From positions 581,132 to 645,131 of the forward strand of contig NZ_SJPY01000001.1 of assembly GCF_007860185.1 (NCBI RefSeq): a stretch of DNA of 64,000 bases, written 5' to 3'. Origin of the DNA: Novipirellula aureliae (lineage in GTDB: Bacteria > Planctomycetota > Planctomycetia > Pirellulales > Pirellulaceae). Below the pieces are notes generated by a model. That model did no database searches. It was not told the DNA's origin and saw nothing but the letters and a program-made list of their open reading frames with translations. The position numbers and the translations under genes are program-made. Of the stretch, positions 1-64,000 are shown in pieces. How positions within the stretch are numbered: the stretch's first letter is position 1; every line of letters starts with the position of its first letter.

Positions 1-139
1 AAGGTACTTGACGATTCCGTTGCCCTGAGGCGTGCTGCAGCTAGCTTGCGTTGACGCTTCGCTTAGCTGACATTCCAATGCGGGCTGTTTTTCGGTGAAA
101 GAGATCATTCTAACCACATTTAGCCAGAATCTTATACCC
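1..139. other. Window edge, no gene called
   Basis: No supported coding sequence is visible before treZ. It may hold the end of an upstream intergenic region or the treZ promoter. I see no repeat or clear promoter here. Confidence 0.3.
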
Positions 140-2020
140 ATGAAGTCACGATCGATTCCCCAAATGGACCTGCATCGCCACTTGGGGGCGCACACGTTAG
201 CCGGAGACCGCACCGGATTCTTGGTTTGGGCGCCTCAAGCAAATAAGGTCGAAGTCGTGTTGGTCGATCAAGACCGTCGGATCTTGCTCGATCGCAACGG
301 AGAGGGCTATTTTTTAGCGGTTGTTGAACGATGTGGGGCCGGCGAACGGTACATGTTTTCGGTCAATGGGGGAGAACCTCGTTGCGATCCGGCATCCCGA
401 TATCAACCGCTTGGGGTGCATGGACCGAGCGAGATTATTAACGAATCCTTCCAGTGGAGCGATCAGGATTGGCAGCCACCCAAGGCGGAATCGCTCGTCA
501 TCTATGAGCTGCATGTCGGAGCATTTACCGAAAAGGGGTCTTTTTTGTCAGCCATCGACCGACTTGATGAGCTCGTCGAACTGGGAATCACCGCCATCGA
601 AATGATGCCGCTTGCCGAATCGGCAGGCCGCTGGAATTGGGGGTATGACGGCGTCGGTTTTTTTGCTCCTAATCATAACTATGGCTCACCCTATGATTTG
701 AAGATGCTCGTTGACGCGGCTCATCAGAAGGGGTTAGCGGTGATCGTCGATGTCGTTTACAACCACTTTGGGCCTGAGGGAAACTATCTGGGTGAGTTCG
801 CACCCTACTTCTCAACAAAACATGCGACTCCCTGGGGAGACGCCCCGAATTTTGATGATGCTCAATTCGGTGTCGACGTCCGTCGCTTCTTCATCAGCAA
901 CGCAATCTATTGGCTCGATGAGTATCACATTGATGGACTTCGTGTCGATGCCGTTCATTGCACCCGAGATGATTCTCCGGTTCACATCATCGCCGAAATG
1001 AACGAGCAGATCCACGGCTGGAGCAAAGCATCGAAGCGAAAAACCATTTTAATCGCGGAATCGAACGTCTATGATCCGGAAATGACACAGCTGCTCAATG
1101 ACGGTGGAATTGGTTTTGATGCGATGTGGTGTGACGATTTTCTGCATAGCGTTTTTGCAACCGTGCGTCCGGGCGAGCAGCTCTCCAATCGGACCTACTA
1201 CCCCAATACCGATTTGTCCCAAACCCTATCGCAGGGCTACGTTTATGAAGGCAGCTTGAGCCAGTTGCATTTTCGTAGCGATCCGACAAGATTCGGTCCG
1301 GGAAGTCGTCAACGGGTTCAAAGCAATGAGTTGGTCTATTCCATCCAAAACCATGATTTCATTGGTAATCATCCGCTGGCAAAACGGCTCCATCAGCTTA
1401 CATCGCATGAGACTCAGCGAGCGGCGGCAGCGTTATTGTTGCTGAGTCCGGCGATTCCGATGCTATTCATGGGCGAAGAATTCGCATCCGAAAACCCTTT
1501 TTTGTTCTTTGTTGATTTTGGCGACGAGGCGATGCGAAAACAGGTCGTCGAGGGCCGGCATCGCGAATACCCACAACATGATTGGTCAGCAGGCACGTTG
1601 CCAATTGAACCGATGGCCTTCGAATCCTCTAAGATCGGGCCACGTGACCAAGGCGACATGCAAACTTGGGATTGGTACCGTTCTCTTATTCAACTTCGCA
1701 AAGCGTGGTGTGAATCGGGGTTGCTTTGTGATGCTAATTTGGAAACAGAGTACCGTCCCGAGAACAACGTTTTTGCACTTCGCTATTGTCGGGACGATAC
1801 AGTCGCTAGCGTTGTGACCCGATTTTCGCCGAGCGTGTTAGATTCCACGGCCGCGTTCGGCTCACCCGTTCCGATCTCACCAATAGGTGAAATGATCTAT
1901 GATTCCCGCCCCGGAGCCTCAGCCCCGGACGGGCTGCTGCTCAATCACGCCAAAGTCTATATCCAAAATGGTTCTTCGCGGAACTCGGTGGTCGGGGAAT
2001 TCGGTGGTCAGGGAATTTAG
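140..2020 (+). CDS. treZ: Malto-oligosyltrehalose trehalohydrolase (TreZ)
   Basis: A cytoplasmic GH13 enzyme that releases trehalose from maltooligosyl-trehalose, normally working after TreY. An N-terminal beta-sandwich (LVWAPQANKVEVVL) is followed by the (beta/alpha)8 barrel opening with IYELHVGAF. Barrel motifs include DVVYNHFGPEG, the nucleophile region GLRVDAVH, the acid/base region ILIAES and the third carboxylate in IQNHDFIGN. The length of 627 aa fits the family (about 560-620). The reading frame extends upstream to a GTG at 95, but the ATG at 140 gives a more usual N-terminus. No treY or treS lies beside it, so the partner enzyme must be elsewhere. The following aminotransferase is unrelated in function. 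Confidence 0.9.
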   Translation: MKSRSIPQMDLHRHLGAHTLAGDRTGFLVWAPQANKVEVVLVDQDRRILLDRNGEGYFLAVVERCGAGERYMFSVNGGEPRCDPASRYQPLGVHGPSEIINESFQWSDQDWQPPKAESLVIYELHVGAFTEKGSFLSAIDRLDELVELGITAIEMMPLAESAGRWNWGYDGVGFFAPNHNYGSPYDLKMLVDAAHQKGLAVIVDVVYNHFGPEGNYLGEFAPYFSTKHATPWGDAPNFDDAQFGVDVRRFFISNAIYWLDEYHIDGLRVDAVHCTRDDSPVHIIAEMNEQIHGWSKASKRKTILIAESNVYDPEMTQLLNDGGIGFDAMWCDDFLHSVFATVRPGEQLSNRTYYPNTDLSQTLSQGYVYEGSLSQLHFRSDPTRFGPGSRQRVQSNELVYSIQNHDFIGNHPLAKRLHQLTSHETQRAAAALLLLSPAIPMLFMGEEFASENPFLFFVDFGDEAMRKQVVEGRHREYPQHDWSAGTLPIEPMAFESSKIGPRDQGDMQTWDWYRSLIQLRKAWCESGLLCDANLETEYRPENNVFALRYCRDDTVASVVTRFSPSVLDSTAAFGSPVPISPIGEMIYDSRPGASAPDGLLLNHAKVYIQNGSSRNSVVGEFGGQGI

Positions 2021-2281
2021 TGGGGATTTAGTAGCTCGTGCGGTACACGCAGCGTGTTTTTTTTGGGGGGATGGCTCCGATCTGCCGAAATTTGATTTGC
2101 CGTAATCCAACCGCTAGGATTGGATCGCCAAGTGAAGCGGAGGGTAGGCTCGGCTGAGGGGCACCCATTCCGAAGAGACTGTGACAAAGGCCTAGGCGTC
2201 CTATTCGATTTGGATTACGATTTGGCGTTCCTTTCTCCACCATATTCTCCCATTTGGCAACCCTATTTGCGTGGTTTTCCC

Positions 2282-3529
2282 ATGACATCCTCTTCCACTA
2301 CTTCGCTATCTACATCAGCGGCTCAATCAGCGGCTCAGCGGCTCGGCACGGTCGCAATGGCTCCGCCCGACGCCATACTCGGGTTAACCGAGGCATTTGT
2401 TGCGGACGCGAAGCCGAACAAGATGAACTTAAGTGTCGGAGTTTACAAAGACGCGTCTGGAAAAACGCCTATCTTGGAATGCGTCAAGCAGGCCGAACGA
2501 AAATTGCTGGAGGATGAGACGACAAAAGGATACCTTGGCATTGACGGTTTGCCGAGCTACCGCGAACACGTCCACTCCTTGGTATTCGGCGATCGGGTTG
2601 CGTCGGATCGAATCGCCGTCCTGCAAACGCCTGGCGGCACGGGAGCCCTTCGGGTCGCATCGGAGTTTTTGGTCACCCAGTTGGCCCCGATTCGCATTTG
2701 GATGTCGTCCCCGACTTGGGCCAACCATCCTGCGATCTTTCGAGCGGCTGGATTGCCGAGTGAGACGTATCGCTACTTGGCTGCCGATCGTACGTCCCTT
2801 GATGTCGATGCGATGCTGCAAGACTTGAACGAAAAAACGTCACCGGGTGAAGCCGTTTTGCTACACGCTTGCTGTCACAACCCGACCGGGATCGATCCGA
2901 CACCCGAGCAGTGGAAGGCGATCGCGGAAACGGTCGCCAAGCGGCGTTTGCTGCCGATCGTCGATTTTGCTTACCAAGGGTTCGGCGATGGGCTTGAACA
3001 GGATGCGGTCGGTTTGCATACCGTTCTCGATGCGGTCGACGAAGCGATCGTCTGTACCTCCTTCTCAAAGAACTTTGGTCTCTACAGTGAACGTGTCGGA
3101 GCGATTTGTTTGGTCGCAGCCGATTCCGATGCGATGAAGGCGTCGCAGAGCCAACTGAAAACGATCGTGCGAACGAACTATAGCAACCCGCCGCGGCACG
3201 GCGGTGCGATCGTCGCATGCGTTCTCGATGATCCGTCCTTAACGGAAATGTGGAAAAGCGAAGTCGAAGAGATGCGTCAAAGGATCACCCGATTGCGGAC
3301 TCAGTTCGTCGAGACGATGAAGTCGACAGGCAAAGGCCACGACTTTTCGTTCCTGTTGCCGCAGCGAGGCATGTTCTCTTTTAGCGGTTTGACTCCGATG
3401 CAAGTGGATGAACTCAAGCATAAGTTCGGCATCTATATCGTCGGCAGTGGCCGGATCAATGTCGCGGGGATGAATGAGAATAAGATGCCAGAGTTATGCG
3501 AGGCCGTGGCATCGGTCTTAGAGTCGTAA
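2282..3529 (+). CDS. Class I aromatic/aspartate aminotransferase
   Basis: A PLP-dependent aminotransferase of the AspC/TyrB group, which moves amino groups between aspartate or aromatic amino acids and 2-oxoglutarate in the cytoplasm. It shows the family N-terminus (PDAILGLTEAFVADAKPNKMNLSVGVYKD, in which NLSVGVY is diagnostic), the HACCHNPTGIDPT segment, and the PLP-lysine motif SFSKNFGLYSERVG. The length of 415 aa is typical. The frame is open back to 2120, but that extension resembles nothing, and the ATG at 2282 matches the family start after a short serine/threonine-rich leader. It converges on queA with only 5 bp between the stops. AspC and TyrB activities cannot be told apart from sequence alone. 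Confidence 0.9.
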   Translation: MTSSSTTSLSTSAAQSAAQRLGTVAMAPPDAILGLTEAFVADAKPNKMNLSVGVYKDASGKTPILECVKQAERKLLEDETTKGYLGIDGLPSYREHVHSLVFGDRVASDRIAVLQTPGGTGALRVASEFLVTQLAPIRIWMSSPTWANHPAIFRAAGLPSETYRYLAADRTSLDVDAMLQDLNEKTSPGEAVLLHACCHNPTGIDPTPEQWKAIAETVAKRRLLPIVDFAYQGFGDGLEQDAVGLHTVLDAVDEAIVCTSFSKNFGLYSERVGAICLVAADSDAMKASQSQLKTIVRTNYSNPPRHGGAIVACVLDDPSLTEMWKSEVEEMRQRITRLRTQFVETMKSTGKGHDFSFLLPQRGMFSFSGLTPMQVDELKHKFGIYIVGSGRINVAGMNENKMPELCEAVASVLES

Positions 3530-3534
3530 ACGCC

Positions 3535-4629
3535 CTAAATGATTAACATCGCATCGCCGTAACTAAAGAATCGATACTCTTCGGCAATCGCTTCTTTGTA
3601 GGCTCGCATGATCAATTCGTGACCAGCCAGCGCACTGACCAATACCAGCAAGCTACTTCGCGGTAGGTGGAAATTGGTCATCAGTGCATCGACAGCTTTG
3701 AATTCAAACGGAGGTTTGATGAACAAATCAGTCGAGCCGGTCCATGCGGCCAACCTTCCATGGTTCGCCGCCGCAGCGCTTTCCAAGACTCGAACGCTTG
3801 TCGTGCCGACAGCGACACAGCGACCCTTTTGACGACGATCATTGATTTTGTCTGCGGCGATCGTATCGAGGCTACCCCATTCGCTATGCATCACATGTTC
3901 GTCGAGTTGTTCGACAGCAATGGGCCGGAATGTCCCGATTCCGACATGCAAGGTCACGTCAGCGACGTCGGTGCCAGAACGACGAATTTGATCGAGTAAC
4001 TTTTCCGTGAAATGCAAGCCGGCGGTCGGCGCCGCGACGCTGCCGCGATGTTCGGCATAGACGGTTTGATAATCATCCACATCCGAGTCGACCATTTGGC
4101 CGTCACGAATGTAAGGAGGCAGTGGAATCCGACCGTAACGCTCGAGCCACGCAGACGGTTCGCTCGGCGGTTCGGAGGTGTCACCTTTGGGCATCGTTGG
4201 TGTCACAATCAAATGCCCCTCGTCGGTTCGCGCGACCACGACCAATTGCATTCCATCGCGGCCATCACGATCTTGGATCGTGATCGTCTCGCCCGACTTG
4301 AGCGTGCCGCGCGTCTTGGTGAGCACTTCCCATGCACCGGTCGACGCATCGGCTTGCAAAAATAGTCCTTGCCAACGGCCGCCGGTTTCCGTTCGAAAGC
4401 CGACCAATTTCGCAGGAACCACGCGAGTGTTATTGACGACCAGGCAATCATCGGCATTCAGCCATTGTGGTAGATCACGGACGTAGGCATGGTCAATCGA
4501 ACCATCTTGTCGGTTAACGATCATTAACCGCGAATCGCTGCGAACCGCCATCGGTTCTTGAGCAATTCGTTCGCGAGGCAGTTCGTAGTCGTAAGCATCA
4601 ATGCTTGAGTTATTCAGGGGAGTAGTCAT
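3535..4629 (-). CDS. queA: S-adenosylmethionine:tRNA ribosyltransferase-isomerase (QueA)
   Basis: Transfers and rearranges the ribosyl group of SAM onto preQ1 at the wobble base of tRNA, forming epoxyqueuosine. Diagnostic segments are DAYDYELPRERIAQEP near the N-terminus, DCLVVNNTRVVPAKL, GSVAAPTAGLHFTEKLL, TLHVGIGTFRP, and the C-terminal MTNFHLPRSSLLVLVSALAG. The length of 364 aa is standard. The ATG at 4629 places the usual N-terminus a few residues before the first motif. Other queuosine genes are not adjacent, so it stands alone between the aminotransferase and a palindromic element. Confidence 0.97.
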   Translation of the reverse strand: MTTPLNNSSIDAYDYELPRERIAQEPMAVRSDSRLMIVNRQDGSIDHAYVRDLPQWLNADDCLVVNNTRVVPAKLVGFRTETGGRWQGLFLQADASTGAWEVLTKTRGTLKSGETITIQDRDGRDGMQLVVVARTDEGHLIVTPTMPKGDTSEPPSEPSAWLERYGRIPLPPYIRDGQMVDSDVDDYQTVYAEHRGSVAAPTAGLHFTEKLLDQIRRSGTDVADVTLHVGIGTFRPIAVEQLDEHVMHSEWGSLDTIAADKINDRRQKGRCVAVGTTSVRVLESAAAANHGRLAAWTGSTDLFIKPPFEFKAVDALMTNFHLPRSSLLVLVSALAGHELIMRAYKEAIAEEYRFFSYGDAMLII

Positions 4630-4674
4630 GCGGCCATTTTAGCAGCGACGGCAACCACTGCGTAGGCAGGGTCA

Positions 4675-4949
4675 AATGGCGTGGACTTAAGGAATTTTGG
4701 AACGCGATACATCCTTCCGTCGAGCTTGTCTCGGCGGAGGAAACAAGTGGCGGCTACAAACAAACCGCATGCCCGAAAGAACTTCGCTCCACCCCCACGA
4801 ATCGCCCCGGGCGATTCGTGGGGGTGGAGCGAGCGTGGGATTTTGCGTTCAAGTAGCTGCCACTTGTTGCTCCGCCCGGACAAGCCGGACGGAAGCAGGA
4901 AAAACACCCTCTGTGAATCTCACTCCGTTTTTCTTAAGTCCACGCCATT
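4675..4949. repeat. 275-bp MITE-like palindromic element
   Basis: The ends are a perfect 17-bp inverted repeat (AATGGCGTGGACTTAAG and its complement). Much of the interior also pairs: the segments around 4710-4755 and 4855-4895 are imperfect complements, and a perfect palindrome with CCACCCCCACGA arms sits at about 4789-4829. The direct repeat GCAGGGTC lies 1 bp outside the left end (4666-4673) and 4 bp outside the right end (4954-4961), a possible target duplication. There is no transposase, so a non-autonomous mobile element is the best reading. Short open frames here are only reflections of the palindrome. Confidence 0.7.
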
Positions 4950-5054
4950 CTAAGCAGGGTCCGGGGTGCTCAATGCTTGCTGTTTATGTGAAAAATGATT
5001 TAAACAGTTTTTGGGCACTTGCCGCCCGTCGCAACCAAGATTAGCAAGGAAACC

Positions 5055-5239
5055 CTACTCCTACTCCTACTCCTACTCGTACTCGTACTCGTACTTCGAC
5101 GCCCAAGACTCTTCGAGTACGAGTAAGAGTACCGCCGAAGGCTGAGAACGAGAACGAGCACGAGAACGAGCATGAGAACGAGAACGAGAACGAGTACGAG
5201 TACGAGTACGAGTACGAGTACGAGAACGAGAATGAGAAT
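5055..5239. repeat. Hexanucleotide array, two opposed halves
   Basis: The first half (5055-5096) is built of CTACTC and GTACTC units. The second half (5144-5239) is built of GAGAAC and GAGTAC units, the complement of the first type. The two halves can therefore pair across a spacer of about 50 bp. Open frames across it give only Leu-Val or Arg-Ser repeats and are not taken as genes. Confidence 0.85.
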
Positions 5240-5361
5240 GCAGTCCTTTTGGATGTTTGGCAGCAATCGCCGCTTTGGCGTCTTGGCCCAGCCTACGGCA
5301 TCTACATCAATCATTGTATTTATGTTAGTTTCCTGTTGATTCAATTCATTTTGCGCAGATC

Positions 5362-5748
5362 ATGATGGAGATTTTTTTGGCTGCTAATGACTCGGAAACG
5401 CCCTTCGACGATTTTCAACTCTCGCCTGTCTCGATCACTCGCGATGGAGATGTGGCAATTCAAATTCATTGGAGCGATGGTTCGATCAATCGCTGGACCG
5501 CCGCTGAACTCCGAAAAGCATGTCCCTGTGCCACCTGTCGCGAAAAACGCAATGCGATCGAGCAGGACAAGCGGTCTTCAAAGCCAGTGTCTTTGCCCGT
5601 CTTAAGTGCCCAAGAAGCTCGTCCCTTGCGAATCGAATCGATGTCGCCCGTTGGTTCCTACGCCTATAACATTGCGTTTAGTGATGGGCATTCCTCCGGG
5701 CTCTATCCGATGCGTTTGCTGGCAGGCAAAACAATTGAAATGGAATAG
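5362..5748 (+). CDS. DUF971 domain protein
   Basis: A 128-aa protein with the DUF971 (gamma-butyrobetaine hydroxylase N-terminal-like) fold. It shows the segment IHWSDGSINRWTAAELR, then the paired-cysteine motif CPCATCREKR, and the C-terminal NIAFSDGHSSGLYPM. These cysteines probably bind a metal in this family. In proteobacteria the family sits with Fe-S and ubiquinone genes, but its biochemical role is not firmly known. Two ATG codons lie in tandem (5362, 5365). The next gene begins 4 bp after its stop, so the two are probably co-transcribed. Confidence 0.85.
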   Translation: MMEIFLAANDSETPFDDFQLSPVSITRDGDVAIQIHWSDGSINRWTAAELRKACPCATCREKRNAIEQDKRSSKPVSLPVLSAQEARPLRIESMSPVGSYAYNIAFSDGHSSGLYPMRLLAGKTIEME

Positions 5749-5752
5749 TCGG

Positions 5753-6493
5753 ATGGTAAAGAGAAGAACCAAAATCACGGCGAATGTGATCGCTGCTGCG
5801 GAGCGATTGCGGGATCGAGTCGAAAAGCTGAAGTTTGAATCGCCAGTGGCCTACGTCTACAATCCGCTTCAATATGCATGGCAGTCACACCGCGACTACC
5901 TGCTCAAAGCCAATCCCAAAAAAGGAACCGTCTTCTTCCTAGGTATGAACCCAGGGCCATGGGGGATGGCGCAAACCGGAGTCCCATTTGGCGAGATCGC
6001 AGCGGTCAGGGATTGGCTGCAAATTGAAACCGTGGTTAACCGTCCCGAGAACGAACACCCGAAACGCCCGGTCGAGGGTTTTGAGTGTGAAAAAAGTGAA
6101 GTAAGTGGCCGAAGGTTATGGGGTCTTTTTCAAGAAAAATTCGCGTCGCCAGACGATTTTTTTCAGCATCATTTTATCGGAAACTACTGCCCTTTGGTTT
6201 TTATGGAAGCGTCGGCGCGGAATCGAACGCCTGATAAATTGGCTGCTAGCGAGCGGGAATCACTTCATGCGGTATGCGACGAACACCTGATGGAGCTGCT
6301 CTCTATTCTGCAACCAAAGCACGTTGTCGGCGTTGGTGCTTATGCGGAAAAGTGTTTGCAGCGCGCCTTGGATGCCGGAGCCTGTGAGGCAAAGTTGTCC
6401 AGGATTTTGCACCCCAGCCCCGCGTCACCAGCGGCCAACCGCGATTGGGCGGGGACCGCAACGCGGCAACTTCAGGAAGCAGGTATTTGGTGA
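5753..6493 (+). CDS. SMUG1-type uracil-DNA glycosylase
   Basis: A base-excision repair enzyme of the single-strand-selective uracil glycosylase family. The first catalytic motif reads GMNPGPWGMAQTGVPFG and the second reads HPSPASPAANRDW, both hallmarks of SMUG1. Between them are VEGFECEKSEVSGRRLWGLF and NYCPLVFMEASARNRTPDKL, also conserved. The ATG at 5753 gives a 246-aa protein, a normal length. The longer frame from 5606 overlaps the DUF971 gene and is not credible. It probably removes uracil and hydroxymethyluracil from DNA in the cytoplasm. Confidence 0.92.
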   Translation: MVKRRTKITANVIAAAERLRDRVEKLKFESPVAYVYNPLQYAWQSHRDYLLKANPKKGTVFFLGMNPGPWGMAQTGVPFGEIAAVRDWLQIETVVNRPENEHPKRPVEGFECEKSEVSGRRLWGLFQEKFASPDDFFQHHFIGNYCPLVFMEASARNRTPDKLAASERESLHAVCDEHLMELLSILQPKHVVGVGAYAEKCLQRALDAGACEAKLSRILHPSPASPAANRDWAGTATRQLQEAGIW

Positions 6494-6562
6494 GTTGGAG
6501 TCCAGGCTTTCGCCGCTCGGCGCGCTTCCCCGAGTCGCCTAAAGGCTATACTCCAAACACGG

Positions 6563-8437
6563 TCATGGTGTCATCGTTAGTATCTTTTGGTCTGTATCAG
6601 GCCAACGGCATGCAATCTCGAAGCGTATGTTGCCATTGATGCCAAGGGTGGTTGCCATCGCTTGCAACTGAGAAACTCGAGTCGTCATTTGGGTGACCCA
6701 TTCGATTTGTGATCTCATGCTCGCTCGATTGTCTTGCAGATTTCTTCGTCCGGCGGTGTCGGCTTGACCGTAAATCGCTTCGAGGCGGATCCGTTGTTGT
6801 TCGAGTCGCTCCGATTGCTGTAACAGTTGGTCCGACAGTTGAGCTAACCCAGCATCCGTAAACGTCTGCCACGGCAATGCAGGATCAAGTCGCGCAGCAA
6901 AACGTATCTTCGCTGCAAACTTCCTCGAACAACGCACATTCAAGAGCACGGCGATTTGAACAAACTCGAATTCTTTATGCGATAGAACGGCTAAGCATCT
7001 TGAACCTCGCGGACGATCCACTTCAACGGGCTCAATCCAACCAACTTCGATTTCATCGGGTAGCGTGAAATCGACCGAAAGCTTCGATCTCTGAGCTGGG
7101 ATCATTCCACCCAAATCCCAACTCGGTTGGTGGTCGGACTGAACGAACGACATCGCCCACGGGTCCGCTTCGATACAGGGACGCAGGTACAAAATATGCC
7201 CTTCGGCGTCTTGCAGTCGTCCCTGCTGAAGGGAATTTGCAATGATTCGCTGCTTCCCGTCATTGTCCCAAGCAAACAGCAAATGGCCAGAAGCACCGCG
7301 ACGAAGCATGGCAATCGTTTGATGATCTTTGCCGTCGCAAATCAAGTAAGATCGATCCGACGGGCGTTCCTCAAGATACAGGTCAATCGAGTTGGGGAAT
7401 TCAAGTGACAGATTGTTGGTTGATAAGCCCTCAATGCTTTTCGACTCTGCCACGGCGTTTGTATCGGGCAACGCGATCGCATGGACTTTGGCAATACGAA
7501 CCGGTTGAGGTTTTTCTTCCGCTGAATTTTCTGGCTGCTCTTCAAACGCATCACGTTTTTCTATCTCGACATCGGTTGGGGAAATTACATTGTCGTCATC
7601 TGCTGAATCGATATCATCGGTTTGGGGGACCAAGGGATGGATACGGGGCATGACAAGTTTGGGGATCATTTCATGTACGGGCATTCGTTGGATAGGACTG
7701 TCGTCGGAAGTTCCTACATGCTCGTCGCTATCACTTCGACTCGCATCAAAGGTTTCAAGAGCCATTGCTTCGGAATGAGTCGAAGCATCGACCATACGCT
7801 TTGATTCGCGATTTCTGTCTGGGACAATGGGGGACAACTCGGCCGAGCGGCTTGCATCGACGATTGTGACCGAGTCAGCTGGACGACTCACCGCCCAACC
7901 AACCATCGCGGCGATGAAGGCAAGGATGGCTGCGACGATGCCAACCAATTTCGTCGTGGAACTCGCTCGATTTGAGTCCGACTGGTTCACCGACTTGGCG
8001 GGGGCGCATGTCTTGAGTTCGCTCCTCTCGTGTTCATCAAATTCCACTTCGAGAAGTCTGCTTCGAAAGGCTTCAACGCGACGCTGGTTCTCGTTGCTGA
8101 TCGGCTGTCGTGTATTTTCCCGCAGTGTATTTTCCCGCAGTGTATTTTCCCGCAGTGTATTTTTCTGAGAACCAACCGAATAGGTTCGATCTCCGCAGCG
8201 AAGTTCGCCGCTTGGAAGGATCGTCCATTTTGATAGATCGATTTCGGGAAGCACCGATGAGCTTGAGACATCGGATGAGCTACCGTCTAAGTTACTGACA
8301 ACGCCCGCGGCGCGAAGTTGTTCACACCATTGATCGACGATCGCTTCGGGGGGGCGCCCCAGCCGTTCGATAAGATCAGCGATCGATTCAAAATCATGCG
8401 CCGGATCGAAATGGTTAGGCAAGTTCGTGTGGCTCAT
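6563..8437 (-). CDS. Single-pass membrane protein with NTLRE repeats, function unknown
   Basis: I do not recognise a family. The N-terminal 120 residues are soluble and predicted cytoplasmic. A tandem NTLRE repeat follows, encoded by a 15-bp unit repeated at 8111-8155. Then comes one membrane helix (LVGIVAAILAFIAAMVGWAV) and a long acidic, low-complexity linker. The C-terminal half looks beta-rich and ends in a probable coiled coil (SDQLLQQSERLEQQRIRLEAI). The layout, a cytoplasmic head with a large periplasmic tail, resembles planctomycete anti-sigma-like or surface-sensing proteins, but no ZAS motif is seen. Starts at 8437, 8446 or 8491 are possible. It diverges from the outer-membrane protein gene. 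Confidence 0.7.
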   Translation of the reverse strand: MSHTNLPNHFDPAHDFESIADLIERLGRPPEAIVDQWCEQLRAAGVVSNLDGSSSDVSSSSVLPEIDLSKWTILPSGELRCGDRTYSVGSQKNTLRENTLRENTLRENTRQPISNENQRRVEAFRSRLLEVEFDEHERSELKTCAPAKSVNQSDSNRASSTTKLVGIVAAILAFIAAMVGWAVSRPADSVTIVDASRSAELSPIVPDRNRESKRMVDASTHSEAMALETFDASRSDSDEHVGTSDDSPIQRMPVHEMIPKLVMPRIHPLVPQTDDIDSADDDNVISPTDVEIEKRDAFEEQPENSAEEKPQPVRIAKVHAIALPDTNAVAESKSIEGLSTNNLSLEFPNSIDLYLEERPSDRSYLICDGKDHQTIAMLRRGASGHLLFAWDNDGKQRIIANSLQQGRLQDAEGHILYLRPCIEADPWAMSFVQSDHQPSWDLGGMIPAQRSKLSVDFTLPDEIEVGWIEPVEVDRPRGSRCLAVLSHKEFEFVQIAVLLNVRCSRKFAAKIRFAARLDPALPWQTFTDAGLAQLSDQLLQQSERLEQQRIRLEAIYGQADTAGRRNLQDNRASMRSQIEWVTQMTTRVSQLQAMATTLGINGNIRFEIACRWPDTDQKILTMTP

Positions 8438-8718
8438 CCTATTCATCGTCCATGTTTTGCGGTTGCCAAGATGACTTGGTTGAGTGATCAATTTTCATTT
8501 GCTTGCAATGAATCAGGACTTGGGTTGAGTCGAAAGTCAATACAGAAATGAGGATTCAGTCAATTTTCCTGGGTAGAACATTCAGAATAACCCAAACTTT
8601 GCTGCCGGTCATGCCGATAAAAACGCATGAAGGAGTTATTCCAAACGATCGGATGACTCTGCCTACTTTTGAACCACCTGCCGTTTGTGAGGCGGCGAAT
8701 GCCGCGGAGACGTTTGCA

Positions 8719-10398
8719 ATGCACCGAATGATCCCAGTAAAATCAATTTGCCTAAGCTTGTTGGCCCTCGGGGTCTTCGCAATCCACGTTGGCATGCCAA
8801 CCTCGGAGGCTCAGCCACCTCGCGTTGCCCAGGCAGACATTGACTATGCCGCCAGCGGCTATGTGACGCCGGCCGGAATGGTCCCGCCCGAAATGAATCC
8901 TGGCATGTATCCTGGTATGGTGATGCCGGTCAACTATGACCAAGGCGGCTATGTCGCTGCACCGGGTAATGCGATGCCGATGGAGGCACCGATGCAGTAT
9001 GGCCAAATGCCCTACCAAGGCATGGGTTACGGTGGCTACGATCAATGCGGTTCGTGTGATGCCTGCGATGGCGGATGCGACGGCATGGGATGTGGCGGCC
9101 AATGCGGCTGTTTGAGCTGCCGTGTGCTTGGCGAAGGTGGCTTGATCGGTCGACTCGGTAGCCGTGGCAATGGTTGTGGCGGGTGTGGAGCGCAAGGGTG
9201 CCCAAGTTGCGGCGGCCTGACCAATCTCCGACACTACTGTATGTTTTGTCAAGGCGAAGGATGTAGCGCGTGCCAAATGTTCGGACGCGGTTATGTACTC
9301 GGTGCCTTATCGTCCCTGCTTCCTTATCAAGACGCAGGCCGTGGTGCACAACGCTGGTATGACCTCTCCGCCGAAGCGCTGTTCCTTAGCCCCGACTTTG
9401 ACGGCATGAGTTCGTCCGTCTTGACGACTCGCGGGATCAATGGCACTCCGGTTCTACGGACTTCGGATGCCTTTGATGATGATTTAGAAGCGGGGATGCG
9501 TTTGTCGGCAGCTTTGATCTTTGGTGCGGGTGGAAACATTGAGGGCACCTACATGGGAGGTCAAGAATGGAATGGTTCCGCTACTGCATTGTCGCCGGCC
9601 CAAACAGCTCCTAATCCAAACTACGATCCATTAGCACTAAGCGGTCCTGATAGTTTTCCGTTACAAATCCTTGACGGTGCCGATCTTTACTCATTCATTA
9701 GCGAGTTTGGTACGGACCCCAATGGTGGTTTCGACGACACCGACCGATCGATTTCGCAAAGCATCGACATGCAGACGAAATTCGATAGTGGCGAATTGAA
9801 TTATCGTCGCCGAACGGTTGGACCGTACAATCGCTTTCAGGGGTCATGGTTATTCGGAATGCGTTACTTGCGAGTCGACAACCGCTTGGGACTCAATATT
9901 GTCGGCTTGAACAATGACGGAACCGATGCATCGTTGACCGACGGAACGCAGCGATTCTTCAATGCAACCGATGATGTTAATAACAACTTGTTCGGAGCCC
10001 AGATAGGTGGCGATCTCTGGTGGAACATGATCGCAGGCGTCAACCTTGGGGTGGAGCTGAAGGGAGCATGGTTGAAGAACGAAGCACGTCGAAATTCAAC
10101 GATCAGCGCCAACTCGATCGCAGGCGGTGGCCCAGGAACGGTTACCAGTTCGTATCGAAACGACGAGGGGACGTTTGCTTTGGAGTTGTCTGCCCAAGCC
10201 GTCTACCGGCTAACCCATTCGTGGTCTTTCCGCTCGGCGTACTATCTGATCTCGATTGACGAGATCGCCAACGCGAGCTTTGATGCTTCAACGATCCGCG
10301 ATTCGGTAGCAAGCGGCACGAACGCCAGTCAAGCACCACTGAACTTTGATACCTTCACGGTCGACGGTTTCTCGTTCGGTGCCGAATATATTTGGTAG
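8719..10398 (+). CDS. BBP7-family outer-membrane beta-barrel protein, cysteine-rich
   Basis: A secreted outer-membrane protein of the planctomycete BBP7 type. The ATG at 8719 begins a clear Sec signal peptide (KSICLSLLALGVFAIHVG, cleavage near SEA-Q), so the longer frame from 8548 is not used. After a Gly/Met/Pro-rich stretch comes a cysteine-rich segment with many CxxC pairs (CGSCDACDGGCDGMGC and more, ending HYCMFCQGEGCSACQ). The C-terminal 350 residues alternate as barrel strands, with signature segments DLSAEALFLSPDF and GSWLFGMRYLRVDN, and end in GFSFGAEYIW, a terminal aromatic typical of outer-membrane barrels. A hairpin repeat follows the stop. Confidence 0.85.
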   Translation: MHRMIPVKSICLSLLALGVFAIHVGMPTSEAQPPRVAQADIDYAASGYVTPAGMVPPEMNPGMYPGMVMPVNYDQGGYVAAPGNAMPMEAPMQYGQMPYQGMGYGGYDQCGSCDACDGGCDGMGCGGQCGCLSCRVLGEGGLIGRLGSRGNGCGGCGAQGCPSCGGLTNLRHYCMFCQGEGCSACQMFGRGYVLGALSSLLPYQDAGRGAQRWYDLSAEALFLSPDFDGMSSSVLTTRGINGTPVLRTSDAFDDDLEAGMRLSAALIFGAGGNIEGTYMGGQEWNGSATALSPAQTAPNPNYDPLALSGPDSFPLQILDGADLYSFISEFGTDPNGGFDDTDRSISQSIDMQTKFDSGELNYRRRTVGPYNRFQGSWLFGMRYLRVDNRLGLNIVGLNNDGTDASLTDGTQRFFNATDDVNNNLFGAQIGGDLWWNMIAGVNLGVELKGAWLKNEARRNSTISANSIAGGGPGTVTSSYRNDEGTFALELSAQAVYRLTHSWSFRSAYYLISIDEIANASFDASTIRDSVASGTNASQAPLNFDTFTVDGFSFGAEYIW

Positions 10399-10412
10399 AG
10401 AAAGGTGTGGTA

Positions 10413-10463
10413 GTGGATCGTGTGAAAGATCCCGTGCGGTACAGGATCTTTGATAAGATCCAC
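10413..10463. repeat. GATCC hairpin repeat, copy 1
   Basis: Arms GTGGATCGTGTGAAAGATCC and GGATCTTTGATAAGATCCAC face each other across a short loop. It lies 15 bp after the outer-membrane protein gene and just before the convergent sulfatase. Related hairpins occur at 18958 and 63574. It could act in transcription termination or mRNA end protection, but it lacks a T-tract. Confidence 0.7.
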
Positions 10464-10482
10464 GACCAAGACCAAGACTCGC

Positions 10483-12027
10483 TCACTGAGCTTGTTGGTT
10501 GATAGGTTCGTCGACAATCAATGCGGATGGGAAGTCAGTCGGTTCAGGTCCCTTGTCATCCCAGCGTTTGTTATTGCTACCGCCTCTGGGTCGATTCATG
10601 GGAATTTGCATCCCACCTTTTTCGCTCAGCATGGCATAGAGGCGGTCTTGCATTTCCTTTACCACCGATTTGTATGCCGGGTCATACAGCAAATTGTTCG
10701 ATTCTCCAGGGTCCTTGGTTAGGTCGTATAGTTCATCGGTGTCCCACAATCCGTAGTAGGTGATGTATTTGAACCGGTCGCCACGAAGGGCAAATTGGGT
10801 TGGGGTTTGCGGGAAATTCTTTTCCCAATAGTAGACGTATAGGAAATAGTCTCGCCAATTCATATTGCGATGATTGGGCAGGTCGAGAAAGCTTTGCCCG
10901 TCCATGTACTCCGGTGCGTTTAGACCGGCGGCGTGTAAAATGGTTGGGCCGACATCGATATTGCCGACGACATTTTCAATCGGATTGCCGCCATCAAATA
11001 ACGCGGGACATTGCATTAGCATCGGCACGCGTATCGATGCTTCGTAGGCAACACGCTTATCAATCAAGCCATGTTCGCCCCACATAAACCCGTTGTCTCC
11101 CATGTAAATGACAAGCGTTTGGTCGTGTATTCCCATCGCTTTTAGTTGCGCCAACACACGTCCGACACTGTCGTCTACCGCCAAAATCGACTCGCAGTAC
11201 CGACGGTAAAGATAATCCAGTCCCCGATCACTGTGGTAGGCGAAATCGACTCCATGCCAGCTATTGCGTTGATCGCGCACCCAGCGTGGCGTGTTATTGC
11301 TAGCCGACAAGTCAGATCCATTGGGCAGGAAACTCAAGTCCGCATCCGCATAGCGTCCTTGGTGCCGTCGAGCCGGCGTGAAGTTTGCATGAACGGCTTT
11401 ATGCGAAAGGTATAAGAAGAAGGGCTTGTCTTTGGGACGCGATTCGAGCCACTCGACCGCATAGTCGGTCAATTCGTCGGTGATGTATCCCTTTTGTGGG
11501 ACCCGTTCACCGTCGACATTGAGCGTGTATTCGGAGGTGGGGGCGAGATAATGACCCTGCCCACGGAAACTGACCCAACGGTCAAAACCGGGCCGAGGTT
11601 CATCGTGTTCTCCGCCCATGTGCCATTTGCCAATGAATGCGGTTTGGTAGCCCGCTCGTTGCAAGTATTGTGGGAAGAACAAGGTTCCCTTGGGAACGAG
11701 GCGGTTGTTATCGATCACGCCGTGTTTGTGCGTATAAAGTCCCGTCAAAATGGAGGCGCGACTCGGCGAACAGAGACTGGTCGTCACAAACGCATTCTTA
11801 AGATGGACACCGTTGGCTGCGATCGAATCGAGATTTGGAGTTTCTAGAAAGGGGTGTCCAGCGCAACCCATCGCATCGAATCGATGGTCGTCGGTCAGTA
11901 TGAAAACCACGTTGCGAGGTTTTGAGCCATCGCGAGCCGGCGTTGGCGGCAGATCGGCGGCTAAACTGTAGGGGGAAATTTGCAGCGCGATGGCGAAGAT
12001 AAGAGACTTGTATCGAAGTTGGAGCAT
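10483..12027 (-). CDS. Secreted type I sulfatase
   Basis: An arylsulfatase-family enzyme that hydrolyses sulfate esters, most likely on algal polysaccharides. The ATG at 12027 follows a GAGGAAA-like site and opens a signal peptide (SLIFAIALQISPYSLAA). The metal-binding NVVFILTDDHR is followed by CSPSR, whose cysteine (residue 86) becomes formylglycine. Further motifs are GKWHMGGEHDEPRPGFDRW, VIYMGDNGFMWGEHGLIDKR and the C-terminal LYDLTKDPGESNNL. At 514 aa it is a normal length. A XylR-type regulator lies immediately upstream on the same strand. Maturation needs a formylglycine-generating enzyme encoded elsewhere. Confidence 0.95.
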   Translation of the reverse strand: MLQLRYKSLIFAIALQISPYSLAADLPPTPARDGSKPRNVVFILTDDHRFDAMGCAGHPFLETPNLDSIAANGVHLKNAFVTTSLCSPSRASILTGLYTHKHGVIDNNRLVPKGTLFFPQYLQRAGYQTAFIGKWHMGGEHDEPRPGFDRWVSFRGQGHYLAPTSEYTLNVDGERVPQKGYITDELTDYAVEWLESRPKDKPFFLYLSHKAVHANFTPARRHQGRYADADLSFLPNGSDLSASNNTPRWVRDQRNSWHGVDFAYHSDRGLDYLYRRYCESILAVDDSVGRVLAQLKAMGIHDQTLVIYMGDNGFMWGEHGLIDKRVAYEASIRVPMLMQCPALFDGGNPIENVVGNIDVGPTILHAAGLNAPEYMDGQSFLDLPNHRNMNWRDYFLYVYYWEKNFPQTPTQFALRGDRFKYITYYGLWDTDELYDLTKDPGESNNLLYDPAYKSVVKEMQDRLYAMLSEKGGMQIPMNRPRGGSNNKRWDDKGPEPTDFPSALIVDEPINQQAQ

Positions 12028-12170
12028 TGGGTTTCCTCGGAAATGATTTTGGTAGGTTCCGCTTTGGTTTCGTGCGATTTGACAAGAGATCGTTGCCTCT
12101 TGGTCTTCGCAAAATTGTAGTCTAAACGTTCCTTTGCGGAGCGAAAGACGATGATCACGCACTCAACACA

Positions 12171-13397
12171 TCACATGATTAATCCACTGCCTTCGCCGGT
12201 TGAGCGAATGGCTAAACGATATTCGCCTGGCGTTTGTCCCGTTTCGCGTTTGAATACCGCGCTAAGGCTCTCTTTGTGCCGGTATCCCGCTTTGGGTGCA
12301 ATCTTTTCCAAGGTCATGTCGGTTTCCTGAAGCAATCGTTTGACTCGGTCGATTTGAGTTTCCGTGATTTGCTCGTGCGGGGTCCGTCCCAATTTCTCGC
12401 GGAACCGTCGTTCCAATTGGCGGCGTGAAAGTGAAGTTATCTGCATGATGCTGCTGACATTGATGCCATCACAGGCATGTTGTCGAATGAATTGGCAAAC
12501 CTCGGCCAATTCAATATCATCGATCGCAACCACCTGGGTTGACTCCCGCTCCCTAACATGCAGCGGTGAAACATACTCAACATCCAATTGTGGTCGAATC
12601 CCTGTGAGCATGAGGTGCAAAATTTCCGCCGCTCGACAGCCAACGCGTTCGGCGTTGGGGCAAACGCTTGATAACGGGGGGTCACACATCATGCAAATCG
12701 TTTCGTCATCGTCAACACCGATGACGCCCAAATTGTCAGGGACCGCTATTCCCACGGTACGACAGACATTGAGAACTTGTTGACCACGAATGTCGTTGCA
12801 AACGAGCATACCGGTCGGCCGCCTTAGCGTCAAAAGCCATTGCGACAATCGTTCGGTATCCCGAAGCCCCGATTTTTCTAACTCGGTAATGGAACGCCCC
12901 GGTCTGCCTCCTGATTGATAGCTCGTGAAGGAACAACCCGATTGTTTGACCAATTCACCAAAGTACTGCAGTCGAGATTCAGAGTATGACGCAAATTGGA
13001 AACCGCAAAAGGCAAAGCTGCGAAACCCGCGGTCCCATAAATGATCGAACGCCATTTGAGCAACGATTCGGTTATCCGTCTCCACTTGTGGAACGTTACT
13101 GAATTTGCGGTCACAGCGGACGTCGACGATCGGTATACGCAGTTTTCGCAAAGGCTCGATCGTGTCGTAATCCACCCTTGCTATAATGCCATCGATATGC
13201 GAGCTCAACATCCAATCGGGGATCGCGGAATCGAGCATCATCTCTTGATGCAGCAGCGACCAATTGACTTGGGTGCGAGCAAAGTAGGATATTCCCCGAA
13301 GCAATTGCCGCCCGTAAGAACGAGAGGCCTCGACGAGCAAAGCAATTTTGGGACGCCGTTTCGAATTTGGGAAGTTCGTTGCAGTAATCATCGGCAT
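12171..13397 (-). CDS. XylR-type transcriptional regulator (LacI-like sensor, AraC HTH)
   Basis: A cytoplasmic sugar-responsive regulator. The first 280 residues are a periplasmic-binding-protein-like sensor domain, starting KIALLVEASRSYGRQLLRGI and with GVIGVDDDETICMMCDPPLSS. The last 105 residues carry two AraC helix-turn-helix motifs (SSIMQITSLSRRQLERRF and LEKIAPKAGYRHKESLSAVF). The same architecture is seen in E. coli XylR and is abundant in planctomycetes. It lies 143 bp upstream of the sulfatase on the same strand, so control of that gene by a released sugar is likely. The start at 13397 follows a weak GAGAG; a second ATG lies 6 bp on. Confidence 0.92.
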   Translation of the reverse strand: MPMITATNFPNSKRRPKIALLVEASRSYGRQLLRGISYFARTQVNWSLLHQEMMLDSAIPDWMLSSHIDGIIARVDYDTIEPLRKLRIPIVDVRCDRKFSNVPQVETDNRIVAQMAFDHLWDRGFRSFAFCGFQFASYSESRLQYFGELVKQSGCSFTSYQSGGRPGRSITELEKSGLRDTERLSQWLLTLRRPTGMLVCNDIRGQQVLNVCRTVGIAVPDNLGVIGVDDDETICMMCDPPLSSVCPNAERVGCRAAEILHLMLTGIRPQLDVEYVSPLHVRERESTQVVAIDDIELAEVCQFIRQHACDGINVSSIMQITSLSRRQLERRFREKLGRTPHEQITETQIDRVKRLLQETDMTLEKIAPKAGYRHKESLSAVFKRETGQTPGEYRLAIRSTGEGSGLIM

Positions 13398-14150
13398 CTC
13401 TCGGCTTCTCTATTGGAGGTTCTCATCTTGGTTCAAGTTAGTGATTGCGTCTGCCTATGCTGCGGCTTGACGCGTTTCTCTATCAAAATCCACTTTCCTA
13501 AAACGATGCGGCGACACAGGATGAGAGGAGGCTAAACCTCTTCGTCGGTCACTTCCTTGGATGCTTTCGTTCTCCATTTGCCCCATCAACCAAACGGGCT
13601 GGCACTTCCGGTCAGAAGGCAGTGGATGGTATGGCTGCACACCGTCTTGTTGGTCGCGTTGCCGGTATCGATAAAGTCGCTTCGAAAGTCTTCATCTATC
13701 TTTTTTTTCGCGTATACGGGTTGAAGCACGAGTCGTGGACCGTTCAATCCGGGGGGTCATTCAAACTGGATGTTTGTTCGAGCCGGGATATCGAGCCGGG
13801 ATATTACGAGTAGATGCCCACCGCCCTGCAGTTCTTAACAGAATAAAAGTGAGAAAAAGTTAGGATCAGGACGATTATCGTGGCAGTCGAACGGAATCCC
13901 TTCGTTCAGGTGGTGTGTCCGGTCGCCTGTTAGGGATTTGCGACACCTTGAGCCCTGTGCTTTGCCCCGCTTGTTTTTCGGCTTGGCAACAGAGTGGCTG
14001 GAGCATCTTGCACCCTAGTGAACTGCGGCTGGAAGCCACAGCCACGAAAGATTCTTACCCTCATTCTACGTTGTGACAAACCACGAGTGTGCAAGCAGCC
14101 TGATTTTCGTGCTCGTGGTGCGACCGAAGACAGTTCCACCTGGGGCGTGC
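13398..14150. other. Long intergenic region without a credible gene
   Basis: About 750 bp between two regulator genes on the same strand. Short frames are present, but none resembles a protein. A small inverted repeat around GGCTGGAAGCCACAGCC lies at about 14028-14044. The part next to 13397 should hold the XylR-type gene's promoter. Confidence 0.5.
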
Positions 14151-14906
14151 CTACTTGAATTGCCTTCGGAAATCAGAAGGTGTGACACCCGTTGCCATAC
14201 GAAATGCTCTCGAAAACGCACTCTGGTCATAGAAACCGCTCGCTAAAGCAACCTCGGAGAGTGGATCGTCCGTACCAAGTAGCAATTGTGACGCGACGGC
14301 GATTCGCGTCTTGCTGATGAACTGACTCGGCGTTAACCCAAACAAGCGTTTGGTGAGTCGGGCCAAGCGTTGGAGTGACATCTCCGACCGCTCGGCCAGC
14401 GTGGAAGGTGTGTTGAGTTCTATTAGATTTCGTTCGAAATCATCCAACACCAGTGCAAACGTTTCCGGTATCTCATGTTTTTCAACGGGGACGCGTACAT
14501 CACGTGAAAAACCGACGACTCCAACGATTTCTCCCGCTTCATTCAGGATAGGAAGCTTCGTCGTCAAACACCAAACCGGCTTGTGTGGCTGATGCCACTG
14601 CATCTCGAGATGATCCACCAGCGGCACTCCCGTCCGCAACACTTTGGTATCTTGACTGGTGGGGCCGAGTCCAAATTTCCCAATACAAATGTCGATGGGA
14701 CGTTTTCCGATGGCATCCTCGCAGCGATCCAAACCATGGCGATTGGCGAGCGATGTGTTGACCGCCACGTAGCGCCCCTCCATGTCCTTGACGAAAAACG
14801 CGACATCTGGCGCATACTCAAAAAGCTGCGTTAGTAGCCCGATATCGATTGCTCGCACCTCGCGAGGCAAGCGGCCGTCGATTATGGGATGGACTGAACG
14901 GTTCAT
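14151..14906 (-). CDS. PAS-domain AraC-family regulator
   Basis: Residues 20-140 form a PAS sensor domain (LFEYAPDVAFFVKDMEGRYV, then GEIVGVVGFSRDVR). Residues 155-251 form an AraC DNA-binding domain with RLARLTKRLFGLTPSQFI and LSEVALASGFYDQSAFSRAF. PAS with AraC is rarer than the cupin or PBP sensors usual in this family, and suggests a small ligand, cofactor or redox signal. It diverges from the GH2 gene with 250 bp between, so it is the natural candidate to control that gene. The start at 14906 is the only suitable ATG before the PAS domain. Confidence 0.9.
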   Translation of the reverse strand: MNRSVHPIIDGRLPREVRAIDIGLLTQLFEYAPDVAFFVKDMEGRYVAVNTSLANRHGLDRCEDAIGKRPIDICIGKFGLGPTSQDTKVLRTGVPLVDHLEMQWHQPHKPVWCLTTKLPILNEAGEIVGVVGFSRDVRVPVEKHEIPETFALVLDDFERNLIELNTPSTLAERSEMSLQRLARLTKRLFGLTPSQFISKTRIAVASQLLLGTDDPLSEVALASGFYDQSAFSRAFRMATGVTPSDFRRQFK

Positions 14907-15156
14907 GCGGTGCTTTTACGACCCGTTGCAGAAGTAGTTTACAAGAAAGTATCAGTGATCCTTCCAATCATAGCTTGAACCAATTCAGCCTTCAATGGAA
15001 TGCCCTGTTGTGCGTTAAATGGCTGCGACGTCGATTTGCGGCGAAGCATTTGCCTTTATTAGCCGTTCGCTTGACCTTAGTAGTCGTCCTTGGGACAATC
15101 CATTGCCCCAGCGATCTTGAATCACGAAAGATCCGAAAAAAGGAAATCTACCCACC

Positions 15157-17652
15157 ATGAAAGAACCCGCCATGAACATGAATAAGTCACTCGCTTTTGC
15201 GTTGTCCATTTTTTCGCTGTTCATTCTATCATTCAATAGCCATGCGAGTGAACGCGACCGTATGCTTTCCTTGCGGAAGATTGGTTTTAATACGGGCTGG
15301 GTCTTTCAGCGGGGAGATCAGCCCCACGCGATCGAAGCTGACTTTGATGATTCGAATTGGAAGGTCGTGACCATCCCGCATGATTGGAGTATCGAAGGCC
15401 CCATCGATAAGAATAATCCATCCGGTAGGCAAGGTGGATTCTATCCAGGCGGGGTCGGCTACTACCGCAAATCCTTCCCATTCGATCCGGCCTGGAAAGA
15501 CAAACGGGTGCAGATCACCTTTGATGGCGTGATGTCCAACAGTGAAGTCTGGATCAACGGAAAACCGCTCGGAAAACGCCCCAATGGTTACGTCGGTTTC
15601 ACCTACGAGTTGACCCCCCACTTAAACGAGGGAAGCAATACGATTGTTGTGCGTGCTGATAATTCAGCGCAACCCAACAGCCGCTGGTACACCGGTTCCG
15701 GGATTTATCGCAATGTATGGCTGCATGTAAAAAACAATGTTTCGGTAGCACAGCATGGGACGTATGTCGTTGCCAAGGAGGTGACTGACACCTCCGCTGA
15801 ATTACAGATTGAGACCACGATTGAAAACAATTTGGCCACGGACACAGACGTTCAGATTATTTCAGCCGTCTACGGTCCTCAGGGTGAAAAGATCGCCGAG
15901 CATTCAACGGTGAAACAGATTTCCTCCAAAGGAGCGGTAACCGCAGGGCAGAAAATCGACGTAAAAGATCCCGCTCTTTGGTCGATTGAGTCTCCTCAAC
16001 AATACGTGTTGGTGACCACGTTGATGGTGGGAGACCAGCAGACGGATACCTGCCGAACGAAGTTTGGGATTCGGGATATTCGTTTTGAAATTGAAACCGG
16101 GTTTTGGTTGAATGGTAAAAACATCAAGGTCAAAGGTGTCAACAATCACCACGACGCTGGACCCGTCGGTGCGGCGGTTCCCGAAGACGTGCTGTATCGC
16201 CGATTGGCGATTTTAAAAGAGATGGGCTGCAATGCGATTCGTACCGCACACAACCCCGCAGCGCCCGAGTTCTACGACTTGTGTGACCGCATGGGCTTTC
16301 TCGTCATGGATGAGGTCTTCGATGAATGGATCGCTTCCTGGCCATGGACGAACTATCAAGATCAAGGAAAAGTGAAGTATGGATACCATCTGCATTTCAA
16401 AGAATGGGCTCAACAGGATCTGAAAGACATCATCCTCCGGGACCGAAATCACCCCAGCATTTTCTTGTGGAGTGTTGGCAATGAAATCCCCGATCAATGC
16501 TACCCCGAAGGTCCGCTGCGGCTCAAACCGCTCATGGACACCGTCCGTGACTTGGATCCCACGCGTCCAATAACATGCGGTTGTTGCTTTATCCATTTGG
16601 CCAACAAAACCGGTTTTGCTTCGATGCTTGACGTTACAGGGTACAACGGGGGTGGCGGTTCGATCGTGTATGAAAAGGACAAGGCTACCTATCCAACCCG
16701 AAAATTCATCGCCACCGAGATCCCGCATTCCTTCCAAACACGTGGTGTGTACCGAACCAAAACCGTGATGAGGGCTCCGAAGGAGGGCGTGCCGGTTCCC
16801 GATTTGACCGAAGAAGAGGTTTTCCCCGAATTCTCTCCGTTCTATGCGTCATCCTATGACAACGCCAGTGTCCGCATCAGCGCAGGCGATTCATGGCGAA
16901 AAACCGCTAGTCTACCTTATGTCGCGGGCGAATTTCGTTGGACCGGCTATGACTACCTGGGCGAAGCCATCCGAGGTTGGCCATCGCGTTTCTGGGATTT
17001 TGGGATCATTGATCTCTGCGGATTTCCCAAAGACCATTATTACTTCTACCAAAGCCAATGGACCGACAAACCGATGGTTCATATCCTGCCGCATTGGACA
17101 TGGCCAGGAAAAGAAGGCAAGGTCATTCCGGTGTGGACTTATTCCAACGCAGACGAAGTTGAACTCTTCTTCAACGGCAAATCTCTCGGTGCCAAGTCAA
17201 ACCGTGACCAAATGAATCTATCGTGGGACGTGCCTTATGCGCCTGGCACCTTGAAAGCCATTGCCAAAACCGACGGAAAAGAGGTGGCTCAGTACACCGT
17301 TCAAACCGCGTCGAAGCCCGCGAAGATCCAAGTCATCGCGGACAAGCAAACCATGGCGGCGGACGGAGTAAGCTGCGTTCATTTAGAATGTAATGTGCTC
17401 GACCAAGACGGCAACTTTGTCCCCAATGCTGACAATCTGATCCAATTCAATATCTCGGGGCCAGTATCGAATATCGGCGTCGAAAACGGGGACGCCTTGG
17501 ACTTGGCTTCCAATAAGATCAACGAACGGAAAGCTTTTAACGGAAAGTGCTTGCTGATTTTACAGAGCCAATTACGCGGGGGGCCAGTTACGGTGGAAGC
17601 CGTTTCCGAAGGCTTGGTCTCAGGCAAAGTCAGTATCACGGTTCTTGAATAG
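15157..17652 (+). CDS. Secreted GH2 glycoside hydrolase (beta-galactosidase-like)
   Basis: An 831-aa exported glycosidase, with signal peptide MNKSLAFALSIFSLFIL cleaved near SHA-S. The sugar-binding domain (NDKNNPSGRQGGFYPGGVGYYR region) is followed by the Ig-like domain and the TIM barrel. The barrel holds RTAHNPAAPEFYDLCDRMG, the acid/base glutamate in LWSVGNEIPDQ, and the likely nucleophile glutamate in IATEIPHSFQTRGVY. GEFRWTGYDYLGE is also a GH2 hallmark. The C-terminus has a DUF4982-like domain (VELFFNGKSLG) and an invasin/Big-like domain. The linkage cleaved cannot be read from sequence. Regulation by the divergent PAS-AraC protein is likely. Confidence 0.93.
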   Translation: MKEPAMNMNKSLAFALSIFSLFILSFNSHASERDRMLSLRKIGFNTGWVFQRGDQPHAIEADFDDSNWKVVTIPHDWSIEGPIDKNNPSGRQGGFYPGGVGYYRKSFPFDPAWKDKRVQITFDGVMSNSEVWINGKPLGKRPNGYVGFTYELTPHLNEGSNTIVVRADNSAQPNSRWYTGSGIYRNVWLHVKNNVSVAQHGTYVVAKEVTDTSAELQIETTIENNLATDTDVQIISAVYGPQGEKIAEHSTVKQISSKGAVTAGQKIDVKDPALWSIESPQQYVLVTTLMVGDQQTDTCRTKFGIRDIRFEIETGFWLNGKNIKVKGVNNHHDAGPVGAAVPEDVLYRRLAILKEMGCNAIRTAHNPAAPEFYDLCDRMGFLVMDEVFDEWIASWPWTNYQDQGKVKYGYHLHFKEWAQQDLKDIILRDRNHPSIFLWSVGNEIPDQCYPEGPLRLKPLMDTVRDLDPTRPITCGCCFIHLANKTGFASMLDVTGYNGGGGSIVYEKDKATYPTRKFIATEIPHSFQTRGVYRTKTVMRAPKEGVPVPDLTEEEVFPEFSPFYASSYDNASVRISAGDSWRKTASLPYVAGEFRWTGYDYLGEAIRGWPSRFWDFGIIDLCGFPKDHYYFYQSQWTDKPMVHILPHWTWPGKEGKVIPVWTYSNADEVELFFNGKSLGAKSNRDQMNLSWDVPYAPGTLKAIAKTDGKEVAQYTVQTASKPAKIQVIADKQTMAADGVSCVHLECNVLDQDGNFVPNADNLIQFNISGPVSNIGVENGDALDLASNKINERKAFNGKCLLILQSQLRGGPVTVEAVSEGLVSGKVSITVLE

Positions 17653-17840
17653 GCCCATTCCCTTTCTGCGCCTTGGAACGGCCCCAGCGGTTTTCCGAGC
17701 AGAATCCAAGAGCGGAATCGCGAGAGCGACAATCCAGACGCCTGCCCGAGTGACCGCGATCAAAGTAGAATAGTGCTTTGTTCTACTTCGGTGGGTTCCA
17801 ACGGTTCTCTCCTCTTTCCTTCTACCTCTTTCGATTCTTC

Positions 17841-18926
17841 ATGGCTGCAACCTACAAAGACGCTGGCGTCGATCTCGATATTTATGCCGAATCGATGCGC
17901 CGGCTGCCCCGTTTGATGCACCGCACTTTTAGTCCTAGGGTGATCCCGAGCGACGGAGGGTTTGCGGGGCTGTTCCAGCTTGATTTTGCTGGGAAATTGT
18001 TTTCACGCAATTATCAAGAACCGGTCCTCGTCAGCGGGACCGACGGTGTCGGCACGAAACTGAAAATAGCCCAGCAAACCAATCGCCACGAGACCGTAGG
18101 CATCGACTTGGTCGCAATGTGCGTCAACGACCTGATTTGTACCGGTGCCGAACCACTGTTCTTCCTCGATTATGTCGCCATGGGACGCGACGATCCGGCC
18201 CGACTTGAACGAATCGTTCAAGGGATTAGCGACGGCTGCGTCCAAGGCGATATGGCTCTCCTCGGCGGCGAAACCGCGATCATGCCCGATATGTACCAAA
18301 CCGACGACTACGACCTTGCCGGATTTGCTGTCGGAGTCGTCGAAAAGAAGAAGATTATCGATGGCCATCTGATCGCCGAAGGCGACGTGGTGGTTGGTTT
18401 GGCTTCGAGTGGGCTGCATAGCAATGGCTTTTCATTGGTCCGAAAAGTGATAGCCGATGCCAATCTCGATTGGAATGCGACGGACGAAACCCTGACCGAC
18501 CATTCGGCTTCTCCTACTCAACCGCAAACGATTGCCGATGCCTGTTTAGAGCCAACACGGATTTACACCTCGGCAATCCGCAAAGTTCAAACGAACTACC
18601 GTGTGAAGCAGGTATTGCACGGCTTGGCACACATTACCGGTGGCGGGATCGAAGAAAATCTCGATCGTATTTTGCCAAAGCACGTTGACGCAATCATCGA
18701 TTCTTCGACTTGGGATCTGCCTCCGATTTATCGTTGGCTACAGAAAACAGGATCGATCGAGTTGTCCGAAATGCGGCGGGTTTTCAATATGGGGATCGGT
18801 ATGGCTGCCGTCGTGAATGAGTTTTACGCCGACAGCGTTATCTCGCAGATCGAAGCTTGCGGCATCAAGTGCAACAAAATCGGCAAAATTGTCGCGGGCA
18901 AAGGCCACGTCGTCTACGCGGACTAG
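17841..18926 (+). CDS. purM: Phosphoribosylformylglycinamidine cyclo-ligase (PurM)
   Basis: The fifth step of purine synthesis, closing the imidazole ring of AIR with ATP. Diagnostic motifs are YKDAGVDLD at the N-terminus, [56 protein letters not shown] and [17 protein letters not shown]. The ATG at 17841 gives 361 aa, close to the usual 345-350. The frame runs on upstream to 17778 without family similarity. Other pur genes are not adjacent. Confidence 0.97.
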
Positions 18927-18957
18927 TGGATTGCCATCAATCGAATGTGAGTTTACA

Positions 18958-19015
18958 GGTGGTGGAGCTTGTTAAAGATCCCTTAGCAGCAGGATCTTTA
19001 GCAAGATCCACTACC
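18958..19015. repeat. GATCC hairpin repeat, copy 2
   Basis: Arms starting GGTGGTGGAGCTTGTTAAAG and ending in CTTTAGCAAGATCCACTACC pair closely. It lies 31 bp after purM. A partial relative (GGAGATCTATTCACAAGATCC) follows near 19051-19075. Confidence 0.75.
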
Positions 19016-19150
19016 TAAAGTTCAATTCTAACCAACCACGGGTGTGGCCCGTTGGAGATCTATTCACAAGATCCCTACCGACTCGTCTTTACTCAACGCG
19101 TGTAATTTCATATACCCCTTTTTCGCCGGCGGCTCATTGCCGCAAGGTCG

Positions 19151-20206
19151 ATGAAACGGAATTTACGAAGACGACTTCGAAAGGACTCAGAAGTGGCTGA
19201 CCTCGCGTTACCTCTTACCGAAATAGCGGAAAGCAATCCAGCGCCCTCTCCAATCCCCTTTGGCGAAGCCACCCAGCAAGTGATTAATGAAGTCACGCAA
19301 GGCGACATGTCGGGCGTGATCGAGTATGCGACGTTACATCTCGTCCCCCAATTGCTGCTCGCTGCAGTCGGTCTAGGGGTCATTTTTATTGGTTATTTGG
19401 TTGCCAGCTATTTGTCGCGGATCATCAGCAAACCGGTATGCCGGCGTGTCGATGAAACACTTGGCAAGTTCGTCGGGAAGGTCGTGTTCTACTGCGTCCT
19501 TGCAGCTGTCGTCGGTGCGGTATTGTCGAAGATGGGAGCCCCACTTGGTGGCTTGGCGGCGATGTTGGCGGCAGCGGGTTTTGCAATCGGCTTAGCCTTT
19601 CAAGGCACCCTTAGCAACTTCGCATCAGGTGTATTGATGTTGGTCTTTCGTCCCTTCAAAGTGGGTGATTTCGTCAATGCCGCTGGAGTGATGGGCAAAG
19701 TCAACGAAATCGATTTGTTCACGACGACTCTCGATACGCCTGATAATCGCCGAATCATCGTCCCCAACAGTTCGATATCGAGTGCGATCATCGAGAATAT
19801 CAGCCACCACAAACATCGACGAATCGAAGTCCCCGTTGGAGTTTCCTATTCCGCAGACATTGCTGCCACTCGCCATGCACTCAACGCAGCGTTAGCAAAA
19901 TTTGAAGACGAAATCGTTCAGGGCGAAGGCCGAAATTCTGCAGTGGTGCTCAGCAATCTGGGGCCGAGCAGCGTCGATTGGTTGGTCCGAATGTGGGTCA
20001 ATTCAAGCGATTTTTGGCGACTGAAAGAGGGCCTGGTTGGCGAGGTCAAACAGCAACTCGATTCCGCCGCGATCAGCATTCCATTCCCACAAATGGACGT
20101 CCATTTGCATCAAGTAAACGGGGACGAAGAGGCATCACGATCACGGCCCAAGATCCGACCCGTCCGGCGAGAATTTGAAGCGTCCTCCAACCGTCAAGCA
20201 TCGTAA
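19151..20206 (+). CDS. MscS-family mechanosensitive channel
   Basis: A 351-aa inner-membrane channel that releases solutes on osmotic downshock. Two or three membrane helices come first (LLLAAVGLGVIFIGYLVASY, then VVFYCVLAAVVGAVLSKMG). The pore-lining TM3 is glycine/alanine-rich (LAAMLAAAGFAIGLAFQG) and is followed by the signature LMLVFRPFKVGDFVNAAG. The cytoplasmic beta domain follows with IVPNSSISSAIIENIS. The ATG at 19151 sits 7 bp after an AAGG. The C-terminal tail is basic and charged. Family size is as expected for the E. coli MscS type. Confidence 0.95.
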   Translation: MKRNLRRRLRKDSEVADLALPLTEIAESNPAPSPIPFGEATQQVINEVTQGDMSGVIEYATLHLVPQLLLAAVGLGVIFIGYLVASYLSRIISKPVCRRVDETLGKFVGKVVFYCVLAAVVGAVLSKMGAPLGGLAAMLAAAGFAIGLAFQGTLSNFASGVLMLVFRPFKVGDFVNAAGVMGKVNEIDLFTTTLDTPDNRRIIVPNSSISSAIIENISHHKHRRIEVPVGVSYSADIAATRHALNAALAKFEDEIVQGEGRNSAVVLSNLGPSSVDWLVRMWVNSSDFWRLKEGLVGEVKQQLDSAAISIPFPQMDVHLHQVNGDEEASRSRPKIRPVRREFEASSNRQAS

Positions 20207-20280
20207 AATGATCCACCGTAGCGAAAGCCGCCAAGACGTTCGAGGAAGGGGAACACGGATTGACCTTTCAGCGTCGTCCC

Positions 20281-20967
20281 CTACGGCAGCGGGGTCAGCT
20301 CAATCTTGCGGAACTCGACTTCCGAGCCTTCGGCTTGAATCGCGATTTGGCCTTCGCTGGCGGTTGCGCCGGTTCCATGGTTAACCAGGTCGCCGTTGAC
20401 CCAAACCTTGATGCTATTTCCCTCACACTCGATCACCATCTTATTCCACTCGCCAGCCGGTTTTTCAGAATCATCGGTCAAGTTGAGAATTCGGCGAGTC
20501 TTTTTCCCATCAACGCCCCAATTTTCTTTGGGACCGCGCCGCTCGACCATATTGGGCACGGTGATGTCTTCACCGATACACCAAAAATCACCTGCCTGTA
20601 GGTGTTGCATTTGCACTTCAACCGATTGCGGGAACATGCTGTAAAGTCTTCGCGGCTTAGAGGCATGGACGAGGACGCCACAGTTACCTGGTTTGGCTGA
20701 AAAGCGATACTCAACCTCCAACCGGTAGTCCTTGTAGACCTTGTCGGTAATCAAATGGCCACGGGGCGTGCCGAGGCTAACCAAGAGGCCATCGCGGACG
20801 ATAAATGAATCTGGCACGCTGGGATCTTTGTCCTTTGCCGGGACGTCGGTATGCCAGCCTGATAAATCGAGGCCGTTAAACAGTTCAATGGTGGGCGACT
20901 CGGCAGCGAGGTTGGAGACAAAAAGTGTCATTGTCAAAACCGAGGCGATCGACAGCTTCACAAACAT
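20281..20967 (-). CDS. Secreted DUF1080 (3-keto-disaccharide hydrolase-like) protein
   Basis: A 228-aa protein with signal peptide (KLSIASVLTMTLFVSNLAAE) and a single DUF1080 jelly-roll domain: IELFNGLDLSGWHTD, DSFIVRDGLLVSLG, EYRFSAKPGNCGVLVHAS and the terminal EIAIQ-type GQIAIQAEGSEVEFRKIEL. The family is now called 3-keto-disaccharide hydrolase, but activity is shown for few members. It is massively expanded in planctomycetes. The ATG at 20967 follows AAGGAACTG and is preferred to a GTG one codon earlier. It faces mscS convergently. Confidence 0.93.
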   Translation of the reverse strand: MFVKLSIASVLTMTLFVSNLAAESPTIELFNGLDLSGWHTDVPAKDKDPSVPDSFIVRDGLLVSLGTPRGHLITDKVYKDYRLEVEYRFSAKPGNCGVLVHASKPRRLYSMFPQSVEVQMQHLQAGDFWCIGEDITVPNMVERRGPKENWGVDGKKTRRILNLTDDSEKPAGEWNKMVIECEGNSIKVWVNGDLVNHGTGATASEGQIAIQAEGSEVEFRKIELTPLP

Positions 20968-21119
20968 CACAGTTCCTTGAAGAAAGGGAGGTGGGGAAAC
21001 GACAAGTTTAACCAGTCCCGACGTATTTTGCAGCCCTTTAATCGGTCAGGAGTAGAGCGAAAACGGGTGGAATGGGCAAAAGGAAAGGAAAAATGTGAGC
21101 AGACCAGTCGTCTTTGGAC

Positions 21120-21149
21120 TTGACGAGTCACCGGTCAAAGAACTAAATT
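21120..21149 (+). promoter_or_regulatory. Possible sigma-70 promoter for tRNA-Ala
   Basis: TTGACG at 21120-21125 is followed after 18 bp by TAAATT at 21144-21149, about 25 bp before the tRNA. The -10 match is weak. Confidence 0.4.
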
Positions 21150-21174
21150 CTCGTTCGTCCATAAGGACGGTTTT

Positions 21175-21247
21175 GGGGGATTAGCTCAGTTGGGAGAGCG
21201 ACGCGCTGGCAGCGCGTAGGTCATCGGTTCAAGTCCGTTATCCTCCA
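21175..21247 (+). tRNA. tRNA-Ala (anticodon GGC)
   Basis: A 73-nt cloverleaf reads by eye. The acceptor stem GGGGGAT pairs with ATCCTCC, with one G-T pair. The D arm GCTC...GAGC is normal. The anticodon stem ACGCG/CGCGT holds the loop CTGGCAG, giving anticodon GGC, which reads alanine GCC and GCU. The T arm ATCGG/CCGTT carries the TTCAAGT loop and has one T-T mismatch. The discriminator is A and CCA is not encoded. Confidence 0.95.
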
Positions 21248-21250
21248 CTC

Positions 21251-21288
21251 AAAAAGCCGCTTGTGATTTCACGAGCGGCTTTTTTCGT
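21251..21288 (+). terminator. Rho-independent terminator after tRNA-Ala
   Basis: AAAAAGCCGCTTGTG and CACGAGCGGCTTTTTT form a strong GC stem with a T-tract, 3 bp after the tRNA. Confidence 0.9.
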
Positions 21289-21480
21289 GCGCTGAAGTCG
21301 TTCAAGACCAATGGTTTACGGCGTTTCCTGGCCCTAGCCGCTTTCATGGGGACAAGTGCGTGGGTCAGGAAATGGGGTGGATTTTGGGTCGGATTGGGTC
21401 CCGAAAACTTGCTTCTCTAGAGTCAGTATGATCGTGATCTGACCGCCGAAAAATGACTGGGCTACTCATCGTCGGCAAGC

Positions 21481-21744
21481 TCATCGAGCCTGTGGGCGCA
21501 ACTCCAGAATCGCAGCTTTCAAAGCCGCATATCGTGGATCTGAATAGCGATTGGTGATCGACGTGCGTGACACCTTTCTGGCGTTGGACAGGTCGGCAAA
21601 TTCAACACCGTACTTTTGGCGAAGGAGATTTGGCAGCACCTTCCGAAGATTATTGAACGGGTGTTTCGGGAAGCTCGGATCAATGCGTTGGACTCTCGTG
21701 ATGACACCCGGTCTTTCCGTTCGGTACTTCTCCCCACCACTTCG
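21481..21744 (-). pseudogene. Probable tyrosine-recombinase C-terminal remnant
   Basis: An 88-codon stretch without a start codon, closed upstream by a TGA at 21745-21747. Read on the minus strand it contains FNNLRKVLPNLLRQKYGVEF and SITNRYSDPRYAALKAAI. The spacing of LRK, a leucine pair and a later RY resembles the C-terminal box (HxLRxT...LGH...Y) of planctomycete phage-type integrases. The catalytic His is not evident and there is no N-terminal part, so it is called a degraded fragment. It abuts the duplicated repeat cassettes. The assignment is tentative. Confidence 0.4.
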
Positions 21745-21797
21745 TCATCCGCTGGGCTGAGTTGCGTTGCTCGGTCCGATAGGCTTTGGAATCTAAC

Positions 21798-22477
21798 GCC
21801 GTTGGCGTGAACGTGCGCAAATACCGCAACGCGGTTACATTCCGTAGCCCAGGGTCGCGCAAGCGCACCCTGGGTCGACGATGCCTCCGGTAACCATGAA
21901 CCCCAACGGGGTTCGACAACGCGTGTGGTGCTGGCGGTTGTCAAACCCCGTTGGGGTTTTTCGTTTTCGTTGGTGCCGGCAACCCAGGGTGCGCCGGGGC
22001 GGCGACCCTGGGCTTTGGAATTTAACGCCGTTGGCGTAAACGTGTGCGATACCGCGACGTTCAATGATTTTGTCGTGTTCCAAACCGAATGGCGTTGGCG
22101 TAAAGGTGTGCGATACCGCGACGTTCAATGGTTTTGTCGTGTTTCAAACCGAATGGCGTTGGCGTAAAGGTGCGCAAATACCGCAACGCGGTTACATTCC
22201 GTAGCCCAGGGTCGCGCAAGCGCACCCTGGGTCGCCGATGCCTCTGGTAACCATGAACCCCAACGGGGTTCGACAACGCGTGTGGTGCTGGCGGTTGTCA
22301 AACCCCGTTGGGGTTTTTCGTTTTCGTTGGTGCCGGCAACCCAGGGTGCGCCGGGGCGGCGACCCTGGGCTTTGGAATTTAACGCCGTTGGCGTAAACGT
22401 GCGCGATACCGCGACGTTCAATGATTTTGTCGTGTTCCAAACCGAATGGCGTTGGCGTGAACATGCGCGATACCGCG
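21798..22477. repeat. Two direct copies of a ~320-bp modular palindromic cassette
   Basis: Segments 21798-22118 and 22155-22477 are near-identical direct repeats with a period of 357 bp. Each contains facing modules: CAGGGTCGCGCAAGCGCACC with its partner near GGTGCGCCGGGGCGGCGACC, and CCCCAACGGGG with CCCCGTTGGGG. Short palindromes of the AACGCCGTTGGCGT type punctuate the ends. A related unit (AATGGCGTTGGCGTAAAGGT) occurs between and after the copies. Open frames through it are repeat translations, not genes. Confidence 0.85.
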
Positions 22478-22561
22478 AAATCGACTGAGAGGGAGCAATG
22501 TTGTACCGTGGAGTCTATGCCAGCCTACACACAGACCAGGATGGTTGCCATTGGAGTGTAG

Positions 22562-22969
22562 CTACTTGTCCTTGATTGGCACGGGTCGGCGAGTTTTACC
22601 AGTTGATTCAATCGCAACGTAAGTCACCTCCGCTTCAGTGAGTTTCTCGATCTGTCCATCTCGTTCTGCTTCCACTTCAACATGGATCGTAATCGAAGTT
22701 CTTCCCATTTGAACCAGCGTTGTCCAAAAGCTCACCACGTTTCCCACAAAAACAGGACGATGGAACTCGACGCTTTTCATGCCAACGGTGACGATTGATT
22801 TTGGTCCGTAACCTGCCGTCCTGATCTCATGGTACGCCCCCACCGCCCCTGCTTGATCGATGTAACTGAGAAGCACGCCACCGAAAATGGTCCCGTGAGG
22901 ATTTGTGTCTCTCGGCATCATCACGACCTTGATTGCCATGTGTCGGTCGTAGGTAGCTTTGTCGGACAC
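22562..22969 (-). CDS. Acyl-CoA thioesterase, hotdog fold (YciA-like)
   Basis: A 135-aa single hotdog domain that hydrolyses acyl-CoA in the cytoplasm. Signature segments are NPHGTIFGGVLLSYIDQAG, which carries the family's catalytic Asp, and VEFHRPVFVGNVVSFWTTL. The segment EVEAERDG and the downstream TEAEVTYVAIE also fit. Start is a GTG at 22969; an ATG lies 9 codons on but would cut into the fold. It lies between the repeat cassettes and the DUF1592 gene. The substrate chain length is not predictable. Confidence 0.9.
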   Translation of the reverse strand: MSDKATYDRHMAIKVVMMPRDTNPHGTIFGGVLLSYIDQAGAVGAYHEIRTAGYGPKSIVTVGMKSVEFHRPVFVGNVVSFWTTLVQMGRTSITIHVEVEAERDGQIEKLTEAEVTYVAIESTGKTRRPVPIKDK

Positions 22970-23282
22970 GGGTATACCTAAGTCGAATTCAGATTGTGGG
23001 GATTGAGGAACGTGGTTGTGTTAAAACATCTCATATACGGAAAACTTTCGCAATCAGGAGTGAAATACTGGCTAGACAACCCAAGGCAATGACGCGTCCT
23101 CCATGGCATAAACTCGACGGTTTGCGTCGCAAATCGAAGGATCCCGGGGGGATCGGTAGGTCACCTGTGAAAGGGTAAAAAGTGTCACACTTTGGAATCT
23201 CGTGACAAATTATAGGAACAGGGACACCGTTCTCAAAGCGTCAAGATTGGACGCCCCTCCCCGCGATGAGACACAAGCAATC
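22970..23282. other. Intergenic region, no gene
   Basis: About 310 bp between divergent genes. It should hold both promoters. I see no convincing repeat, operator or gene. Confidence 0.5.
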
Positions 23283-26099
23283 ATGAATCTTATCCAAAAA
23301 TACCTTCATTCGATGAGCTTCCATCGGTCGATCGGACTGGTGTTTTTCGGCAGCGTTTTGTCTGGCATGCCAATGCCGAGTGAGGCAATGGCCCAAGAAA
23401 TCGCTGCGGCGCACGGGCTATCGCTAGAGCAAGTTAAAGCATCGGGAAGGCAGCGTTCGATTTACCGCAAGCCCGTTCTGGAAGCGAAGGCCTATGAGTC
23501 GCCGGAGGCGAACGTGCAAGCGTTTCGGGCAGAGATCGAGCCGATCTTACGAGAGTCCTGCTACGATTGTCACGGACCGGAGACCGCCGAGGGTGATTTG
23601 CGAGTGGACGCGTTGGACCCCGATCTCTTTCGCGGGGAAGACGTGAGTTGGTGGCTGGAGGTTTCCGCGGCTGTCAACAACGGCGAAATGCCTCCCGAGG
23701 ATGGTCCTGAGCTAGCGGACGAAGACCGCAGCAGGATCATCGATTGGCTTTCCACCGAGATCCAGATCGCTTCGCAGGCGCGACGTGACGAGCAGGGGCA
23801 TTCGTCGTTTCGTCGGATGACGCGTTACGAATACAATTACGCGCTACAGGATTTGCTTGGGCTTGAATTGGATTTTGCGAAGGACTTGCCGCCAGACCCC
23901 GTTTCCGAGGATGGTTTCAAGAACAGTTCTGAAATGCTGCAGATGACGCCCAAGCAATACGCTGACTACATGAATTTGAACCGCAGCGCGTTGAATCGAG
24001 CGACGGTGCGTGGTGACCGTCCCGAGATGCTGTACTGGGGAATCACCGCGAAGCGGGCAGCAACCCGGAGAATTAAAACGCGTCAGGAGCTCGATGCTGA
24101 AATCGGACGGGTTGCCGAAACGATTGGCGAGGTGATTGCTGAGGAGCAATTTGAAGAGGAGGATGAAGAGAAGGAGGAGGAAGATGAAGAGAAGAAAGAG
24201 GTCGCTGAGGTGCGTCCAACGGCGCGGCCAGCGGCAGCGAGAGGTGGCCGCGGCGGGCGTGGTGGTCAAAGTGCGCACTACTTGAACATGGAAACGGGTG
24301 AGACGTCAGCGGCGAGCTGGGCTTTCCGCCGGGCGGTCCATGCGTGGACGCCCACCAGTGTACCTCCCGCCTTGCCTGAGCCATCGGAGTACATTGTGGT
24401 GCTTCCGTCAGGTCAGCGGTTTGTGGTCGATCTCGGCAATCGGATCCCGGATGAGGGGATACTTCGCGTGCGGCTCCGTGCGTCACGAGTCTCCGATGAC
24501 GACAATTCGATCCCCAGTGTCGCTTTGGAGTTCGGCTGGCAGGGCAGCAATAACTCGAAGGGGTCGGTGAGAATCAGTCAGCATGATCTTGAGATCGATG
24601 CGTCACCTGGAGAGCCGCAGTTCTATCAATGGGATATCCCCCTGAGTGAGATTTACCCTCGTAATCCGGTGCGAAAGACGGTGGCATTGGGTGCTCCAAA
24701 GCTTACGAATCCGTCCGAATACATTCGGCTGCACAATACATCGTTGTCACCAACGGCTGGCATTCAGTTCGATTACATTGAGGTGTCGGCGCCTGTGTAC
24801 GAACAATGGCCGCCCGCTTCGCACAAGCGAATTTTTATCGGCAGCGAGAACAGCGACGACGAAGACGTGTACGCACGCGAGATCGTGTCGCAGTTTATGA
24901 AGCGGGCTTGGCGGCACAGCGTCAGCGCGGCGGAGGTCGACCGCAAGATGGAGTATTTTGCTCGCGTACGCCCTCTTTGCGAGGACTTTCAACAAGCCGT
25001 GATTGAAGTGTTGGCCACGGTGTTGTCATCCCCGCGATTTCTGTATCTGGTTCAATCCGATCGGTCGACGGCGGACAGCGACCGCACGCTCGACCCGTTC
25101 GAGTTGGCGACTCGTCTTTCCATGTTCCTCTGGTGCAGTACGCCCGATGACGAACTATTGGACTTGGCGGCGCAGGGGCGACTCGGTGACAAGGACGAAT
25201 TGGTCCGTCAGACGCATCGTATGCTTGCCGATCCGCGGCATGAGCGTTTTTCGGAGCACTTTGTGCGGCAATGGTTAAACATGGAGTTGCTTGATTATCT
25301 GACGGTCGATCGGTCAACCTATCCGCAATTCGACGGGACCTTAAAGGATGCGATGCAACAAGAGCCAATCGCGTTTTTCGAAGAGATGTTGCAGAATGAT
25401 CGCAGCGTGTTGGATTTTCTCCACGCCGATTACGCGATGGTCAATGAGCGTCTGGCCCGGCATTACGGGATCAGCGACGTGTCTGGAATACACTTCCAAA
25501 AGGTATCGTTGAATTTGGCGGAGGATCGCGGCGGGTTGTTGACCATGGCTGGGTTATTGGCAATGAATTCCGATGGCAAAGATTCCCATCCGCTCAAACG
25601 CAGCATTTGGTTGCTTGAGAGCGTATTGAATGATCCGCCGCCACCACCACCGCCGTCGGTCCCCGAGATTGATTTGGCGGATCCCGAGATCTTGAAACTC
25701 ACCATCAAAGAGCGGATGGAGGATCACCGAAACCAAGCGGCTTGCATGTCGTGTCACGTCAAGATCGACCCGTGGGGGATCGCATTGGAGAATTTCGATG
25801 CGGTTGGCAGATGGCGTGATCAGATCAAAGGCGAGGCTATCGACGCGTCGAGTGACTTATTCAACCAGCATACTCTTGACGGGATCGAGGGGCTGAAACG
25901 CTATCTGCTTGCCAACCGGCAAGACCAATTCGCTCGTGCGATTGTCCACAAAATGACCACCTTCGCTCTAGGGCGGCCGCTGACGTTCAGTGACCGCGCG
26001 AGCGTTGACGGTTTGACTGCTGAACTTCGGAAAAAAGAAGACGGACTTGCGTCGCTCGTTGCCTTGATTGTGGCTAGCGATCTTTTTCAGTCGCGATAG
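23283..26099 (+). CDS. Planctomycete cytochrome with DUF1587/1592/1588/1585 domains
   Basis: A secreted 938-aa protein. The ATG at 23283 begins a signal peptide (SIGLVFFGSVLSGMPMPSEAMA). A c-type heme motif CYDCH lies in LRESCYDCHGPETAEG near residue 84. DUF1587 (RRMTRYEYNYALQDLLGLE) follows. An acidic Glu/Lys run and a GGRGGRGG stretch form a flexible linker. DUF1592 (FELATRLSMFLWCSTPDDELL), DUF1588 (GLLTMAGLLAMNSDGKDSHP; second CMSCH in ACMSCHVKIDPWGIALENFD) and DUF1585 close it. A proline run sits at about residue 785. These proteins always pair with a DUF1552 partner, here 84 bp downstream. They are thought to be periplasmic redox proteins; the substrate is unknown. Confidence 0.93.
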   Translation: MNLIQKYLHSMSFHRSIGLVFFGSVLSGMPMPSEAMAQEIAAAHGLSLEQVKASGRQRSIYRKPVLEAKAYESPEANVQAFRAEIEPILRESCYDCHGPETAEGDLRVDALDPDLFRGEDVSWWLEVSAAVNNGEMPPEDGPELADEDRSRIIDWLSTEIQIASQARRDEQGHSSFRRMTRYEYNYALQDLLGLELDFAKDLPPDPVSEDGFKNSSEMLQMTPKQYADYMNLNRSALNRATVRGDRPEMLYWGITAKRAATRRIKTRQELDAEIGRVAETIGEVIAEEQFEEEDEEKEEEDEEKKEVAEVRPTARPAAARGGRGGRGGQSAHYLNMETGETSAASWAFRRAVHAWTPTSVPPALPEPSEYIVVLPSGQRFVVDLGNRIPDEGILRVRLRASRVSDDDNSIPSVALEFGWQGSNNSKGSVRISQHDLEIDASPGEPQFYQWDIPLSEIYPRNPVRKTVALGAPKLTNPSEYIRLHNTSLSPTAGIQFDYIEVSAPVYEQWPPASHKRIFIGSENSDDEDVYAREIVSQFMKRAWRHSVSAAEVDRKMEYFARVRPLCEDFQQAVIEVLATVLSSPRFLYLVQSDRSTADSDRTLDPFELATRLSMFLWCSTPDDELLDLAAQGRLGDKDELVRQTHRMLADPRHERFSEHFVRQWLNMELLDYLTVDRSTYPQFDGTLKDAMQQEPIAFFEEMLQNDRSVLDFLHADYAMVNERLARHYGISDVSGIHFQKVSLNLAEDRGGLLTMAGLLAMNSDGKDSHPLKRSIWLLESVLNDPPPPPPPSVPEIDLADPEILKLTIKERMEDHRNQAACMSCHVKIDPWGIALENFDAVGRWRDQIKGEAIDASSDLFNQHTLDGIEGLKRYLLANRQDQFARAIVHKMTTFALGRPLTFSDRASVDGLTAELRKKEDGLASLVALIVASDLFQSR

Positions 26100-26183
26100 C
26101 GATTTTGGACGCCTGTCGCGGAGGAGTCGACTTGCCGTTCCCTCGGCTTTTTAACCAACCTGGATGTAGGATCTAAACCAACC

Positions 26184-27584
26184 ATGAAAACCAAACTTTC
26201 AGCGCTTGACCGTCGGAATTTCCTTCGTGGGGTAGGCGGTTTTGCACTTGCGCTGCCGGCCTTCGAGACATTTTCCGGGACCGCTGCTGCCGCCGAGAAT
26301 ATCTCTCGTCGCAAACGGCTGGCCTGTTTCTACTTGCCCAACGGTGTGCCAATGCCTCGCAAGGACGACCCGGCCTACGAGGATTGGTCTTGGTTTCCAC
26401 AAGGTTCAGGAAAAAATTTCAAGCTCAGCAAATGCCTTGATCCTCTGGAGCCGCTACGCGAGCAGATGACGGTGTTTTCTGGTCTGTCGCACCCGGCGGT
26501 ACGCAATGTCCACGGCCATTCCAATGCGGACCAGTTTCTCACCGGCGCGGACACTGGCGGCAGCGGCGATTACAAGAACTCAATCTCGATGGACCAGATG
26601 TACGCGGCTCATGTCGGCGAACAGACTCGCGTCGCGTCGCTCGTGATGTCGACCGATGGAGGTGCGGGGACACCTCGAGGTGCTCACACGATGTCGTTCG
26701 CTGCGAATGGACGTGCCATCCCAGCGGAGAACAAACCGAAGCGAATTTTCGACACGCTGTTCGTGAAAGATGACGGCAACGCGGCACGGCGTTTGTCGCT
26801 CAACACCAGCGCGCTGGACGAACTGATGGGCGATGCCCAGTCGTTGCGAAAGGATCTCTCTAAGTATGACCAGCGGACGTTCGACCAGTTTCTCGATTCC
26901 GTGCGCAGTACCGAATTGAAAGTCGAGAAAGCGGCGCGATGGATCGATATGCCGCTTCCCACCGTCGATGTCGATCACCTGAATCTCGACATCACGCCCA
27001 ATGATCCGCGAGAGTATGTCCAGACGATGTACGAATTGATCTACCTCGCCTTCCACACCGATTCGACACGAGTCGCAACGTATATGATCGGCAAGGAGCT
27101 TGGTGCCGGGATCAGCGATTATCTGGCGAAGGCCGTCGGGCTTCCGCTAACGCACAAGCTGTCGCACCAAGTCAAAACGCCGGGTGGATGGAAGAATTTC
27201 GGCACGTACTGCCGATTCATCAGTGAGGAACATGGTCGCTTCCTGACCCGCTTGAAGTCGACGCCTGAGCCTGGAGGCGATGGCAGTATGCTGGACAATA
27301 CCCTGTGTCTGTTCGGTTCGGCCTCCAGCGCCTTTCACCTGTCCCGGAATTACCCACTTATCCTCGCCGGTGGTGGGCGGACGGGGATTCGTCATGGGCA
27401 ATATTTGCAATATGGTTCCACCGATCTTGATTCCATTTCGGGCATGGCCAACGATAATATCCGAAGGGTTCGGACGGAAGAGGATCCGATGGGGCGGCTG
27501 CTTCTGACGATGCTGCAGCAGTTAGGCGTCGAAACGAATGAATTCGCCGGTTGCAACCAAGTGCTACCCGAGATGTTAGCCTGA
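26184..27584 (+). CDS. DUF1552 protein, Tat-exported
   Basis: A 466-aa partner of the upstream DUF1592 cytochrome. The N-terminus has a twin-arginine signal (DRRNFLRGVGGFALALPAF). The body is the DUF1552 domain, with RLACFYLPNGVPMP, GLSHPAVRNVHGHSNADQFL, SISMDQMYAAHVG, DSTRVATYMIGKELG and the C-terminal LILAGGGRTGIRHGQYL. It resembles DUF1501/sulfatase-like alkaline-phosphatase-superfamily proteins. No catalytic function is known. Tat export suggests a folded, cofactor- or metal-loaded protein. The ATG at 26184 is the only sensible start. Confidence 0.93.
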   Translation: MKTKLSALDRRNFLRGVGGFALALPAFETFSGTAAAAENISRRKRLACFYLPNGVPMPRKDDPAYEDWSWFPQGSGKNFKLSKCLDPLEPLREQMTVFSGLSHPAVRNVHGHSNADQFLTGADTGGSGDYKNSISMDQMYAAHVGEQTRVASLVMSTDGGAGTPRGAHTMSFAANGRAIPAENKPKRIFDTLFVKDDGNAARRLSLNTSALDELMGDAQSLRKDLSKYDQRTFDQFLDSVRSTELKVEKAARWIDMPLPTVDVDHLNLDITPNDPREYVQTMYELIYLAFHTDSTRVATYMIGKELGAGISDYLAKAVGLPLTHKLSHQVKTPGGWKNFGTYCRFISEEHGRFLTRLKSTPEPGGDGSMLDNTLCLFGSASSAFHLSRNYPLILAGGGRTGIRHGQYLQYGSTDLDSISGMANDNIRRVRTEEDPMGRLLLTMLQQLGVETNEFAGCNQVLPEMLA

Positions 27585-27663
27585 TCATCCTTCTGTTCAC
27601 CGAAATGAATCGCTGACACAATCACGTCGACGGATCACCATCAAAATATTGAAAGGCATCAAG

Positions 27664-28491
27664 ATGATTTTTAAAGGTAAAGCAATCTCGCAACGACCGC
27701 TCAATCCGTGCCTCAGGGCTTTCTCGTTTTGCCTCGTTGTTTTCATTGCGTTTGGCTGGGCTGATCATGCGTTTTCGGATGATTTGCCACTGCCGACCAT
27801 GCTGGCGAAACGAGGCAAATTGATTGTGGACGATGATGGATCCATGGATCGCGGCGGCAAGACGCTGCGGAGTTTGGGCAACGGCGTGAGTCTCAAGTCC
27901 GCATTGGGAATATGGGAACGTTCGGAATCGGATGCGAATGTCTGGCGTTCCACTTGGACCGAGGGAATGGGACACCCGCCCGTCGTTGCGTATCCAGGAG
28001 TCACCGCCGACAACCTGATCGTAGAAGTCACGTTTCGTTACGGAGGAAATACAGAACCCTGGCATAGCCAGTTTTTGCGGATCGCTGCGGATCAACGTCC
28101 TCAAATCAATGGGCACATCGTATCAGCATGGGTGAACCCAGATGGTCGCTACACGAAAAAGAACAGTATCGTGCTCGAGCACGTTCCTCCGCGCGGCGAA
28201 CAAGGGATTTTGATGGACCATCAACCGCTCACCTCGGAACCCAATACTTGGTACACGGCGATCCTTGAGATTGTCGGTGATGAGACGTTGTTTCGTATGG
28301 GCGACCAGGTAGCCTACTCAAAGACAGAGGAAATCACTCTTCCCAAGAACCTTGTCTCATTGACGCTGGGCACAACTTGGCACGAGATCAAACGGGTTCG
28401 CATTTGGAATGCCGAGGCGAATCCCGATTGGGAGGCAAACAAAGCTGCGACTCTTCAATCACGTAAACCCTTTCGTCCCATCCCGCGATGA
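27664..28491 (+). CDS. Secreted concanavalin-like protein, unknown function
   Basis: A 275-aa protein with signal peptide (AFSFCLVVFIAFGWADHAFS). The mature part, with repeated beta strands such as NLIVEVTFRYGGN, NTWYTAILEIVGDETLFRMG and LVSLTLGTTWHEIKRVRIWN, looks like a single LamG/DUF1080-type jelly roll. I do not recognise an exact family. It probably binds or processes a carbohydrate. The start at 27664 is preferred to 27649 because the signal begins just after it. It lies 79 bp after the DUF1552 gene and may share its transcript. Confidence 0.7.
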   Translation: MIFKGKAISQRPLNPCLRAFSFCLVVFIAFGWADHAFSDDLPLPTMLAKRGKLIVDDDGSMDRGGKTLRSLGNGVSLKSALGIWERSESDANVWRSTWTEGMGHPPVVAYPGVTADNLIVEVTFRYGGNTEPWHSQFLRIAADQRPQINGHIVSAWVNPDGRYTKKNSIVLEHVPPRGEQGILMDHQPLTSEPNTWYTAILEIVGDETLFRMGDQVAYSKTEEITLPKNLVSLTLGTTWHEIKRVRIWNAEANPDWEANKAATLQSRKPFRPIPR

Positions 28492-28670
28492 CAAACAGAC
28501 GTCCCGCGGTGCTAGCCGTCAACTCTCGACGACTTGCTTGTGTTGAGCTTTAAGGGAGTGTGGCAGCTTTCAAATCTCTTCGTTACAATGTCTGACAGCA
28601 TCGGAGCGGATTGACTGAACCAATCGTTCGCAAATTTCCTTGATCATACTTTTTAGAGTTAGGTATCCCG

Positions 28671-29615
28671 ATGAAACGACGCCATTTCATTCAAGCTGCC
28701 GCTGCCACGGCGTTGGCGTCTCCTCAAACGATTGTGTTTGGATCGGACGATCGGATGCAACCGACTCGTGTCATCGATACTCATACCCATTTCTACGACC
28801 CCACGCGTCCTCAGGGCGTTCCCTGGCCAGGCCCAAAAACGTCACTTTATCGGACGGTGCTGCCGGAGGACTTCCTAACGGTGACGAGCCCCTTGGGCAT
28901 TCGGGAAACGGTGGTCGTGGAAGCGAGTGAATGGGTGGAGGACAATCAATGGATTCTTGACATGGCCGAAACGAATCCTTCGATCGTAGGATTCGTTGGT
29001 AACCTCAATCCCCGCGACGCTAATTTCAAGTACCATCTGCTTCGCTTTTCAAAGAATCCGCTGTTCCGTGGACTGCGGTGGCGCAGTAATTTGGTACCAT
29101 TCAACGGCGATGGCGGCTTGGATCCATTGATTGCTGGTGCCAAGGGATTGGCGGATCACGATCTCGAACTTGATTTGAACGGGCCATGCACGACGTTGCC
29201 GATGATTGACCAGATCGCTCAAGCGGTTCCAAACTTGCGAATGGTTATCAATCATGTTGCGCATAGCGGCGATCCCAAGTCACTGCATCCGCAATGGAAA
29301 GCCAACGTTGCCCAGATCGCGAAGCGTCCCAACGTGTTGATGAAGGTATCGGGGCTACTCGAGCAAGCTCCTGGGAAAGCTGGTAAAGCACCTCGCGAAA
29401 CCGAGTACTACGTGCCGGTGCTCGATCACCTTTGGGATCACTTTGGAGAAGATCGATTGATTTATGGAAGCAATTGGCCCGTGTCTGATTCCAGTGCTTC
29501 TTACGACGCCCAGTACAAAGTGGTGCACGAATACTTTTCGGGCAAGGGGCCCGAAGTCGTTGAAAAATACTTCTGGAAAAACTCGCTCACAGCCTATCGG
29601 TGGATCGAGAGGTAA
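28671..29615 (+). CDS. Amidohydrolase_2-family lactonase-like hydrolase, exported
   Basis: A 314-aa TIM-barrel metal hydrolase. It begins with a Tat-like or Sec leader (MKRRHFIQAAAATALASPQT). The metal-binding IDTHTHFYDP near residue 37 and the late RLIYGSNWPVSD are hallmarks of the family that includes L-fucono- and L-rhamnono-lactonases. The middle has MVINHVAHSGDP and the segment NVLMKVSGLLEQ. In sugar-acid pathways these enzymes open lactones made by dehydrogenases. No such dehydrogenase is adjacent. The ThuA-like gene follows 69 bp on. Confidence 0.88.
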   Translation: MKRRHFIQAAAATALASPQTIVFGSDDRMQPTRVIDTHTHFYDPTRPQGVPWPGPKTSLYRTVLPEDFLTVTSPLGIRETVVVEASEWVEDNQWILDMAETNPSIVGFVGNLNPRDANFKYHLLRFSKNPLFRGLRWRSNLVPFNGDGGLDPLIAGAKGLADHDLELDLNGPCTTLPMIDQIAQAVPNLRMVINHVAHSGDPKSLHPQWKANVAQIAKRPNVLMKVSGLLEQAPGKAGKAPRETEYYVPVLDHLWDHFGEDRLIYGSNWPVSDSSASYDAQYKVVHEYFSGKGPEVVEKYFWKNSLTAYRWIER

Positions 29616-29684
29616 TCATGCCTCATCATTTGATGGGAAACTCATTTCTCCCTGTATTCCTTTTTCTTGAAATTTGATTTCGTC

Positions 29685-30632
29685 ATGACTTCATTGCAAA
29701 AACTTGCCATGGCGTTTGTTGCCATGGTTGGGGCCGGTCTCTCTCCAGCAGACATGATGGCTGATAATACCAGGGCTGATATTCGTGTCTTAATTGTGGA
29801 TGGCTTCAGCAACCACTCCGTTGAAAAGACCACTCAGAAAATCCAGCAGATCCTCGCTAGTGATGCGACTTTCAAGGTCACTGTATCAACGATGCCTGAG
29901 TTCAAGTCGGCTCAATGGGCTTCCTGGAATCCGAAGTTCACGGACTACGATGTTATTATCCAGACCTGTAACAATATTGGGAAAACCAATATTGTATGGC
30001 CTGATACGGTGAAGTCGAATTTGGAATCCTACCTCAAAGACGGCGGCGGCATGTACGTTTACCACAGTGCAAACAATGCCTTTGCCGATTGGGACGAGTA
30101 CAACAAGATGATTGGGATGGGATGGCGGGCCGCGGATTTCGGAAAGGCACTTGAGGTCAAGGATGGGCGATTGGTGGAGATTCCCGCCGGCGTTGGAAAG
30201 AAGACGGGGCATGGACCACGAATCGATGCGGTTTTCCATCGATTCGGTGACCACCCGATACATGTGAACTTGCCGCAAAGTTGGAAGTCTGCGGACGTCG
30301 AGGTGTATGCGTACGCCCGTGGTCCACTACAGAACCTTACCGTCCTTTCCTACGCAAGAGAGCCGGTAAACGACATGGATTTCCCTACCGAATGGGTCGT
30401 TCAATATGGAAAAGGTCGAGTCTATTCGTCGACGTATGGGCACTACTGGAAGAATCAAGACAACCCGAAAGGTGTGCAGGACGTCGCATTTCAAACGATC
30501 TTGATAAGAGCCTTGCAATGGTTGGCGCGGAGTCCTGTCACGGAAACGGTTCCCGCGAACTTCCCGACCCGTGAAACGATCTCACTGCAAAATGTTCCTC
30601 CTGACGCTTCGTTGGATACGATCTCACCCTAG
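29685..30632 (+). CDS. ThuA-like domain protein, secreted
   Basis: A 315-aa protein with signal peptide (LQKLAMAFVAMVGAGLSPAD). The body is a ThuA-like (class I glutamine amidotransferase-like) domain: DIRVLIVDGFSNHS, DYDVIIQTCNNIG, ESYLKDGGGMYVYHSANNAF, HPIHVNLPQSW and VQYGKGRVYSSTYGHYW. The domain was named for trehalose utilisation, but its activity is not established. The ATG at 29685 is chosen; a TTG lies 6 codons upstream. Its stop TAG (30630-30632) is also the first three bases of a palindromic element. Confidence 0.9.
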   Translation: MTSLQKLAMAFVAMVGAGLSPADMMADNTRADIRVLIVDGFSNHSVEKTTQKIQQILASDATFKVTVSTMPEFKSAQWASWNPKFTDYDVIIQTCNNIGKTNIVWPDTVKSNLESYLKDGGGMYVYHSANNAFADWDEYNKMIGMGWRAADFGKALEVKDGRLVEIPAGVGKKTGHGPRIDAVFHRFGDHPIHVNLPQSWKSADVEVYAYARGPLQNLTVLSYAREPVNDMDFPTEWVVQYGKGRVYSSTYGHYWKNQDNPKGVQDVAFQTILIRALQWLARSPVTETVPANFPTRETISLQNVPPDASLDTISP

Positions 30633-30892
30633 CCCGGATGATTCATGGGCTTGCAAATTGTTTTGCTAACGTCTACGCCTTCAAGCGTTTACGTTCATTG
30701 CTCGAAAAACAGTTTGCGTATTAGCCGTTTTGGCGTTAGCGGCCTGTCGATTTAATCGTTTAACGCTTAGCCGAAGGCGTCAGCTTTTCCAAAAGCGGTC
30801 GCCTATGGCTTGGCGTTAAACAATAAGTCGAGTCAAACCGATTAAATCGACAGCCCGCTATCGCCAAAACGGCTAATGAATAATCCGGGCTA
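30630..30892. repeat. Palindromic MITE-like element, copy 1
   Basis: A 263-bp element with terminal inverted repeats TAGCCCGGATGATTCAT and ATGAATAATCCGGGCTA (one mismatch). The centre is a further long palindrome, TTTAACGCTTAGCCGAAGGC facing GCCTATGGCTTGGCGTTAAA. It carries no gene. A second copy in the same orientation is at 36077-36461. Confidence 0.85.
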
Positions 30893-31126
30893 GCCGGCTC
30901 ATGCTCGCGCTGGGCACGACGGAAGAGAATTTCCACTGGGGATTGCAATTTGGCCTTTGAGGTTCGCCCAGCGATGAGCCGAGTATGCGGCGAAGTGTCT
31001 GTCGTTCTGTCGTGGGGTGATGGGGTGATGGGGTGATGGGATCCAACTTGCCTTGTACCGCAGATTGCCGTACAACCAAGAACGACGCATTCTTTCGCAA
31101 TTTGGCGTTAACCGGTGACACGGATC
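30893..31126. other. Intergenic region with short tandem repeat
   Basis: Contains three tandem copies of GGGGTGAT near 31014-31038. No gene is seen. It should carry the helicase promoter. Confidence 0.5.
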
Positions 31127-33397
31127 ATGCACGACGAGATCGGCGATTTCGCCTATGAAGATGACTCGATACCTGTCGCCGAGTTTCAGCCTGCTCGCTT
31201 CGAGTTCCGGCTTGATTTGCCCGAAGGCGATGCCCAGAAACAGAAGGATGCGGCTGCTGCGGTTCGTCAGGAGTATCGTGACGGGTCACGGTGGAAACGT
31301 CTAAATTGCCACCGAGTCAGCATCTTTGCTGAGCAGGATCGTGGGACCATTTTTGTCGTTCATGTCGGCTCGTCGGTCGAGTTTGATTGGACTTGGGAAG
31401 GTGCGAAAGCGTTTCGTCCGACGTCGCTTGACGGCGAGGAACGCTACTCGGATCACTTCTCTGAAGAGGCTGCCTATGAGGAAGGCATTGTCTGGTCGGG
31501 CGAGATTGTCGAAGTGGACGAGCGGAATGGTTGTTTGTTTATCAGCCTTGATGATCCTGAGATGACGCCGGCGACAGGGCCTTTCTTTGTTCGTCCGTTT
31601 GAGTTCATGTCGGTCTTGGACGCCATATACAATGGAGATGAGTTTGAAGAGGTTCGCGAGTATCTCCCCGCCAGATTGAACGCTAGCGAGGGCAATGTGC
31701 ATCCGAGAGTCGCTCCGTCGTGTGGGGTTGGCTTGCCACATTTGCGTGATTGGTGGCAGCATTCGTGGAGCGTTCTTTGGGGACCGCCCGGCACTGGAAA
31801 AACTTGGACGACGGGGCAGCAGATCGCCAAGGTGATGCAAGCTGAGAACGAGCGAATTTTGGTGGTGTCGACGACCAACCGGGCGACCGACGCCGTGGCA
31901 ATCTCGATCGGCGAAGCGGCAAAGGAATTCTGCCCTGATCGACTCGATAACGACTTGCTGCTGAGAATCGGGAAGGGGGCTTCGTATCAATCGTTCGTCG
32001 GGAAAAATCTCGATCCGATGCTCCGAGGGACCGAGTCGGAAGTCTTGTCACAGATCGACGGGCTTGCACAGCAACTTCAACTGTTTGAATCGTCGGAAGA
32101 CAAAGCTCTCACACGAAAACGGATTGGTGAACTGCGAACGTCCGGTAACGACCAAAGCAATCGCATCTTTGTGGATGCACAGCGACGAGTGGTTGTCGCC
32201 ACCGCTTTCAAGGCGATGAGCTATTTGAAGGACCCGTCCATCCGCAAGATGGTCGCGGATGGCGATGCACCTTTCACCACCATCTTTATTGACGAAGCAG
32301 GGTTGATCTCCAGGACAGCGGTTGCTGCGTTGTCGTTGTTGGCTGCTAGGCGAGTCGTGTTGGTCGGGGATTCAAAACAATTGGCTCCGATCAGTCGAAT
32401 CTCACGGATTCTGCCGACTCGCCAACAAACCTGGTTGGCGAGCAGTGGGTTGAGTCATCTCGATGGCACAGAAAATCTTCCCATTGCGGTCCATTTATTG
32501 TCGCAGCAGCGACGTATGCACCCCGATGTATGCAAGGTCGTGTCAAGCTACCAGTACGATGGCGTGTTGACGACCGCTCAAGACATGGGGCCGGCAACAT
32601 TGCGGCTGCTACTGTCGATCGTCGAGAAGTCAGACGAGAATGACGCCAACAGTCGTTCGGCACATATCTTCTACGACAACGCACAAAACGTTTACGACAC
32701 CAAGACTCCGAAATGGTCAGAGTTCGGTCTCGACATGCGTGGTCGTTCGACGATTATGCGTGAGAGTTTTCGCTCAACCACGCCGATCACCGAGCTTGCG
32801 GTCAACGTGTTGAGCCGACTTTCCGAATCAAGCACGCGACAAGAGCAGCAAGAATTGCTTCAACTCGGACTGCTAGAGAAAACGGATCGAAATGGTGAAG
32901 AGTGGTTGCGAGTACGGTACAACCAGATCGATGGACCGAAACCGATCTACCATAGCTTCGATAACCGAAGCCAAGAAATGGCTTCGATTGCCGGCCACTT
33001 GAAGCACTTGATCCAGAAAGATGGCATTTCACCAACCGATATTTGCATCCTTTACAATGGTCGGGTTCAGAATATTTTGCAATCCAGCCTTGCACCGGCA
33101 CTTGCGGAGATCGGTGTTGAGCTTTCGTTTCAGAAAAACCGTTCGTTCGAGAGACAGCCCAACACGCTCATTGCCACCACTCCGCATTCCTTTAAAGGTT
33201 ACGAATCCGAAGCCATTGTGATCCCGTGCGTGGACAATTATGTGGCTCCCGAAGGCAAAACATTGGAGAACAGCCTGTACGTGGCGATGACTCGTGCTCG
33301 CTCGTTGCTGGCGATCTATGGAGTGAACGGTGGGTCGGAAGCCAGTCGAAAGATTGGCGAAACGATCCGAACGTGTCTTTCGATCCAGAATGCTTAA
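31127..33397 (+). CDS. Superfamily 1 helicase (UPF1/Dna2-like)
   Basis: A 756-aa ATP-dependent helicase acting on nucleic acid. The N-terminal 200 residues resemble no domain I know, and include beta-rich parts. Walker A is WGPPGTGKTWTT near residue 225, with a motif Ia-like ILVVSTTNRATDAVA. Walker B is TIFIDEAGLIS, followed by motif III GDSKQLAPISR and motif IV QRRMHPDV. The late motifs are ATTPHSFKGYESEAIVIP and YVAMTRARSLLAIYG. The DEAG box and motif order place it with the UPF1/SMUBP2 group. The ATG at 31127 is chosen over a GTG 12 bp upstream. It has no operon partner and lies between the two palindromic elements. Confidence 0.9.
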   Translation: MHDEIGDFAYEDDSIPVAEFQPARFEFRLDLPEGDAQKQKDAAAAVRQEYRDGSRWKRLNCHRVSIFAEQDRGTIFVVHVGSSVEFDWTWEGAKAFRPTSLDGEERYSDHFSEEAAYEEGIVWSGEIVEVDERNGCLFISLDDPEMTPATGPFFVRPFEFMSVLDAIYNGDEFEEVREYLPARLNASEGNVHPRVAPSCGVGLPHLRDWWQHSWSVLWGPPGTGKTWTTGQQIAKVMQAENERILVVSTTNRATDAVAISIGEAAKEFCPDRLDNDLLLRIGKGASYQSFVGKNLDPMLRGTESEVLSQIDGLAQQLQLFESSEDKALTRKRIGELRTSGNDQSNRIFVDAQRRVVVATAFKAMSYLKDPSIRKMVADGDAPFTTIFIDEAGLISRTAVAALSLLAARRVVLVGDSKQLAPISRISRILPTRQQTWLASSGLSHLDGTENLPIAVHLLSQQRRMHPDVCKVVSSYQYDGVLTTAQDMGPATLRLLLSIVEKSDENDANSRSAHIFYDNAQNVYDTKTPKWSEFGLDMRGRSTIMRESFRSTTPITELAVNVLSRLSESSTRQEQQELLQLGLLEKTDRNGEEWLRVRYNQIDGPKPIYHSFDNRSQEMASIAGHLKHLIQKDGISPTDICILYNGRVQNILQSSLAPALAEIGVELSFQKNRSFERQPNTLIATTPHSFKGYESEAIVIPCVDNYVAPEGKTLENSLYVAMTRARSLLAIYGVNGGSEASRKIGETIRTCLSIQNA

Positions 33398-33524
33398 CCG
33401 ATCGATCGTTCAGAATTTGGATGATGAGTCACCCGATCCAACAGGGTGATGCGCCCCGTGTCCCGAGCGGTACTCGCCACGCCAATGGCTCCGACGAATC
33501 CTGATCTTTTCCTCGTCCGTGTCT

Positions 33525-33538
33525 TGACCGATCGGTAC
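33525..33538. promoter_or_regulatory. Possible TetR operator
   Basis: ACCGATCGGT is a perfect palindrome at 33527-33536, about 55 bp before the TetR start. TTGACC at its left edge could be a -35 box. It fits autoregulation but is short. Confidence 0.35.
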
Positions 33539-33591
33539 AAACCAGGTAGGGTTGGTACAATCAAGCAGGAATTTCAGGCGAGAGGAAACCG

Positions 33592-34173
33592 ATGCCGTGG
33601 GAAAAGTCATTTAAAGAGTCGGACGTAATCGAGCAGGCGATGGAGGTCTTCTGGGAGAAGGGTTATGCCGCGACATCGATCTCCGACATAACCGAGGCGA
33701 CAGGAATCAAGCGGGGTAGTCTCTACAACGCATTTGACGGAAAGCATGATATTTTTGTGCGCGCGTTGCTGAAGTACGGTGGTGAGCGGCGGACGAGTAA
33801 GTTGAGAATACTGGAGACGGTCGATGATCCTCGTGAAGCGATCACGATGTTCTTCGACTCTCTCGTAAAGGCCACGCTGGACGATCCCGACAAGAAGGGA
33901 TGTTTATTGTTCAACACCGCGCTCGAATATTCGTCACACGACGATGACGTCAAGCAACTCGTGTCGGAAGGGATCCAAGAGGTCGTCTGTTTTTTTGAGG
34001 GACGGATCAAGCGAGGCAAGGAACTCGGGACAATTCCTGACTCGGTGGACGCTCGCCCTACCGCAAGGGCGCTTGTTGCATTAGTGGTTGGAATTCGTGT
34101 GTTAGGTCGGGGGGCGTTTGGAAAAGCGGCATTGCAACAAGTCGCCCGCCAGGCCGTTGAGATGGTTTCATAG
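33592..34173 (+). CDS. TetR-family transcriptional regulator
   Basis: A 193-aa repressor. The N-terminal helix-turn-helix reads VIEQAMEVFWEKGYAATSIS and DITEATGIKRGSLYNAFDGK, typical of TetR proteins. The C-terminal ligand-binding half contains DPDKKGCLLFNTALEYSS, a mark of the subgroup with AcuR/YxaF-like C-terminal domains. The start at 33592 follows a good GAGAGGAAACC. The next genes, a peroxiredoxin-like protein and a short-chain reductase, follow on the same strand, and are likely targets. The usual trigger for this subgroup is an electrophile or aldehyde. Confidence 0.93.
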   Translation: MPWEKSFKESDVIEQAMEVFWEKGYAATSISDITEATGIKRGSLYNAFDGKHDIFVRALLKYGGERRTSKLRILETVDDPREAITMFFDSLVKATLDDPDKKGCLLFNTALEYSSHDDDVKQLVSEGIQEVVCFFEGRIKRGKELGTIPDSVDARPTARALVALVVGIRVLGRGAFGKAALQQVARQAVEMVS

Positions 34174-34399
34174 AACAATCGAGAAAGGAAAATGATTCAG
34201 CATGCTGCGAAGGGCGGCAAGAAAAATATTGCTGCCATTGAATTTTTTTAGACGGATGCGATCGAGCAACGGCCATTAACCGATGGTTGGCAATCGCGAA
34301 CGGATTGGCATGGCATATGCCCGGCTTATCGGCAGAGCTGTCGCTCGACGCGGCCGCGAAGTCACATCCAACTTCACACTCCAAAACGAAATTAGAGAG

Positions 34400-35191
34400 A
34401 TGAACACCAATACCATTCTTTTAGCCGTGACCGTTTTCGCGATCGGATTGAGCGTCAACGGCGTGAATGCTCAAAGCCCAAATTCACAAAACGCAAATTC
34501 ACAAAACGCAGTCACCGACCAGGTTCAACCAGGAGAAACACCGTTGCTTTCTGAACTACTTGAAGCGAAAGCGGCCGCGAGTGCAGCTCGGGCTCCGGAA
34601 GAAGTGCGTCAGGCATACGCCCAAGGTATCGAGACGGTCCGCGCGACCGAGATTGAGAAGTCGGCCAAGCAGGTCGGTGATGCGGCGATCGATGCCCAGC
34701 TCTCCGGTTGGGACGGTAAGAGTGTCAAGCTTAGTGATCTTTGGCAGGAAGGCCCGATCGTACTGATGTGGTACCGAGGAGGTTGGTGCCCGTATTGCAA
34801 CATTCAGCTGCGCGCCATGCAGCAGAGCATGGACCGCATCGAAGATGCTGGAGCGAGATTGGTAGTACTAACACCGGAACTGCCCGAGAAGGCGAAAGAA
34901 ACGGCCGAGGCAAACGATTTGGATATCGTGGCTTTGCACGACAAAGGCAATGCGGTGGCACGAAAGTACGGGCTGGTATTCGATCTTCCCGAAGCGATCA
35001 TCCCGTCCTATCGCGACAAGCTCAAACTGCCTGAATACAACGGTAACGATGTGATGGAACTACCGCTTGCGGCAACCTACGTGATCGACAAGGTTGGCAA
35101 GATCACGTACGCGTTCCTCGATGCGGATTACAAGAAACGAGCCGAGCCGTCCGATGTCGTCAAGGCAGTCAAGGCGGCGGCTCAGCCGTAG
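34400..35191 (+). CDS. Secreted peroxiredoxin-like (AhpC/TSA) protein
   Basis: A 263-aa thioredoxin-fold protein with signal peptide (ILLAVTVFAIGLSVNGVNA). The redox motif is WYRGGWCPYCNIQLRAMQ, with the peroxidatic cysteine in the WCPYC setting of the peroxiredoxin-like family. Later segments are LVVLTPELPEKAKETAE and ATYVIDKVGKITYAF. The N-terminal tandem NSQNANSQNA comes from a short repeat. It probably reduces peroxides or disulfides outside the cytoplasm. The ATG at 34400, after AGAGAG, is chosen over the longer frame from 34283, which would bury the signal. Confidence 0.9.
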   Translation: MNTNTILLAVTVFAIGLSVNGVNAQSPNSQNANSQNAVTDQVQPGETPLLSELLEAKAAASAARAPEEVRQAYAQGIETVRATEIEKSAKQVGDAAIDAQLSGWDGKSVKLSDLWQEGPIVLMWYRGGWCPYCNIQLRAMQQSMDRIEDAGARLVVLTPELPEKAKETAEANDLDIVALHDKGNAVARKYGLVFDLPEAIIPSYRDKLKLPEYNGNDVMELPLAATYVIDKVGKITYAFLDADYKKRAEPSDVVKAVKAAAQP

Positions 35192-35237
35192 TTACTTCTG
35201 CATGGCGAGGTAGGAACGAACGGAGAACGTGTTCGAT

Positions 35238-35993
35238 ATGAATATCAAGGACCAAGCTGACTTGAAGGTCCGGGCTGCTCTTGTGACCGGGGGGTCGGGT
35301 GGCATCGGAAGTGAGATCTGTAAGCGATTGGCTCGTGACGGCTATCAAGTGGTGGTTCATTACGGAAACGACCGTGAGGCCGCTGAAGCCGTCGTCCAAT
35401 CGATCGCGGATTCGGGTGGCGTTGCGATGGCGCATTCGGCAGACATTGCCGAAGAAGATGGCATTGAGCAATTGTTTGAATGCGTGATTTCCGAGTTTGG
35501 CCACTTGGATGTTGTCGTGGCAAACGCAGGAATTTCCGGAGGCGGTGCCGTCGAGCAAGTCGAGTTGGCTGATTTCAAGAAATTGGTTTCTGTTAATTTT
35601 ATCGGTGCATTCTTGACACTTCGCGAAGCGGCACGGCGGCTGAACGACGGTGGACGGCTGATCTTTGTCTCATCGCAGTTGGCCGAACGACCTCGCATGG
35701 GGACAGGTACCTATGCGGCGACAAAGGCAGGGATCGACGCGATGCTTGTTTCGATGTCACATGAACTCGGGTCGAGAGGGATCACCGTCAACAGCGTCCG
35801 CCCAGGGGCCACCGAGCCTGGCATGTTTGCCGGGAGCGACGAAGCGCGAAAAGATTATTTTCGCAACCTTTCTCCGTTCAAACGACTTGGTCATCCTACG
35901 GACATCGCTGCCGTCGTTTCGTTTCTGGCCAGTGACGACGCGGCCTGGATGACCGGACAACACCTTCGTGCGGATGGCGGAGCTTCGAATTGA
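35238..35993 (+). CDS. Short-chain dehydrogenase/reductase (FabG-like)
   Basis: A 251-aa NAD(P)-dependent oxidoreductase. The Rossmann motif is ALVTGGSGGIGSEI. The NAG motif is VVANAGISGGG. The catalytic Tyr-x-x-x-Lys is in GTYAATKAGIDAM, and the C-terminal MTGQHLRADGGAS is standard. It most resembles 3-oxoacyl reductases, but a lone SDR could equally act on a sugar or xenobiotic carbonyl. The ATG at 35238 follows GGAGAACG. It is 46 bp after the peroxiredoxin gene, so the two probably form a TetR-linked unit for oxidative or carbonyl stress. Confidence 0.92.
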   Translation: MNIKDQADLKVRAALVTGGSGGIGSEICKRLARDGYQVVVHYGNDREAAEAVVQSIADSGGVAMAHSADIAEEDGIEQLFECVISEFGHLDVVVANAGISGGGAVEQVELADFKKLVSVNFIGAFLTLREAARRLNDGGRLIFVSSQLAERPRMGTGTYAATKAGIDAMLVSMSHELGSRGITVNSVRPGATEPGMFAGSDEARKDYFRNLSPFKRLGHPTDIAAVVSFLASDDAAWMTGQHLRADGGASN

Positions 35994-36076
35994 TTCGTTG
36001 ATGGCAATCACTTACAAGCTCGAGATCGTGTCCGTCGCTTGCAGCTTGCGAGTCTTGGTTCCGCTAACCTCCACCT

Positions 36077-36461
36077 TAACCCAGATGATTCATGGGCTTG
36101 CAAATTGTTTTGCTAACGTCTACGCCTTCAAGCGTTTACGTTCATTGCTCGAAAAACAGTCTGCGTATTAGCCGTTTTGGCGTTAGCGGGCTGTCGATTT
36201 AATCGTTTAACGCTTAGCCGAAGGCGTCAGCTTTTCCAAAAGCGGTCGCCTATGGCTTGGCGTTAAACAATCAGTCGAGTCAAACCGATTAAATCAGCAG
36301 GCCGTTAGCGGGCTGTCGATTTAATCGTTTAACGCTTAGCCGAAGGCGTCAGCTTTTCCAAAAGCGGTCGCCTATGGCTTGGCGTTAAACAATAAGTCGA
36401 GTCAAACCGATTAAATCGACAGGCCGCTATCGTCAAAACGGCTAATGAATCATCCGAGTTA
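36077..36461. repeat. Palindromic MITE-like element, copy 2 with internal duplication
   Basis: The same element as at 30630-30892, in the same orientation, with termini TAACCCAGATGATTCAT and ATGAATCATCCGAGTTA. The central palindrome is present twice because about 122 bp is tandemly duplicated (from 36181 and from 36303). This makes the copy 385 bp long. Confidence 0.85.
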
Positions 36462-36729
36462 GCTCTGCTGAGGAGCAACTTACTTAGGGACAACGGGTCA
36501 GGGAGGGAAGAATGTCTTGCTTGGCCTTGATAAAACGGCTTGTTTTGCCGAGGTTTATTATTGAACGTCCGATTGCCGATGCAGCGAAAACATTCTTTTT
36601 GCCCTGCGGTGCCTGAAAAACCTACCCTTCGGTACTTGGGATGGATGAATCAACCCACGGATTCTTCGGTGGAGCCTTCTTTGCAAGCACCGATTTTTTT
36701 CAAGCACCGATCCTTCGGAAGAGCCGAGC
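36462..36729. other. Intergenic region, no gene
   Basis: Between the element and the end of the operon. The short motif CAAGCACCGAT occurs twice near 36685-36715. No gene or clear terminator is visible. Confidence 0.4.
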
Positions 36730-38547
36730 TTATAGAGACAATAGGTATTCCACCAAATCATCAATCTGGTCTTCGGATAGTTCCGAAAGTTTACCACGGC
36801 TGTTGCCGTGTTCAAACGTGGTGACAACATCCTTCATCGTTGCAGCGCGGCCATCATGCAGGTAGGGGGCCGTTCGCCATGCTTCGATCAAATGCGGTAC
36901 GTCAACCGGTTTGCCTTCGTCCGGGCCCGACGTAAAGCCAGCGTCATGCAGTCGGAAATCTGTAAACAACGGGGAGGGATGACAGTAGGCACAGCCGACT
37001 TGCTCGAATAGGATTTCTCCCCGCATGGCGGAATCACTTAGGCGGCCATCCACTAAATGGGGACTGGGGATCGGTTTCAGACTCTTCAGGTAAGCGTCGA
37101 TTGCAAGCGCGTCTTCTTCCGGTCGAACTGAAAATTGAATGTGTCGAATTCCAGCGCGAACGGCCGTTTCTGCATCGGCTCGCACACCGAGCCACATCGC
37201 CGGCGGCGTTTTGTGAGCGTAAAGCATCGATTTGACGTTCTTGGGATTGCCAATACCATCATTCATCAAGTCCCAATTCAACCCATCGGTTCGCGCATCG
37301 GGGTGGCAGGTCGCACAGCTCAGCCAATTCTGGAAACAAAGGGCCGAGTCATTGAAGTAGATTTCCCCGAGTCGTTCAGGGGTGATCGCTTGTTGGCTTC
37401 CGAGTTGCAGCAGATCGCTTTCGGTATGTCCAGTCGAAGAAGAGCGAACGATTTCGATTGCATCCGAAAAATAGTTGCCAACATAAACGACTTGCTCATC
37501 AACCACCAACGATCTTGGTCCGATGCCTTTTAGTTTGACCCGCTTTCGTATCTCGGAGAGGAATGACAAGTCGTTGTGGGCATTCAGATGAGCTTCCCCC
37601 TCAAGCTGACTTGATCGAGAAGCTATCTTTGCCGTCAGTGCGGGCAAATCAATGAGTGAAATCTCTTGGTTTCCGGTCGAGGAGACGACCAATGTTTTTC
37701 CATCGGGGGAAAAACCGATTGCCCACGGATTGGAAAACCCTTGTTCGATATCATCTAACAGAACGGTGTACTGGAGCGTCTCACTGGCCACGTCGATGAC
37801 ACTGAGCGCATTGGTGGAAACCCAGCCACGTTCAAGTTGCGTGGTCGGCACGAGAAACCGGGCCATCAGGTGCGTAGCGAATATTTTCTTTCCATCGGGC
37901 GAAATTTCCATGGCACGCATCCCCTCGGCACCGTTCACCAGAGGTAGCGTTTTGACTTCTTGGGTTTCCGTGTTGATGATCGAGACTTGTGAGGCAACGT
38001 ATTCGATATCCGCACGGCCATCCGGGATATGGTTGGCGACAAACAACCGCTTGCCATCGGGCGTCAGTACGGCCGCGATCGGTTCTCGCAAAACGGCAAC
38101 TCTGGCCATCGTCTTACCGGATTCCAGGTCGATGATCGAGACATCGTTGTCGAACCGGTTGCAGACGTACAGCCATTTCCCATCTGGCGACACGATAGGT
38201 GACATCGGCGTGTGCCCGGTCTCGATTTCGCCCACTACCGAACCCGAGTTGACAATCCATACGCGCCCTTCTGGGCCCCCGCCTGCGACGTAAAGCGTTT
38301 CACCGTCGCCAGACATCACCATGTCGGTTGGCTCAGCAGGCAACTCCAGAGAACGACGAATTCCGTTTTCCTGCAAATCGAAATCGATCAACTGCTTTCC
38401 CGTTGATGCGAGAACATACAGCGTTTCTTTGTCGTGGGAAAGGATCAAATCGCTCGGCGACAAATAGTCCTGGGCCGAGACCAATCCAGCCGAGAGAATT
38501 GGCATTGTGAAGGACAATGCCATCACACAGATGGTTACAATTTTCAT
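36730..38547 (-). CDS. Secreted beta-propeller di-heme cytochrome (peroxidase-like)
   Basis: A 605-aa exported protein with signal peptide (MALSFTMPILSAGLVSAQD). The first 350 residues are YVTN/NHL-type beta-propeller blades, each with a DGK or DGE turn such as SPDGKWLYVCNRFDNDVSII and TPDGKRLFVANHIPDG. The last 200 residues carry two c-type heme motifs, CATCH (in NWLSCATCHPDARTDGLNWD) and CAYCH (in FEQVGCAYCHPSPLFTD), with the MauG/cytochrome-c-peroxidase-like HDGRAATMKDVVTTF. Its start is 9 bp from the upstream stop, so it is the last gene of the seven-gene operon. It probably handles electrons in the periplasm. Confidence 0.92.
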   Translation of the reverse strand: MKIVTICVMALSFTMPILSAGLVSAQDYLSPSDLILSHDKETLYVLASTGKQLIDFDLQENGIRRSLELPAEPTDMVMSGDGETLYVAGGGPEGRVWIVNSGSVVGEIETGHTPMSPIVSPDGKWLYVCNRFDNDVSIIDLESGKTMARVAVLREPIAAVLTPDGKRLFVANHIPDGRADIEYVASQVSIINTETQEVKTLPLVNGAEGMRAMEISPDGKKIFATHLMARFLVPTTQLERGWVSTNALSVIDVASETLQYTVLLDDIEQGFSNPWAIGFSPDGKTLVVSSTGNQEISLIDLPALTAKIASRSSQLEGEAHLNAHNDLSFLSEIRKRVKLKGIGPRSLVVDEQVVYVGNYFSDAIEIVRSSSTGHTESDLLQLGSQQAITPERLGEIYFNDSALCFQNWLSCATCHPDARTDGLNWDLMNDGIGNPKNVKSMLYAHKTPPAMWLGVRADAETAVRAGIRHIQFSVRPEEDALAIDAYLKSLKPIPSPHLVDGRLSDSAMRGEILFEQVGCAYCHPSPLFTDFRLHDAGFTSGPDEGKPVDVPHLIEAWRTAPYLHDGRAATMKDVVTTFEHGNSRGKLSELSEDQIDDLVEYLLSL

Positions 38548-38556
38548 GATCGACGT

Positions 38557-41500
38557 TCAATGGGAAACGGTGGGTGGTTTAGCGTCTTGGCTTCGTGGTT
38601 CGATGACCACGCGGAAGCCGACGTTGAAAACCTTCTGGTAGGATTGGTAAGGTAGGCGATAGGAGCTCGTTGCTCGGTGAGGTCGATCACGCCACGAACC
38701 GCCGCGAACCACTTTTCTGGTTTGTAGGTCCAAGGCATTTCGGCCATCGTCGGCCACGTAGGGATATGGATTATAGTCTGACCTCGTCCATTCGGCCACG
38801 TTTCCGTGCATATCGTAAAGTCCCCACGGATTCGGTAGAAATTGACCCGTTCCTTGGGGCGTCAGCGCACCATCGTTAAAGCGGTTGTCACGTGGCACAA
38901 AGTCATTTGTCGGTGATCGACGGTTTGGGGCAACGGGTTGCGGATCGACGCCCCGGACCGCGAGCAATCCGATCGATTGATCGGCAAGGTTGGCGTGCTT
39001 CTCGAATCCCGCTTCGCCAAAGTAAAAGGGCTTGTCACTGCCAGCACGTGCAGCCCATTCCCATTCCGCTTCGCTGGGCAGCGTCATACTCAGGCCCGTC
39101 TTTTCCGACGCCCAATCACAATAGGCCATCGCTTCTTGCCAACTGACGCGGATCACCGGCATCTCAGGATCATTGGCCGGATACCCAGGGTAGATATGAT
39201 CTTTCCATTGCTGGTCAATCGCACCGCTATCATGCTTGGGATCAAAGCGTCTGAATTGTTCATTCGTAATTTCTTTGACCGACATCCAGAATGGCTTGGG
39301 AATTTCGACGACGCTTTGAGGAGCTTCGTCAGCGGCTCCTGCTAGCGATCCCATCACAAAACGTCCCGCGGGAATCCGAGCAAACGTGATCGTCTGGCCA
39401 TCGATTTCTACGTCGCGGGTCGCGGAAGCCATTTTCTGCACCATCGCTTCGCTGAGCGGCCACCCTTCTATCTGGACGGCTTGGTAATCCACTTTTTCTT
39501 TGCTGGGCATTACGAAATCGGGACGCACAATTTCATCTTCCGGCATCCACTCAATATTGTCATCGAGACAGGCAAAAGCCCGCTTCATCTCGATCGTTCT
39601 CTCGGCTTGCACCTTCGTCTTCTCGGAGTAATTTCGTTGTTGCATCCAAGTTGCGTGATACGGAACATTCAAATCGATCCAGGTCACGAGCCGATTCCAG
39701 CCGTCTTCATCTAATTCGACGCCATGGTGTCCTTTTTCGAGCATTTGAATCAACTCGCTGGTGGACGCATGGTATTCCATCGGTCGCATCAGGTGGATGT
39801 CGCTTTCAGGCCCTGGGCGGCGCACATAGGGATGCAGCGCATGATAGGAATTCGCGAACCCCGCATTCCCAGGTGAGTTGTCCTTAAAATTGGGGCGATC
39901 ACTTTCGCTGCCGTCGTGGCATCCGACACAGTGGCGATCGAGTACGGGTTGGACTTCACGCTGGAAACCAAAGCCGTAGGCTCGTTCAATGCCCGCCCAA
40001 GGCTCCAGTTTCTGAGGCATTTTGCGAGCAGCCAAAGCCATGCGTTCAGGTGGCGGGGTGCGAGTCGATTCGTGGCAACCGACACAGGAAAGTCGTTCAC
40101 CTGGCATCGCGGCAAGCCAACTTCGCATGATTTGAAGAGCTTGGCCATTTTCGTCCAATGGCTGAATCGAGATCGGGACGCTGTGAGGTATCGAGAGCAT
40201 TGCCGAACCATCTTCCTCGACCGGGACCGTTCCTAAAACTCGTTTCGTATCCCAACCCCCTTCGATCGCCAACGCATCATGGCTGCCATGCAATCGGTAG
40301 GCATAACCGTAGTTAAACAGTCGCAGCGATTTGACGGTGCCGCGCGGGATGTCTTTCAAGCCGGGGCCTGCGTAGATGTCTTGAATAAACAGAGTAGCGT
40401 CTTCCGCGTCAAAGTCGCGGCGATCAGGAATGATCGGTGGTTGCTCTCGTTTCTTCAGCGGAATTGGCTCGAACAGAAACTTTCGGTCGGATGCCAACTT
40501 GATCATATTGTCGAAGCGGTCCACCAAGTACAGCGACCATCGTTCCGAAGGGTTCAATTGTCCGGAAACCAAAAAGTAGTTTTCGCTCAAAGGATACGGA
40601 TGCAGAAAACGAGGCCACTTGTCTTTCATGTATTGATCGATGATGACCGGTTCGACTTCCTTACCATACCCAGGGATTCGTTGGATCACGCCGTCGGCTT
40701 CGAACTCGCCTTTGGCGGTATCGAAAACGATCAACTCGCCAGCCCGTGAAACGCCGTGATGGCCTGAGCAAATCGCGGCGAATTGCGAAGTTTTTCCAGG
40801 GATCTGCTTGGCATAGAACATCGTATTGGGCCAAAACGAGTTCGATCCATAGATGCTGCGCAAATTCGTCCCATCAGGATTCATTTGCATCAAGATACGA
40901 GTGAAGTAGTGCGCGTTGTCCGTGTATTCCCAGCGGCAGAACATCACGCGGCCATTTTCCATGACCCACGGATACCAATCGTTTTCCTGGTCAAAAGTAA
41001 TCTGACGCATGCCAGTTCCATCGGGATTGATTTCGTACAGATTGCCGACGTAATCACTGCCACCCACACAAGGAACCGCATGCAGAGGCGCTGTGGAACA
41101 GAACACCAATTTTCCGCTTGGTAAATAAGTGGCGCTGTAGTGATCGACCTCAGGCATCACGGTTGTAATCCGCCGCTCGCCGGTCCCGTCGATATTGATC
41201 TCGTGGATTTGCTGTGTATTGCTGTCGATGTCAATTCCGGTGAACAGTAGTTTGTCGGCTTCGTAATGCAGGCTCAAATCCATCACACACTGGCGACTGT
41301 TCGCTGGTTTGAATACGGTCTCGACAGACCTGTTTTCGAGATTCAGGATTCGAAGTTCATCGTCAAAATTGGGTTGCCGTTCGTTGCCTCGGCTGCGCAA
41401 ATAGTTCGCGTTTCCTTGCCAGTTTGCAGGTACGAGAGCATTCTTGCTAGCTCGAAATAGAACTTGATCAAAGTCAACCTCTGGATTGTTGAGCACCAAA

Positions 41501-42117
41501 GCCTTGTAGCGAACGGCTTCGACCTCGGTATCCGAAGCGTTGTCGGATGCCAGCTTGTCAAGCTGCTGGAGATATTCGGTTGCTGGATACGTCGAATACT
41601 GTGCGCCCAAATATTCGATTGCACGTTTGGCGTATTCGATTTTCTTGGCGACAGGCGTGAAGACATAATCGAGGTCTACCGGAGCAATGAAGAGTCCGGC
41701 ACTGGCTCGATTTCCTTGATTCTTGTTTACAAATTGAATTTCAAAAACGTTGCTGCCCTTATTGAGTGGAAGCGAATAGAACGTCTTTTCGACACTTTGT
41801 AGAACGTTTCCATTGAGTCGCAAATTGACCGGACCGCTGACGTTAAAGCCTTGCGTGTAGTCTCGGTCGGCAACCAAGTCCGCGACGATGAATAGATCGC
41901 CACGACGGAGGTTCACGCTATAATTGTGGCTGATGCGCAGGCGGTTGTCGGCTTGCCAGATCTCTGGGTTCGCAGCCGCTTCCGAAAGATTGCCGATCCA
42001 GTCTTGAACGTGGGCGGGGTCTCCGACATAGACGTCACCGAAATGGCAGGTCTGAGCACGCAGTGACGACGCAAACGTAGCGATTAAAGCGAGTGCAATC
42101 AACTTTCGCATAAACAT
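38557..42117 (-). CDS. Secreted propeller/cytochrome/SUMF1 fusion protein
   Basis: An approximately 1,186-aa exported protein (signal KLIALALIATFASSLRAQ). After an N-terminal beta-sandwich and helical spacer come WD40-like PD40 blades (INIDGTGERRITTVMPEVDH, INPDGTGMRQITFDQENDW). Two heme motifs follow: CVGCHESTRTPPPER and HCVGCHDGSESD. The C-terminal 220 residues are an SUMF1/FGE-sulfatase-type domain (FARIPAGRFVMGS, VSWQEAMAYCDWASEKTG, LPSEAEWEWAARAG, DMHGNVAEWTRSDYNPYPY, VVRGGSWRDRPHRATSSYR). Enzymatic FGE cysteines are not obvious, so it is probably a binding domain. The start 42117 is chosen because the longer frame overlaps the aldolase gene. Confidence 0.9.
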   Translation of the reverse strand: MFMRKLIALALIATFASSLRAQTCHFGDVYVGDPAHVQDWIGNLSEAAANPEIWQADNRLRISHNYSVNLRRGDLFIVADLVADRDYTQGFNVSGPVNLRLNGNVLQSVEKTFYSLPLNKGSNVFEIQFVNKNQGNRASAGLFIAPVDLDYVFTPVAKKIEYAKRAIEYLGAQYSTYPATEYLQQLDKLASDNASDTEVEAVRYKALVLNNPEVDFDQVLFRASKNALVPANWQGNANYLRSRGNERQPNFDDELRILNLENRSVETVFKPANSRQCVMDLSLHYEADKLLFTGIDIDSNTQQIHEINIDGTGERRITTVMPEVDHYSATYLPSGKLVFCSTAPLHAVPCVGGSDYVGNLYEINPDGTGMRQITFDQENDWYPWVMENGRVMFCRWEYTDNAHYFTRILMQMNPDGTNLRSIYGSNSFWPNTMFYAKQIPGKTSQFAAICSGHHGVSRAGELIVFDTAKGEFEADGVIQRIPGYGKEVEPVIIDQYMKDKWPRFLHPYPLSENYFLVSGQLNPSERWSLYLVDRFDNMIKLASDRKFLFEPIPLKKREQPPIIPDRRDFDAEDATLFIQDIYAGPGLKDIPRGTVKSLRLFNYGYAYRLHGSHDALAIEGGWDTKRVLGTVPVEEDGSAMLSIPHSVPISIQPLDENGQALQIMRSWLAAMPGERLSCVGCHESTRTPPPERMALAARKMPQKLEPWAGIERAYGFGFQREVQPVLDRHCVGCHDGSESDRPNFKDNSPGNAGFANSYHALHPYVRRPGPESDIHLMRPMEYHASTSELIQMLEKGHHGVELDEDGWNRLVTWIDLNVPYHATWMQQRNYSEKTKVQAERTIEMKRAFACLDDNIEWMPEDEIVRPDFVMPSKEKVDYQAVQIEGWPLSEAMVQKMASATRDVEIDGQTITFARIPAGRFVMGSLAGAADEAPQSVVEIPKPFWMSVKEITNEQFRRFDPKHDSGAIDQQWKDHIYPGYPANDPEMPVIRVSWQEAMAYCDWASEKTGLSMTLPSEAEWEWAARAGSDKPFYFGEAGFEKHANLADQSIGLLAVRGVDPQPVAPNRRSPTNDFVPRDNRFNDGALTPQGTGQFLPNPWGLYDMHGNVAEWTRSDYNPYPYVADDGRNALDLQTRKVVRGGSWRDRPHRATSSYRLPYQSYQKVFNVGFRVVIEPRSQDAKPPTVSH

Positions 42118-42181
42118 CTTTTCATCAGCCTTCAAGTTTGGGGTGGGAAAATACGGATGGAGGCCCTGAGAACCGAAAAAA

Positions 42182-43051
42182 TTAGGAGAGATCTTTATAC
42201 ATTTCAAAGGCTTGGTCGGCCGTCATCCCCTCATGAACGACGCCGCGAACCGCCTTAATCATACTAATCGGATTTTCGGACTGGAACACATTGCGTCCCA
42301 TGTCCACACCCGAAGCACCTTCATTGATTGCGCAGTAAGCGAGTTTCAGAGCATCCTGTTCTTCCAATTTCTTACCTCCAGCAATCACGATCGGAACCGG
42401 GCAGGCAGCGGTAACCTTTTCGAAGTCCTTCTCGCAGTAATAGGTCTTGACGAATGTTGCACCGTTCTCAGCACAAACACGTGTCGCCATTCCGAGATAG
42501 CGAGCATCACGCGTCAATTCCTTTCCGACAGCGGTTACACCAAGTGTTGGAATGCCGTATCGGTTCCCCAGATCAGCGGTGCGGACGAGATTCTCGATCG
42601 TCTTGCCTTCATACTGGCCACCAATCGAAACCATGATCGCCAGCGCCGACGCATTGATGCGTATCGCATCGTCGATACCAAGAATGCACTCATCATTTAG
42701 CTCGTTGAGCACGGTCGTACCGGCTGAAAATCGAAGCGAGATTGGCTTGTTCACTTGCGGCGGGATGCAGCTTCGCAGGACGCCTCGGCTGCACATCAAG
42801 CAATCCGCGTATTCGACGAGCGGTAAAATCCCCAGATCGATGCGTTCGAGTCCAGACGTTGGCCCCATAATGTAGCCGTGGTCAAACGCCAGCATCACGG
42901 TGTTCCCACTACGCGGGTTAAAGATCCGGCTCATTCGGTCCTTGATTCCCCAATCGACGTGATCGAGTCCTTTGAGGAAGAAGGCTTCCTTCTTCACGGG
43001 GATGTTGAGTCCATAATCGTTTGCTTCAATGTTACCGGTAGCATCGGCCAT
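42182..43051 (-). CDS. LsrF-like class I aldolase/thiolase (DhnA family)
   Basis: A 289-aa cytoplasmic (beta/alpha)8 enzyme. It aligns closely by eye with E. coli LsrF, the 3-hydroxy-5-phosphonooxypentane-2,4-dione thiolase of AI-2 breakdown: DWGIKDRMSRIFNP, TVMLAFDHGYIMGPTSGLER, CPVPIVIAGGKKLEEQ and ASGVDMGRNVFQSENP. The Schiff-base lysine is Lys202 in VKTYYCEK. The neighbours do not include lsrK, lsrG or the Lsr transporter. Instead, DhaL and DhaK lie directly upstream. It therefore more likely cleaves a phosphorylated ketose made by the kinase than AI-2. The gap to DhaL is 17 bp. Confidence 0.93.
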   Translation of the reverse strand: MADATGNIEANDYGLNIPVKKEAFFLKGLDHVDWGIKDRMSRIFNPRSGNTVMLAFDHGYIMGPTSGLERIDLGILPLVEYADCLMCSRGVLRSCIPPQVNKPISLRFSAGTTVLNELNDECILGIDDAIRINASALAIMVSIGGQYEGKTIENLVRTADLGNRYGIPTLGVTAVGKELTRDARYLGMATRVCAENGATFVKTYYCEKDFEKVTAACPVPIVIAGGKKLEEQDALKLAYCAINEGASGVDMGRNVFQSENPISMIKAVRGVVHEGMTADQAFEMYKDLS

Positions 43052-43068
43052 GATTTTCCTTTATGTGT

Positions 43069-43695
43069 TTAAACTGCAGCGGTAAAACCGCGTGAAAAAG
43101 CTTCAAAAGTGCAGGCGGTCGACACCGCGCCTGCGTCCAGGTGTCCGATGACTCGCTCGCCAAGATTTCGAGCACGTCCAAATTTCGCAACCATTTCCTT
43201 CGTGTTTTCCGCCCCCTTTGCCGCCGCTTCCGCAGCCGCTTGTAGCATCGTCGGGATGCCGTTTTCCACGTTGGCAACCAGCGCATCGACCGCTGGTTCC
43301 AAGGCGTCCATCATCGTTTTATCTCCGATGCTTGCCTTGGTTTGTTGTTTGACTTTTTCGAGTCCTGCTGAAAACATTGCGGCGGTTTCAGCAGCGTTCA
43401 ATGAATCGCCTTCAACGCCGTCACTCATCCCCAGAAAAAGGGCACCGATCAACGTGCTCGTCGATCCACACGACTCCATCATCGCCGCAAAGCCCATGTC
43501 CCCAAGCATCTTCTTGAGGTTCGTTCCCTCTTGGGCAACTCGGTCAACCGCTGTCATGGCACTGACGATCGCGGTCCCATGGTCGCCGTCGCCTGTTTCT
43601 GCGTCTAAAGCCGAGAACTCACTCGCTCGTTCTTTCAACGAAGCAAGTGCAGTCGCCGTCATCTTCGCAAGTCGCTGGCAATCTAAAAAGGCCAT
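43069..43695 (-). CDS. dhaL: DhaL-type kinase subunit
   Basis: A 208-aa helical-barrel subunit that binds ADP or ATP and magnesium. The conserved DAETGDGDHGTAI motif near residue 31-43 supplies the metal-binding aspartates. The middle GSTSTLIGALFLGM and the C-terminal HLDAGAVSTACTFEAF are also typical. It works with DhaK to phosphorylate dihydroxyacetone or a related ketose. No PTS-type DhaM is nearby, so direct ATP use is likely, as in erythrulose- and apulose-type kinases. The start is the ATG at 43695, 67 bp after the DhaK stop. Confidence 0.93.
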   Translation of the reverse strand: MAFLDCQRLAKMTATALASLKERASEFSALDAETGDGDHGTAIVSAMTAVDRVAQEGTNLKKMLGDMGFAAMMESCGSTSTLIGALFLGMSDGVEGDSLNAAETAAMFSAGLEKVKQQTKASIGDKTMMDALEPAVDALVANVENGIPTMLQAAAEAAAKGAENTKEMVAKFGRARNLGERVIGHLDAGAVSTACTFEAFSRGFTAAV

Positions 43696-43762
43696 CGATT
43701 CATTCCTCTAATCGTTCGCGTATAGCAAAGTTCTAGTGTAAGTTCTTGGATCCGGAAGGCTT

Positions 43763-44782
43763 CTATCGGACCGTCCAGTAGGGTGTGTTGCAGGGGGCCT
43801 TTAGCAGCGGCACATGATCGGCATCTAACTTGCAGAGGATCATTTGGAAGCCGGCCATTTCTTGCACCGTTAAGATCTCGTCGATCAAGCCAGACACAAC
43901 GGTGATTCCTCGACTTTCAAGGACTCGATAGGCTTTGCGGAAAATTAAATTCATTTCCATCAGGGTTGTCGCACCCGTCCCATTGATGATCAACATCGTC
44001 TTGTCACCCGACTTTGCATCGACGGCTGTGATCAACGGCTCGATCATTTTCTGAGCGGTCTCGTCGGCGGAGAGAATCTTGGTACGTCCTCCACCGGCTT
44101 CACCGTGTTGGCCCATGCCAATTTCCATCTCATCGTCCGGCAATTCGGAGATCGCTTGTCCGTTTTGTGGATGCGTGGCCCCCGTCATCGCGACCGCCAA
44201 AGTTGCCATTTGTTTGCTGAATCGCTCGGCAATCTCGTAGACTTCATCGAGTGATTTGCCTGCCTCCGCGGCCGCACCAGCGACTTTAAAAAGCGGAACG
44301 CATCCCGCCAAACCGCGGCGGTCTTCATCGGGAGTCTCTAAACCCGCGCTGATGTCCTCGTGAGTCAACAGCATGCGGACATTTAATCCTTCTCGTTTGG
44401 CCAATTCCATTGCCATGTTCGCACTCATCACGTCGCCGGCGTGGTTGAGCACGACGAGCAAAATGCCTACGTCTCGATGGAGAGCCTTGAGAGCTTCGAG
44501 CAACTTTGGTGCACCGGGGGCCGCGAAAATATCACCCACGACACTGGCGTCGAGCATGCCTTCACCAACAAATCCGCTCAGTGCCGGTTCGTGTCCCGCA
44601 CCGCCGAGAGTGACCAGAGCGACCTTGTCCTCGGATTTCGCATGGGTCCGCACCACAATTTTTTCCGACATCAAGCTCACTTTGTCGGCATAAGCAAGCG
44701 TGTAGCCTTCAAGCAACTCCGCCGTAATATCATTGGGGTCATTCAGGAATTTTTTCATGGTTCGATTTTGTCTGGTCATCAT
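43763..44782 (-). CDS. dhaK: DhaK-type substrate-binding kinase subunit
   Basis: A 339-aa subunit that holds the ketose as a covalent hemiaminal with a histidine. The hallmark GGAGHEPALSGFVG lies at residues 60-75. The substrate-binding His is His226 in EMEIGMGQHGEAG, fully conserved. It also has GDKTMLIINGTGATTLMEMN and ends PYWTVR. The ATG at 44782 or 44779 follows AAGAG and is 10 bp from the VOC stop. The natural substrate need not be dihydroxyacetone: members act on erythrulose and apulose too. Confidence 0.94.
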   Translation of the reverse strand: MMTRQNRTMKKFLNDPNDITAELLEGYTLAYADKVSLMSEKIVVRTHAKSEDKVALVTLGGAGHEPALSGFVGEGMLDASVVGDIFAAPGAPKLLEALKALHRDVGILLVVLNHAGDVMSANMAMELAKREGLNVRMLLTHEDISAGLETPDEDRRGLAGCVPLFKVAGAAAEAGKSLDEVYEIAERFSKQMATLAVAMTGATHPQNGQAISELPDDEMEIGMGQHGEAGGGRTKILSADETAQKMIEPLITAVDAKSGDKTMLIINGTGATTLMEMNLIFRKAYRVLESRGITVVSGLIDEILTVQEMAGFQMILCKLDADHVPLLKAPCNTPYWTVR

Positions 44783-44792
44783 TTGCTCTTGA

Positions 44793-45119
44793 TTAGGAAT
44801 TGGATTCTTCGATTTGCAGAAACTCGATTGGCACACCTTCCTCGATCACAAACGCAACCGTCACGCCGGGCATCGCCGTAAAAGGCTCAACCAGCATTTC
44901 TGCGTTTTTCAATTCCGCAGCCAAGTCGTCGACGCGATAGGCAATATGAGGCATCGCTTTCAGAATTTCTGGCAACCCGCTGTGATCTTCGAACCGCAGC
45001 CACTCAATCCGATTGCGACTCTGATCGGGATCCGACACATGGACTCCCGCGTCCTTCAAGTACGTCATGTTCTCATCCAAGCGGTCCGTGGGGATGCCGA
45101 TGTGATGCAACGTTCGCAT
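44793..45119 (-). CDS. VOC-family protein (glyoxalase-like)
   Basis: A 108-aa single vicinal-oxygen-chelate module, with the N-terminal HHIGIPTDRLDENMTYLKDA and the final FVIEEGVPIEFLQIEE. The His near the start and the late Glu are usual metal ligands. It could isomerise, lyse or epimerise a small oxidised sugar. Overlap of spacing (10 bp to dhaK) supports co-transcription. Its exact reaction is not predictable. Confidence 0.85.
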   Translation of the reverse strand: MRTLHHIGIPTDRLDENMTYLKDAGVHVSDPDQSRNRIEWLRFEDHSGLPEILKAMPHIAYRVDDLAAELKNAEMLVEPFTAMPGVTVAFVIEEGVPIEFLQIEESNS

Positions 45120-45204
45120 AGTCCTACTCCAAAACTTTCAACAGAATGGATCTTGGCAAAGCTCCCTGAATAGCCCCGATCCCAAAAAAAACCGATGTAA
45201 CGTC

Positions 45205-45879
45205 CTAAAAGACAACCGACTTGTTCGTGAACTCGAGCGCGTTACCATAGTGAGGCGATGCGTATTCCGAAACGATTGCTCCCTCGGGGCCTGCAATCAT
45301 AAAATGTCGAGCTTGCAAGCGGTTGAGCGAGCCCACTTCGCCCTGTTGAAGCGGTGTGCAATGCCGAGCCGTGATCCCACCCGCATTCAATTGACTTTCG
45401 GGAAGTTTGATCGGCAGATCCTCGGTCGCTTCGTCGTCGCTAAATGCATAAACCATGCCGTGACGCACATGCCAGGATTCCATTTTGGCCGGACCTTCGG
45501 GAACGGGCCGATGACAATGTTCGACAATCATTTGGCCAGGCAACAAAAAGATCTCATGGGCAAAGTACATGTGTTCGGTATCGTTGACCCAAAAGATGCC
45601 GCCCATGCCGACGTTCAAAAAGTCGTCTTGCGCGAAATCGCTGGTCCAAAACTGATCGCTTCGCAACAAGGGTGAGATCGGGTAGCCAAACCGGTTCATC
45701 ATCTCATAGTAGGCCGCAAACGCTTTCTTCTTATTGAAGGTGTCGCCATCGTAAAAGTCATTGCGCGTGTAGTTCTTGCGTTCACCGCCGACGGCCCAGG
45801 TTCCAGCCGCGAGCGTACCGGCTACGACGCTCGATGTTTTCAGAAGGGTTCGACGGGTGACAGGATCAGATTTGCTCAT
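45205..45879 (-). CDS. Tat-exported cupin, D-lyxose isomerase-like
   Basis: A 224-aa protein that begins with a twin-arginine leader (TRRTLLKTSSVVAGTLAAG). The mature part is a cupin: LLPGQMIVEHCHRPVPEGP contains an HxH pair with a following Glu (PAKMESWHV), and a later His is in ARHFMIAGPEGAIVSEYAS. The pattern recalls the metal site of D-lyxose/D-mannose isomerases, and the closing EYAS matches their cupin end. Residue spacing does not fully match, so the name is tentative. The ATG at 45879 is preferred to a GTG at 45891. It is the first gene of the operon, opposite the IclR gene. Confidence 0.75.
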   Translation of the reverse strand: MSKSDPVTRRTLLKTSSVVAGTLAAGTWAVGGERKNYTRNDFYDGDTFNKKKAFAAYYEMMNRFGYPISPLLRSDQFWTSDFAQDDFLNVGMGGIFWVNDTEHMYFAHEIFLLPGQMIVEHCHRPVPEGPAKMESWHVRHGMVYAFSDDEATEDLPIKLPESQLNAGGITARHCTPLQQGEVGSLNRLQARHFMIAGPEGAIVSEYASPHYGNALEFTNKSVVF

Positions 45880-45987
45880 CGCTTGGCTCACTCTTTTGTT
45901 CTTGTGGCGGTGCGGATTGAAGTTGTCAGGCAGAAACCAATTGCCTCACTCTCCCGGCGAAACCCGCGAGCGTGAAGGGGCGTTCGG

Positions 45988-46010
45988 TATATGGAACTAT
46001 GTCCCATATA
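45988..46010. promoter_or_regulatory. Inverted repeat, probable IclR operator
   Basis: TATATGG at 45988 and CCATATA at 46004 flank 9 bp. The central TGGAACTATGTCCCA is a near-palindrome resembling IclR-family sites (TGGAA...TTCCA). It lies about 110 bp before the operon's first start and 230 bp before the IclR start. Confidence 0.6.
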
Positions 46011-46170
46011 AGCACAGTTGCAAGAGAACGTCAAGCTTTTCCTCGAACCAAATCGACCGAGAAATAGTCCATAGCGAGAGTTTATTGAACGTTGAGAGCA
46101 GGGAAAGACGCTTCAGCAACCAAACGGGGATTCGGGAGACTCCAGACTTCCTGGGGCTTTTCAAAGAACG

Positions 46171-46184
46171 TTCTACATATAGAA
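46171..46184. promoter_or_regulatory. Second inverted repeat near IclR gene
   Basis: TTCTA-CATA-TAGAA, about 58 bp ahead of the IclR start. It could be an autoregulatory site. Confidence 0.35.
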
Positions 46185-46241
46185 TAACCTTGGCGTCTTG
46201 GTTGAGTTGGGAAGCACCCCTAGAAATAAGTGAAAAAAAAT

Positions 46242-47006
46242 ATGCAAATCGATTCCCGATACCAGGTCCCCAATCTCGAACGTGCATTGGTGATGATGGA
46301 GTACCTACTCGATCATCCCGATGGCTTGACGCTGTCGGAGTTGACGGTCGCTCTAAAACTACCCAAAAACAGTGTTTTTCGTATCAGCAATACGTTGTTG
46401 GCACATGGTTATTTGAACCGCGATGCGACGGAAAAACGCTTTACGCTCAGTCGCAAGTTGCTGACGATGGGGCAGATGAGTTTGGCCGAGAAACCGATCG
46501 TTCCTACAGCGATCGACATCATGCAGAAGTGTCGTGATGAGGTCCATGAAACCGTCCTTATCGGTACGCTCGTCGAGTCCCAATTTGTGGTGATGGAACA
46601 GGTTCTCGGTTCACACCCGTTTAAATTCTCTATCGACTTGGGCGTCCAGTTAGAAATCCATGTCTCCGCCCCTGGCAAAGCGATGTTGGCGTACCTTCCT
46701 GAGCGTGAAGTCGAGAAGCGGTTGAAGGGCTATCGCTTCGTCCGATACAACGAGCGGACGATCACGTCCAAACGAGCTTTGATGAAAGAGTTGCGTGCGA
46801 TTCGCGAGTGTGGATTTGGCTTGGACCGCGGCGAGCAGTTGCATGGGATTCATTGTGTCAGTGCGCCCATCTTCAATCGCCACCAGCGTCCGATTGCAGC
46901 GATCTGGGTCACCGGGCCAATCGACCGACTTCCCAAAGAGGCGTTCCCCGGTCTCGGTAGAACGATGCGATCCTACGCAGACCAAATCTCCGAGCGACTG
47001 TTGTAG
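46242..47006 (+). CDS. IclR-family transcriptional regulator
   Basis: A 254-aa regulator. The winged helix spans LERALVMMEYLLDHPDGLTL with LPKNSVFRISNTLLAHGYL. The effector domain has HVSAPGKAMLAYLPERE and RGEQLHGIHCVSAPIFN, the family's usual signature. The reading frame extends 4 codons to a GTG at 46230; the ATG at 46242 is taken. It diverges from the seven-gene operon, and so most likely senses the pathway's substrate or an intermediate. Confidence 0.94.
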   Translation: MQIDSRYQVPNLERALVMMEYLLDHPDGLTLSELTVALKLPKNSVFRISNTLLAHGYLNRDATEKRFTLSRKLLTMGQMSLAEKPIVPTAIDIMQKCRDEVHETVLIGTLVESQFVVMEQVLGSHPFKFSIDLGVQLEIHVSAPGKAMLAYLPEREVEKRLKGYRFVRYNERTITSKRALMKELRAIRECGFGLDRGEQLHGIHCVSAPIFNRHQRPIAAIWVTGPIDRLPKEAFPGLGRTMRSYADQISERLL

Positions 47007-47081
47007 TTCCTCCTCGCTGCTTTCACGACATCTCCTGATGCCAATGCACGGAATCGAAGGGTGAAAACGAGATCCTACGAA

Positions 47082-47441
47082 TCACTTTGGATCGGCTCGG
47101 TAAAACACGGCTAGCCAGATCGTTGGCTCATCGGGGGCCGTCCATTCAACACGATGTTTGCGATGGGCTGGGATCAGGACATGATCGCCGGGTTTTAAGT
47201 GAAGCGGGTCATTGTCGTTCTCAAAAATCAGCTTGGCTTCGCCGTGGAGCACGACCACCCATTCGTGTTCTTGCTGATCGTACCAAAATCCTTCAGGGCT
47301 AACGTGGCCGTGGGAAACGATGCGTTCGATGCGGGCATGCTGATCCTCAGCAATGACCTCCATCAACTCTTCGGGAAACGATTGCGGCAGGTCCGAAAAA
47401 AGATTTTTGGGTTTCTTACTGCCACGTTTCATGTTTCTCAT
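47082..47441 (-). CDS. Small cupin-domain protein
   Basis: A 119-aa single cupin: HGHVSPEGFWYDQQEHEWVVV is motif 1 (His and Glu ligands) and HLKPGDHVLIPAHRKHRV is motif 2. Families of this kind include dimethylsulfoniopropionate lyase-like and sugar-phosphate-binding cupins; no function is assigned. It starts 18 bp after carbonic anhydrase on the same strand. Confidence 0.88.
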   Translation of the reverse strand: MRNMKRGSKKPKNLFSDLPQSFPEELMEVIAEDQHARIERIVSHGHVSPEGFWYDQQEHEWVVVLHGEAKLIFENDNDPLHLKPGDHVLIPAHRKHRVEWTAPDEPTIWLAVFYRADPK

Positions 47442-47459
47442 ATCGGGGAAGTCACCTAG

Positions 47460-48242
47460 TCAATCGAGCCAGCGGACGCGGCCGTCGAGGTCGTAGATGG
47501 CGCCGACGATTTTGACCGCATGCGTTTCGGAAACACGCTTCAGTTCAGGGCTCAGCTTAAGAGCCCGCTGAGAACAGCGAGTGTTCTTGTGGACGGCCGT
47601 GTCGATGTCCGTTGACGGCCCTACATCGGGTTCGCCATCATGGTGCTCGCGGATCTCATCGTGAATGTGTTGAACGAGCGATGTTAGTTCACGAGGCCCT
47701 CCACTTGACAAATGCTGCATGGCCGCCGTCACCGCACCGCATTTTTCATGACCAAGCACAACGACCAAATGGGTATCGAGATTGGCAACCGCATACTCGA
47801 TGCTGGCCAATACATCGTCATCGACAATATTGCCAGCGACACGGATGACAAACAAATCACCAAGTCCTTCGTCAAAAATCAATTCGGGTGTCACGCGCGA
47901 ATCGCTACAGCCCAGAATGGTTGCGAAAGGCTTTTGTCCGCTTTTAAGTTTGCTTCGCCAATCGGGATCTTCATGAGGATGTTCTGATTTGCCACTCAAG
48001 AATCGCTTGTTGCCTTCCTTGAGCATCGCCAACGCAACTTCAGCCGAAACATTTTCGCCGGACTTCGCTGCTTTGTGCTCCACAGGGTTCGTTTCGGACT
48101 CCTTCTCTGGCAGAGCGGTCGGTGGAGCGGCGACTAGCGGGGCGAGACCAGACACCAACAGCATTGCGGTAAGGAAAGCGAAACGATTTAGGTGACCGAT
48201 ATGGGGCGCTCGACAAACACTCGGGAGGCAGCAATAGTTCAT
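47460..48242 (-). CDS. Beta-class carbonic anhydrase, exported
   Basis: A 260-aa zinc enzyme that interconverts CO2 and bicarbonate. An N-terminal hydrophobic leader (RFAFLTAMLLVSGLAPLVAA) suggests a periplasmic enzyme, which is unusual but known for beta-CAs. Zinc ligands are the Cys and Asp in ATILGCSDSRVTPELIFDE, and His and Cys in VVLGHEKCGAVTAAM. The segment GDLFVIRVAGNIV is conserved. A Glu-rich linker follows the signal. The start at 48242 fits; upstream starts are absent. Confidence 0.93.
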   Translation of the reverse strand: MNYCCLPSVCRAPHIGHLNRFAFLTAMLLVSGLAPLVAAPPTALPEKESETNPVEHKAAKSGENVSAEVALAMLKEGNKRFLSGKSEHPHEDPDWRSKLKSGQKPFATILGCSDSRVTPELIFDEGLGDLFVIRVAGNIVDDDVLASIEYAVANLDTHLVVVLGHEKCGAVTAAMQHLSSGGPRELTSLVQHIHDEIREHHDGEPDVGPSTDIDTAVHKNTRCSQRALKLSPELKRVSETHAVKIVGAIYDLDGRVRWLD

Positions 48243-48697
48243 GGTTCCTGCTCAATTTTGGAGAATGAAGACGTCGCCATCTTAGCTCCTTCCTTTGTTA
48301 GCTCAAAGTAAGAACGTTGCACCCTTTGTCAGGCGTGAAAGATATCGCCCCTGTGAATCGCACTGTGCACTCTGTGCCTCCTTTACGGTCGCTAGGGCGA
48401 CCTTTAGACGCATCCACTTTTTCAGTTGTCGCCTCGATTCGTGTTGTTTCGTGGCGGTTGTTGCTCTGCTCTCGGAGCGGAAGACGCCTTTGTCTGGAGA
48501 GCGTTCGTTGTCCGGATCCGATCTCTCGCTCTGGCTCTGGCTCTGGCTCTGGCTCGATCGGCTACCGCCTGAGCCCTCTTTTCGCAGGGCAGAACGCGGA
48601 TTATGTCAAACCAGGTGGCTTGCAGGTAGCTTCGGCGGAGGGGAAACTGGTAGTTGGTGTTCTTGCTACGATTCTTTCTTCTACGAGCGAACAAGAT
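48243..48697. other. Intergenic region with GGCTCT repeat
   Basis: About 455 bp with no convincing gene. Open frames run through it but resemble nothing. A CTGGCT array is at 48531-48554. The small zinc-ribbon gene's promoter should be near 48650-48690. Confidence 0.55.
48525..48556. repeat. CTGGCT hexanucleotide array
   Basis: Four exact copies of CTGGCT, flanked by the related CTCGCT. It is the smallest of the three hexanucleotide arrays in the window. Confidence 0.85.
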
Positions 48698-49045
48698 ATG
48701 TATTGCCCAAATTGTGGTACCCCCATGGCTGACGGGACTCTCGTTTGTCCCTCTTGCCAATGGCGCGAACCGGTATCGAATTCGATTGGTGACGATCCTG
48801 CGATGCGTTTGATCCTGCCCGTCGGTCGGTCCATCTATGCGATCATCGCCGGTTACTTGGGTCTTTTCAGTCTGATCGTGCTGCCTGCACCGTTTGCCAT
48901 TCTGTTTGGAATCCTTGGCCTCAGGGACATCAAGAAAAATCCTCACCTTGGTGGCAAAGGCCGGGCAATTTTTGGTTTGGTGATGGGAGCGATCTTTACG
49001 TTGCTGCCGATGATCTCGATCGCAATTGCTGTCGCAACATCATAG
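48698..49045 (+). CDS. Zinc-ribbon, DUF4190-like membrane protein
   Basis: A 115-aa protein. The N-terminal zinc ribbon (MYCPNCGTPMADGTLVCPSC) has two CxxC pairs. Two membrane helices follow (AIIAGYLGLFSLIVLPAPFA and IFGLVMGAIFTLLPMISIAI) with the DUF4190 hallmark ILFGILGLRDIKKNPHLGGKG. The ATG at 48698 is chosen over the frame from 48317 because the ribbon begins there. Two more small membrane proteins follow. Confidence 0.9.
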   Translation: MYCPNCGTPMADGTLVCPSCQWREPVSNSIGDDPAMRLILPVGRSIYAIIAGYLGLFSLIVLPAPFAILFGILGLRDIKKNPHLGGKGRAIFGLVMGAIFTLLPMISIAIAVATS

Positions 49046-49112
49046 TCTTACGATGCGTTACAATGCTCGAAGTCTGTTTTTTTTCTTTTCAGGTAGGTGA
49101 TCGAGAGGGACA

Positions 49113-49508
49113 ATGTATTGTAAAAAATGTGGCGTTCAAAACGCCGATGGTGCGCCAACATGCACAGCCTGCGGGGCGCCGTTGACGAAGAATCCTTATC
49201 AACCGGTTGGTGCTCAGCAACCATTCGGGCAAGTTGGCGGGAGCATGATGGGCGAAAAGCCTAAGAACTACTTGGTTGAGTCGATTCTTGTGACCCTCTG
49301 CTGCTGTTTGCCCTTGGGCATTGCAGGCATTGTGTTTGCCGCTCAGGTCGATTCCAAGTGGAATGCAGGGGACCAACACGGAGCGATTGCGTCGGCGGAT
49401 AATGCCAAGAAGTTTACACTGATCGGTTTTGGAATTGGGTTGGTGATGAACGTGGTCGTTTTCGGTATACAAATTCTGGCGGCGATTGGTGCAGCGAGTG
49501 CGCAGTAA
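49113..49508 (+). CDS. Zinc-ribbon CD225/dispanin membrane protein
   Basis: A 131-aa protein. An N-terminal zinc ribbon (MYCKKCGVQNADGAPTCTAC) precedes a CD225 (interferon-induced transmembrane-like) domain: PKNYLVESILVTLCCCLPLG, GIVFAAQVDSKWNAGDQHGA and a final membrane helix. The ATG at 49113 is 67 bp after the DUF4190 gene. The bacterial family's role is unknown; the re-entrant helix can curve membranes. Confidence 0.92.
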   Translation: MYCKKCGVQNADGAPTCTACGAPLTKNPYQPVGAQQPFGQVGGSMMGEKPKNYLVESILVTLCCCLPLGIAGIVFAAQVDSKWNAGDQHGAIASADNAKKFTLIGFGIGLVMNVVVFGIQILAAIGAASAQ

Positions 49509-49962
49509 GGCGAAATGGTTGATTGCTTCGGTGGCCCTCTACTTGGGCTACCGCTTTGCCATCGGTGATTTACCGATCTGGATGCCAAAGTGTTTGTTCC
49601 ATCAATGGACGGGATTTCATTGTCCCGGATGTGGTGGCACGCGAGCGGTGTCAGCATTGTTTGAAGGCAACTTCGTTTTAGCGGTTCGCAACAATCCGCT
49701 GTTGATTCTTGGCACGCCGCTGATTGGCTTGGCGATCTACCGGCAACATCGCCGTGAATTGGCTGGCGGTAAAGCGTCACCCCGGTTGGTCTGGACGTTG
49801 TTCATTCTTTTCGTTGCCTATTTTGCGCTGCGTAACATTCCATCGCCGACGACCAGTCCGCTGGCACCGGTGCCAGAGATCCAGGATTCTCTTCGCCCTG
49901 CCATGCCTCAAAAAAAACTTCCGCAACTTCCTTCTAACCCGCAAAATCATCTGAAGAGCTAA
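49486..49962 (+). CDS. DUF2752 membrane protein
   Basis: A roughly 158-aa protein with two or three helices and the DUF2752 motif FHCPGCGGTRAVSALFEGNF. Its start is non-ATG: TTG at 49486, GTG at 49489 or GTG at 49498, all overlapping the end of the CD225 gene, so translation is probably coupled. DUF2752 and CD225 genes are often adjacent. The C-terminus is proline- and charge-rich. The function is unknown. Confidence 0.88.
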   Translation: MVQRVRSKAKWLIASVALYLGYRFAIGDLPIWMPKCLFHQWTGFHCPGCGGTRAVSALFEGNFVLAVRNNPLLILGTPLIGLAIYRQHRRELAGGKASPRLVWTLFILFVAYFALRNIPSPTTSPLAPVPEIQDSLRPAMPQKKLPQLPSNPQNHLKS

Positions 49963-50280
49963 CTTTTTGGGTTGGTGCGCGCTGCTCAACATCGGAATCT
50001 TGAGTTTCGCTTTCGTAGCAATTGCGATGGCGAGAGAACCGATCTCGAAACTTCATGCCGCATGTTTGGATTAGAGCCCGCGGATCTTTCGAGGGCTTGC
50101 ATCCATTATTTGGCAAACTTCAATACGTTGGTGTTGAAATTTAATTTAGTGCCCTATTTGACGCTGAGAATCATGAATGCAGCTTAACGAAAGGGTCGTT
50201 CGCGGCTAGGCAACCAAACCAGCATCGATAAACTAATTGGGAATGTTGACCCACCCACCTATCGATTAACGGCGTAGACG
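49963..50280. other. Intergenic region, no gene
   Basis: About 320 bp, A/T-richer than its surroundings. No repeat, terminator or credible gene is seen. It probably carries the promoter for the transporter operon. Confidence 0.45.
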
Positions 50281-51747
50281 ATGAACGAAACCCCGCCCAC
50301 TCATTCGCAATCGGAATCGATTGTCGCGTCCGTTGCCGATCGTCCGAGTCTTTTTTCGGAGATGCGTACTAGCGAAGATTGGTGGGCTATCTGGTGTGCC
50401 GGCATACTTCTGGCCGCCTCGTTTGCGGCCGTTTGGGTAGCGAAACCCGTCGATTTCGCGACTCAGATTGCGGCTGGCGAGAACGTTCCGGTCACCAATC
50501 CGCTAAAGTCTTGGCTGGCCAAACCGGGGGGCTGGGACTCGAAACCGATCGATGCCTTTTTCAAAGAATCGAGTGATGGGACGTTGCACTCGATTGCACC
50601 TCAACTGCTAGTCGTTTTTTTGACGATTGGAGTTCTATTTGCAATCGCGACCTGGGTGCGCGGCAAATCGGCAGTCGGTTTTCTCAAAGGTTTCCCGTTT
50701 GTCTTTCTGTTGGCGGTTTTGTCGTACACGATGGCGGGGCAAAGCGTCGTCAGTGCTTACAATTTGGAATATGCTCTTTGGGCTCTGTTGGTCGGCTTGA
50801 TCATCAGTAATACGGTGGGCACGCCAAAGTTCTTGAAAGAGGCGGCACTTACTGAGTTCTATATCAAAACGGGTTTAGTCCTGCTCGGTGCCGAGGTGTT
50901 GATGAGTCGCTTGTTGGCGTTGGGTCTGCCTGGCATCTTTGTGGCTTGGGTGGTAACGCCAATCGTCTTGGTGAGTACTTATGTGTTTGGCCAGAAGGTG
51001 TTGAAGATCAAATCCAAGTCGCTCAACATGGTCATCTCTGCCGATATGTCGGTTTGTGGCGTATCGGCGGCCATCGCGACGGCGGCAGCTTGCAAGGCTA
51101 AGAAAGAGGAGTTGTCGCTGGCGATTGGAATGTCGCTATCGTTCACCGTCGTGATGATGGTTGTATTGCCCGCAGTCATCAAAGCCGTCGGGATGAACGA
51201 GGTACTGGGCGGAGCGTGGCTTGGCGGAACGATTGACTCGACCGGTGCGGTCGCCGCCGCCGGTGCGGTACTAGGAGATCAGGCGCTTGAAGTCGCTGCG
51301 ACCGTCAAGATGATTCAAAACATTCTGATCGGCGTGACCGCATTTTTCGTCGCGATCTATTGGGTTACCTATGTCGAACGTGATCCATCGGCTCCGCGAC
51401 CGGGAGCGATGGAAATCTGGTATCGATTCCCGAAATTCGTGATTGGTTTTGTCGGCATGTCGATCCTGTTCTCGATCCTTTACGTCGAGCTTTCTGGCGG
51501 CCCTGAGCTGATTGACTCGATGATCAAAGGATCGACCAAAACGTTTCGCAGTTGGTTCTTCTGTTTAGCGTTCGTCAGCATTGGATTGCAGACGAATTTC
51601 CGAGCGTTGATGCCTTACTTTAAAGGTGGCAAGCCGTTGATTTTGTATGTCGTTGGTCAATCTTTAAACTTGGTTTTGACGTTGTTTATGGCGTGGTTGA
51701 TGTTTCGCGTGATCTTTGTCGATTGGGTCGAGCAGATGGTACCGTGA
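50281..51747 (+). CDS. YeiH/UPF0324-type putative sulfate exporter
   Basis: A 488-aa inner-membrane protein with about eleven helices. Typical PSE-family segments are [40 protein letters not shown] and [21 protein letters not shown]. The N-terminus is extended by about 120 residues compared with E. coli YeiH. Family members are linked to export of sulfate or sulfite-type anions. Its stop overlaps the modA start (GTGA, 51744-51747), so the two are translationally coupled. That suggests a shared anion. Confidence 0.9.
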
Positions 51748-52703
51748 TCAAAACAGCTGGAAAGGAAATAGACACGCTCTATCGGTGGCTGCGATCACCA
51801 TGGTGCTCGCTCGTTGTCGCTGCGGCCATGCTTGGATCGATTTGGTTGGTTGTGCTGCCGAGGGTCGCACGGAGTCCATCGATGCAGCAACGGATCGATT
51901 GGCTTGATGAGAAGGGGATTGATCCCAATGCAATGTATTACACCGATTTGGAGATGATGGAAGAATTGTTGGTGCGCCAGCGTTCGCCTGAAAAGCGTTT
52001 GCCTGAAATACGAGAAACGTTGGTGTTGGTTGCAGCCAGCACGCGAGAAGCAATCGGTGAGATAGCGAGCAAGTTTGAATCGCAAACCGGAATGGGCGTG
52101 ACCCTCAGTAGCGGTCCCTCTAGCGGTCTCGCACGCCAAATTGTCGCGGGTGCATCCGTGGATATTTTTGTTTCTGCGAATCAGCAATGGGCGGACGAAA
52201 TCAATGATGCGAAGCTATCCGCAGAGGAATACGTGCTACTTTCGAATCGCTTGGTGCTCGTCGTTCCCGAGGGCAATCCAGCAAAACTGTTTGGCCCGCG
52301 CGATTTGAATTCCGAGCGAGTTCGCCGCATCGCGATCGCGGGAGAGAACGTTCCGCTAGGGATCTATGCCGAGCAAGCTCTGCGAAAATTCGATATCTTT
52401 GAAACACTGGCTGATTCCAACAAGGTGGTGCGGGGCACGGATGCTCGGGTAACGCTGACGTATGTCGAGCGAGCCGAGGTGGAGGCGGGGATCGTTTATG
52501 CGACCGATGCGAAGCAATCCTCGTCAACCGAAGTGGTCTATGCGTTTGATACCGCATGTCACGATTCGATCGTGTACCCTATGTTGCTATTAAGGCATGC
52601 CGCAGGGAACGATGCGGCTCGAGCATTTTACGAGTATCTAAAGTCGGACGAGTCGATTCGCATTTTTCAAAGCCACGGATTCGATATCTCCACAGGGGCG
52701 TAG
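51744..52703 (+). CDS. modA: Molybdate/oxyanion ABC transporter substrate-binding protein
   Basis: A 319-aa membrane-anchored ModA-type binding protein. A helix ([20 protein letters not shown]) near residue 25 is followed by an extra 50-residue spacer. The ModA core starts [20 protein letters not shown] and has [22 protein letters not shown], the oxyanion-binding serines, and [10 protein letters not shown]. The end is [20 protein letters not shown]. The start is a GTG overlapping the previous stop. No lipobox is seen. Its stop TAG lies inside a palindromic repeat. The true anion, molybdate, tungstate or sulfate, cannot be told. Confidence 0.9.
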
Positions 52704-52758
52704 CCTGGGCTTCCAGCCTGGGACCATAATGGCACCCAGGGTGGAAGCCTAGGCTACG
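52699..52758. repeat. Palindromic repeat between modA and modB
   Basis: CGTAGCCTGGGCTTCCAGCC and GGTGGAAGCCTAGGCTACG pair around a short loop. The TAG of the left arm is the modA stop codon. Confidence 0.85.
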
Positions 52759-52799
52759 GTTAAACAGCGAGGCGACGGTCAATTCCCAAAGGTTAGTCG

Positions 52800-53486
52800 A
52801 TGTCATATGGAGAATGGAGTGCGATCTGGCTTAGCATTCGGGTGTCTTTTGTAGGTGTCTTGTTCAGTTTGCCGTTTGGAATCACGATCGGGTGGTTGCT
52901 TGCCAGAAAGCAGTTTTTTGCAAAGTCGGTTTTGGAAACCGTTGTCAACCTGCCATTGGTTCTGCCGCCTGTCCTGACCGGCTATTTGTTGCTCATTACG
53001 TTTGGGCGGCGAGGGATCATCGGAAGCTGTTTCGAAGAATGGTTGGGTCTGCGATTTGTCTTTGATTGGAAGGGAGCTGCTTTGGCGGCTGCGGTCGTTT
53101 CGTTTCCGCTAATGGTCCGAGCGATTCGGATTGCATTTCGTTCGGTCGATCCAAAGTTGGAGCAGGTGTCTCGAACGCTTGGTGCCAGCCCTCTTGATAC
53201 ATTCTTTACCGTTTCGCTACCGTTAGCCCGTCATGGCGTCATTGCTGGATGTGTGCTGGCGTTTGCCAGAAGTTTAGGGGAGTTTGGGGCGACGATTATG
53301 ATTGCCGGAAGTATCCCAGGTCAAACCCAAACGATTCCTCTGTATATTTTTGACCAACTGCAAACGTCCGATGGGATCAAAGGGTCCACCACGATTGTGT
53401 TATTTTCAATCGCCATCGCCGCCATAGCGCTTTACTTTGGTGAGCGGATGGATCGTCGAGTATCGCCGAAGGAAACGACCTTATGA
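52800..53486 (+). CDS. modB: Molybdate ABC transporter permease
   Basis: A 228-aa permease with five helices. The ModB type is shown by WSAIWLSIRVSFVGVLFSLP, VVNLPLVLPPVLTGYLLL and the EAA loop EQVSRTLGASPLDTFFTVSL, ending with RSLGEFGATIMIAGSIPGQT. The ATG at 52800 fits. Its end overlaps modC by 4 bp. Confidence 0.95.
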   Translation: MSYGEWSAIWLSIRVSFVGVLFSLPFGITIGWLLARKQFFAKSVLETVVNLPLVLPPVLTGYLLLITFGRRGIIGSCFEEWLGLRFVFDWKGAALAAAVVSFPLMVRAIRIAFRSVDPKLEQVSRTLGASPLDTFFTVSLPLARHGVIAGCVLAFARSLGEFGATIMIAGSIPGQTQTIPLYIFDQLQTSDGIKGSTTIVLFSIAIAAIALYFGERMDRRVSPKETTL

Positions 53487-54130
53487 CATTTTCTTTCCGC
53501 GGTTGTTACCATCGTGAAACGGGCTTTATGCTTGAAGCTGCCTTCCAGACCGACGCTCGCGTTACGGCGATTTGTGGTCCTTCGGGAAGTGGGAAAACAA
53601 CACTTTTGTCGCTAATCGCTGGACTCTTGAAACCGACGGAGGCATGCATCTGTGCTGGTGATCATGTCTTCGTTGACACGCAAAAAGGTATTTGTATCGC
53701 TCCTGAAAAACGCCAAATTGGATTCCTGTTTCAGGAGGACCGCCTCTTCCCTCATTTGCGAGTGAAAGCAAATATCGAGTACGCTGTACGTCGCCGAGGC
53801 GATGGGGGGATTGCGTTCAAAGATCTAGTGCAGACGCTTGAACTTGAAGAAGTCCTTCATCGATTTCCTGACTCTCTCAGCGGAGGACAGCGACATCGCG
53901 TTGCGCTAGCGAGAGCGGTTGCATCGCGTCCAAAGCTTCTTTTACTTGACGAACCGATGTCGGCAATTGAGGATGTTCTTCGTGATCGGATCACTACATT
54001 CGTCAAGCGATTGATTGACGAGTTTCAAATCCCAACCTTGCTCGTTAGCCACAACCGAGTATTGGTGGAGCGAATGGCATCCAAGGTGATTGAAATGAAT
54101 AAGGGAAAAATCGTGGGGCAGAACACTTAA
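53483..54130 (+). CDS. modC: Molybdate ABC transporter ATPase, short form
   Basis: A 215-aa ATPase. Walker A is CGPSGSGKTTLLSLI, the Q-loop is IGFLFQEDRLFPHL, the signature is LSGGQRHRVALARAVASR, and Walker B is LLLLDEPMSAIE. It ends soon after the H-loop (LVSHNR), so the usual C-terminal TOBE (molybdate-sensing) domain of about 140 aa is missing. Transport may therefore lack that feedback. It overlaps modB by 4 bp (ATGA), a sign of coupling. Confidence 0.93.
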   Translation: MTFSFRGCYHRETGFMLEAAFQTDARVTAICGPSGSGKTTLLSLIAGLLKPTEACICAGDHVFVDTQKGICIAPEKRQIGFLFQEDRLFPHLRVKANIEYAVRRRGDGGIAFKDLVQTLELEEVLHRFPDSLSGGQRHRVALARAVASRPKLLLLDEPMSAIEDVLRDRITTFVKRLIDEFQIPTLLVSHNRVLVERMASKVIEMNKGKIVGQNT

Positions 54131-54260
54131 GGCCGCTTTGCCGCAACCAAATGGCTCCGTCCCATAATCGACATCCTTCGGGCTAGGGATCACGACCCGG
54201 CATCGCCTCGAACAGGGGGACAGACAAAAGAATCGGCGCTATCGCCCAAGCGGTTCAAGC

Positions 54261-56081
54261 TCAATCCGAAGCGTGGGTCTTCTTGTGCCGGTAGGGGTTG
54301 AACAATAAATAGTTCAAGTGCCGGTACAGGTCGCTGTTGGCCAACAGTTCCGAGTGTTTTCCTTCGCCAGCCAATCGGGGTCCGTTGAGCAGTACCACCC
54401 GGTCGGCCGAGCGGAGGGTTTGTAGTCGACGTGGCAAAACAATCACGAGGCTGCCGTTTTGAGAAAGTTTTTTGAGGCATGCCAACGTTGGGTCCTCGGG
54501 CAAATGCTCCGCTGGCGACGATGGTTCGACAACAATCAAGACAGATGGTTTGTGCAGCATCGCCCGAGCGATGCCGATCGCATAGGTCGTTTCCTCTTGC
54601 AACTGGCCATCGCCAAGCGTGATGAATGTATTCAAGCCTTCGGGTAGTCGTTGCAGTCGATCGTAGACATCCAAACGTTCGAGCACGTTCATCACATCGC
54701 TATTGTTAAACCCGCTATCCCCGCCCCGAACGTTCTCTTCGATCGTGCCATCCCAAAGCGGCCCGGAAGGGTCCACCCACATGACATTTCGAGACAAGGC
54801 TTTGGGGTGAATGTCTAGCAGTGGGATATCGTCGATCGACAATTGGCCTTCATGAGGGCGGCCAAATCCCATCATCAATTCTGTCAACGCGCGAGTCGAA
54901 ACGGAGTCGGTTCCAAGAATCGCAACAAGACTCGCGGGTTTCAGCTTCAAGCTAAAATTGCTCAAGATCGAGCGACCAATGGAATCGTGCAAGCTGACAT
55001 CACTCACGTCGAGAGATTTTCGCAGGCCGACCAATCCGACACGCTGCTCACTGGCCGGCGCGTCTTCGCTTTGTCGCAGGTAGCTATAAACGGAATCGCT
55101 CGATTCGTCGCTGATTTTCAGTTGTCCCGACAATTGGACCAACCGATGAATCCCGACGACGGCGGAAGTGAGGGAAAGCCCCAAGACGAAGGCCGCTGGG
55201 ACGCTTAAGCCGTTGTCACCGACTAGTAAATTGCCGCCAAGGCCGAGGATTAAAATTCCAACCGCGAGTGCTCCGCAGAAAAACAAAATGGGCCACAGTC
55301 GGCTGTGCCGTGATTGTTCGCTGCTCAACCGACGGTAAAGCGATTCGAGTTCTGCACCAAACGCCCGATCTGCCATCCCCTGGGTTTGCAAGCGGGCTAA
55401 GAGTGGAGCTTGGCCGACGATTTCAGCCATCCGCTGCCGTGATCTGGGAACTTCCCAATCGAGGACCTCATCCTCGTCGCTGACACTAAGCCATTGGTAC
55501 AACAGCCACAGCAGAACGCCAAAGATGACGGCCAAGACCGCTAGCCAGACATTGACAAGCAAACCAACGATCACGCTACCGAGAAGCGTCACAATGCTGC
55601 GTGGAATAGCGCGAAACCACATCGAAAGGCCCGCTTGAATTTGAGGCAGATGAGCGCTGATCAACTGCTCGACGCGAACATACTGTGCCGCCGCACCTTC
55701 AACTTCTGCGCGGCGAAGGCTTTGCTGCAAGACTCTCCGGTGCAGACCTTTCACGATGCTACGAGCGAGTGCGTCGGAGCTGCGGCGCTGCATCCAAACC
55801 GCTAGTGAGAACAGGCCCGCTACGAAGACGGTAAAGAATACCAACTCAAGTAGTTGCAGTAGCGGACTCTGAGCCAAGAAGCGATCCGGAATGGCTACCT
55901 TCAAGTAGGTGCCGAGCCGTATGGAGGGGCTCATCAATCCGCTTGAATTGAGCAAGGCGACAATCAAGCCCACCAAGATGATTAACAGCAGTGGAAGTAA
56001 GCCAGCAACAAGTGACCAGACGTGACGGCCCAATTCGCCACGCGCCTCGGGTTCACTTCGGGGGGCGGCAAGTCGTCTCAT
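54261..56081 (-). CDS. ABC half-transporter with degenerate ATPase domain
   Basis: A 606-aa protein laid out as an exporter half-transporter: about six helices in residues 20-330, then an ATPase-like domain from 355. Key motifs are lost. Walker A (residues 390-397) is GTDSVSTR, with no GK(S/T). The signature is LGDGQ in place of LSGGQ. Walker B (VLIVVEP) has Val at the Asp position. The H-loop His is replaced (VLPRRL). Fold-conserved segments such as ILSNFSLKLKPASLVAI and GLNTFITLGDG remain. The reading frame is intact, so it is not a recent pseudogene. It is probably a non-hydrolytic partner. The permease gene lies upstream. Confidence 0.88.
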   Translation of the reverse strand: MRRLAAPRSEPEARGELGRHVWSLVAGLLPLLLIILVGLIVALLNSSGLMSPSIRLGTYLKVAIPDRFLAQSPLLQLLELVFFTVFVAGLFSLAVWMQRRSSDALARSIVKGLHRRVLQQSLRRAEVEGAAAQYVRVEQLISAHLPQIQAGLSMWFRAIPRSIVTLLGSVIVGLLVNVWLAVLAVIFGVLLWLLYQWLSVSDEDEVLDWEVPRSRQRMAEIVGQAPLLARLQTQGMADRAFGAELESLYRRLSSEQSRHSRLWPILFFCGALAVGILILGLGGNLLVGDNGLSVPAAFVLGLSLTSAVVGIHRLVQLSGQLKISDESSDSVYSYLRQSEDAPASEQRVGLVGLRKSLDVSDVSLHDSIGRSILSNFSLKLKPASLVAILGTDSVSTRALTELMMGFGRPHEGQLSIDDIPLLDIHPKALSRNVMWVDPSGPLWDGTIEENVRGGDSGFNNSDVMNVLERLDVYDRLQRLPEGLNTFITLGDGQLQEETTYAIGIARAMLHKPSVLIVVEPSSPAEHLPEDPTLACLKKLSQNGSLVIVLPRRLQTLRSADRVVLLNGPRLAGEGKHSELLANSDLYRHLNYLLFNPYRHKKTHASD

Positions 56082-56141
56082 CGGTCAACTCATGCAGTAA
56101 ACAAGGTGGTTATCGGCAAAACACGCAGGCTTACTCCGTGT

Positions 56142-56226
56142 GCCAAGTCGCGGGCAGTGTGCCAAGTCACGGGCCTTACGCCAAGTCACGGGCCTTACGC
56201 TAAGTCACGGGCCTTACGCCAAGTCG
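56142..56226. repeat. 19-bp tandem repeat at gene end
   Basis: GCCAAGTCACGGGCCTTAC occurs in about four tandem copies from 56142, and a fifth partial copy lies inside the permease gene's last codons. The unit contains that gene's stop codon region. Confidence 0.85.
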
Positions 56227-58010
56227 CGATCTTCAAACAACAACATGGCCAGCATCCAAATCGCAAAGGCGAAGCAGACCAGATAGTTAAAAGCACCCGC
56301 CAAATAAATCAATGGAATCTGATTACCTGCGTCTACCGCCGATTGTACATTAAAAACATTCAAGTTGGGGATTACCACCGCGATTAACTTGCCCACAAAT
56401 CCCACCAAAACGTTTTCTCCTCGATCGGACGCGACCAGTGGCGACGTCAGGTTTCCGATCACGTAAATTACGAAACAGGTGATGAAATTCGCGAGCAGCG
56501 GTAATCGCGTCGCCAGTGCGACGGCGATCGCTCCGATCGCCATTGTTTGCATGAAGTATAGCCCAATCACGGGTAGCGTCGTCATGATCTCTTCATGACC
56601 GGTTTGCCAAACGGTTTCACCGCGGCTGAACTCACGAGCGTCATAGATCGGCTTGTAACTCACCACGACCGCCAAAACAGCAGACAAAATGACGAATAGC
56701 ACCAATACCGACAGCATGATTCCAGCGTACTTGCCTAGAACAAACGATCGGCGGCTAACCGGCTTGCTGAGGACGGTTAGCGCCGTGCGTCCTTCGATCT
56801 CTTCGCTAACCGACGTTCCCGCACTCCAGACCGCTTGCAGCATGCCGAGAACCATGATGAGTGTCACGCCAGAATCTTTCAGGAGCCGAATGTCATCGCC
56901 CAACGTGTTGAACGGAATGATCCCGAACAGCAGAATGCCGAACAGACCAATGGCGAGTAGCAGTAGATAGAGTGGTTGAGCCATTTCATTTTTGGCTGTC
57001 GAAAGCGACAATGCCCATACTCGCGGTGCCGCTTGGCGAAAGACCATCATCGCGGTAATCAGCAAAAAGAAACTAACGCCTCCCCAAACAATTGAACTCG
57101 CCTGAGGAACAAGCGGCCGGTTTTTGAACGTGAACACCACCTCGGCAGGGTCGATTTCGCGGTTTTGAATGTGTAGCTTTTCTGGATCGAACGGGACGGG
57201 GGATTCGTCGCGGTCTTCGAGTCGATAGACAAGTGGTTCGCCCTCATTCACGCGAATAGGAGTCCGGCTAAACTCGGACGGTTCCGCTGCATCGCCCAGC
57301 ATAATCGTGCGATTGCTTTCGATCGTCAATTCAGAAACGTTGCGAAGCTGATAGTCGATATTGGCCGGGAAAAACGGTGTCTCCGCAGCTGGCATGTCAG
57401 GCGTCGCTTCAATGGGAACGACCATTCGCTCTGTTCCGTCGCCAACCAAATTGACCGCCTTCACCGATTCCAAAATCCCACGAGGGTTGTCGACCAAGGG
57501 GGTCGAAGCCAAACCGATCAATGCAAAAATGCCTGCGGTTGAGAGGATGTAGGGGACGACCCCTTCACTAAACATCGCCGACCATTCCGATCGAGTCCGA
57601 TGCCACATTCCGTAAATCACGGCAAACCCTAAAAGCAAGCCGATTGCGATCAATGGCATGTACAGTGTGCCAGCATAATCGCCCGCCAATGGGACATATT
57701 GAGAACACAAACCTGCAGAAAACAGAGCACCTAGAATCAAAGACGCTGCGATACCGGTCTTGGGGCTGTCGGCTAAATTCCCCAGTCCAGGGACAAACGA
57801 CAAAATTGATAGGCCCCCATAAATCAAGACGGCAACCAGAAATCCAAGTAGCAAAGCAAGCGAAAGAACCCAAATCGGTGTCAGCCAGACCGGTAACCAT
57901 TGGGACACCTGCGCAACGATCAACCCCGAATGCAGCGAATCTCCCAATGAGAGCAGGTCAAGGCGAAAGCAGGAGAGGGAAGCGAGTGACGGATCAACGC
58001 AAGAAGTCAT
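56214..58010 (-). CDS. ABC-2-type permease
   Basis: A roughly 598-aa permease. Segments of family type include GRTALTVLSKPVSRRSFVLGK and KYAGIMLSVLVLFVILSAVL, typical of ABC-2 (copper-enzyme-maturation-like) permeases. About ten helices surround a large non-membrane domain (residues 195-310), rich in beta strands, that I cannot name. Starts at 58010 (ATG after AAGG) and 58064 are possible. It lies 132 bp from the degenerate ABC gene. No intact ATPase is adjacent. Confidence 0.85.
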   Translation of the reverse strand: MTSCVDPSLASLSCFRLDLLSLGDSLHSGLIVAQVSQWLPVWLTPIWVLSLALLLGFLVAVLIYGGLSILSFVPGLGNLADSPKTGIAASLILGALFSAGLCSQYVPLAGDYAGTLYMPLIAIGLLLGFAVIYGMWHRTRSEWSAMFSEGVVPYILSTAGIFALIGLASTPLVDNPRGILESVKAVNLVGDGTERMVVPIEATPDMPAAETPFFPANIDYQLRNVSELTIESNRTIMLGDAAEPSEFSRTPIRVNEGEPLVYRLEDRDESPVPFDPEKLHIQNREIDPAEVVFTFKNRPLVPQASSIVWGGVSFFLLITAMMVFRQAAPRVWALSLSTAKNEMAQPLYLLLLAIGLFGILLFGIIPFNTLGDDIRLLKDSGVTLIMVLGMLQAVWSAGTSVSEEIEGRTALTVLSKPVSRRSFVLGKYAGIMLSVLVLFVILSAVLAVVVSYKPIYDAREFSRGETVWQTGHEEIMTTLPVIGLYFMQTMAIGAIAVALATRLPLLANFITCFVIYVIGNLTSPLVASDRGENVLVGFVGKLIAVVIPNLNVFNVQSAVDAGNQIPLIYLAGAFNYLVCFAFAIWMLAMLLFEDRDLA

Positions 58011-58521
58011 TTCGAGTCGACCTTCGAAAATGGAAAACATGCCGGAGCGGTAACGAATCAGCAAACAATGCTACGGGCGCATCGGCACCCAGCGTGGGAT
58101 TACCTACGGATTCGGGATAGGAAAGGTTCGCCAGAATGTTGTTTTGCACCGCGAGCCGAGCGAGTGAAGCGTACGCATCGAGATACACGCAGCCCGCGGG
58201 GCACCCAGTCAAACCCGGATTCTTAGCAACTTCTCGGCAAACGCCATCGGCGATGGCTGCCAAAAATCCGAAAAGACTGCATTTCTGTACCCGTACCCGT
58301 ACCCGTACCCGTACCCGTACCCGTACCCGTACCCGTACCCGTACCCGTACCCGTACCCGTACCCGTACCCGTACCCGTACTCGTGCCCGTACTCGTGCCC
58401 GTACTCGTGCCCGTACTCGTGCCCGTACTCGTACTCCTGCTCAGCCTGCGGCGGTACTCCTACTCCTGCTCGAAGCGGCCTGGGCGTCCGAGTGCGAGTT
58501 TTTGCTGATTTTGGGTGGCGA
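58011..58521. other. Intergenic region holding a hexanucleotide array
   Basis: Flanks a GTACCC array at 58287-58437. No gene is called; frames through it yield only Arg-Thr repeats. Confidence 0.6.
58287..58437. repeat. GTACCC hexanucleotide array grading into 12-bp units
   Basis: About 15.7 copies of GTACCC (58287-58380) lead into four copies of TCGTGCCCGTAC (58381-58428), then TCGTAC and TCCTGC. It is the largest array in the window. Confidence 0.9.
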
Positions 58522-59037
58522 TCAGCCGGGCGGTACGACCAATGTCTGCAACTGTTGGCGGATCACATCGGGAATCGTTACCTTTTTCAGGGATCCGCCA
58601 GGATGCAGTTCGCAGCAAACAGCAGTCAAGCTCCCCACGGCGACTTGGGTTGGCGGGAGCCCGTCGCTTGCTTTCGAGAAGCGAATTTCGTACTGGACAC
58701 TGGAGTTGCCGAGCTTTTTGATTGAAAGATCCAGATCGAGCAGGTCTTCAAAGCGGGCCACCGATTGGTAATCGCAGCTCGCCGCGACTCGGGGCCAGGT
58801 CACCGCTGTGTTTTTGAGACCTTCGTTTTCGGGGCCCGAGTTTTCGGGGCCTTCGTTTCCGAGGCCCGAGTTTCCGAGGCCCGAGTTTCCGAGGCCCGAG
58901 TTTCCGAGGACTGAGAAGCCGAGCGAACGGATCAGTTCATGCTCGGCTGACTCCATCATCGTAAAGAAAACGGAGAAATGGGCGATTCCGGCTGCATCGG
59001 TATCACGAAACTCGATGCGACGTTGGGTTCGGAACAC
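58522..59037 (-). CDS. Hotdog thioesterase with inserted tandem repeat
   Basis: A roughly 171-aa acyl-CoA thioesterase of the 4HBT type (FRTQRRIEFRDTDAAGIAHF, with catalytic Asp; then DLDLSIKKLGNSSVQYEIRF). An insert of GLGNSG and similar units (15-bp repeat) interrupts the domain at residues 48-78, between the first helix and AVTWPRVAASCDYQSVARF. The start is a GTG at 59037, one base after the rpsR stop, so it is translationally coupled. The frame continues through rpsR, which explains longer readings. Confidence 0.88.
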   Translation of the reverse strand: MFRTQRRIEFRDTDAAGIAHFSVFFTMMESAEHELIRSLGFSVLGNSGLGNSGLGNSGLGNEGPENSGPENEGLKNTAVTWPRVAASCDYQSVARFEDLLDLDLSIKKLGNSSVQYEIRFSKASDGLPPTQVAVGSLTAVCCELHPGGSLKKVTIPDVIRQQLQTLVVPPG

Positions 59038-59038
59038 T

Positions 59039-59317
59039 TTATTCGCCGACGAACGGCAGCAGAGCCATGAATCGAGCGCGTTTGACAGCTGCCGAAACCG
59101 CATGTTGGCTCGCAGCGGTGCATCCACTCTTGCGTCGTCCGGCGATCCGGCCTTGGCGATTGACCATTTTTTTCAGCAGCTCAACATCCTTGTAATCGAC
59201 GTACATTGGCCGCGGCCGCTGGCCATCGACAAAAATTGGATCTTTTCTTTTGGTGCGGGTACGTACACGGGATCGTTTGCGGGCACGGCTTCGCGTGCTC
59301 ATGGGACGTGGAGGCAT
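59039..59317 (-). CDS. rpsR: Ribosomal protein bS18
   Basis: A 92-aa 30S subunit protein. The core reads DYKDVELLKKMVNRQGRI and RKSGCTAASQHAVSAAVKRA, then ARFMALLPFVGE, all typical of bS18. The ATG at 59317 follows AGAGAG; a second ATG lies 15 bp on. The N-terminus is Arg/Ser-rich. In most bacteria rpsR follows rpsF and ssb; here it is alone with the thioesterase. Confidence 0.93.
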   Translation of the reverse strand: MPPRPMSTRSRARKRSRVRTRTKRKDPIFVDGQRPRPMYVDYKDVELLKKMVNRQGRIAGRRKSGCTAASQHAVSAAVKRARFMALLPFVGE

Positions 59318-59848
59318 CGATGGCTCTCTGAGGATAAATAAAGGGTGAACGGTCTGCTCTGTCGACTTGAAAACAAATAACGGGTAATTCAGCCCCGCAA
59401 TCGCGCAGTTCGACAAATACGGCCGACAAATCAATCGTTGCTTGTCGGCTCCCCTAACATGGAGTTTCGGCAGTATGCCGTTAAAAAAAGATGTTCGCAA
59501 GGGTATTTCCTTTCAGATTTGCCCTTTCGCAAAAGTCAAACCTTTGCCATATTTTCTATTCACTTCCCTCGTACCTCTCCCCTGCGATTGGTGCGACCGG
59601 GAAATTAGTAGCAGAAATTAGTAGCAGAGACGCGTGTGCGAATAGTGATTCGTGAAGGCGAATGGTGATTCGAGAAGATACCGTTTCTGCGGGACAAAAC
59701 TCTCTTTCGTAGCGAACGTATGACGTCCGTGATCCATTTTCCAGGCCCTGTCTAAACGTGACGTGATTTGTAGATCATGTCCCTGGAAATAACAGAATCA
59801 TTCGCAAGCCGAAGATTCAGATCGCGTGCATTGCCTAGGTAGAAGAAA
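59318..59848. other. Divergent intergenic region with repeats
   Basis: About 530 bp between rpsR and fusA. It holds a direct repeat AATTAGTAGCAGA near 59603-59628 and the tandem palindromes at 59639-59672. No gene is called. It should carry both promoters. Confidence 0.55.
59639..59672. promoter_or_regulatory. Tandem palindromes upstream of fusA
   Basis: CGAATAGTGATTCG (59639-59652) and CGAATGGTGATTCG (59659-59672) are palindromic and spaced 20 bp apart, 177 bp before fusA. Confidence 0.45.
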
Positions 59849-61936
59849 ATGAAGCTGGAGAAACTCAGGAACATCGGTATCAGTGCCCACATCGACTCGG
59901 GCAAGACGACGCTCAGCGAGCGGATCCTGTTCTACACTGGTCGAATTCATAAAATCGAAGAAGTTCGTGGTGGCGGCGATGGCGCGACGATGGACCATAT
60001 GGAACTTGAGCGGGAACGAGGGATTACGATCACCTCGGCAGCGACGAGCGTCGAATGGAAAGGCCACCCGATTAATTTGATCGACACGCCCGGACACGTT
60101 GACTTTACGGTCGAAGTGGAGCGTTCGTTGCGTGTACTCGATGGTGCCGTCTTGGTTCTGTGCAGCGTTGGCGGCGTCCAAAGCCAATCGATCACGGTTG
60201 ACCGGCAAATGAAACGCTACGGGATTCCTCGCGTGGCTTTCATCAATAAAATGGACCGAACGGGTGCAAATCCGTTTCGCGTCGTAACCCAGCTTCGTGA
60301 AAAGCTCGGGGCCGAGGCGTTCATGATGCAATACCCGATCGGCAAGGAAGACCAATTCAAAGGGGTGGTCGATCTGATCGAAATGAAGGCTCTTCTGAAT
60401 GAAGGCACCGAGGGCGAAAAGCTTGTCGAAGCTCCTATCCCTGAAGACATCAAAGACGAAGTCGATGCGGCTCGCGCCACGATGCTTGAAGCGCTTTCGA
60501 TGTACAGCGACGAAATGATGGAGCTTCTTCTGAGCGAAGAAGAAGTGCCCACGACGCTGATCTACAAGGTTGCTCGAGATGCTGTCTTGGCAGGTGCGAC
60601 ACCGGTCTACATGGGAACGGCCGTCAAAAACAAAGGTGTGCAACCCCTTTTAGACGCAGTCATCAGGTACTTGCCCAGTCCACTCGATCGTGAAATTCGC
60701 GGTAGAGATCCTTCCGACGAAGATCGCAAAATCGATCTGCGTCCCGACTTTGCACGTCCCTTCGTCGGCATGGCGTTCAAAATTGCCGACGATCCATTTG
60801 GCCAGCTGACGTTCATGCGAGTTTATCAAGGTCAAATCAAGAAGGGTGAAACCTACGTCAACCAGCGTACGAGCAAAACCGAACGGTTTAGCCGGATCGT
60901 GCGAATGCATAGCGATAAACGCGAAGAGATCGAAACCGCTTCGGCAGGCGATATTATCGCTGTCATGGGCATCGATTCTGCTAGCGGTGACACCTACGCA
61001 GCCGAACGAGACTTCTGTACCCTCGAGTCAATGTTCGTGCCAGAGCCAGTCATCAAGATCGCGGTGGCACCGAAGACACGATCGGACGGCGACAAACTCG
61101 GGAAGGCTTTGCAACGGTTCCGCAAAGAAGATCCTACTTTCCGTGTCGAGACCGATGAGGAAACGAACGAGATCTTGATCAGCGGAATGGGGGAACTTCA
61201 CTTGGAGGTTTATATCGAACGTATTCGTCGCGAGTACGGTGTCGAGATAATCGCCGGTGCTCCCAAGGTTAGTTATCGCGAAAGCCCGACCAAGTCGGTC
61301 GAGTTCGACTACAAGCACAAGAAGCAAACCGGTGGTAGCGGTCAATTCGCTCATATCAAGGGAATCCTTAGTCCGATCGCCTCGGATAGCGAAGACAGCT
61401 TCGAGTTCGAAGACAAGGTCACCGGTGGACGTATTCCAAAGCAATACATTCCTGCGGTTGAAAAGGGCTTCCGAGACAGTTTGGCGAAGGGACCCGTCGC
61501 CGAGTTCCCAGTGGTTGGTACAAAGATCGAATTGATCGACGGTAGCTATCACGAAGTTGACTCCTCCGAAAAGGCGTTCTACACCGCTGCAACCGGTTGT
61601 TTCCGCGAAAACTTCAAGAAGGCGGATCCGAAACTGCTCGAACCGATCATGAATGTCGAAATCGAATGCCCCGAGTCGTTCCAGGGAACCGTCGTTGGTG
61701 ACGTCATTCGTCGCCGTGGAATCATGTCAAGCAACGATATCGTCGAAGGCAATAGCGTCATCAAAGCAGAGGTTCCACTGGCCGAAACGTTTGGCTATGC
61801 AACCGACCTGCGAAGTATGACGCAAGGGCAAGGGACGTTTACGATGGAATTGGCGTTGTATCGCCAAACGCCGTCAAACGTGCAAGAAGAGATTATCGAA
61901 GCGAAAAAAAAGGCCCAGCTGGTAGGGGCTAAGTAG
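59849..61936 (+). CDS. fusA: Elongation factor G, mtEFG1/spdEFG1-like
   Basis: A 695-aa translocation GTPase. G1 is [21 protein letters not shown]3 is [19 protein letters not shown], and G4 is [12 protein letters not shown]. Domain IV-V segments [20 protein letters not shown] and [12 protein letters not shown] are conserved. The N-terminal IDSGKT and GRIHKIEEV, with [11 protein letters not shown], are nearer to mitochondrial EFG1 than to E. coli EF-G (IDAGKT). Known work groups spirochaete and planctomycete EF-Gs with mtEFG1. A second EF-G elsewhere would be expected. The start at 59849 follows GGTAGAAG. Confidence 0.95.
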
Positions 61937-61963
61937 TGATCGCTGCGTCGATCGAATGATTGA

Positions 61964-62004
61964 AAACGAAAACGGCGACATGTCAAAAACATGTCGCCGT
62001 TTTT
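61964..62004 (+). terminator. Rho-independent terminator of fusA
   Basis: AACGGCGACATGT and ACATGTCGCCGTT form a 13-bp stem with a short AAAAA loop and a T-tract, about 30 bp after the stop. Confidence 0.93.
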
Positions 62005-62044
62005 TGTGGCGTCTCTGCCGAAAGCGGCTTCGCCGCAATGTCAC

Positions 62045-63460
62045 TCAGCTCGCCGAGCTGACGGCGGCATCGATTGACTCGGCTTCGTGATTGTCCTGAT
62101 GGCTGTGGAGAATCTGATAACGTTCTAGCAGGCGATAGAGTTTACGCCGATGGATGCCTAAGACTCGAGCGGTTTTTGCTTTGTTCCCATTCTCGCGTTC
62201 CAGCACCGCCAAGATATGTGCTTCGGTCACCTCATCGAGTAGATCACTTTTGGGATCGTTTTGCCTCGAAGACAGCGATCTTGTCGCGTCATTTTCAAGT
62301 CGATGCGCTTGGATCAAATCACGAGGTAAATCGTCGAGAGTGATCTCATCGTGGTCTGCCAAGATTGTCGCCCGCTCAATCACATTGATCAGTTCACGCA
62401 CGTTGCCAGGCCAATGATGTTCATTCATCGCCGCGCGAGCCTCGGCATCAATCGACCAGCCCTTCGGGATGAAATGATCGATCAACAAATCGACATCACG
62501 ACGATGGTCACGCAGAGGCGGTAAATGAATTGGCAACACGTTCACGCGGTAGAACAGGTCTTCGCGAAACGTTCCTCGCTTGACATCCTCTGACAAATCG
62601 CGGTTGGTTGCCGCGATGATACGGACATCCACCTTGCGTTCCTTGTGCGAACCAATTCTTCGTATCGAGCCGTCCTCAAGCACTCGTAGCAATTTGGGTT
62701 GCAGCGACAATGGCATTTCTCCGAGTTCATCGATCAGAAGCGTGCCACCATTGGCGACCTCAAACAAACCTGGCTTGTCGGCATAAGCACCCGTGAAGGA
62801 ACCTTTTTCGTGACCGAATAATTCGCTCTCGACCAGCGATTCTGGTAGCGCTGCACAGTTGATCGCTAGGAACGGGTGATCTTTCAAATGGCTCGATCGC
62901 CAAATCGTTTTGGCCACCACCTCTTTCCCCGTACCGCTTTCACCCGTGATCAAAACTGGCTTGCTGGTCGGCGCAATTCGCTTGATCCAGGTGGCGACGG
63001 TACGCATCTCTTCTGAATCGCCAATCAGCTCCGTAACCTTTTCATTCCGCGTCATCATCGCTTTGAGTTGTTTGTTTTCGCGGCGTAGCCGACTCCGATC
63101 ACGAGCTAATCGGCAATGATGCTCAAGGTCGCCGAGCGGGCAAGGCTTGGTCAAGTAATCCGTGGCTCCGAGTTTCATCGCTTGGACCGCCGATTCGATC
63201 GTTCCTTGGCCGGTTAAAATGACGACCTCCATGTCAATCTTGTCGTCTCGCAGGCGTTGCAATAGCTCGATACCCGACATCCCCGGCATATTCATATCGA
63301 AGACACCCACGTCAAAATCGTTACGTTGACAGATCGCCAATGCCTCGGCACCCCCCGCAGCAGCGACGACACGGTGCCCTTTCCGTTGCATCCACCGTGC
63401 GCACGAGTCGCGAAAATCGTAGTCATCTTCGACCAGCAAAACGGAAATCGATTCAACCAT
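62045..63460 (-). CDS. NtrC-family sigma-54-dependent response regulator
   Basis: A 471-aa transcription activator. The receiver domain has Asp55 as phosphorylation site (VGVFDMNMPG). The AAA+ domain has Walker A GESGTGKEVV, the sigma-54-contacting GSFTGAYAD loop and the sensor segment IAATNRDLSEDVKRG. A Fis-type helix-turn-helix ends it (KAKTARVLGIHRRKLYRLLE). It drives sigma-54 promoters when phosphorylated. No kinase is adjacent. The start at 63460 is an ATG. Confidence 0.95.
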   Translation of the reverse strand: MVESISVLLVEDDYDFRDSCARWMQRKGHRVVAAAGGAEALAICQRNDFDVGVFDMNMPGMSGIELLQRLRDDKIDMEVVILTGQGTIESAVQAMKLGATDYLTKPCPLGDLEHHCRLARDRSRLRRENKQLKAMMTRNEKVTELIGDSEEMRTVATWIKRIAPTSKPVLITGESGTGKEVVAKTIWRSSHLKDHPFLAINCAALPESLVESELFGHEKGSFTGAYADKPGLFEVANGGTLLIDELGEMPLSLQPKLLRVLEDGSIRRIGSHKERKVDVRIIAATNRDLSEDVKRGTFREDLFYRVNVLPIHLPPLRDHRRDVDLLIDHFIPKGWSIDAEARAAMNEHHWPGNVRELINVIERATILADHDEITLDDLPRDLIQAHRLENDATRSLSSRQNDPKSDLLDEVTEAHILAVLERENGNKAKTARVLGIHRRKLYRLLERYQILHSHQDNHEAESIDAAVSSAS

Positions 63461-63573
63461 TGTCCCTGCACCTATGAGCCATCGTTCTATTGCCTAGGCT
63501 TTGTCTGAATACGTGGCAAACGCGGAAGCATCTTCAGGCAGAGCCTCGTGCGTTGTCAGCGTTTTCTTTCAGG

Positions 63574-63630
63574 GTAGTGGGTCTTGTTAAAGATCCTTCC
63601 GCATGAGGGATCTTTAACAAGATCCACTAC
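63574..63630. repeat. GATCC hairpin repeat, copy 3
   Basis: GTAGTGGGTCTTGTTAAAGA faces TCTTTAACAAGATCCACTAC with almost full pairing. Related to copies at 10413 and 18958. Confidence 0.85.
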
Positions 63631-63757
63631 TGCCAACCCTAATTCTCATCCCTGACAAAGCACTAGCACCGGAAAGACTCTATGGAGTGCAGTCCTAGTG
63701 CCAAGAACGGTTTAACTCATTAAACCATCGTTTTTCAAAAGAGTAAACCAAAATAAC

Positions 63758-63802
63758 GTGCGAATACGCACGTGTCGGTGCATGGAGTGTGCGTATACGC
63801 AC
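63758..63802. promoter_or_regulatory. Twin GTGCG-N4-CGCAC palindromes
   Basis: GTGCGAATACGCAC (63758-63771, one mismatch) and GTGCGTATACGCAC (63789-63802, perfect) lie 31 bp apart centre to centre, about three helical turns. Their cooperative spacing suggests a dimer-pair operator, about 200 bp before the gene at the edge. Confidence 0.6.
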
Positions 63803-63990
63803 TTGTTGTGAAGTGGGAATGTGTCAAGAGAATCAGCCCGTATCGTCAACCTCGAAACCCTTGGCGACGTCCACTGCCCTAAATACTTGATCTCGACGCA
63901 CCGCTTCATCTTGTTGAACCGCCCCCATCCTTTATGATGAAAACGTCACAGCGAAAGCCACCACTGGTTCGAAAAGAAAGGTTTTACGAA

Positions 63991-64000
63991 ATGAGTGTCG
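63991..64000 (+). CDS. Start of a gene cut by the window edge
   Basis: ATG AGT GTC follows AAAGG at a fair distance. Only three codons are visible; the product is unknown. Confidence 0.3.

What the first reader, a model, noticed from the sequence alone, without database searches (positions are those of the whole stretch)
36730..47006. Seven-gene operon joining DhaKL kinase to an LsrF-like aldolase and secreted heme proteins
The genes read in one direction with gaps of 9-85 bp: Tat-exported cupin, VOC protein, DhaK, DhaL, LsrF-like aldolase, a ~1,186-aa propeller/cytochrome/SUMF1 protein and a propeller di-heme protein, diverging from an IclR gene. In known AI-2 breakdown, LsrF works with the FGGY kinase LsrK and with LsrG, neither of which is here. 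A DhaKL kinase followed by an LsrF-type lyase suggests a different route: isomerise, phosphorylate at C1 or C4, then cleave to DHAP (or a related triose phosphate) and a C2-C3 fragment. A pentulose or tetrulose substrate is my inference, as is the role of the two heme proteins as periplasmic oxidation or binding steps.
Basis: partly seen in the sequence, partly recalled or inferred. Interest (0 to 1): 0.78.

Follow-up and report, generated by a model that had tools for sequence, protein, structure and literature searches.

The report
Sugar-splitting operon with hydrazine-synthase-like proteins
A planctomycete carries an operon, found in patches across several bacterial phyla, that appears to prepare a sugar-like molecule outside the cell with an isomerase and unusual heme proteins and then phosphorylate and split it inside with a coenzyme A-dependent enzyme; the gene set is real, but its substrate is not known.

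Summary
Seven minus-strand genes (gaps 9-85 bp) diverge from an IclR gene. Two palindromes in the shared promoter region are conserved in three congeneric genomes.

The set is a conserved cassette. In 80 loci chosen by their LsrF-like gene, 62 have DhaK within 10 kb, always on the same strand; of those, 39 have the cupin, 35 HZS-alpha-like, 31 VOC. Hosts span six phyla. This LsrF type is rare: 13 of 392 genomes of the phylum.

1. The cupin is an exported D-lyxose-isomerase-like protein.
2. The two heme proteins resemble hydrazine synthase alpha and fused beta-gamma, but lack its key residues.
3. The aldolase passes the curated LsrF thiolase model and keeps the catalytic lysine, and a few relatives add phosphotransbutyrylase/butyrate kinase genes. 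This favours CoA-dependent cleavage to DHAP plus an acyl-CoA.
4. DhaK belongs to a subfamily with an altered active-site signature.

AI-2 breakdown is less likely: no LuxS in 20 cassette genomes examined, no close LsrK.

The substrate is unproven. My favoured model is oxidation and isomerisation outside the cell to a 2,4-diketo sugar, then phosphorylation and thiolysis.

The parts
45205..45891 (-). Exported (Tat) cupin, D-lyxose-isomerase-like sugar isomerase; GTG start as listed, or ATG at 45879
   Evidence: Profile of 36 rows hits only two PDB sequences up to E=1, both D-lyxose isomerases (7nzo E=3.6e-24, 2y0o 7e-22); invariant E124,H125,H127,K136,E138,H196; all 36 N-termini look exported by eye
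44793..45119 (-). VOC (glyoxalase-I/epimerase-like) protein, probable cytoplasmic isomerase or epimerase
   Evidence: Profile A2 best hits 2qh0/3hdp (E=3e-5); invariant H6,E39,H58,E99 in 29 rows
43763..44758 (-). DhaK-type kinase subunit, divergent subfamily (LNH and GQHGE signature); ORF extends to a GTG at 44836
   Evidence: Dak1 E=1.9e-102; below the DhaK equivalog cut-off (305.1 of 406.25 bits); K104 equivalent is Leu in 71 of 72, Q before the catalytic His in 72 of 72
43069..43695 (-). DhaL-type ADP/ATP subunit
   Evidence: Dak2 E=4.4e-39, GDGDHG motif; no DhaM in 20 of 20 cassette genomes examined, so ATP is the likely donor
42182..43051 (-). LsrF-type class I aldolase/thiolase
   Evidence: NF006081 442 bits against cut-off 297; E. 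coli LsrF 3gkf E=1.5e-106; the Lys that is Ala in 4p2v aligns with K202, kept in 83 of 83
38557..42117 (-). HZS-alpha-like protein (propeller, HZS_alpha domain, two CxxCH) fused to a SUMF1 domain; Sec-type signal by eye; 1,186 aa
   Evidence: PF18582 E=2.4e-31, PF03781 E=9e-44; profile of 18 rows hits only 5c2v_A at E<=0.001 (1.3e-17); both CxxCH in 38 of 38 rows over 1000 aa
36730..38547 (-). HZS beta-gamma-fusion-like protein: propeller plus di-heme MauG/CCP-like part; Sec-type signal by eye
   Evidence: Best NCBIfam hit NF052342 133 bits (cut-off 1250); 5c2v_B 7e-30, 5c2v_C 1e-20; a surface-layer propeller, 1l0q, scores slightly better on the propeller half
46230..47006 (+). Divergent IclR-family regulator; GTG start as listed, or ATG at 46242
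   Evidence: IclR_C E=2.5e-36; IclR within 10 kb of LsrF in 16 of 62 DhaK loci
45989..46009 (.). Probable operator palindrome ATATGGaactatgtCCcATAT
   Evidence: Conserved in three congeneric genomes, the window's included, while much of the region diverges; only copy in the genome at up to 2 mismatches
46171..46184 (.). Second palindrome TTCTAcataTAGAA, IclR-proximal
   Evidence: Conserved, with small changes in CA13, in the same three genomes

Best explanation
It is a catabolic cassette for a sugar or sugar-derived compound, controlled by the divergent IclR protein. Outside the cytoplasm a D-lyxose-isomerase-like cupin turns an aldose-type compound into a hydroxymethyl ketone (HOCH2-CO-R), and a hydrazine-synthase-like heme pair carries out a redox step, most simply oxidation of C4 to give a 2,4-diketo (1-hydroxy-2,4-dione) sugar. 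Inside, the VOC protein shifts or epimerises at the acidic C3. A specialised ATP-dependent DhaKL phosphorylates the terminal CH2OH. LsrF cleaves the 1-phospho-2,4-diketone with coenzyme A into DHAP and an acyl-CoA, as E. coli LsrF does to P-HPD (known biochemistry, recalled). In some lineages Ptb/Buk turns the acyl-CoA into acid plus ATP. Shown here: gene content, families, conservation, export signals, catalytic residues. Inferred: every reaction. My estimates: kinase then LsrF in one pathway about 0.85; CoA-dependent cleavage about 0.6; extracytoplasmic isomerisation about 0.5; heme pair as a sugar oxidase about 0.35; a mannose/lyxose-configured substrate about 0.2.
For: DhaK and LsrF linked on one strand in 62 of 80 loci; of those 62, DhaL in 61, cupin 39, HZS-alpha 35, VOC 31, IclR 16, HZS-beta-gamma 11. 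LsrF passes the thiolase equivalog model, with D57, H58, K202 and R253 in 83 of 83. Ptb (+ACT) lies inside the operon in L013 and L016, a Ptb-Buk fusion directly after LsrF in L048, and an annotated buk about 5 kb upstream of LsrF, same strand, in the Aureibacter plasmid. The cupin profile hits only D-lyxose isomerases in the PDB. DhaK subfamily signature in 71-72 of 72, against K/Y/I in a Klebsiella glycerone kinase and K in the four PDB alignments shown. CcsBA cytochrome c biogenesis genes sit in some Bacteroidota cassettes, fitting c-type cytochromes. Mannose-active families lie beside or inside some cassettes: GH92 (L039/L043), GH130 (L018, L093), GH38 (L028).
Against: No biochemistry. By BLAST, Ptb/Buk occurs in only 3 of the 80 loci (L013, L016, L048; a weak further match in L086) plus one plasmid, and not in the window; the Ptb parts score below their curated cut-offs. 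Mannosidase genes are common in Bacteroidales (recalled), and GH106 sits by one cassette (L057). HZS-alpha is near LsrF in 35 of 62 DhaK loci, VOC in 31 and beta-gamma in 11, so none is obligatory at the locus (contig ends hide some; in the 29 loci with 7 kb on both sides: 22, 12 and 8). 18 of 80 LsrF loci have no DhaK nearby. HZS_alpha genes also occur outside the cassette (3 in the window's genome and 14 in CA13, the cassette copies included; 2 in G011, a family member without this LsrF at 1e-60), so HZS-like proteins are not tied to this pathway. No transporter is in the window's operon.
Confidence: 0.45

Rival explanations
1. LsrK/LsrG-free breakdown of AI-2 (DPD) or the same 1-deoxypentosone from other sources: cupin or VOC isomerises DPD to HPD, DhaKL phosphorylates HPD, LsrF gives DHAP + acetyl-CoA.
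For: LsrF passes the AI-2 thiolase model; HPD has the HOCH2-CO end that a DhaK needs (chemistry, inference); Ptb-type enzymes could take the acyl-CoA. LsrG-like ABM proteins exist in 8 of 20 cassette genomes: up to 41% identity in G587, and in the window genome 37% over 67 aa, about 250 kb from the cassette.
Against: LuxS in 0 of 20 cassette genomes examined; the LsrK query gives only 24-32% FGGY kinases in 11 of 20, none in the window genome at 1e-20; no ABC transporter in the window's operon or annotated near LsrF in the two annotated cassettes (others not searched for one); no need for a heme redox complex or an aldose isomerase. Scavenging of others' AI-2 is not excluded.
Confidence: 0.18
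2. One reading: DhaKL phosphorylates a simple tetrulose or pentulose and LsrF acts as an ordinary retro-aldolase giving DHAP plus an aldehyde.
For: The cupin is aldose-ketose-isomerase-like; LsrF belongs to the wider DeoC/class I aldolase superfamily.
Against: LsrF scores as the thiolase, not as an FBP aldolase (442 against 114 bits); Ptb/Buk neighbours in a few lineages suggest an acyl-CoA product; no role for the heme pair.
Confidence: 0.25
3. The heme pair does nitrogen chemistry as in anammox and the sugar genes are a chance neighbour.
For: Alpha and beta-gamma homology to hydrazine synthase.
Against: Key residues are absent: no Tyr at the alpha-Tyr591 place, Gly at gamma-Cys165, Trp/Ile/Ser at gamma-His144 (my reading; residue roles from passages of PMC12758564 and PMC12607021). 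Co-conservation with the sugar genes in many loci.
Confidence: 0.03

Closest known systems
Lsr AI-2 degradation (LsrK-LsrG-LsrF), enterobacteria
   Same: LsrF similarity (54-55% identity to E. coli and Klebsiella LsrF) above the curated cut-off; same expected DHAP + acyl-CoA logic
   Different: DhaKL instead of FGGY LsrK, VOC and exported isomerase instead of LsrG, IclR instead of LsrR, no ABC transporter in the operon, no LuxS in the genome; adds the HZS-like pair
Dihydroxyacetone kinase DhaKL(M)
   Same: Dak1 + Dak2 subunits, catalytic His and Asp kept
   Different: Lys104 to Leu, Tyr to His, GIHGEP to GQHGE(A/G); below equivalog cut-offs; no DhaM found in 20 genomes; linked to LsrF
Hydrazine synthase (alpha, beta-gamma) of anammox bacteria and the HZS-like clades I-IV of Hagglund et al. 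2025 (PMC12758564, abstract and passages seen)
   Same: alpha-like and fused beta-gamma-like genes together, two CxxCH in each, shared WDL..D.G...KN motif in the gamma part
   Different: SUMF1 domain on alpha; Tyr591, Cys165 and His144 not kept; an own conserved Cys before the first gamma CxxCH; metabolic context is sugar-like. Whether this pair is their clade IV was not tested
D-lyxose isomerase (7nzo, 2y0o)
   Same: Cupin with the pattern EHxH...KxE...H
   Different: Exported by Tat or lipoprotein/Sec-type signals; lies in an operon with DhaKL/LsrF

Membership tests
LsrF (3-hydroxy-5-phosphonooxypentane-2,4-dione thiolase) | Score above curated equivalog cut-off | tested here: met
   442 bits against 297
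LsrF (3-hydroxy-5-phosphonooxypentane-2,4-dione thiolase) | Catalytic lysine (number 203 recalled; Ala in 4p2v) | tested here: met
   aligned K202, 83 of 83
LsrF (3-hydroxy-5-phosphonooxypentane-2,4-dione thiolase) | Transfers an acyl group to CoA | not testable with these tools
   needs enzyme assay; Ptb/Buk neighbours in a few lineages are indirect support
Lsr AI-2 system | LsrK, LsrG and an ABC transporter (LsrACDB) with LsrF | tested here: not met
   none in the window's operon; no LsrK at 1e-20 in the window genome; one weak LsrG-like hit 250 kb away. LsrACDB was not searched genome-wide
Lsr AI-2 system | LuxS (AI-2 maker) in the same genome | tested here: not met
   0 of 20; AI-2 users need not make it
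Dihydroxyacetone kinase | DhaK/DhaL equivalog cut-offs | tested here: not met
   305.1 of 406.25 and 127 of 138.3 bits
Dihydroxyacetone kinase | Catalytic His, His56, Asp109 and GDGDHG motif | tested here: met
   H244 72/72, H82 71/72, D135 71/72; GDGDHG kept in at least 90% of 63 DhaL rows; residue roles recalled
Hydrazine synthase | alpha, beta, gamma homologues together | tested here: met
Hydrazine synthase | alpha-Tyr591, gamma-Cys165, gamma-His144 | tested here: not met
   my reading with residue roles from PMC12758564 passages
D-lyxose isomerase | Sequence family and conserved metal-type ligands | tested here: met
   profile; invariant residues
D-lyxose isomerase | Aldose-ketose isomerase activity | not testable with these tools

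The most novel reading that the evidence does not exclude
A previously undescribed way to break down sugars: extracytoplasmic oxidation by a hydrazine-synthase-like heme complex and isomerisation by an exported lyxose-isomerase-like cupin make a 2,4-diketo sugar, which a dedicated DhaKL phosphorylates and an LsrF thiolase splits with coenzyme A into DHAP and a hydroxyacyl-CoA, the ATP being regained by Ptb/Buk. It would give non-anammox hydrazine-synthase relatives a first metabolic role, and would make AI-2 breakdown a special case of a wider thiolytic sugar route.
Probability: 0.25. Interest if true: 0.9.

Novelty: new variant of a known kind. Interest (0 to 1): 0.7.

Why it matters
If right, it is a sugar-splitting route that uses coenzyme A thiolysis instead of aldol cleavage, with LsrF serving outside quorum sensing. 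It would also suggest what some hydrazine-synthase-like heme proteins in non-anammox bacteria do, a question raised in recent work: PMC10732223 suggests a wider enzyme family with other substrates, and PMC12758564 finds homologues without the key residues (passages of both seen). The cassette occurs in a Parabacteroides distasonis plasmid record, a human gut species, so a laboratory test looks feasible. Nine library searches listed no paper that, by title and abstract, joins these genes; most listed papers were not opened.

Tried and rejected

I expected the LsrF tree to separate cassette LsrF cleanly from Lsr-operon LsrF. It did not. 84 rows (64 with DhaK, 20 without) form a supported clade (100/99) apart from the three proteobacterial rows (100/97), but five planctomycete cassette rows (L115, L116, L119, L120, L122) fall outside, three planctomycete rows without DhaK (L118, L123, L124) join the proteobacterial ones, and the Lacticaseibacillus row is a long branch. 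I therefore make no claim on which pathway is older.

A wider IclR regulon was sought to find a transporter: the larger operator occurs once in the genome at up to 2 mismatches. Promoter and terminator scans gave no more than shuffles.

I considered AI-2 scavenging, plain aldolase action and nitrogen chemistry (see rivals). The chorismatase-like gene of Bacteroidota cassettes (FkbO/Hyg5 domain) gave no substrate idea that I trust. A search for DhaK residue papers listed nothing useful, so the roles of Lys104, His56 and Asp109 are recalled.

Samples and dropped rows. The 80 loci are the best 80 of 345 and were chosen by LsrF similarity, so percentages describe that sample; several contigs end inside the cassette. 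In one search the subset with at least 7 kb on both sides and DhaK is 29 loci: DhaL 29, HZS-alpha 22, cupin 21, VOC 12, IclR 11, HZS-beta-gamma 8. Cupin alignment: 35 of 40 cluster members kept by length, plus the window. VOC: 28 of 29 plus the window. HZS-alpha: rows over 1000 aa; 18 rows in the profile, one computed reference (the minus-strand copy of L045) left out. Beta-gamma: 14 of 16 rows, two short ones dropped. The one DhaK exception is L026, in a contig where the frame looks disturbed. The 20 genomes are the window's and 19 that I picked from cassette loci; many are incomplete MAGs.
Full report
What is there. The window lies in G000 (7.27 Mb), whose family is that of a MAG named Pirellulaceae bacterium PLA7 (G104, the contig of L014). 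On the minus strand are genes for an exported cupin, a VOC protein, DhaK, DhaL, an LsrF-type aldolase, a 1,186-aa heme/SUMF1 protein and a propeller di-heme protein, with an IclR gene diverging. Gaps are 85, 34, 67, 17, 64 and 9 bp with the start codons I prefer.

It is a cassette. A scan of the species-genome collection with the LsrF protein alone found 345 relatives and kept the best 80 as loci. Profile searches of their open frames found DhaK within 10 kb in 62 of 80, always on the same strand as LsrF; of those 62, DhaL in 61, cupin 39, HZS-alpha-like 35, VOC 31, IclR 16 and HZS-beta-gamma-like 11. None of the 18 loci without DhaK had cupin, VOC, IclR or beta-gamma; 4 had HZS-alpha and 3 DhaL (some contigs are cut). 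Hosts of cassette loci, as named in the records (mostly MAGs), include Planctomycetota, Verrucomicrobiota, Kiritimatiellota, Lentisphaerota, Bacteroidota and Acidobacteriota. Gene order is shuffled between lineages, which I take as a sign of joint function. This LsrF type is patchy: 6 of 199 genomes of the family at 1e-60, 13 of 392 of the phylum at 1e-100, 3 of 395 of the class of L057 (Bacteroidota) at 1e-105, the query's own or centre genome counted each time; not all of these have DhaK beside it. Two plasmid records carry the cassette, Aureibacter tunicatorum pAT4 and a Parabacteroides distasonis plasmid.

Cupin. P0007 has no Pfam cupin match even at E=10, but the profile of 36 rows finds only two PDB sequences up to E=1, both D-lyxose isomerases (3.6e-24 and 7e-22). 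The EHxH...KxE...H pattern is invariant. By eye all 36 N-termini look exported: my simple scan found RR motifs in 16, lipobox-like motifs in 18, both in 5 and neither in 7, and those 7 start with hydrophobic stretches. An exported sugar isomerase is unusual in my knowledge.

Kinase. DhaK lies below the curated cut-offs. At the place of E. coli Lys104 (numbering visible in the 4lrx row) it has Leu in 71 of 72 cassette sequences, His replaces Tyr two places on in 71 of 72, and Gln precedes the catalytic His in 72 of 72; a Klebsiella glycerone kinase has K, Y and I there, and the four PDB alignments shown have K. The signature also holds in the four outlying planctomycete rows added. In plasmids, only the two cassette records exceed 60% identity to this DhaK; the other 23 listed of 47 are about 35-40%. 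No DhaM was found in 20 of 20 cassette genomes.

LsrF. It passes the equivalog model for 3-hydroxy-5-phosphonooxypentane-2,4-dione thiolase (442 against 297 bits) and scores only 114 on the archaeal FBP aldolase model. The lysine that is alanine in 4p2v is K202 here, kept in 83 of 83.

Acyl-CoA clue. Inside the operons of L013 and L016 are a phosphotransbutyrylase-like gene and an ACT-domain gene; directly after LsrF in L048 is a 708-aa Ptb-Buk fusion (butyrate kinase part above its cut-off, 343 against 289 bits; Ptb parts below theirs); in the Aureibacter plasmid an annotated buk lies about 5 kb upstream of LsrF on the same strand, with TonB, a hypothetical, DUF1097, VOC, DhaK and DhaL genes between. 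In the genome of L061 a Ptb-Buk fusion followed by an ACT gene lies on another, 7.5-kb contig. So three lineages join a CoA-to-acid, ATP-yielding step to this set. It is 3 of 80 loci by BLAST (plus a weak match in L086) and one plasmid, and the window genome has only a distant relative of butyrate kinase elsewhere (54 bits), so this is a pointer, not proof.

Heme pair. P0001's best NCBIfam hit is the hydrazine synthase beta-gamma fusion (133 bits, cut-off 1250), and it aligns to 5c2v_B and 5c2v_C; a surface-layer propeller scores slightly better on the propeller half. P0002 has the HZS_alpha domain, and a profile of 18 relatives finds only 5c2v_A (1.3e-17), aligning both CxxCH; 38 of 38 alpha-like rows keep both motifs. 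From passages of PMC12758564 and PMC12607021, hydrazine synthase uses alpha-Tyr591, gamma-Cys165 and gamma-His144. Here the place four after the first alpha CxxCH His is not Tyr in any of the 38 rows (four rows, L055, L059, L065, L067, have Tyr one place further), the Cys165 place is Gly, and the His144 place is Trp, Ile or Ser; instead a Cys lies shortly before the first gamma CxxCH in all 14 rows (my reading of the alignments). So it is not a hydrazine synthase, though it is a relative. PMC12758564 already describes co-located alpha/beta-gamma homologues in clades I-IV, with Aquisphaera, Novipirellula, Thermogutta and Anaerohalosphaera in clade IV; the words aldolase, dihydroxyacetone, cupin, SUMF and sugar do not occur in its main text (figures and supplements not seen). 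The link to DhaKL/LsrF seems new. HZS_alpha genes are also found elsewhere, including in a family member without this LsrF.

Other neighbours. Mannose-active enzymes: GH92 between LsrF and HZS-alpha in L039/L043, GH130 after LsrF in L018 and in P. distasonis, GH38 after DhaK in L028; GH106 follows one (L057). With a lyxose/mannose-type isomerase this hints at mannose-configured sugars, weakly, since such genes are common in Bacteroidales (recalled). Possible transporters: SSF (L018), MFS (L093), DUF1097 membrane protein (L013, L015, L045, L061, L092). CcsBA cytochrome c biogenesis genes occur in L018, L060, L088, L093, L125, L126.

AI-2 test. LuxS 0 of 20 genomes. The LsrK query (413-aa Klebsiella fragment) gives only 24-32% FGGY kinases in 11 of 20 genomes, none in the window genome. 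LsrG-like ABM proteins occur in 8 of 20, from a marginal match up to 41% identity in G587; the window's lies about 250 kb from the cassette, G587's on another contig, the rest were not checked for linkage. This lowers, but does not exclude, an AI-2 scavenging role.

Regulation. Two palindromes in the IclR-cupin gap are conserved in three congeneric genomes; the larger one is unique in the genome at up to 2 mismatches.

Mechanism. The simplest scheme that uses every conserved part is the one in Best explanation. The kinase-then-LsrF order is well supported by linkage. Thiolysis is supported by family and, in a few lineages, by Ptb/Buk. Extracytoplasmic isomerisation and oxidation are inferred from export signals and families. 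The substrate is open.

Limits. One LsrF-chosen sample, MAG contigs, no structures, no assays, and no names for the G-handle genomes.

Noticed in passing
L057:5981-7108, L056, L060, L078, L088, L018, L092:13092-14279, L093: A chorismatase-like (FkbO/Hyg5, RidA-type) gene sits in Bacteroidota cassettes; a remote relative (22%) with only a RidA-type domain is next to the planctomycete cassette L119. Role unknown.
   Followed up: partly
L069, L074, L079, L081: In rumen planctomycetes LsrF is parted from DhaKL by a 733-768-aa protein without Pfam match (one tested); in L069 and L081 genes that by eye look like nusA, infB and rbfA follow.
   Followed up: no
L096:7001-14864: In a Klebsiella record the lsr operon lies about 3.4 kb from glycerone kinase and dhaM/dhaL genes; that kinase has the ordinary DhaK signature.
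   Followed up: partly
L007:14807-18001 and L012:16622-20242: Congeners carry a second HZS-alpha/SUMF1-like gene (43-46% identical) directly after the cassette; the window does not.
   Followed up: no
L051, L053, L062, L064, L068, L071, L075, L077, L084, L089, L090: Planctomycetaceae MAG loci have LsrF without DhaK found nearby (some contigs are short), so LsrF may have another partner there.
   Followed up: no
window 47082-48242: Beyond IclR: a small cupin gene (nif11-type model, below cut-off) and a carbonic anhydrase gene; no link to the cassette was seen or tested.
   Followed up: no
L094, L095: Proteobacterial LsrF genes sit with FGGY kinase, ABC sugar transporter and SDR or class II aldolase genes rather than a plain lsr operon: LsrF may serve several pathways.
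   Followed up: no
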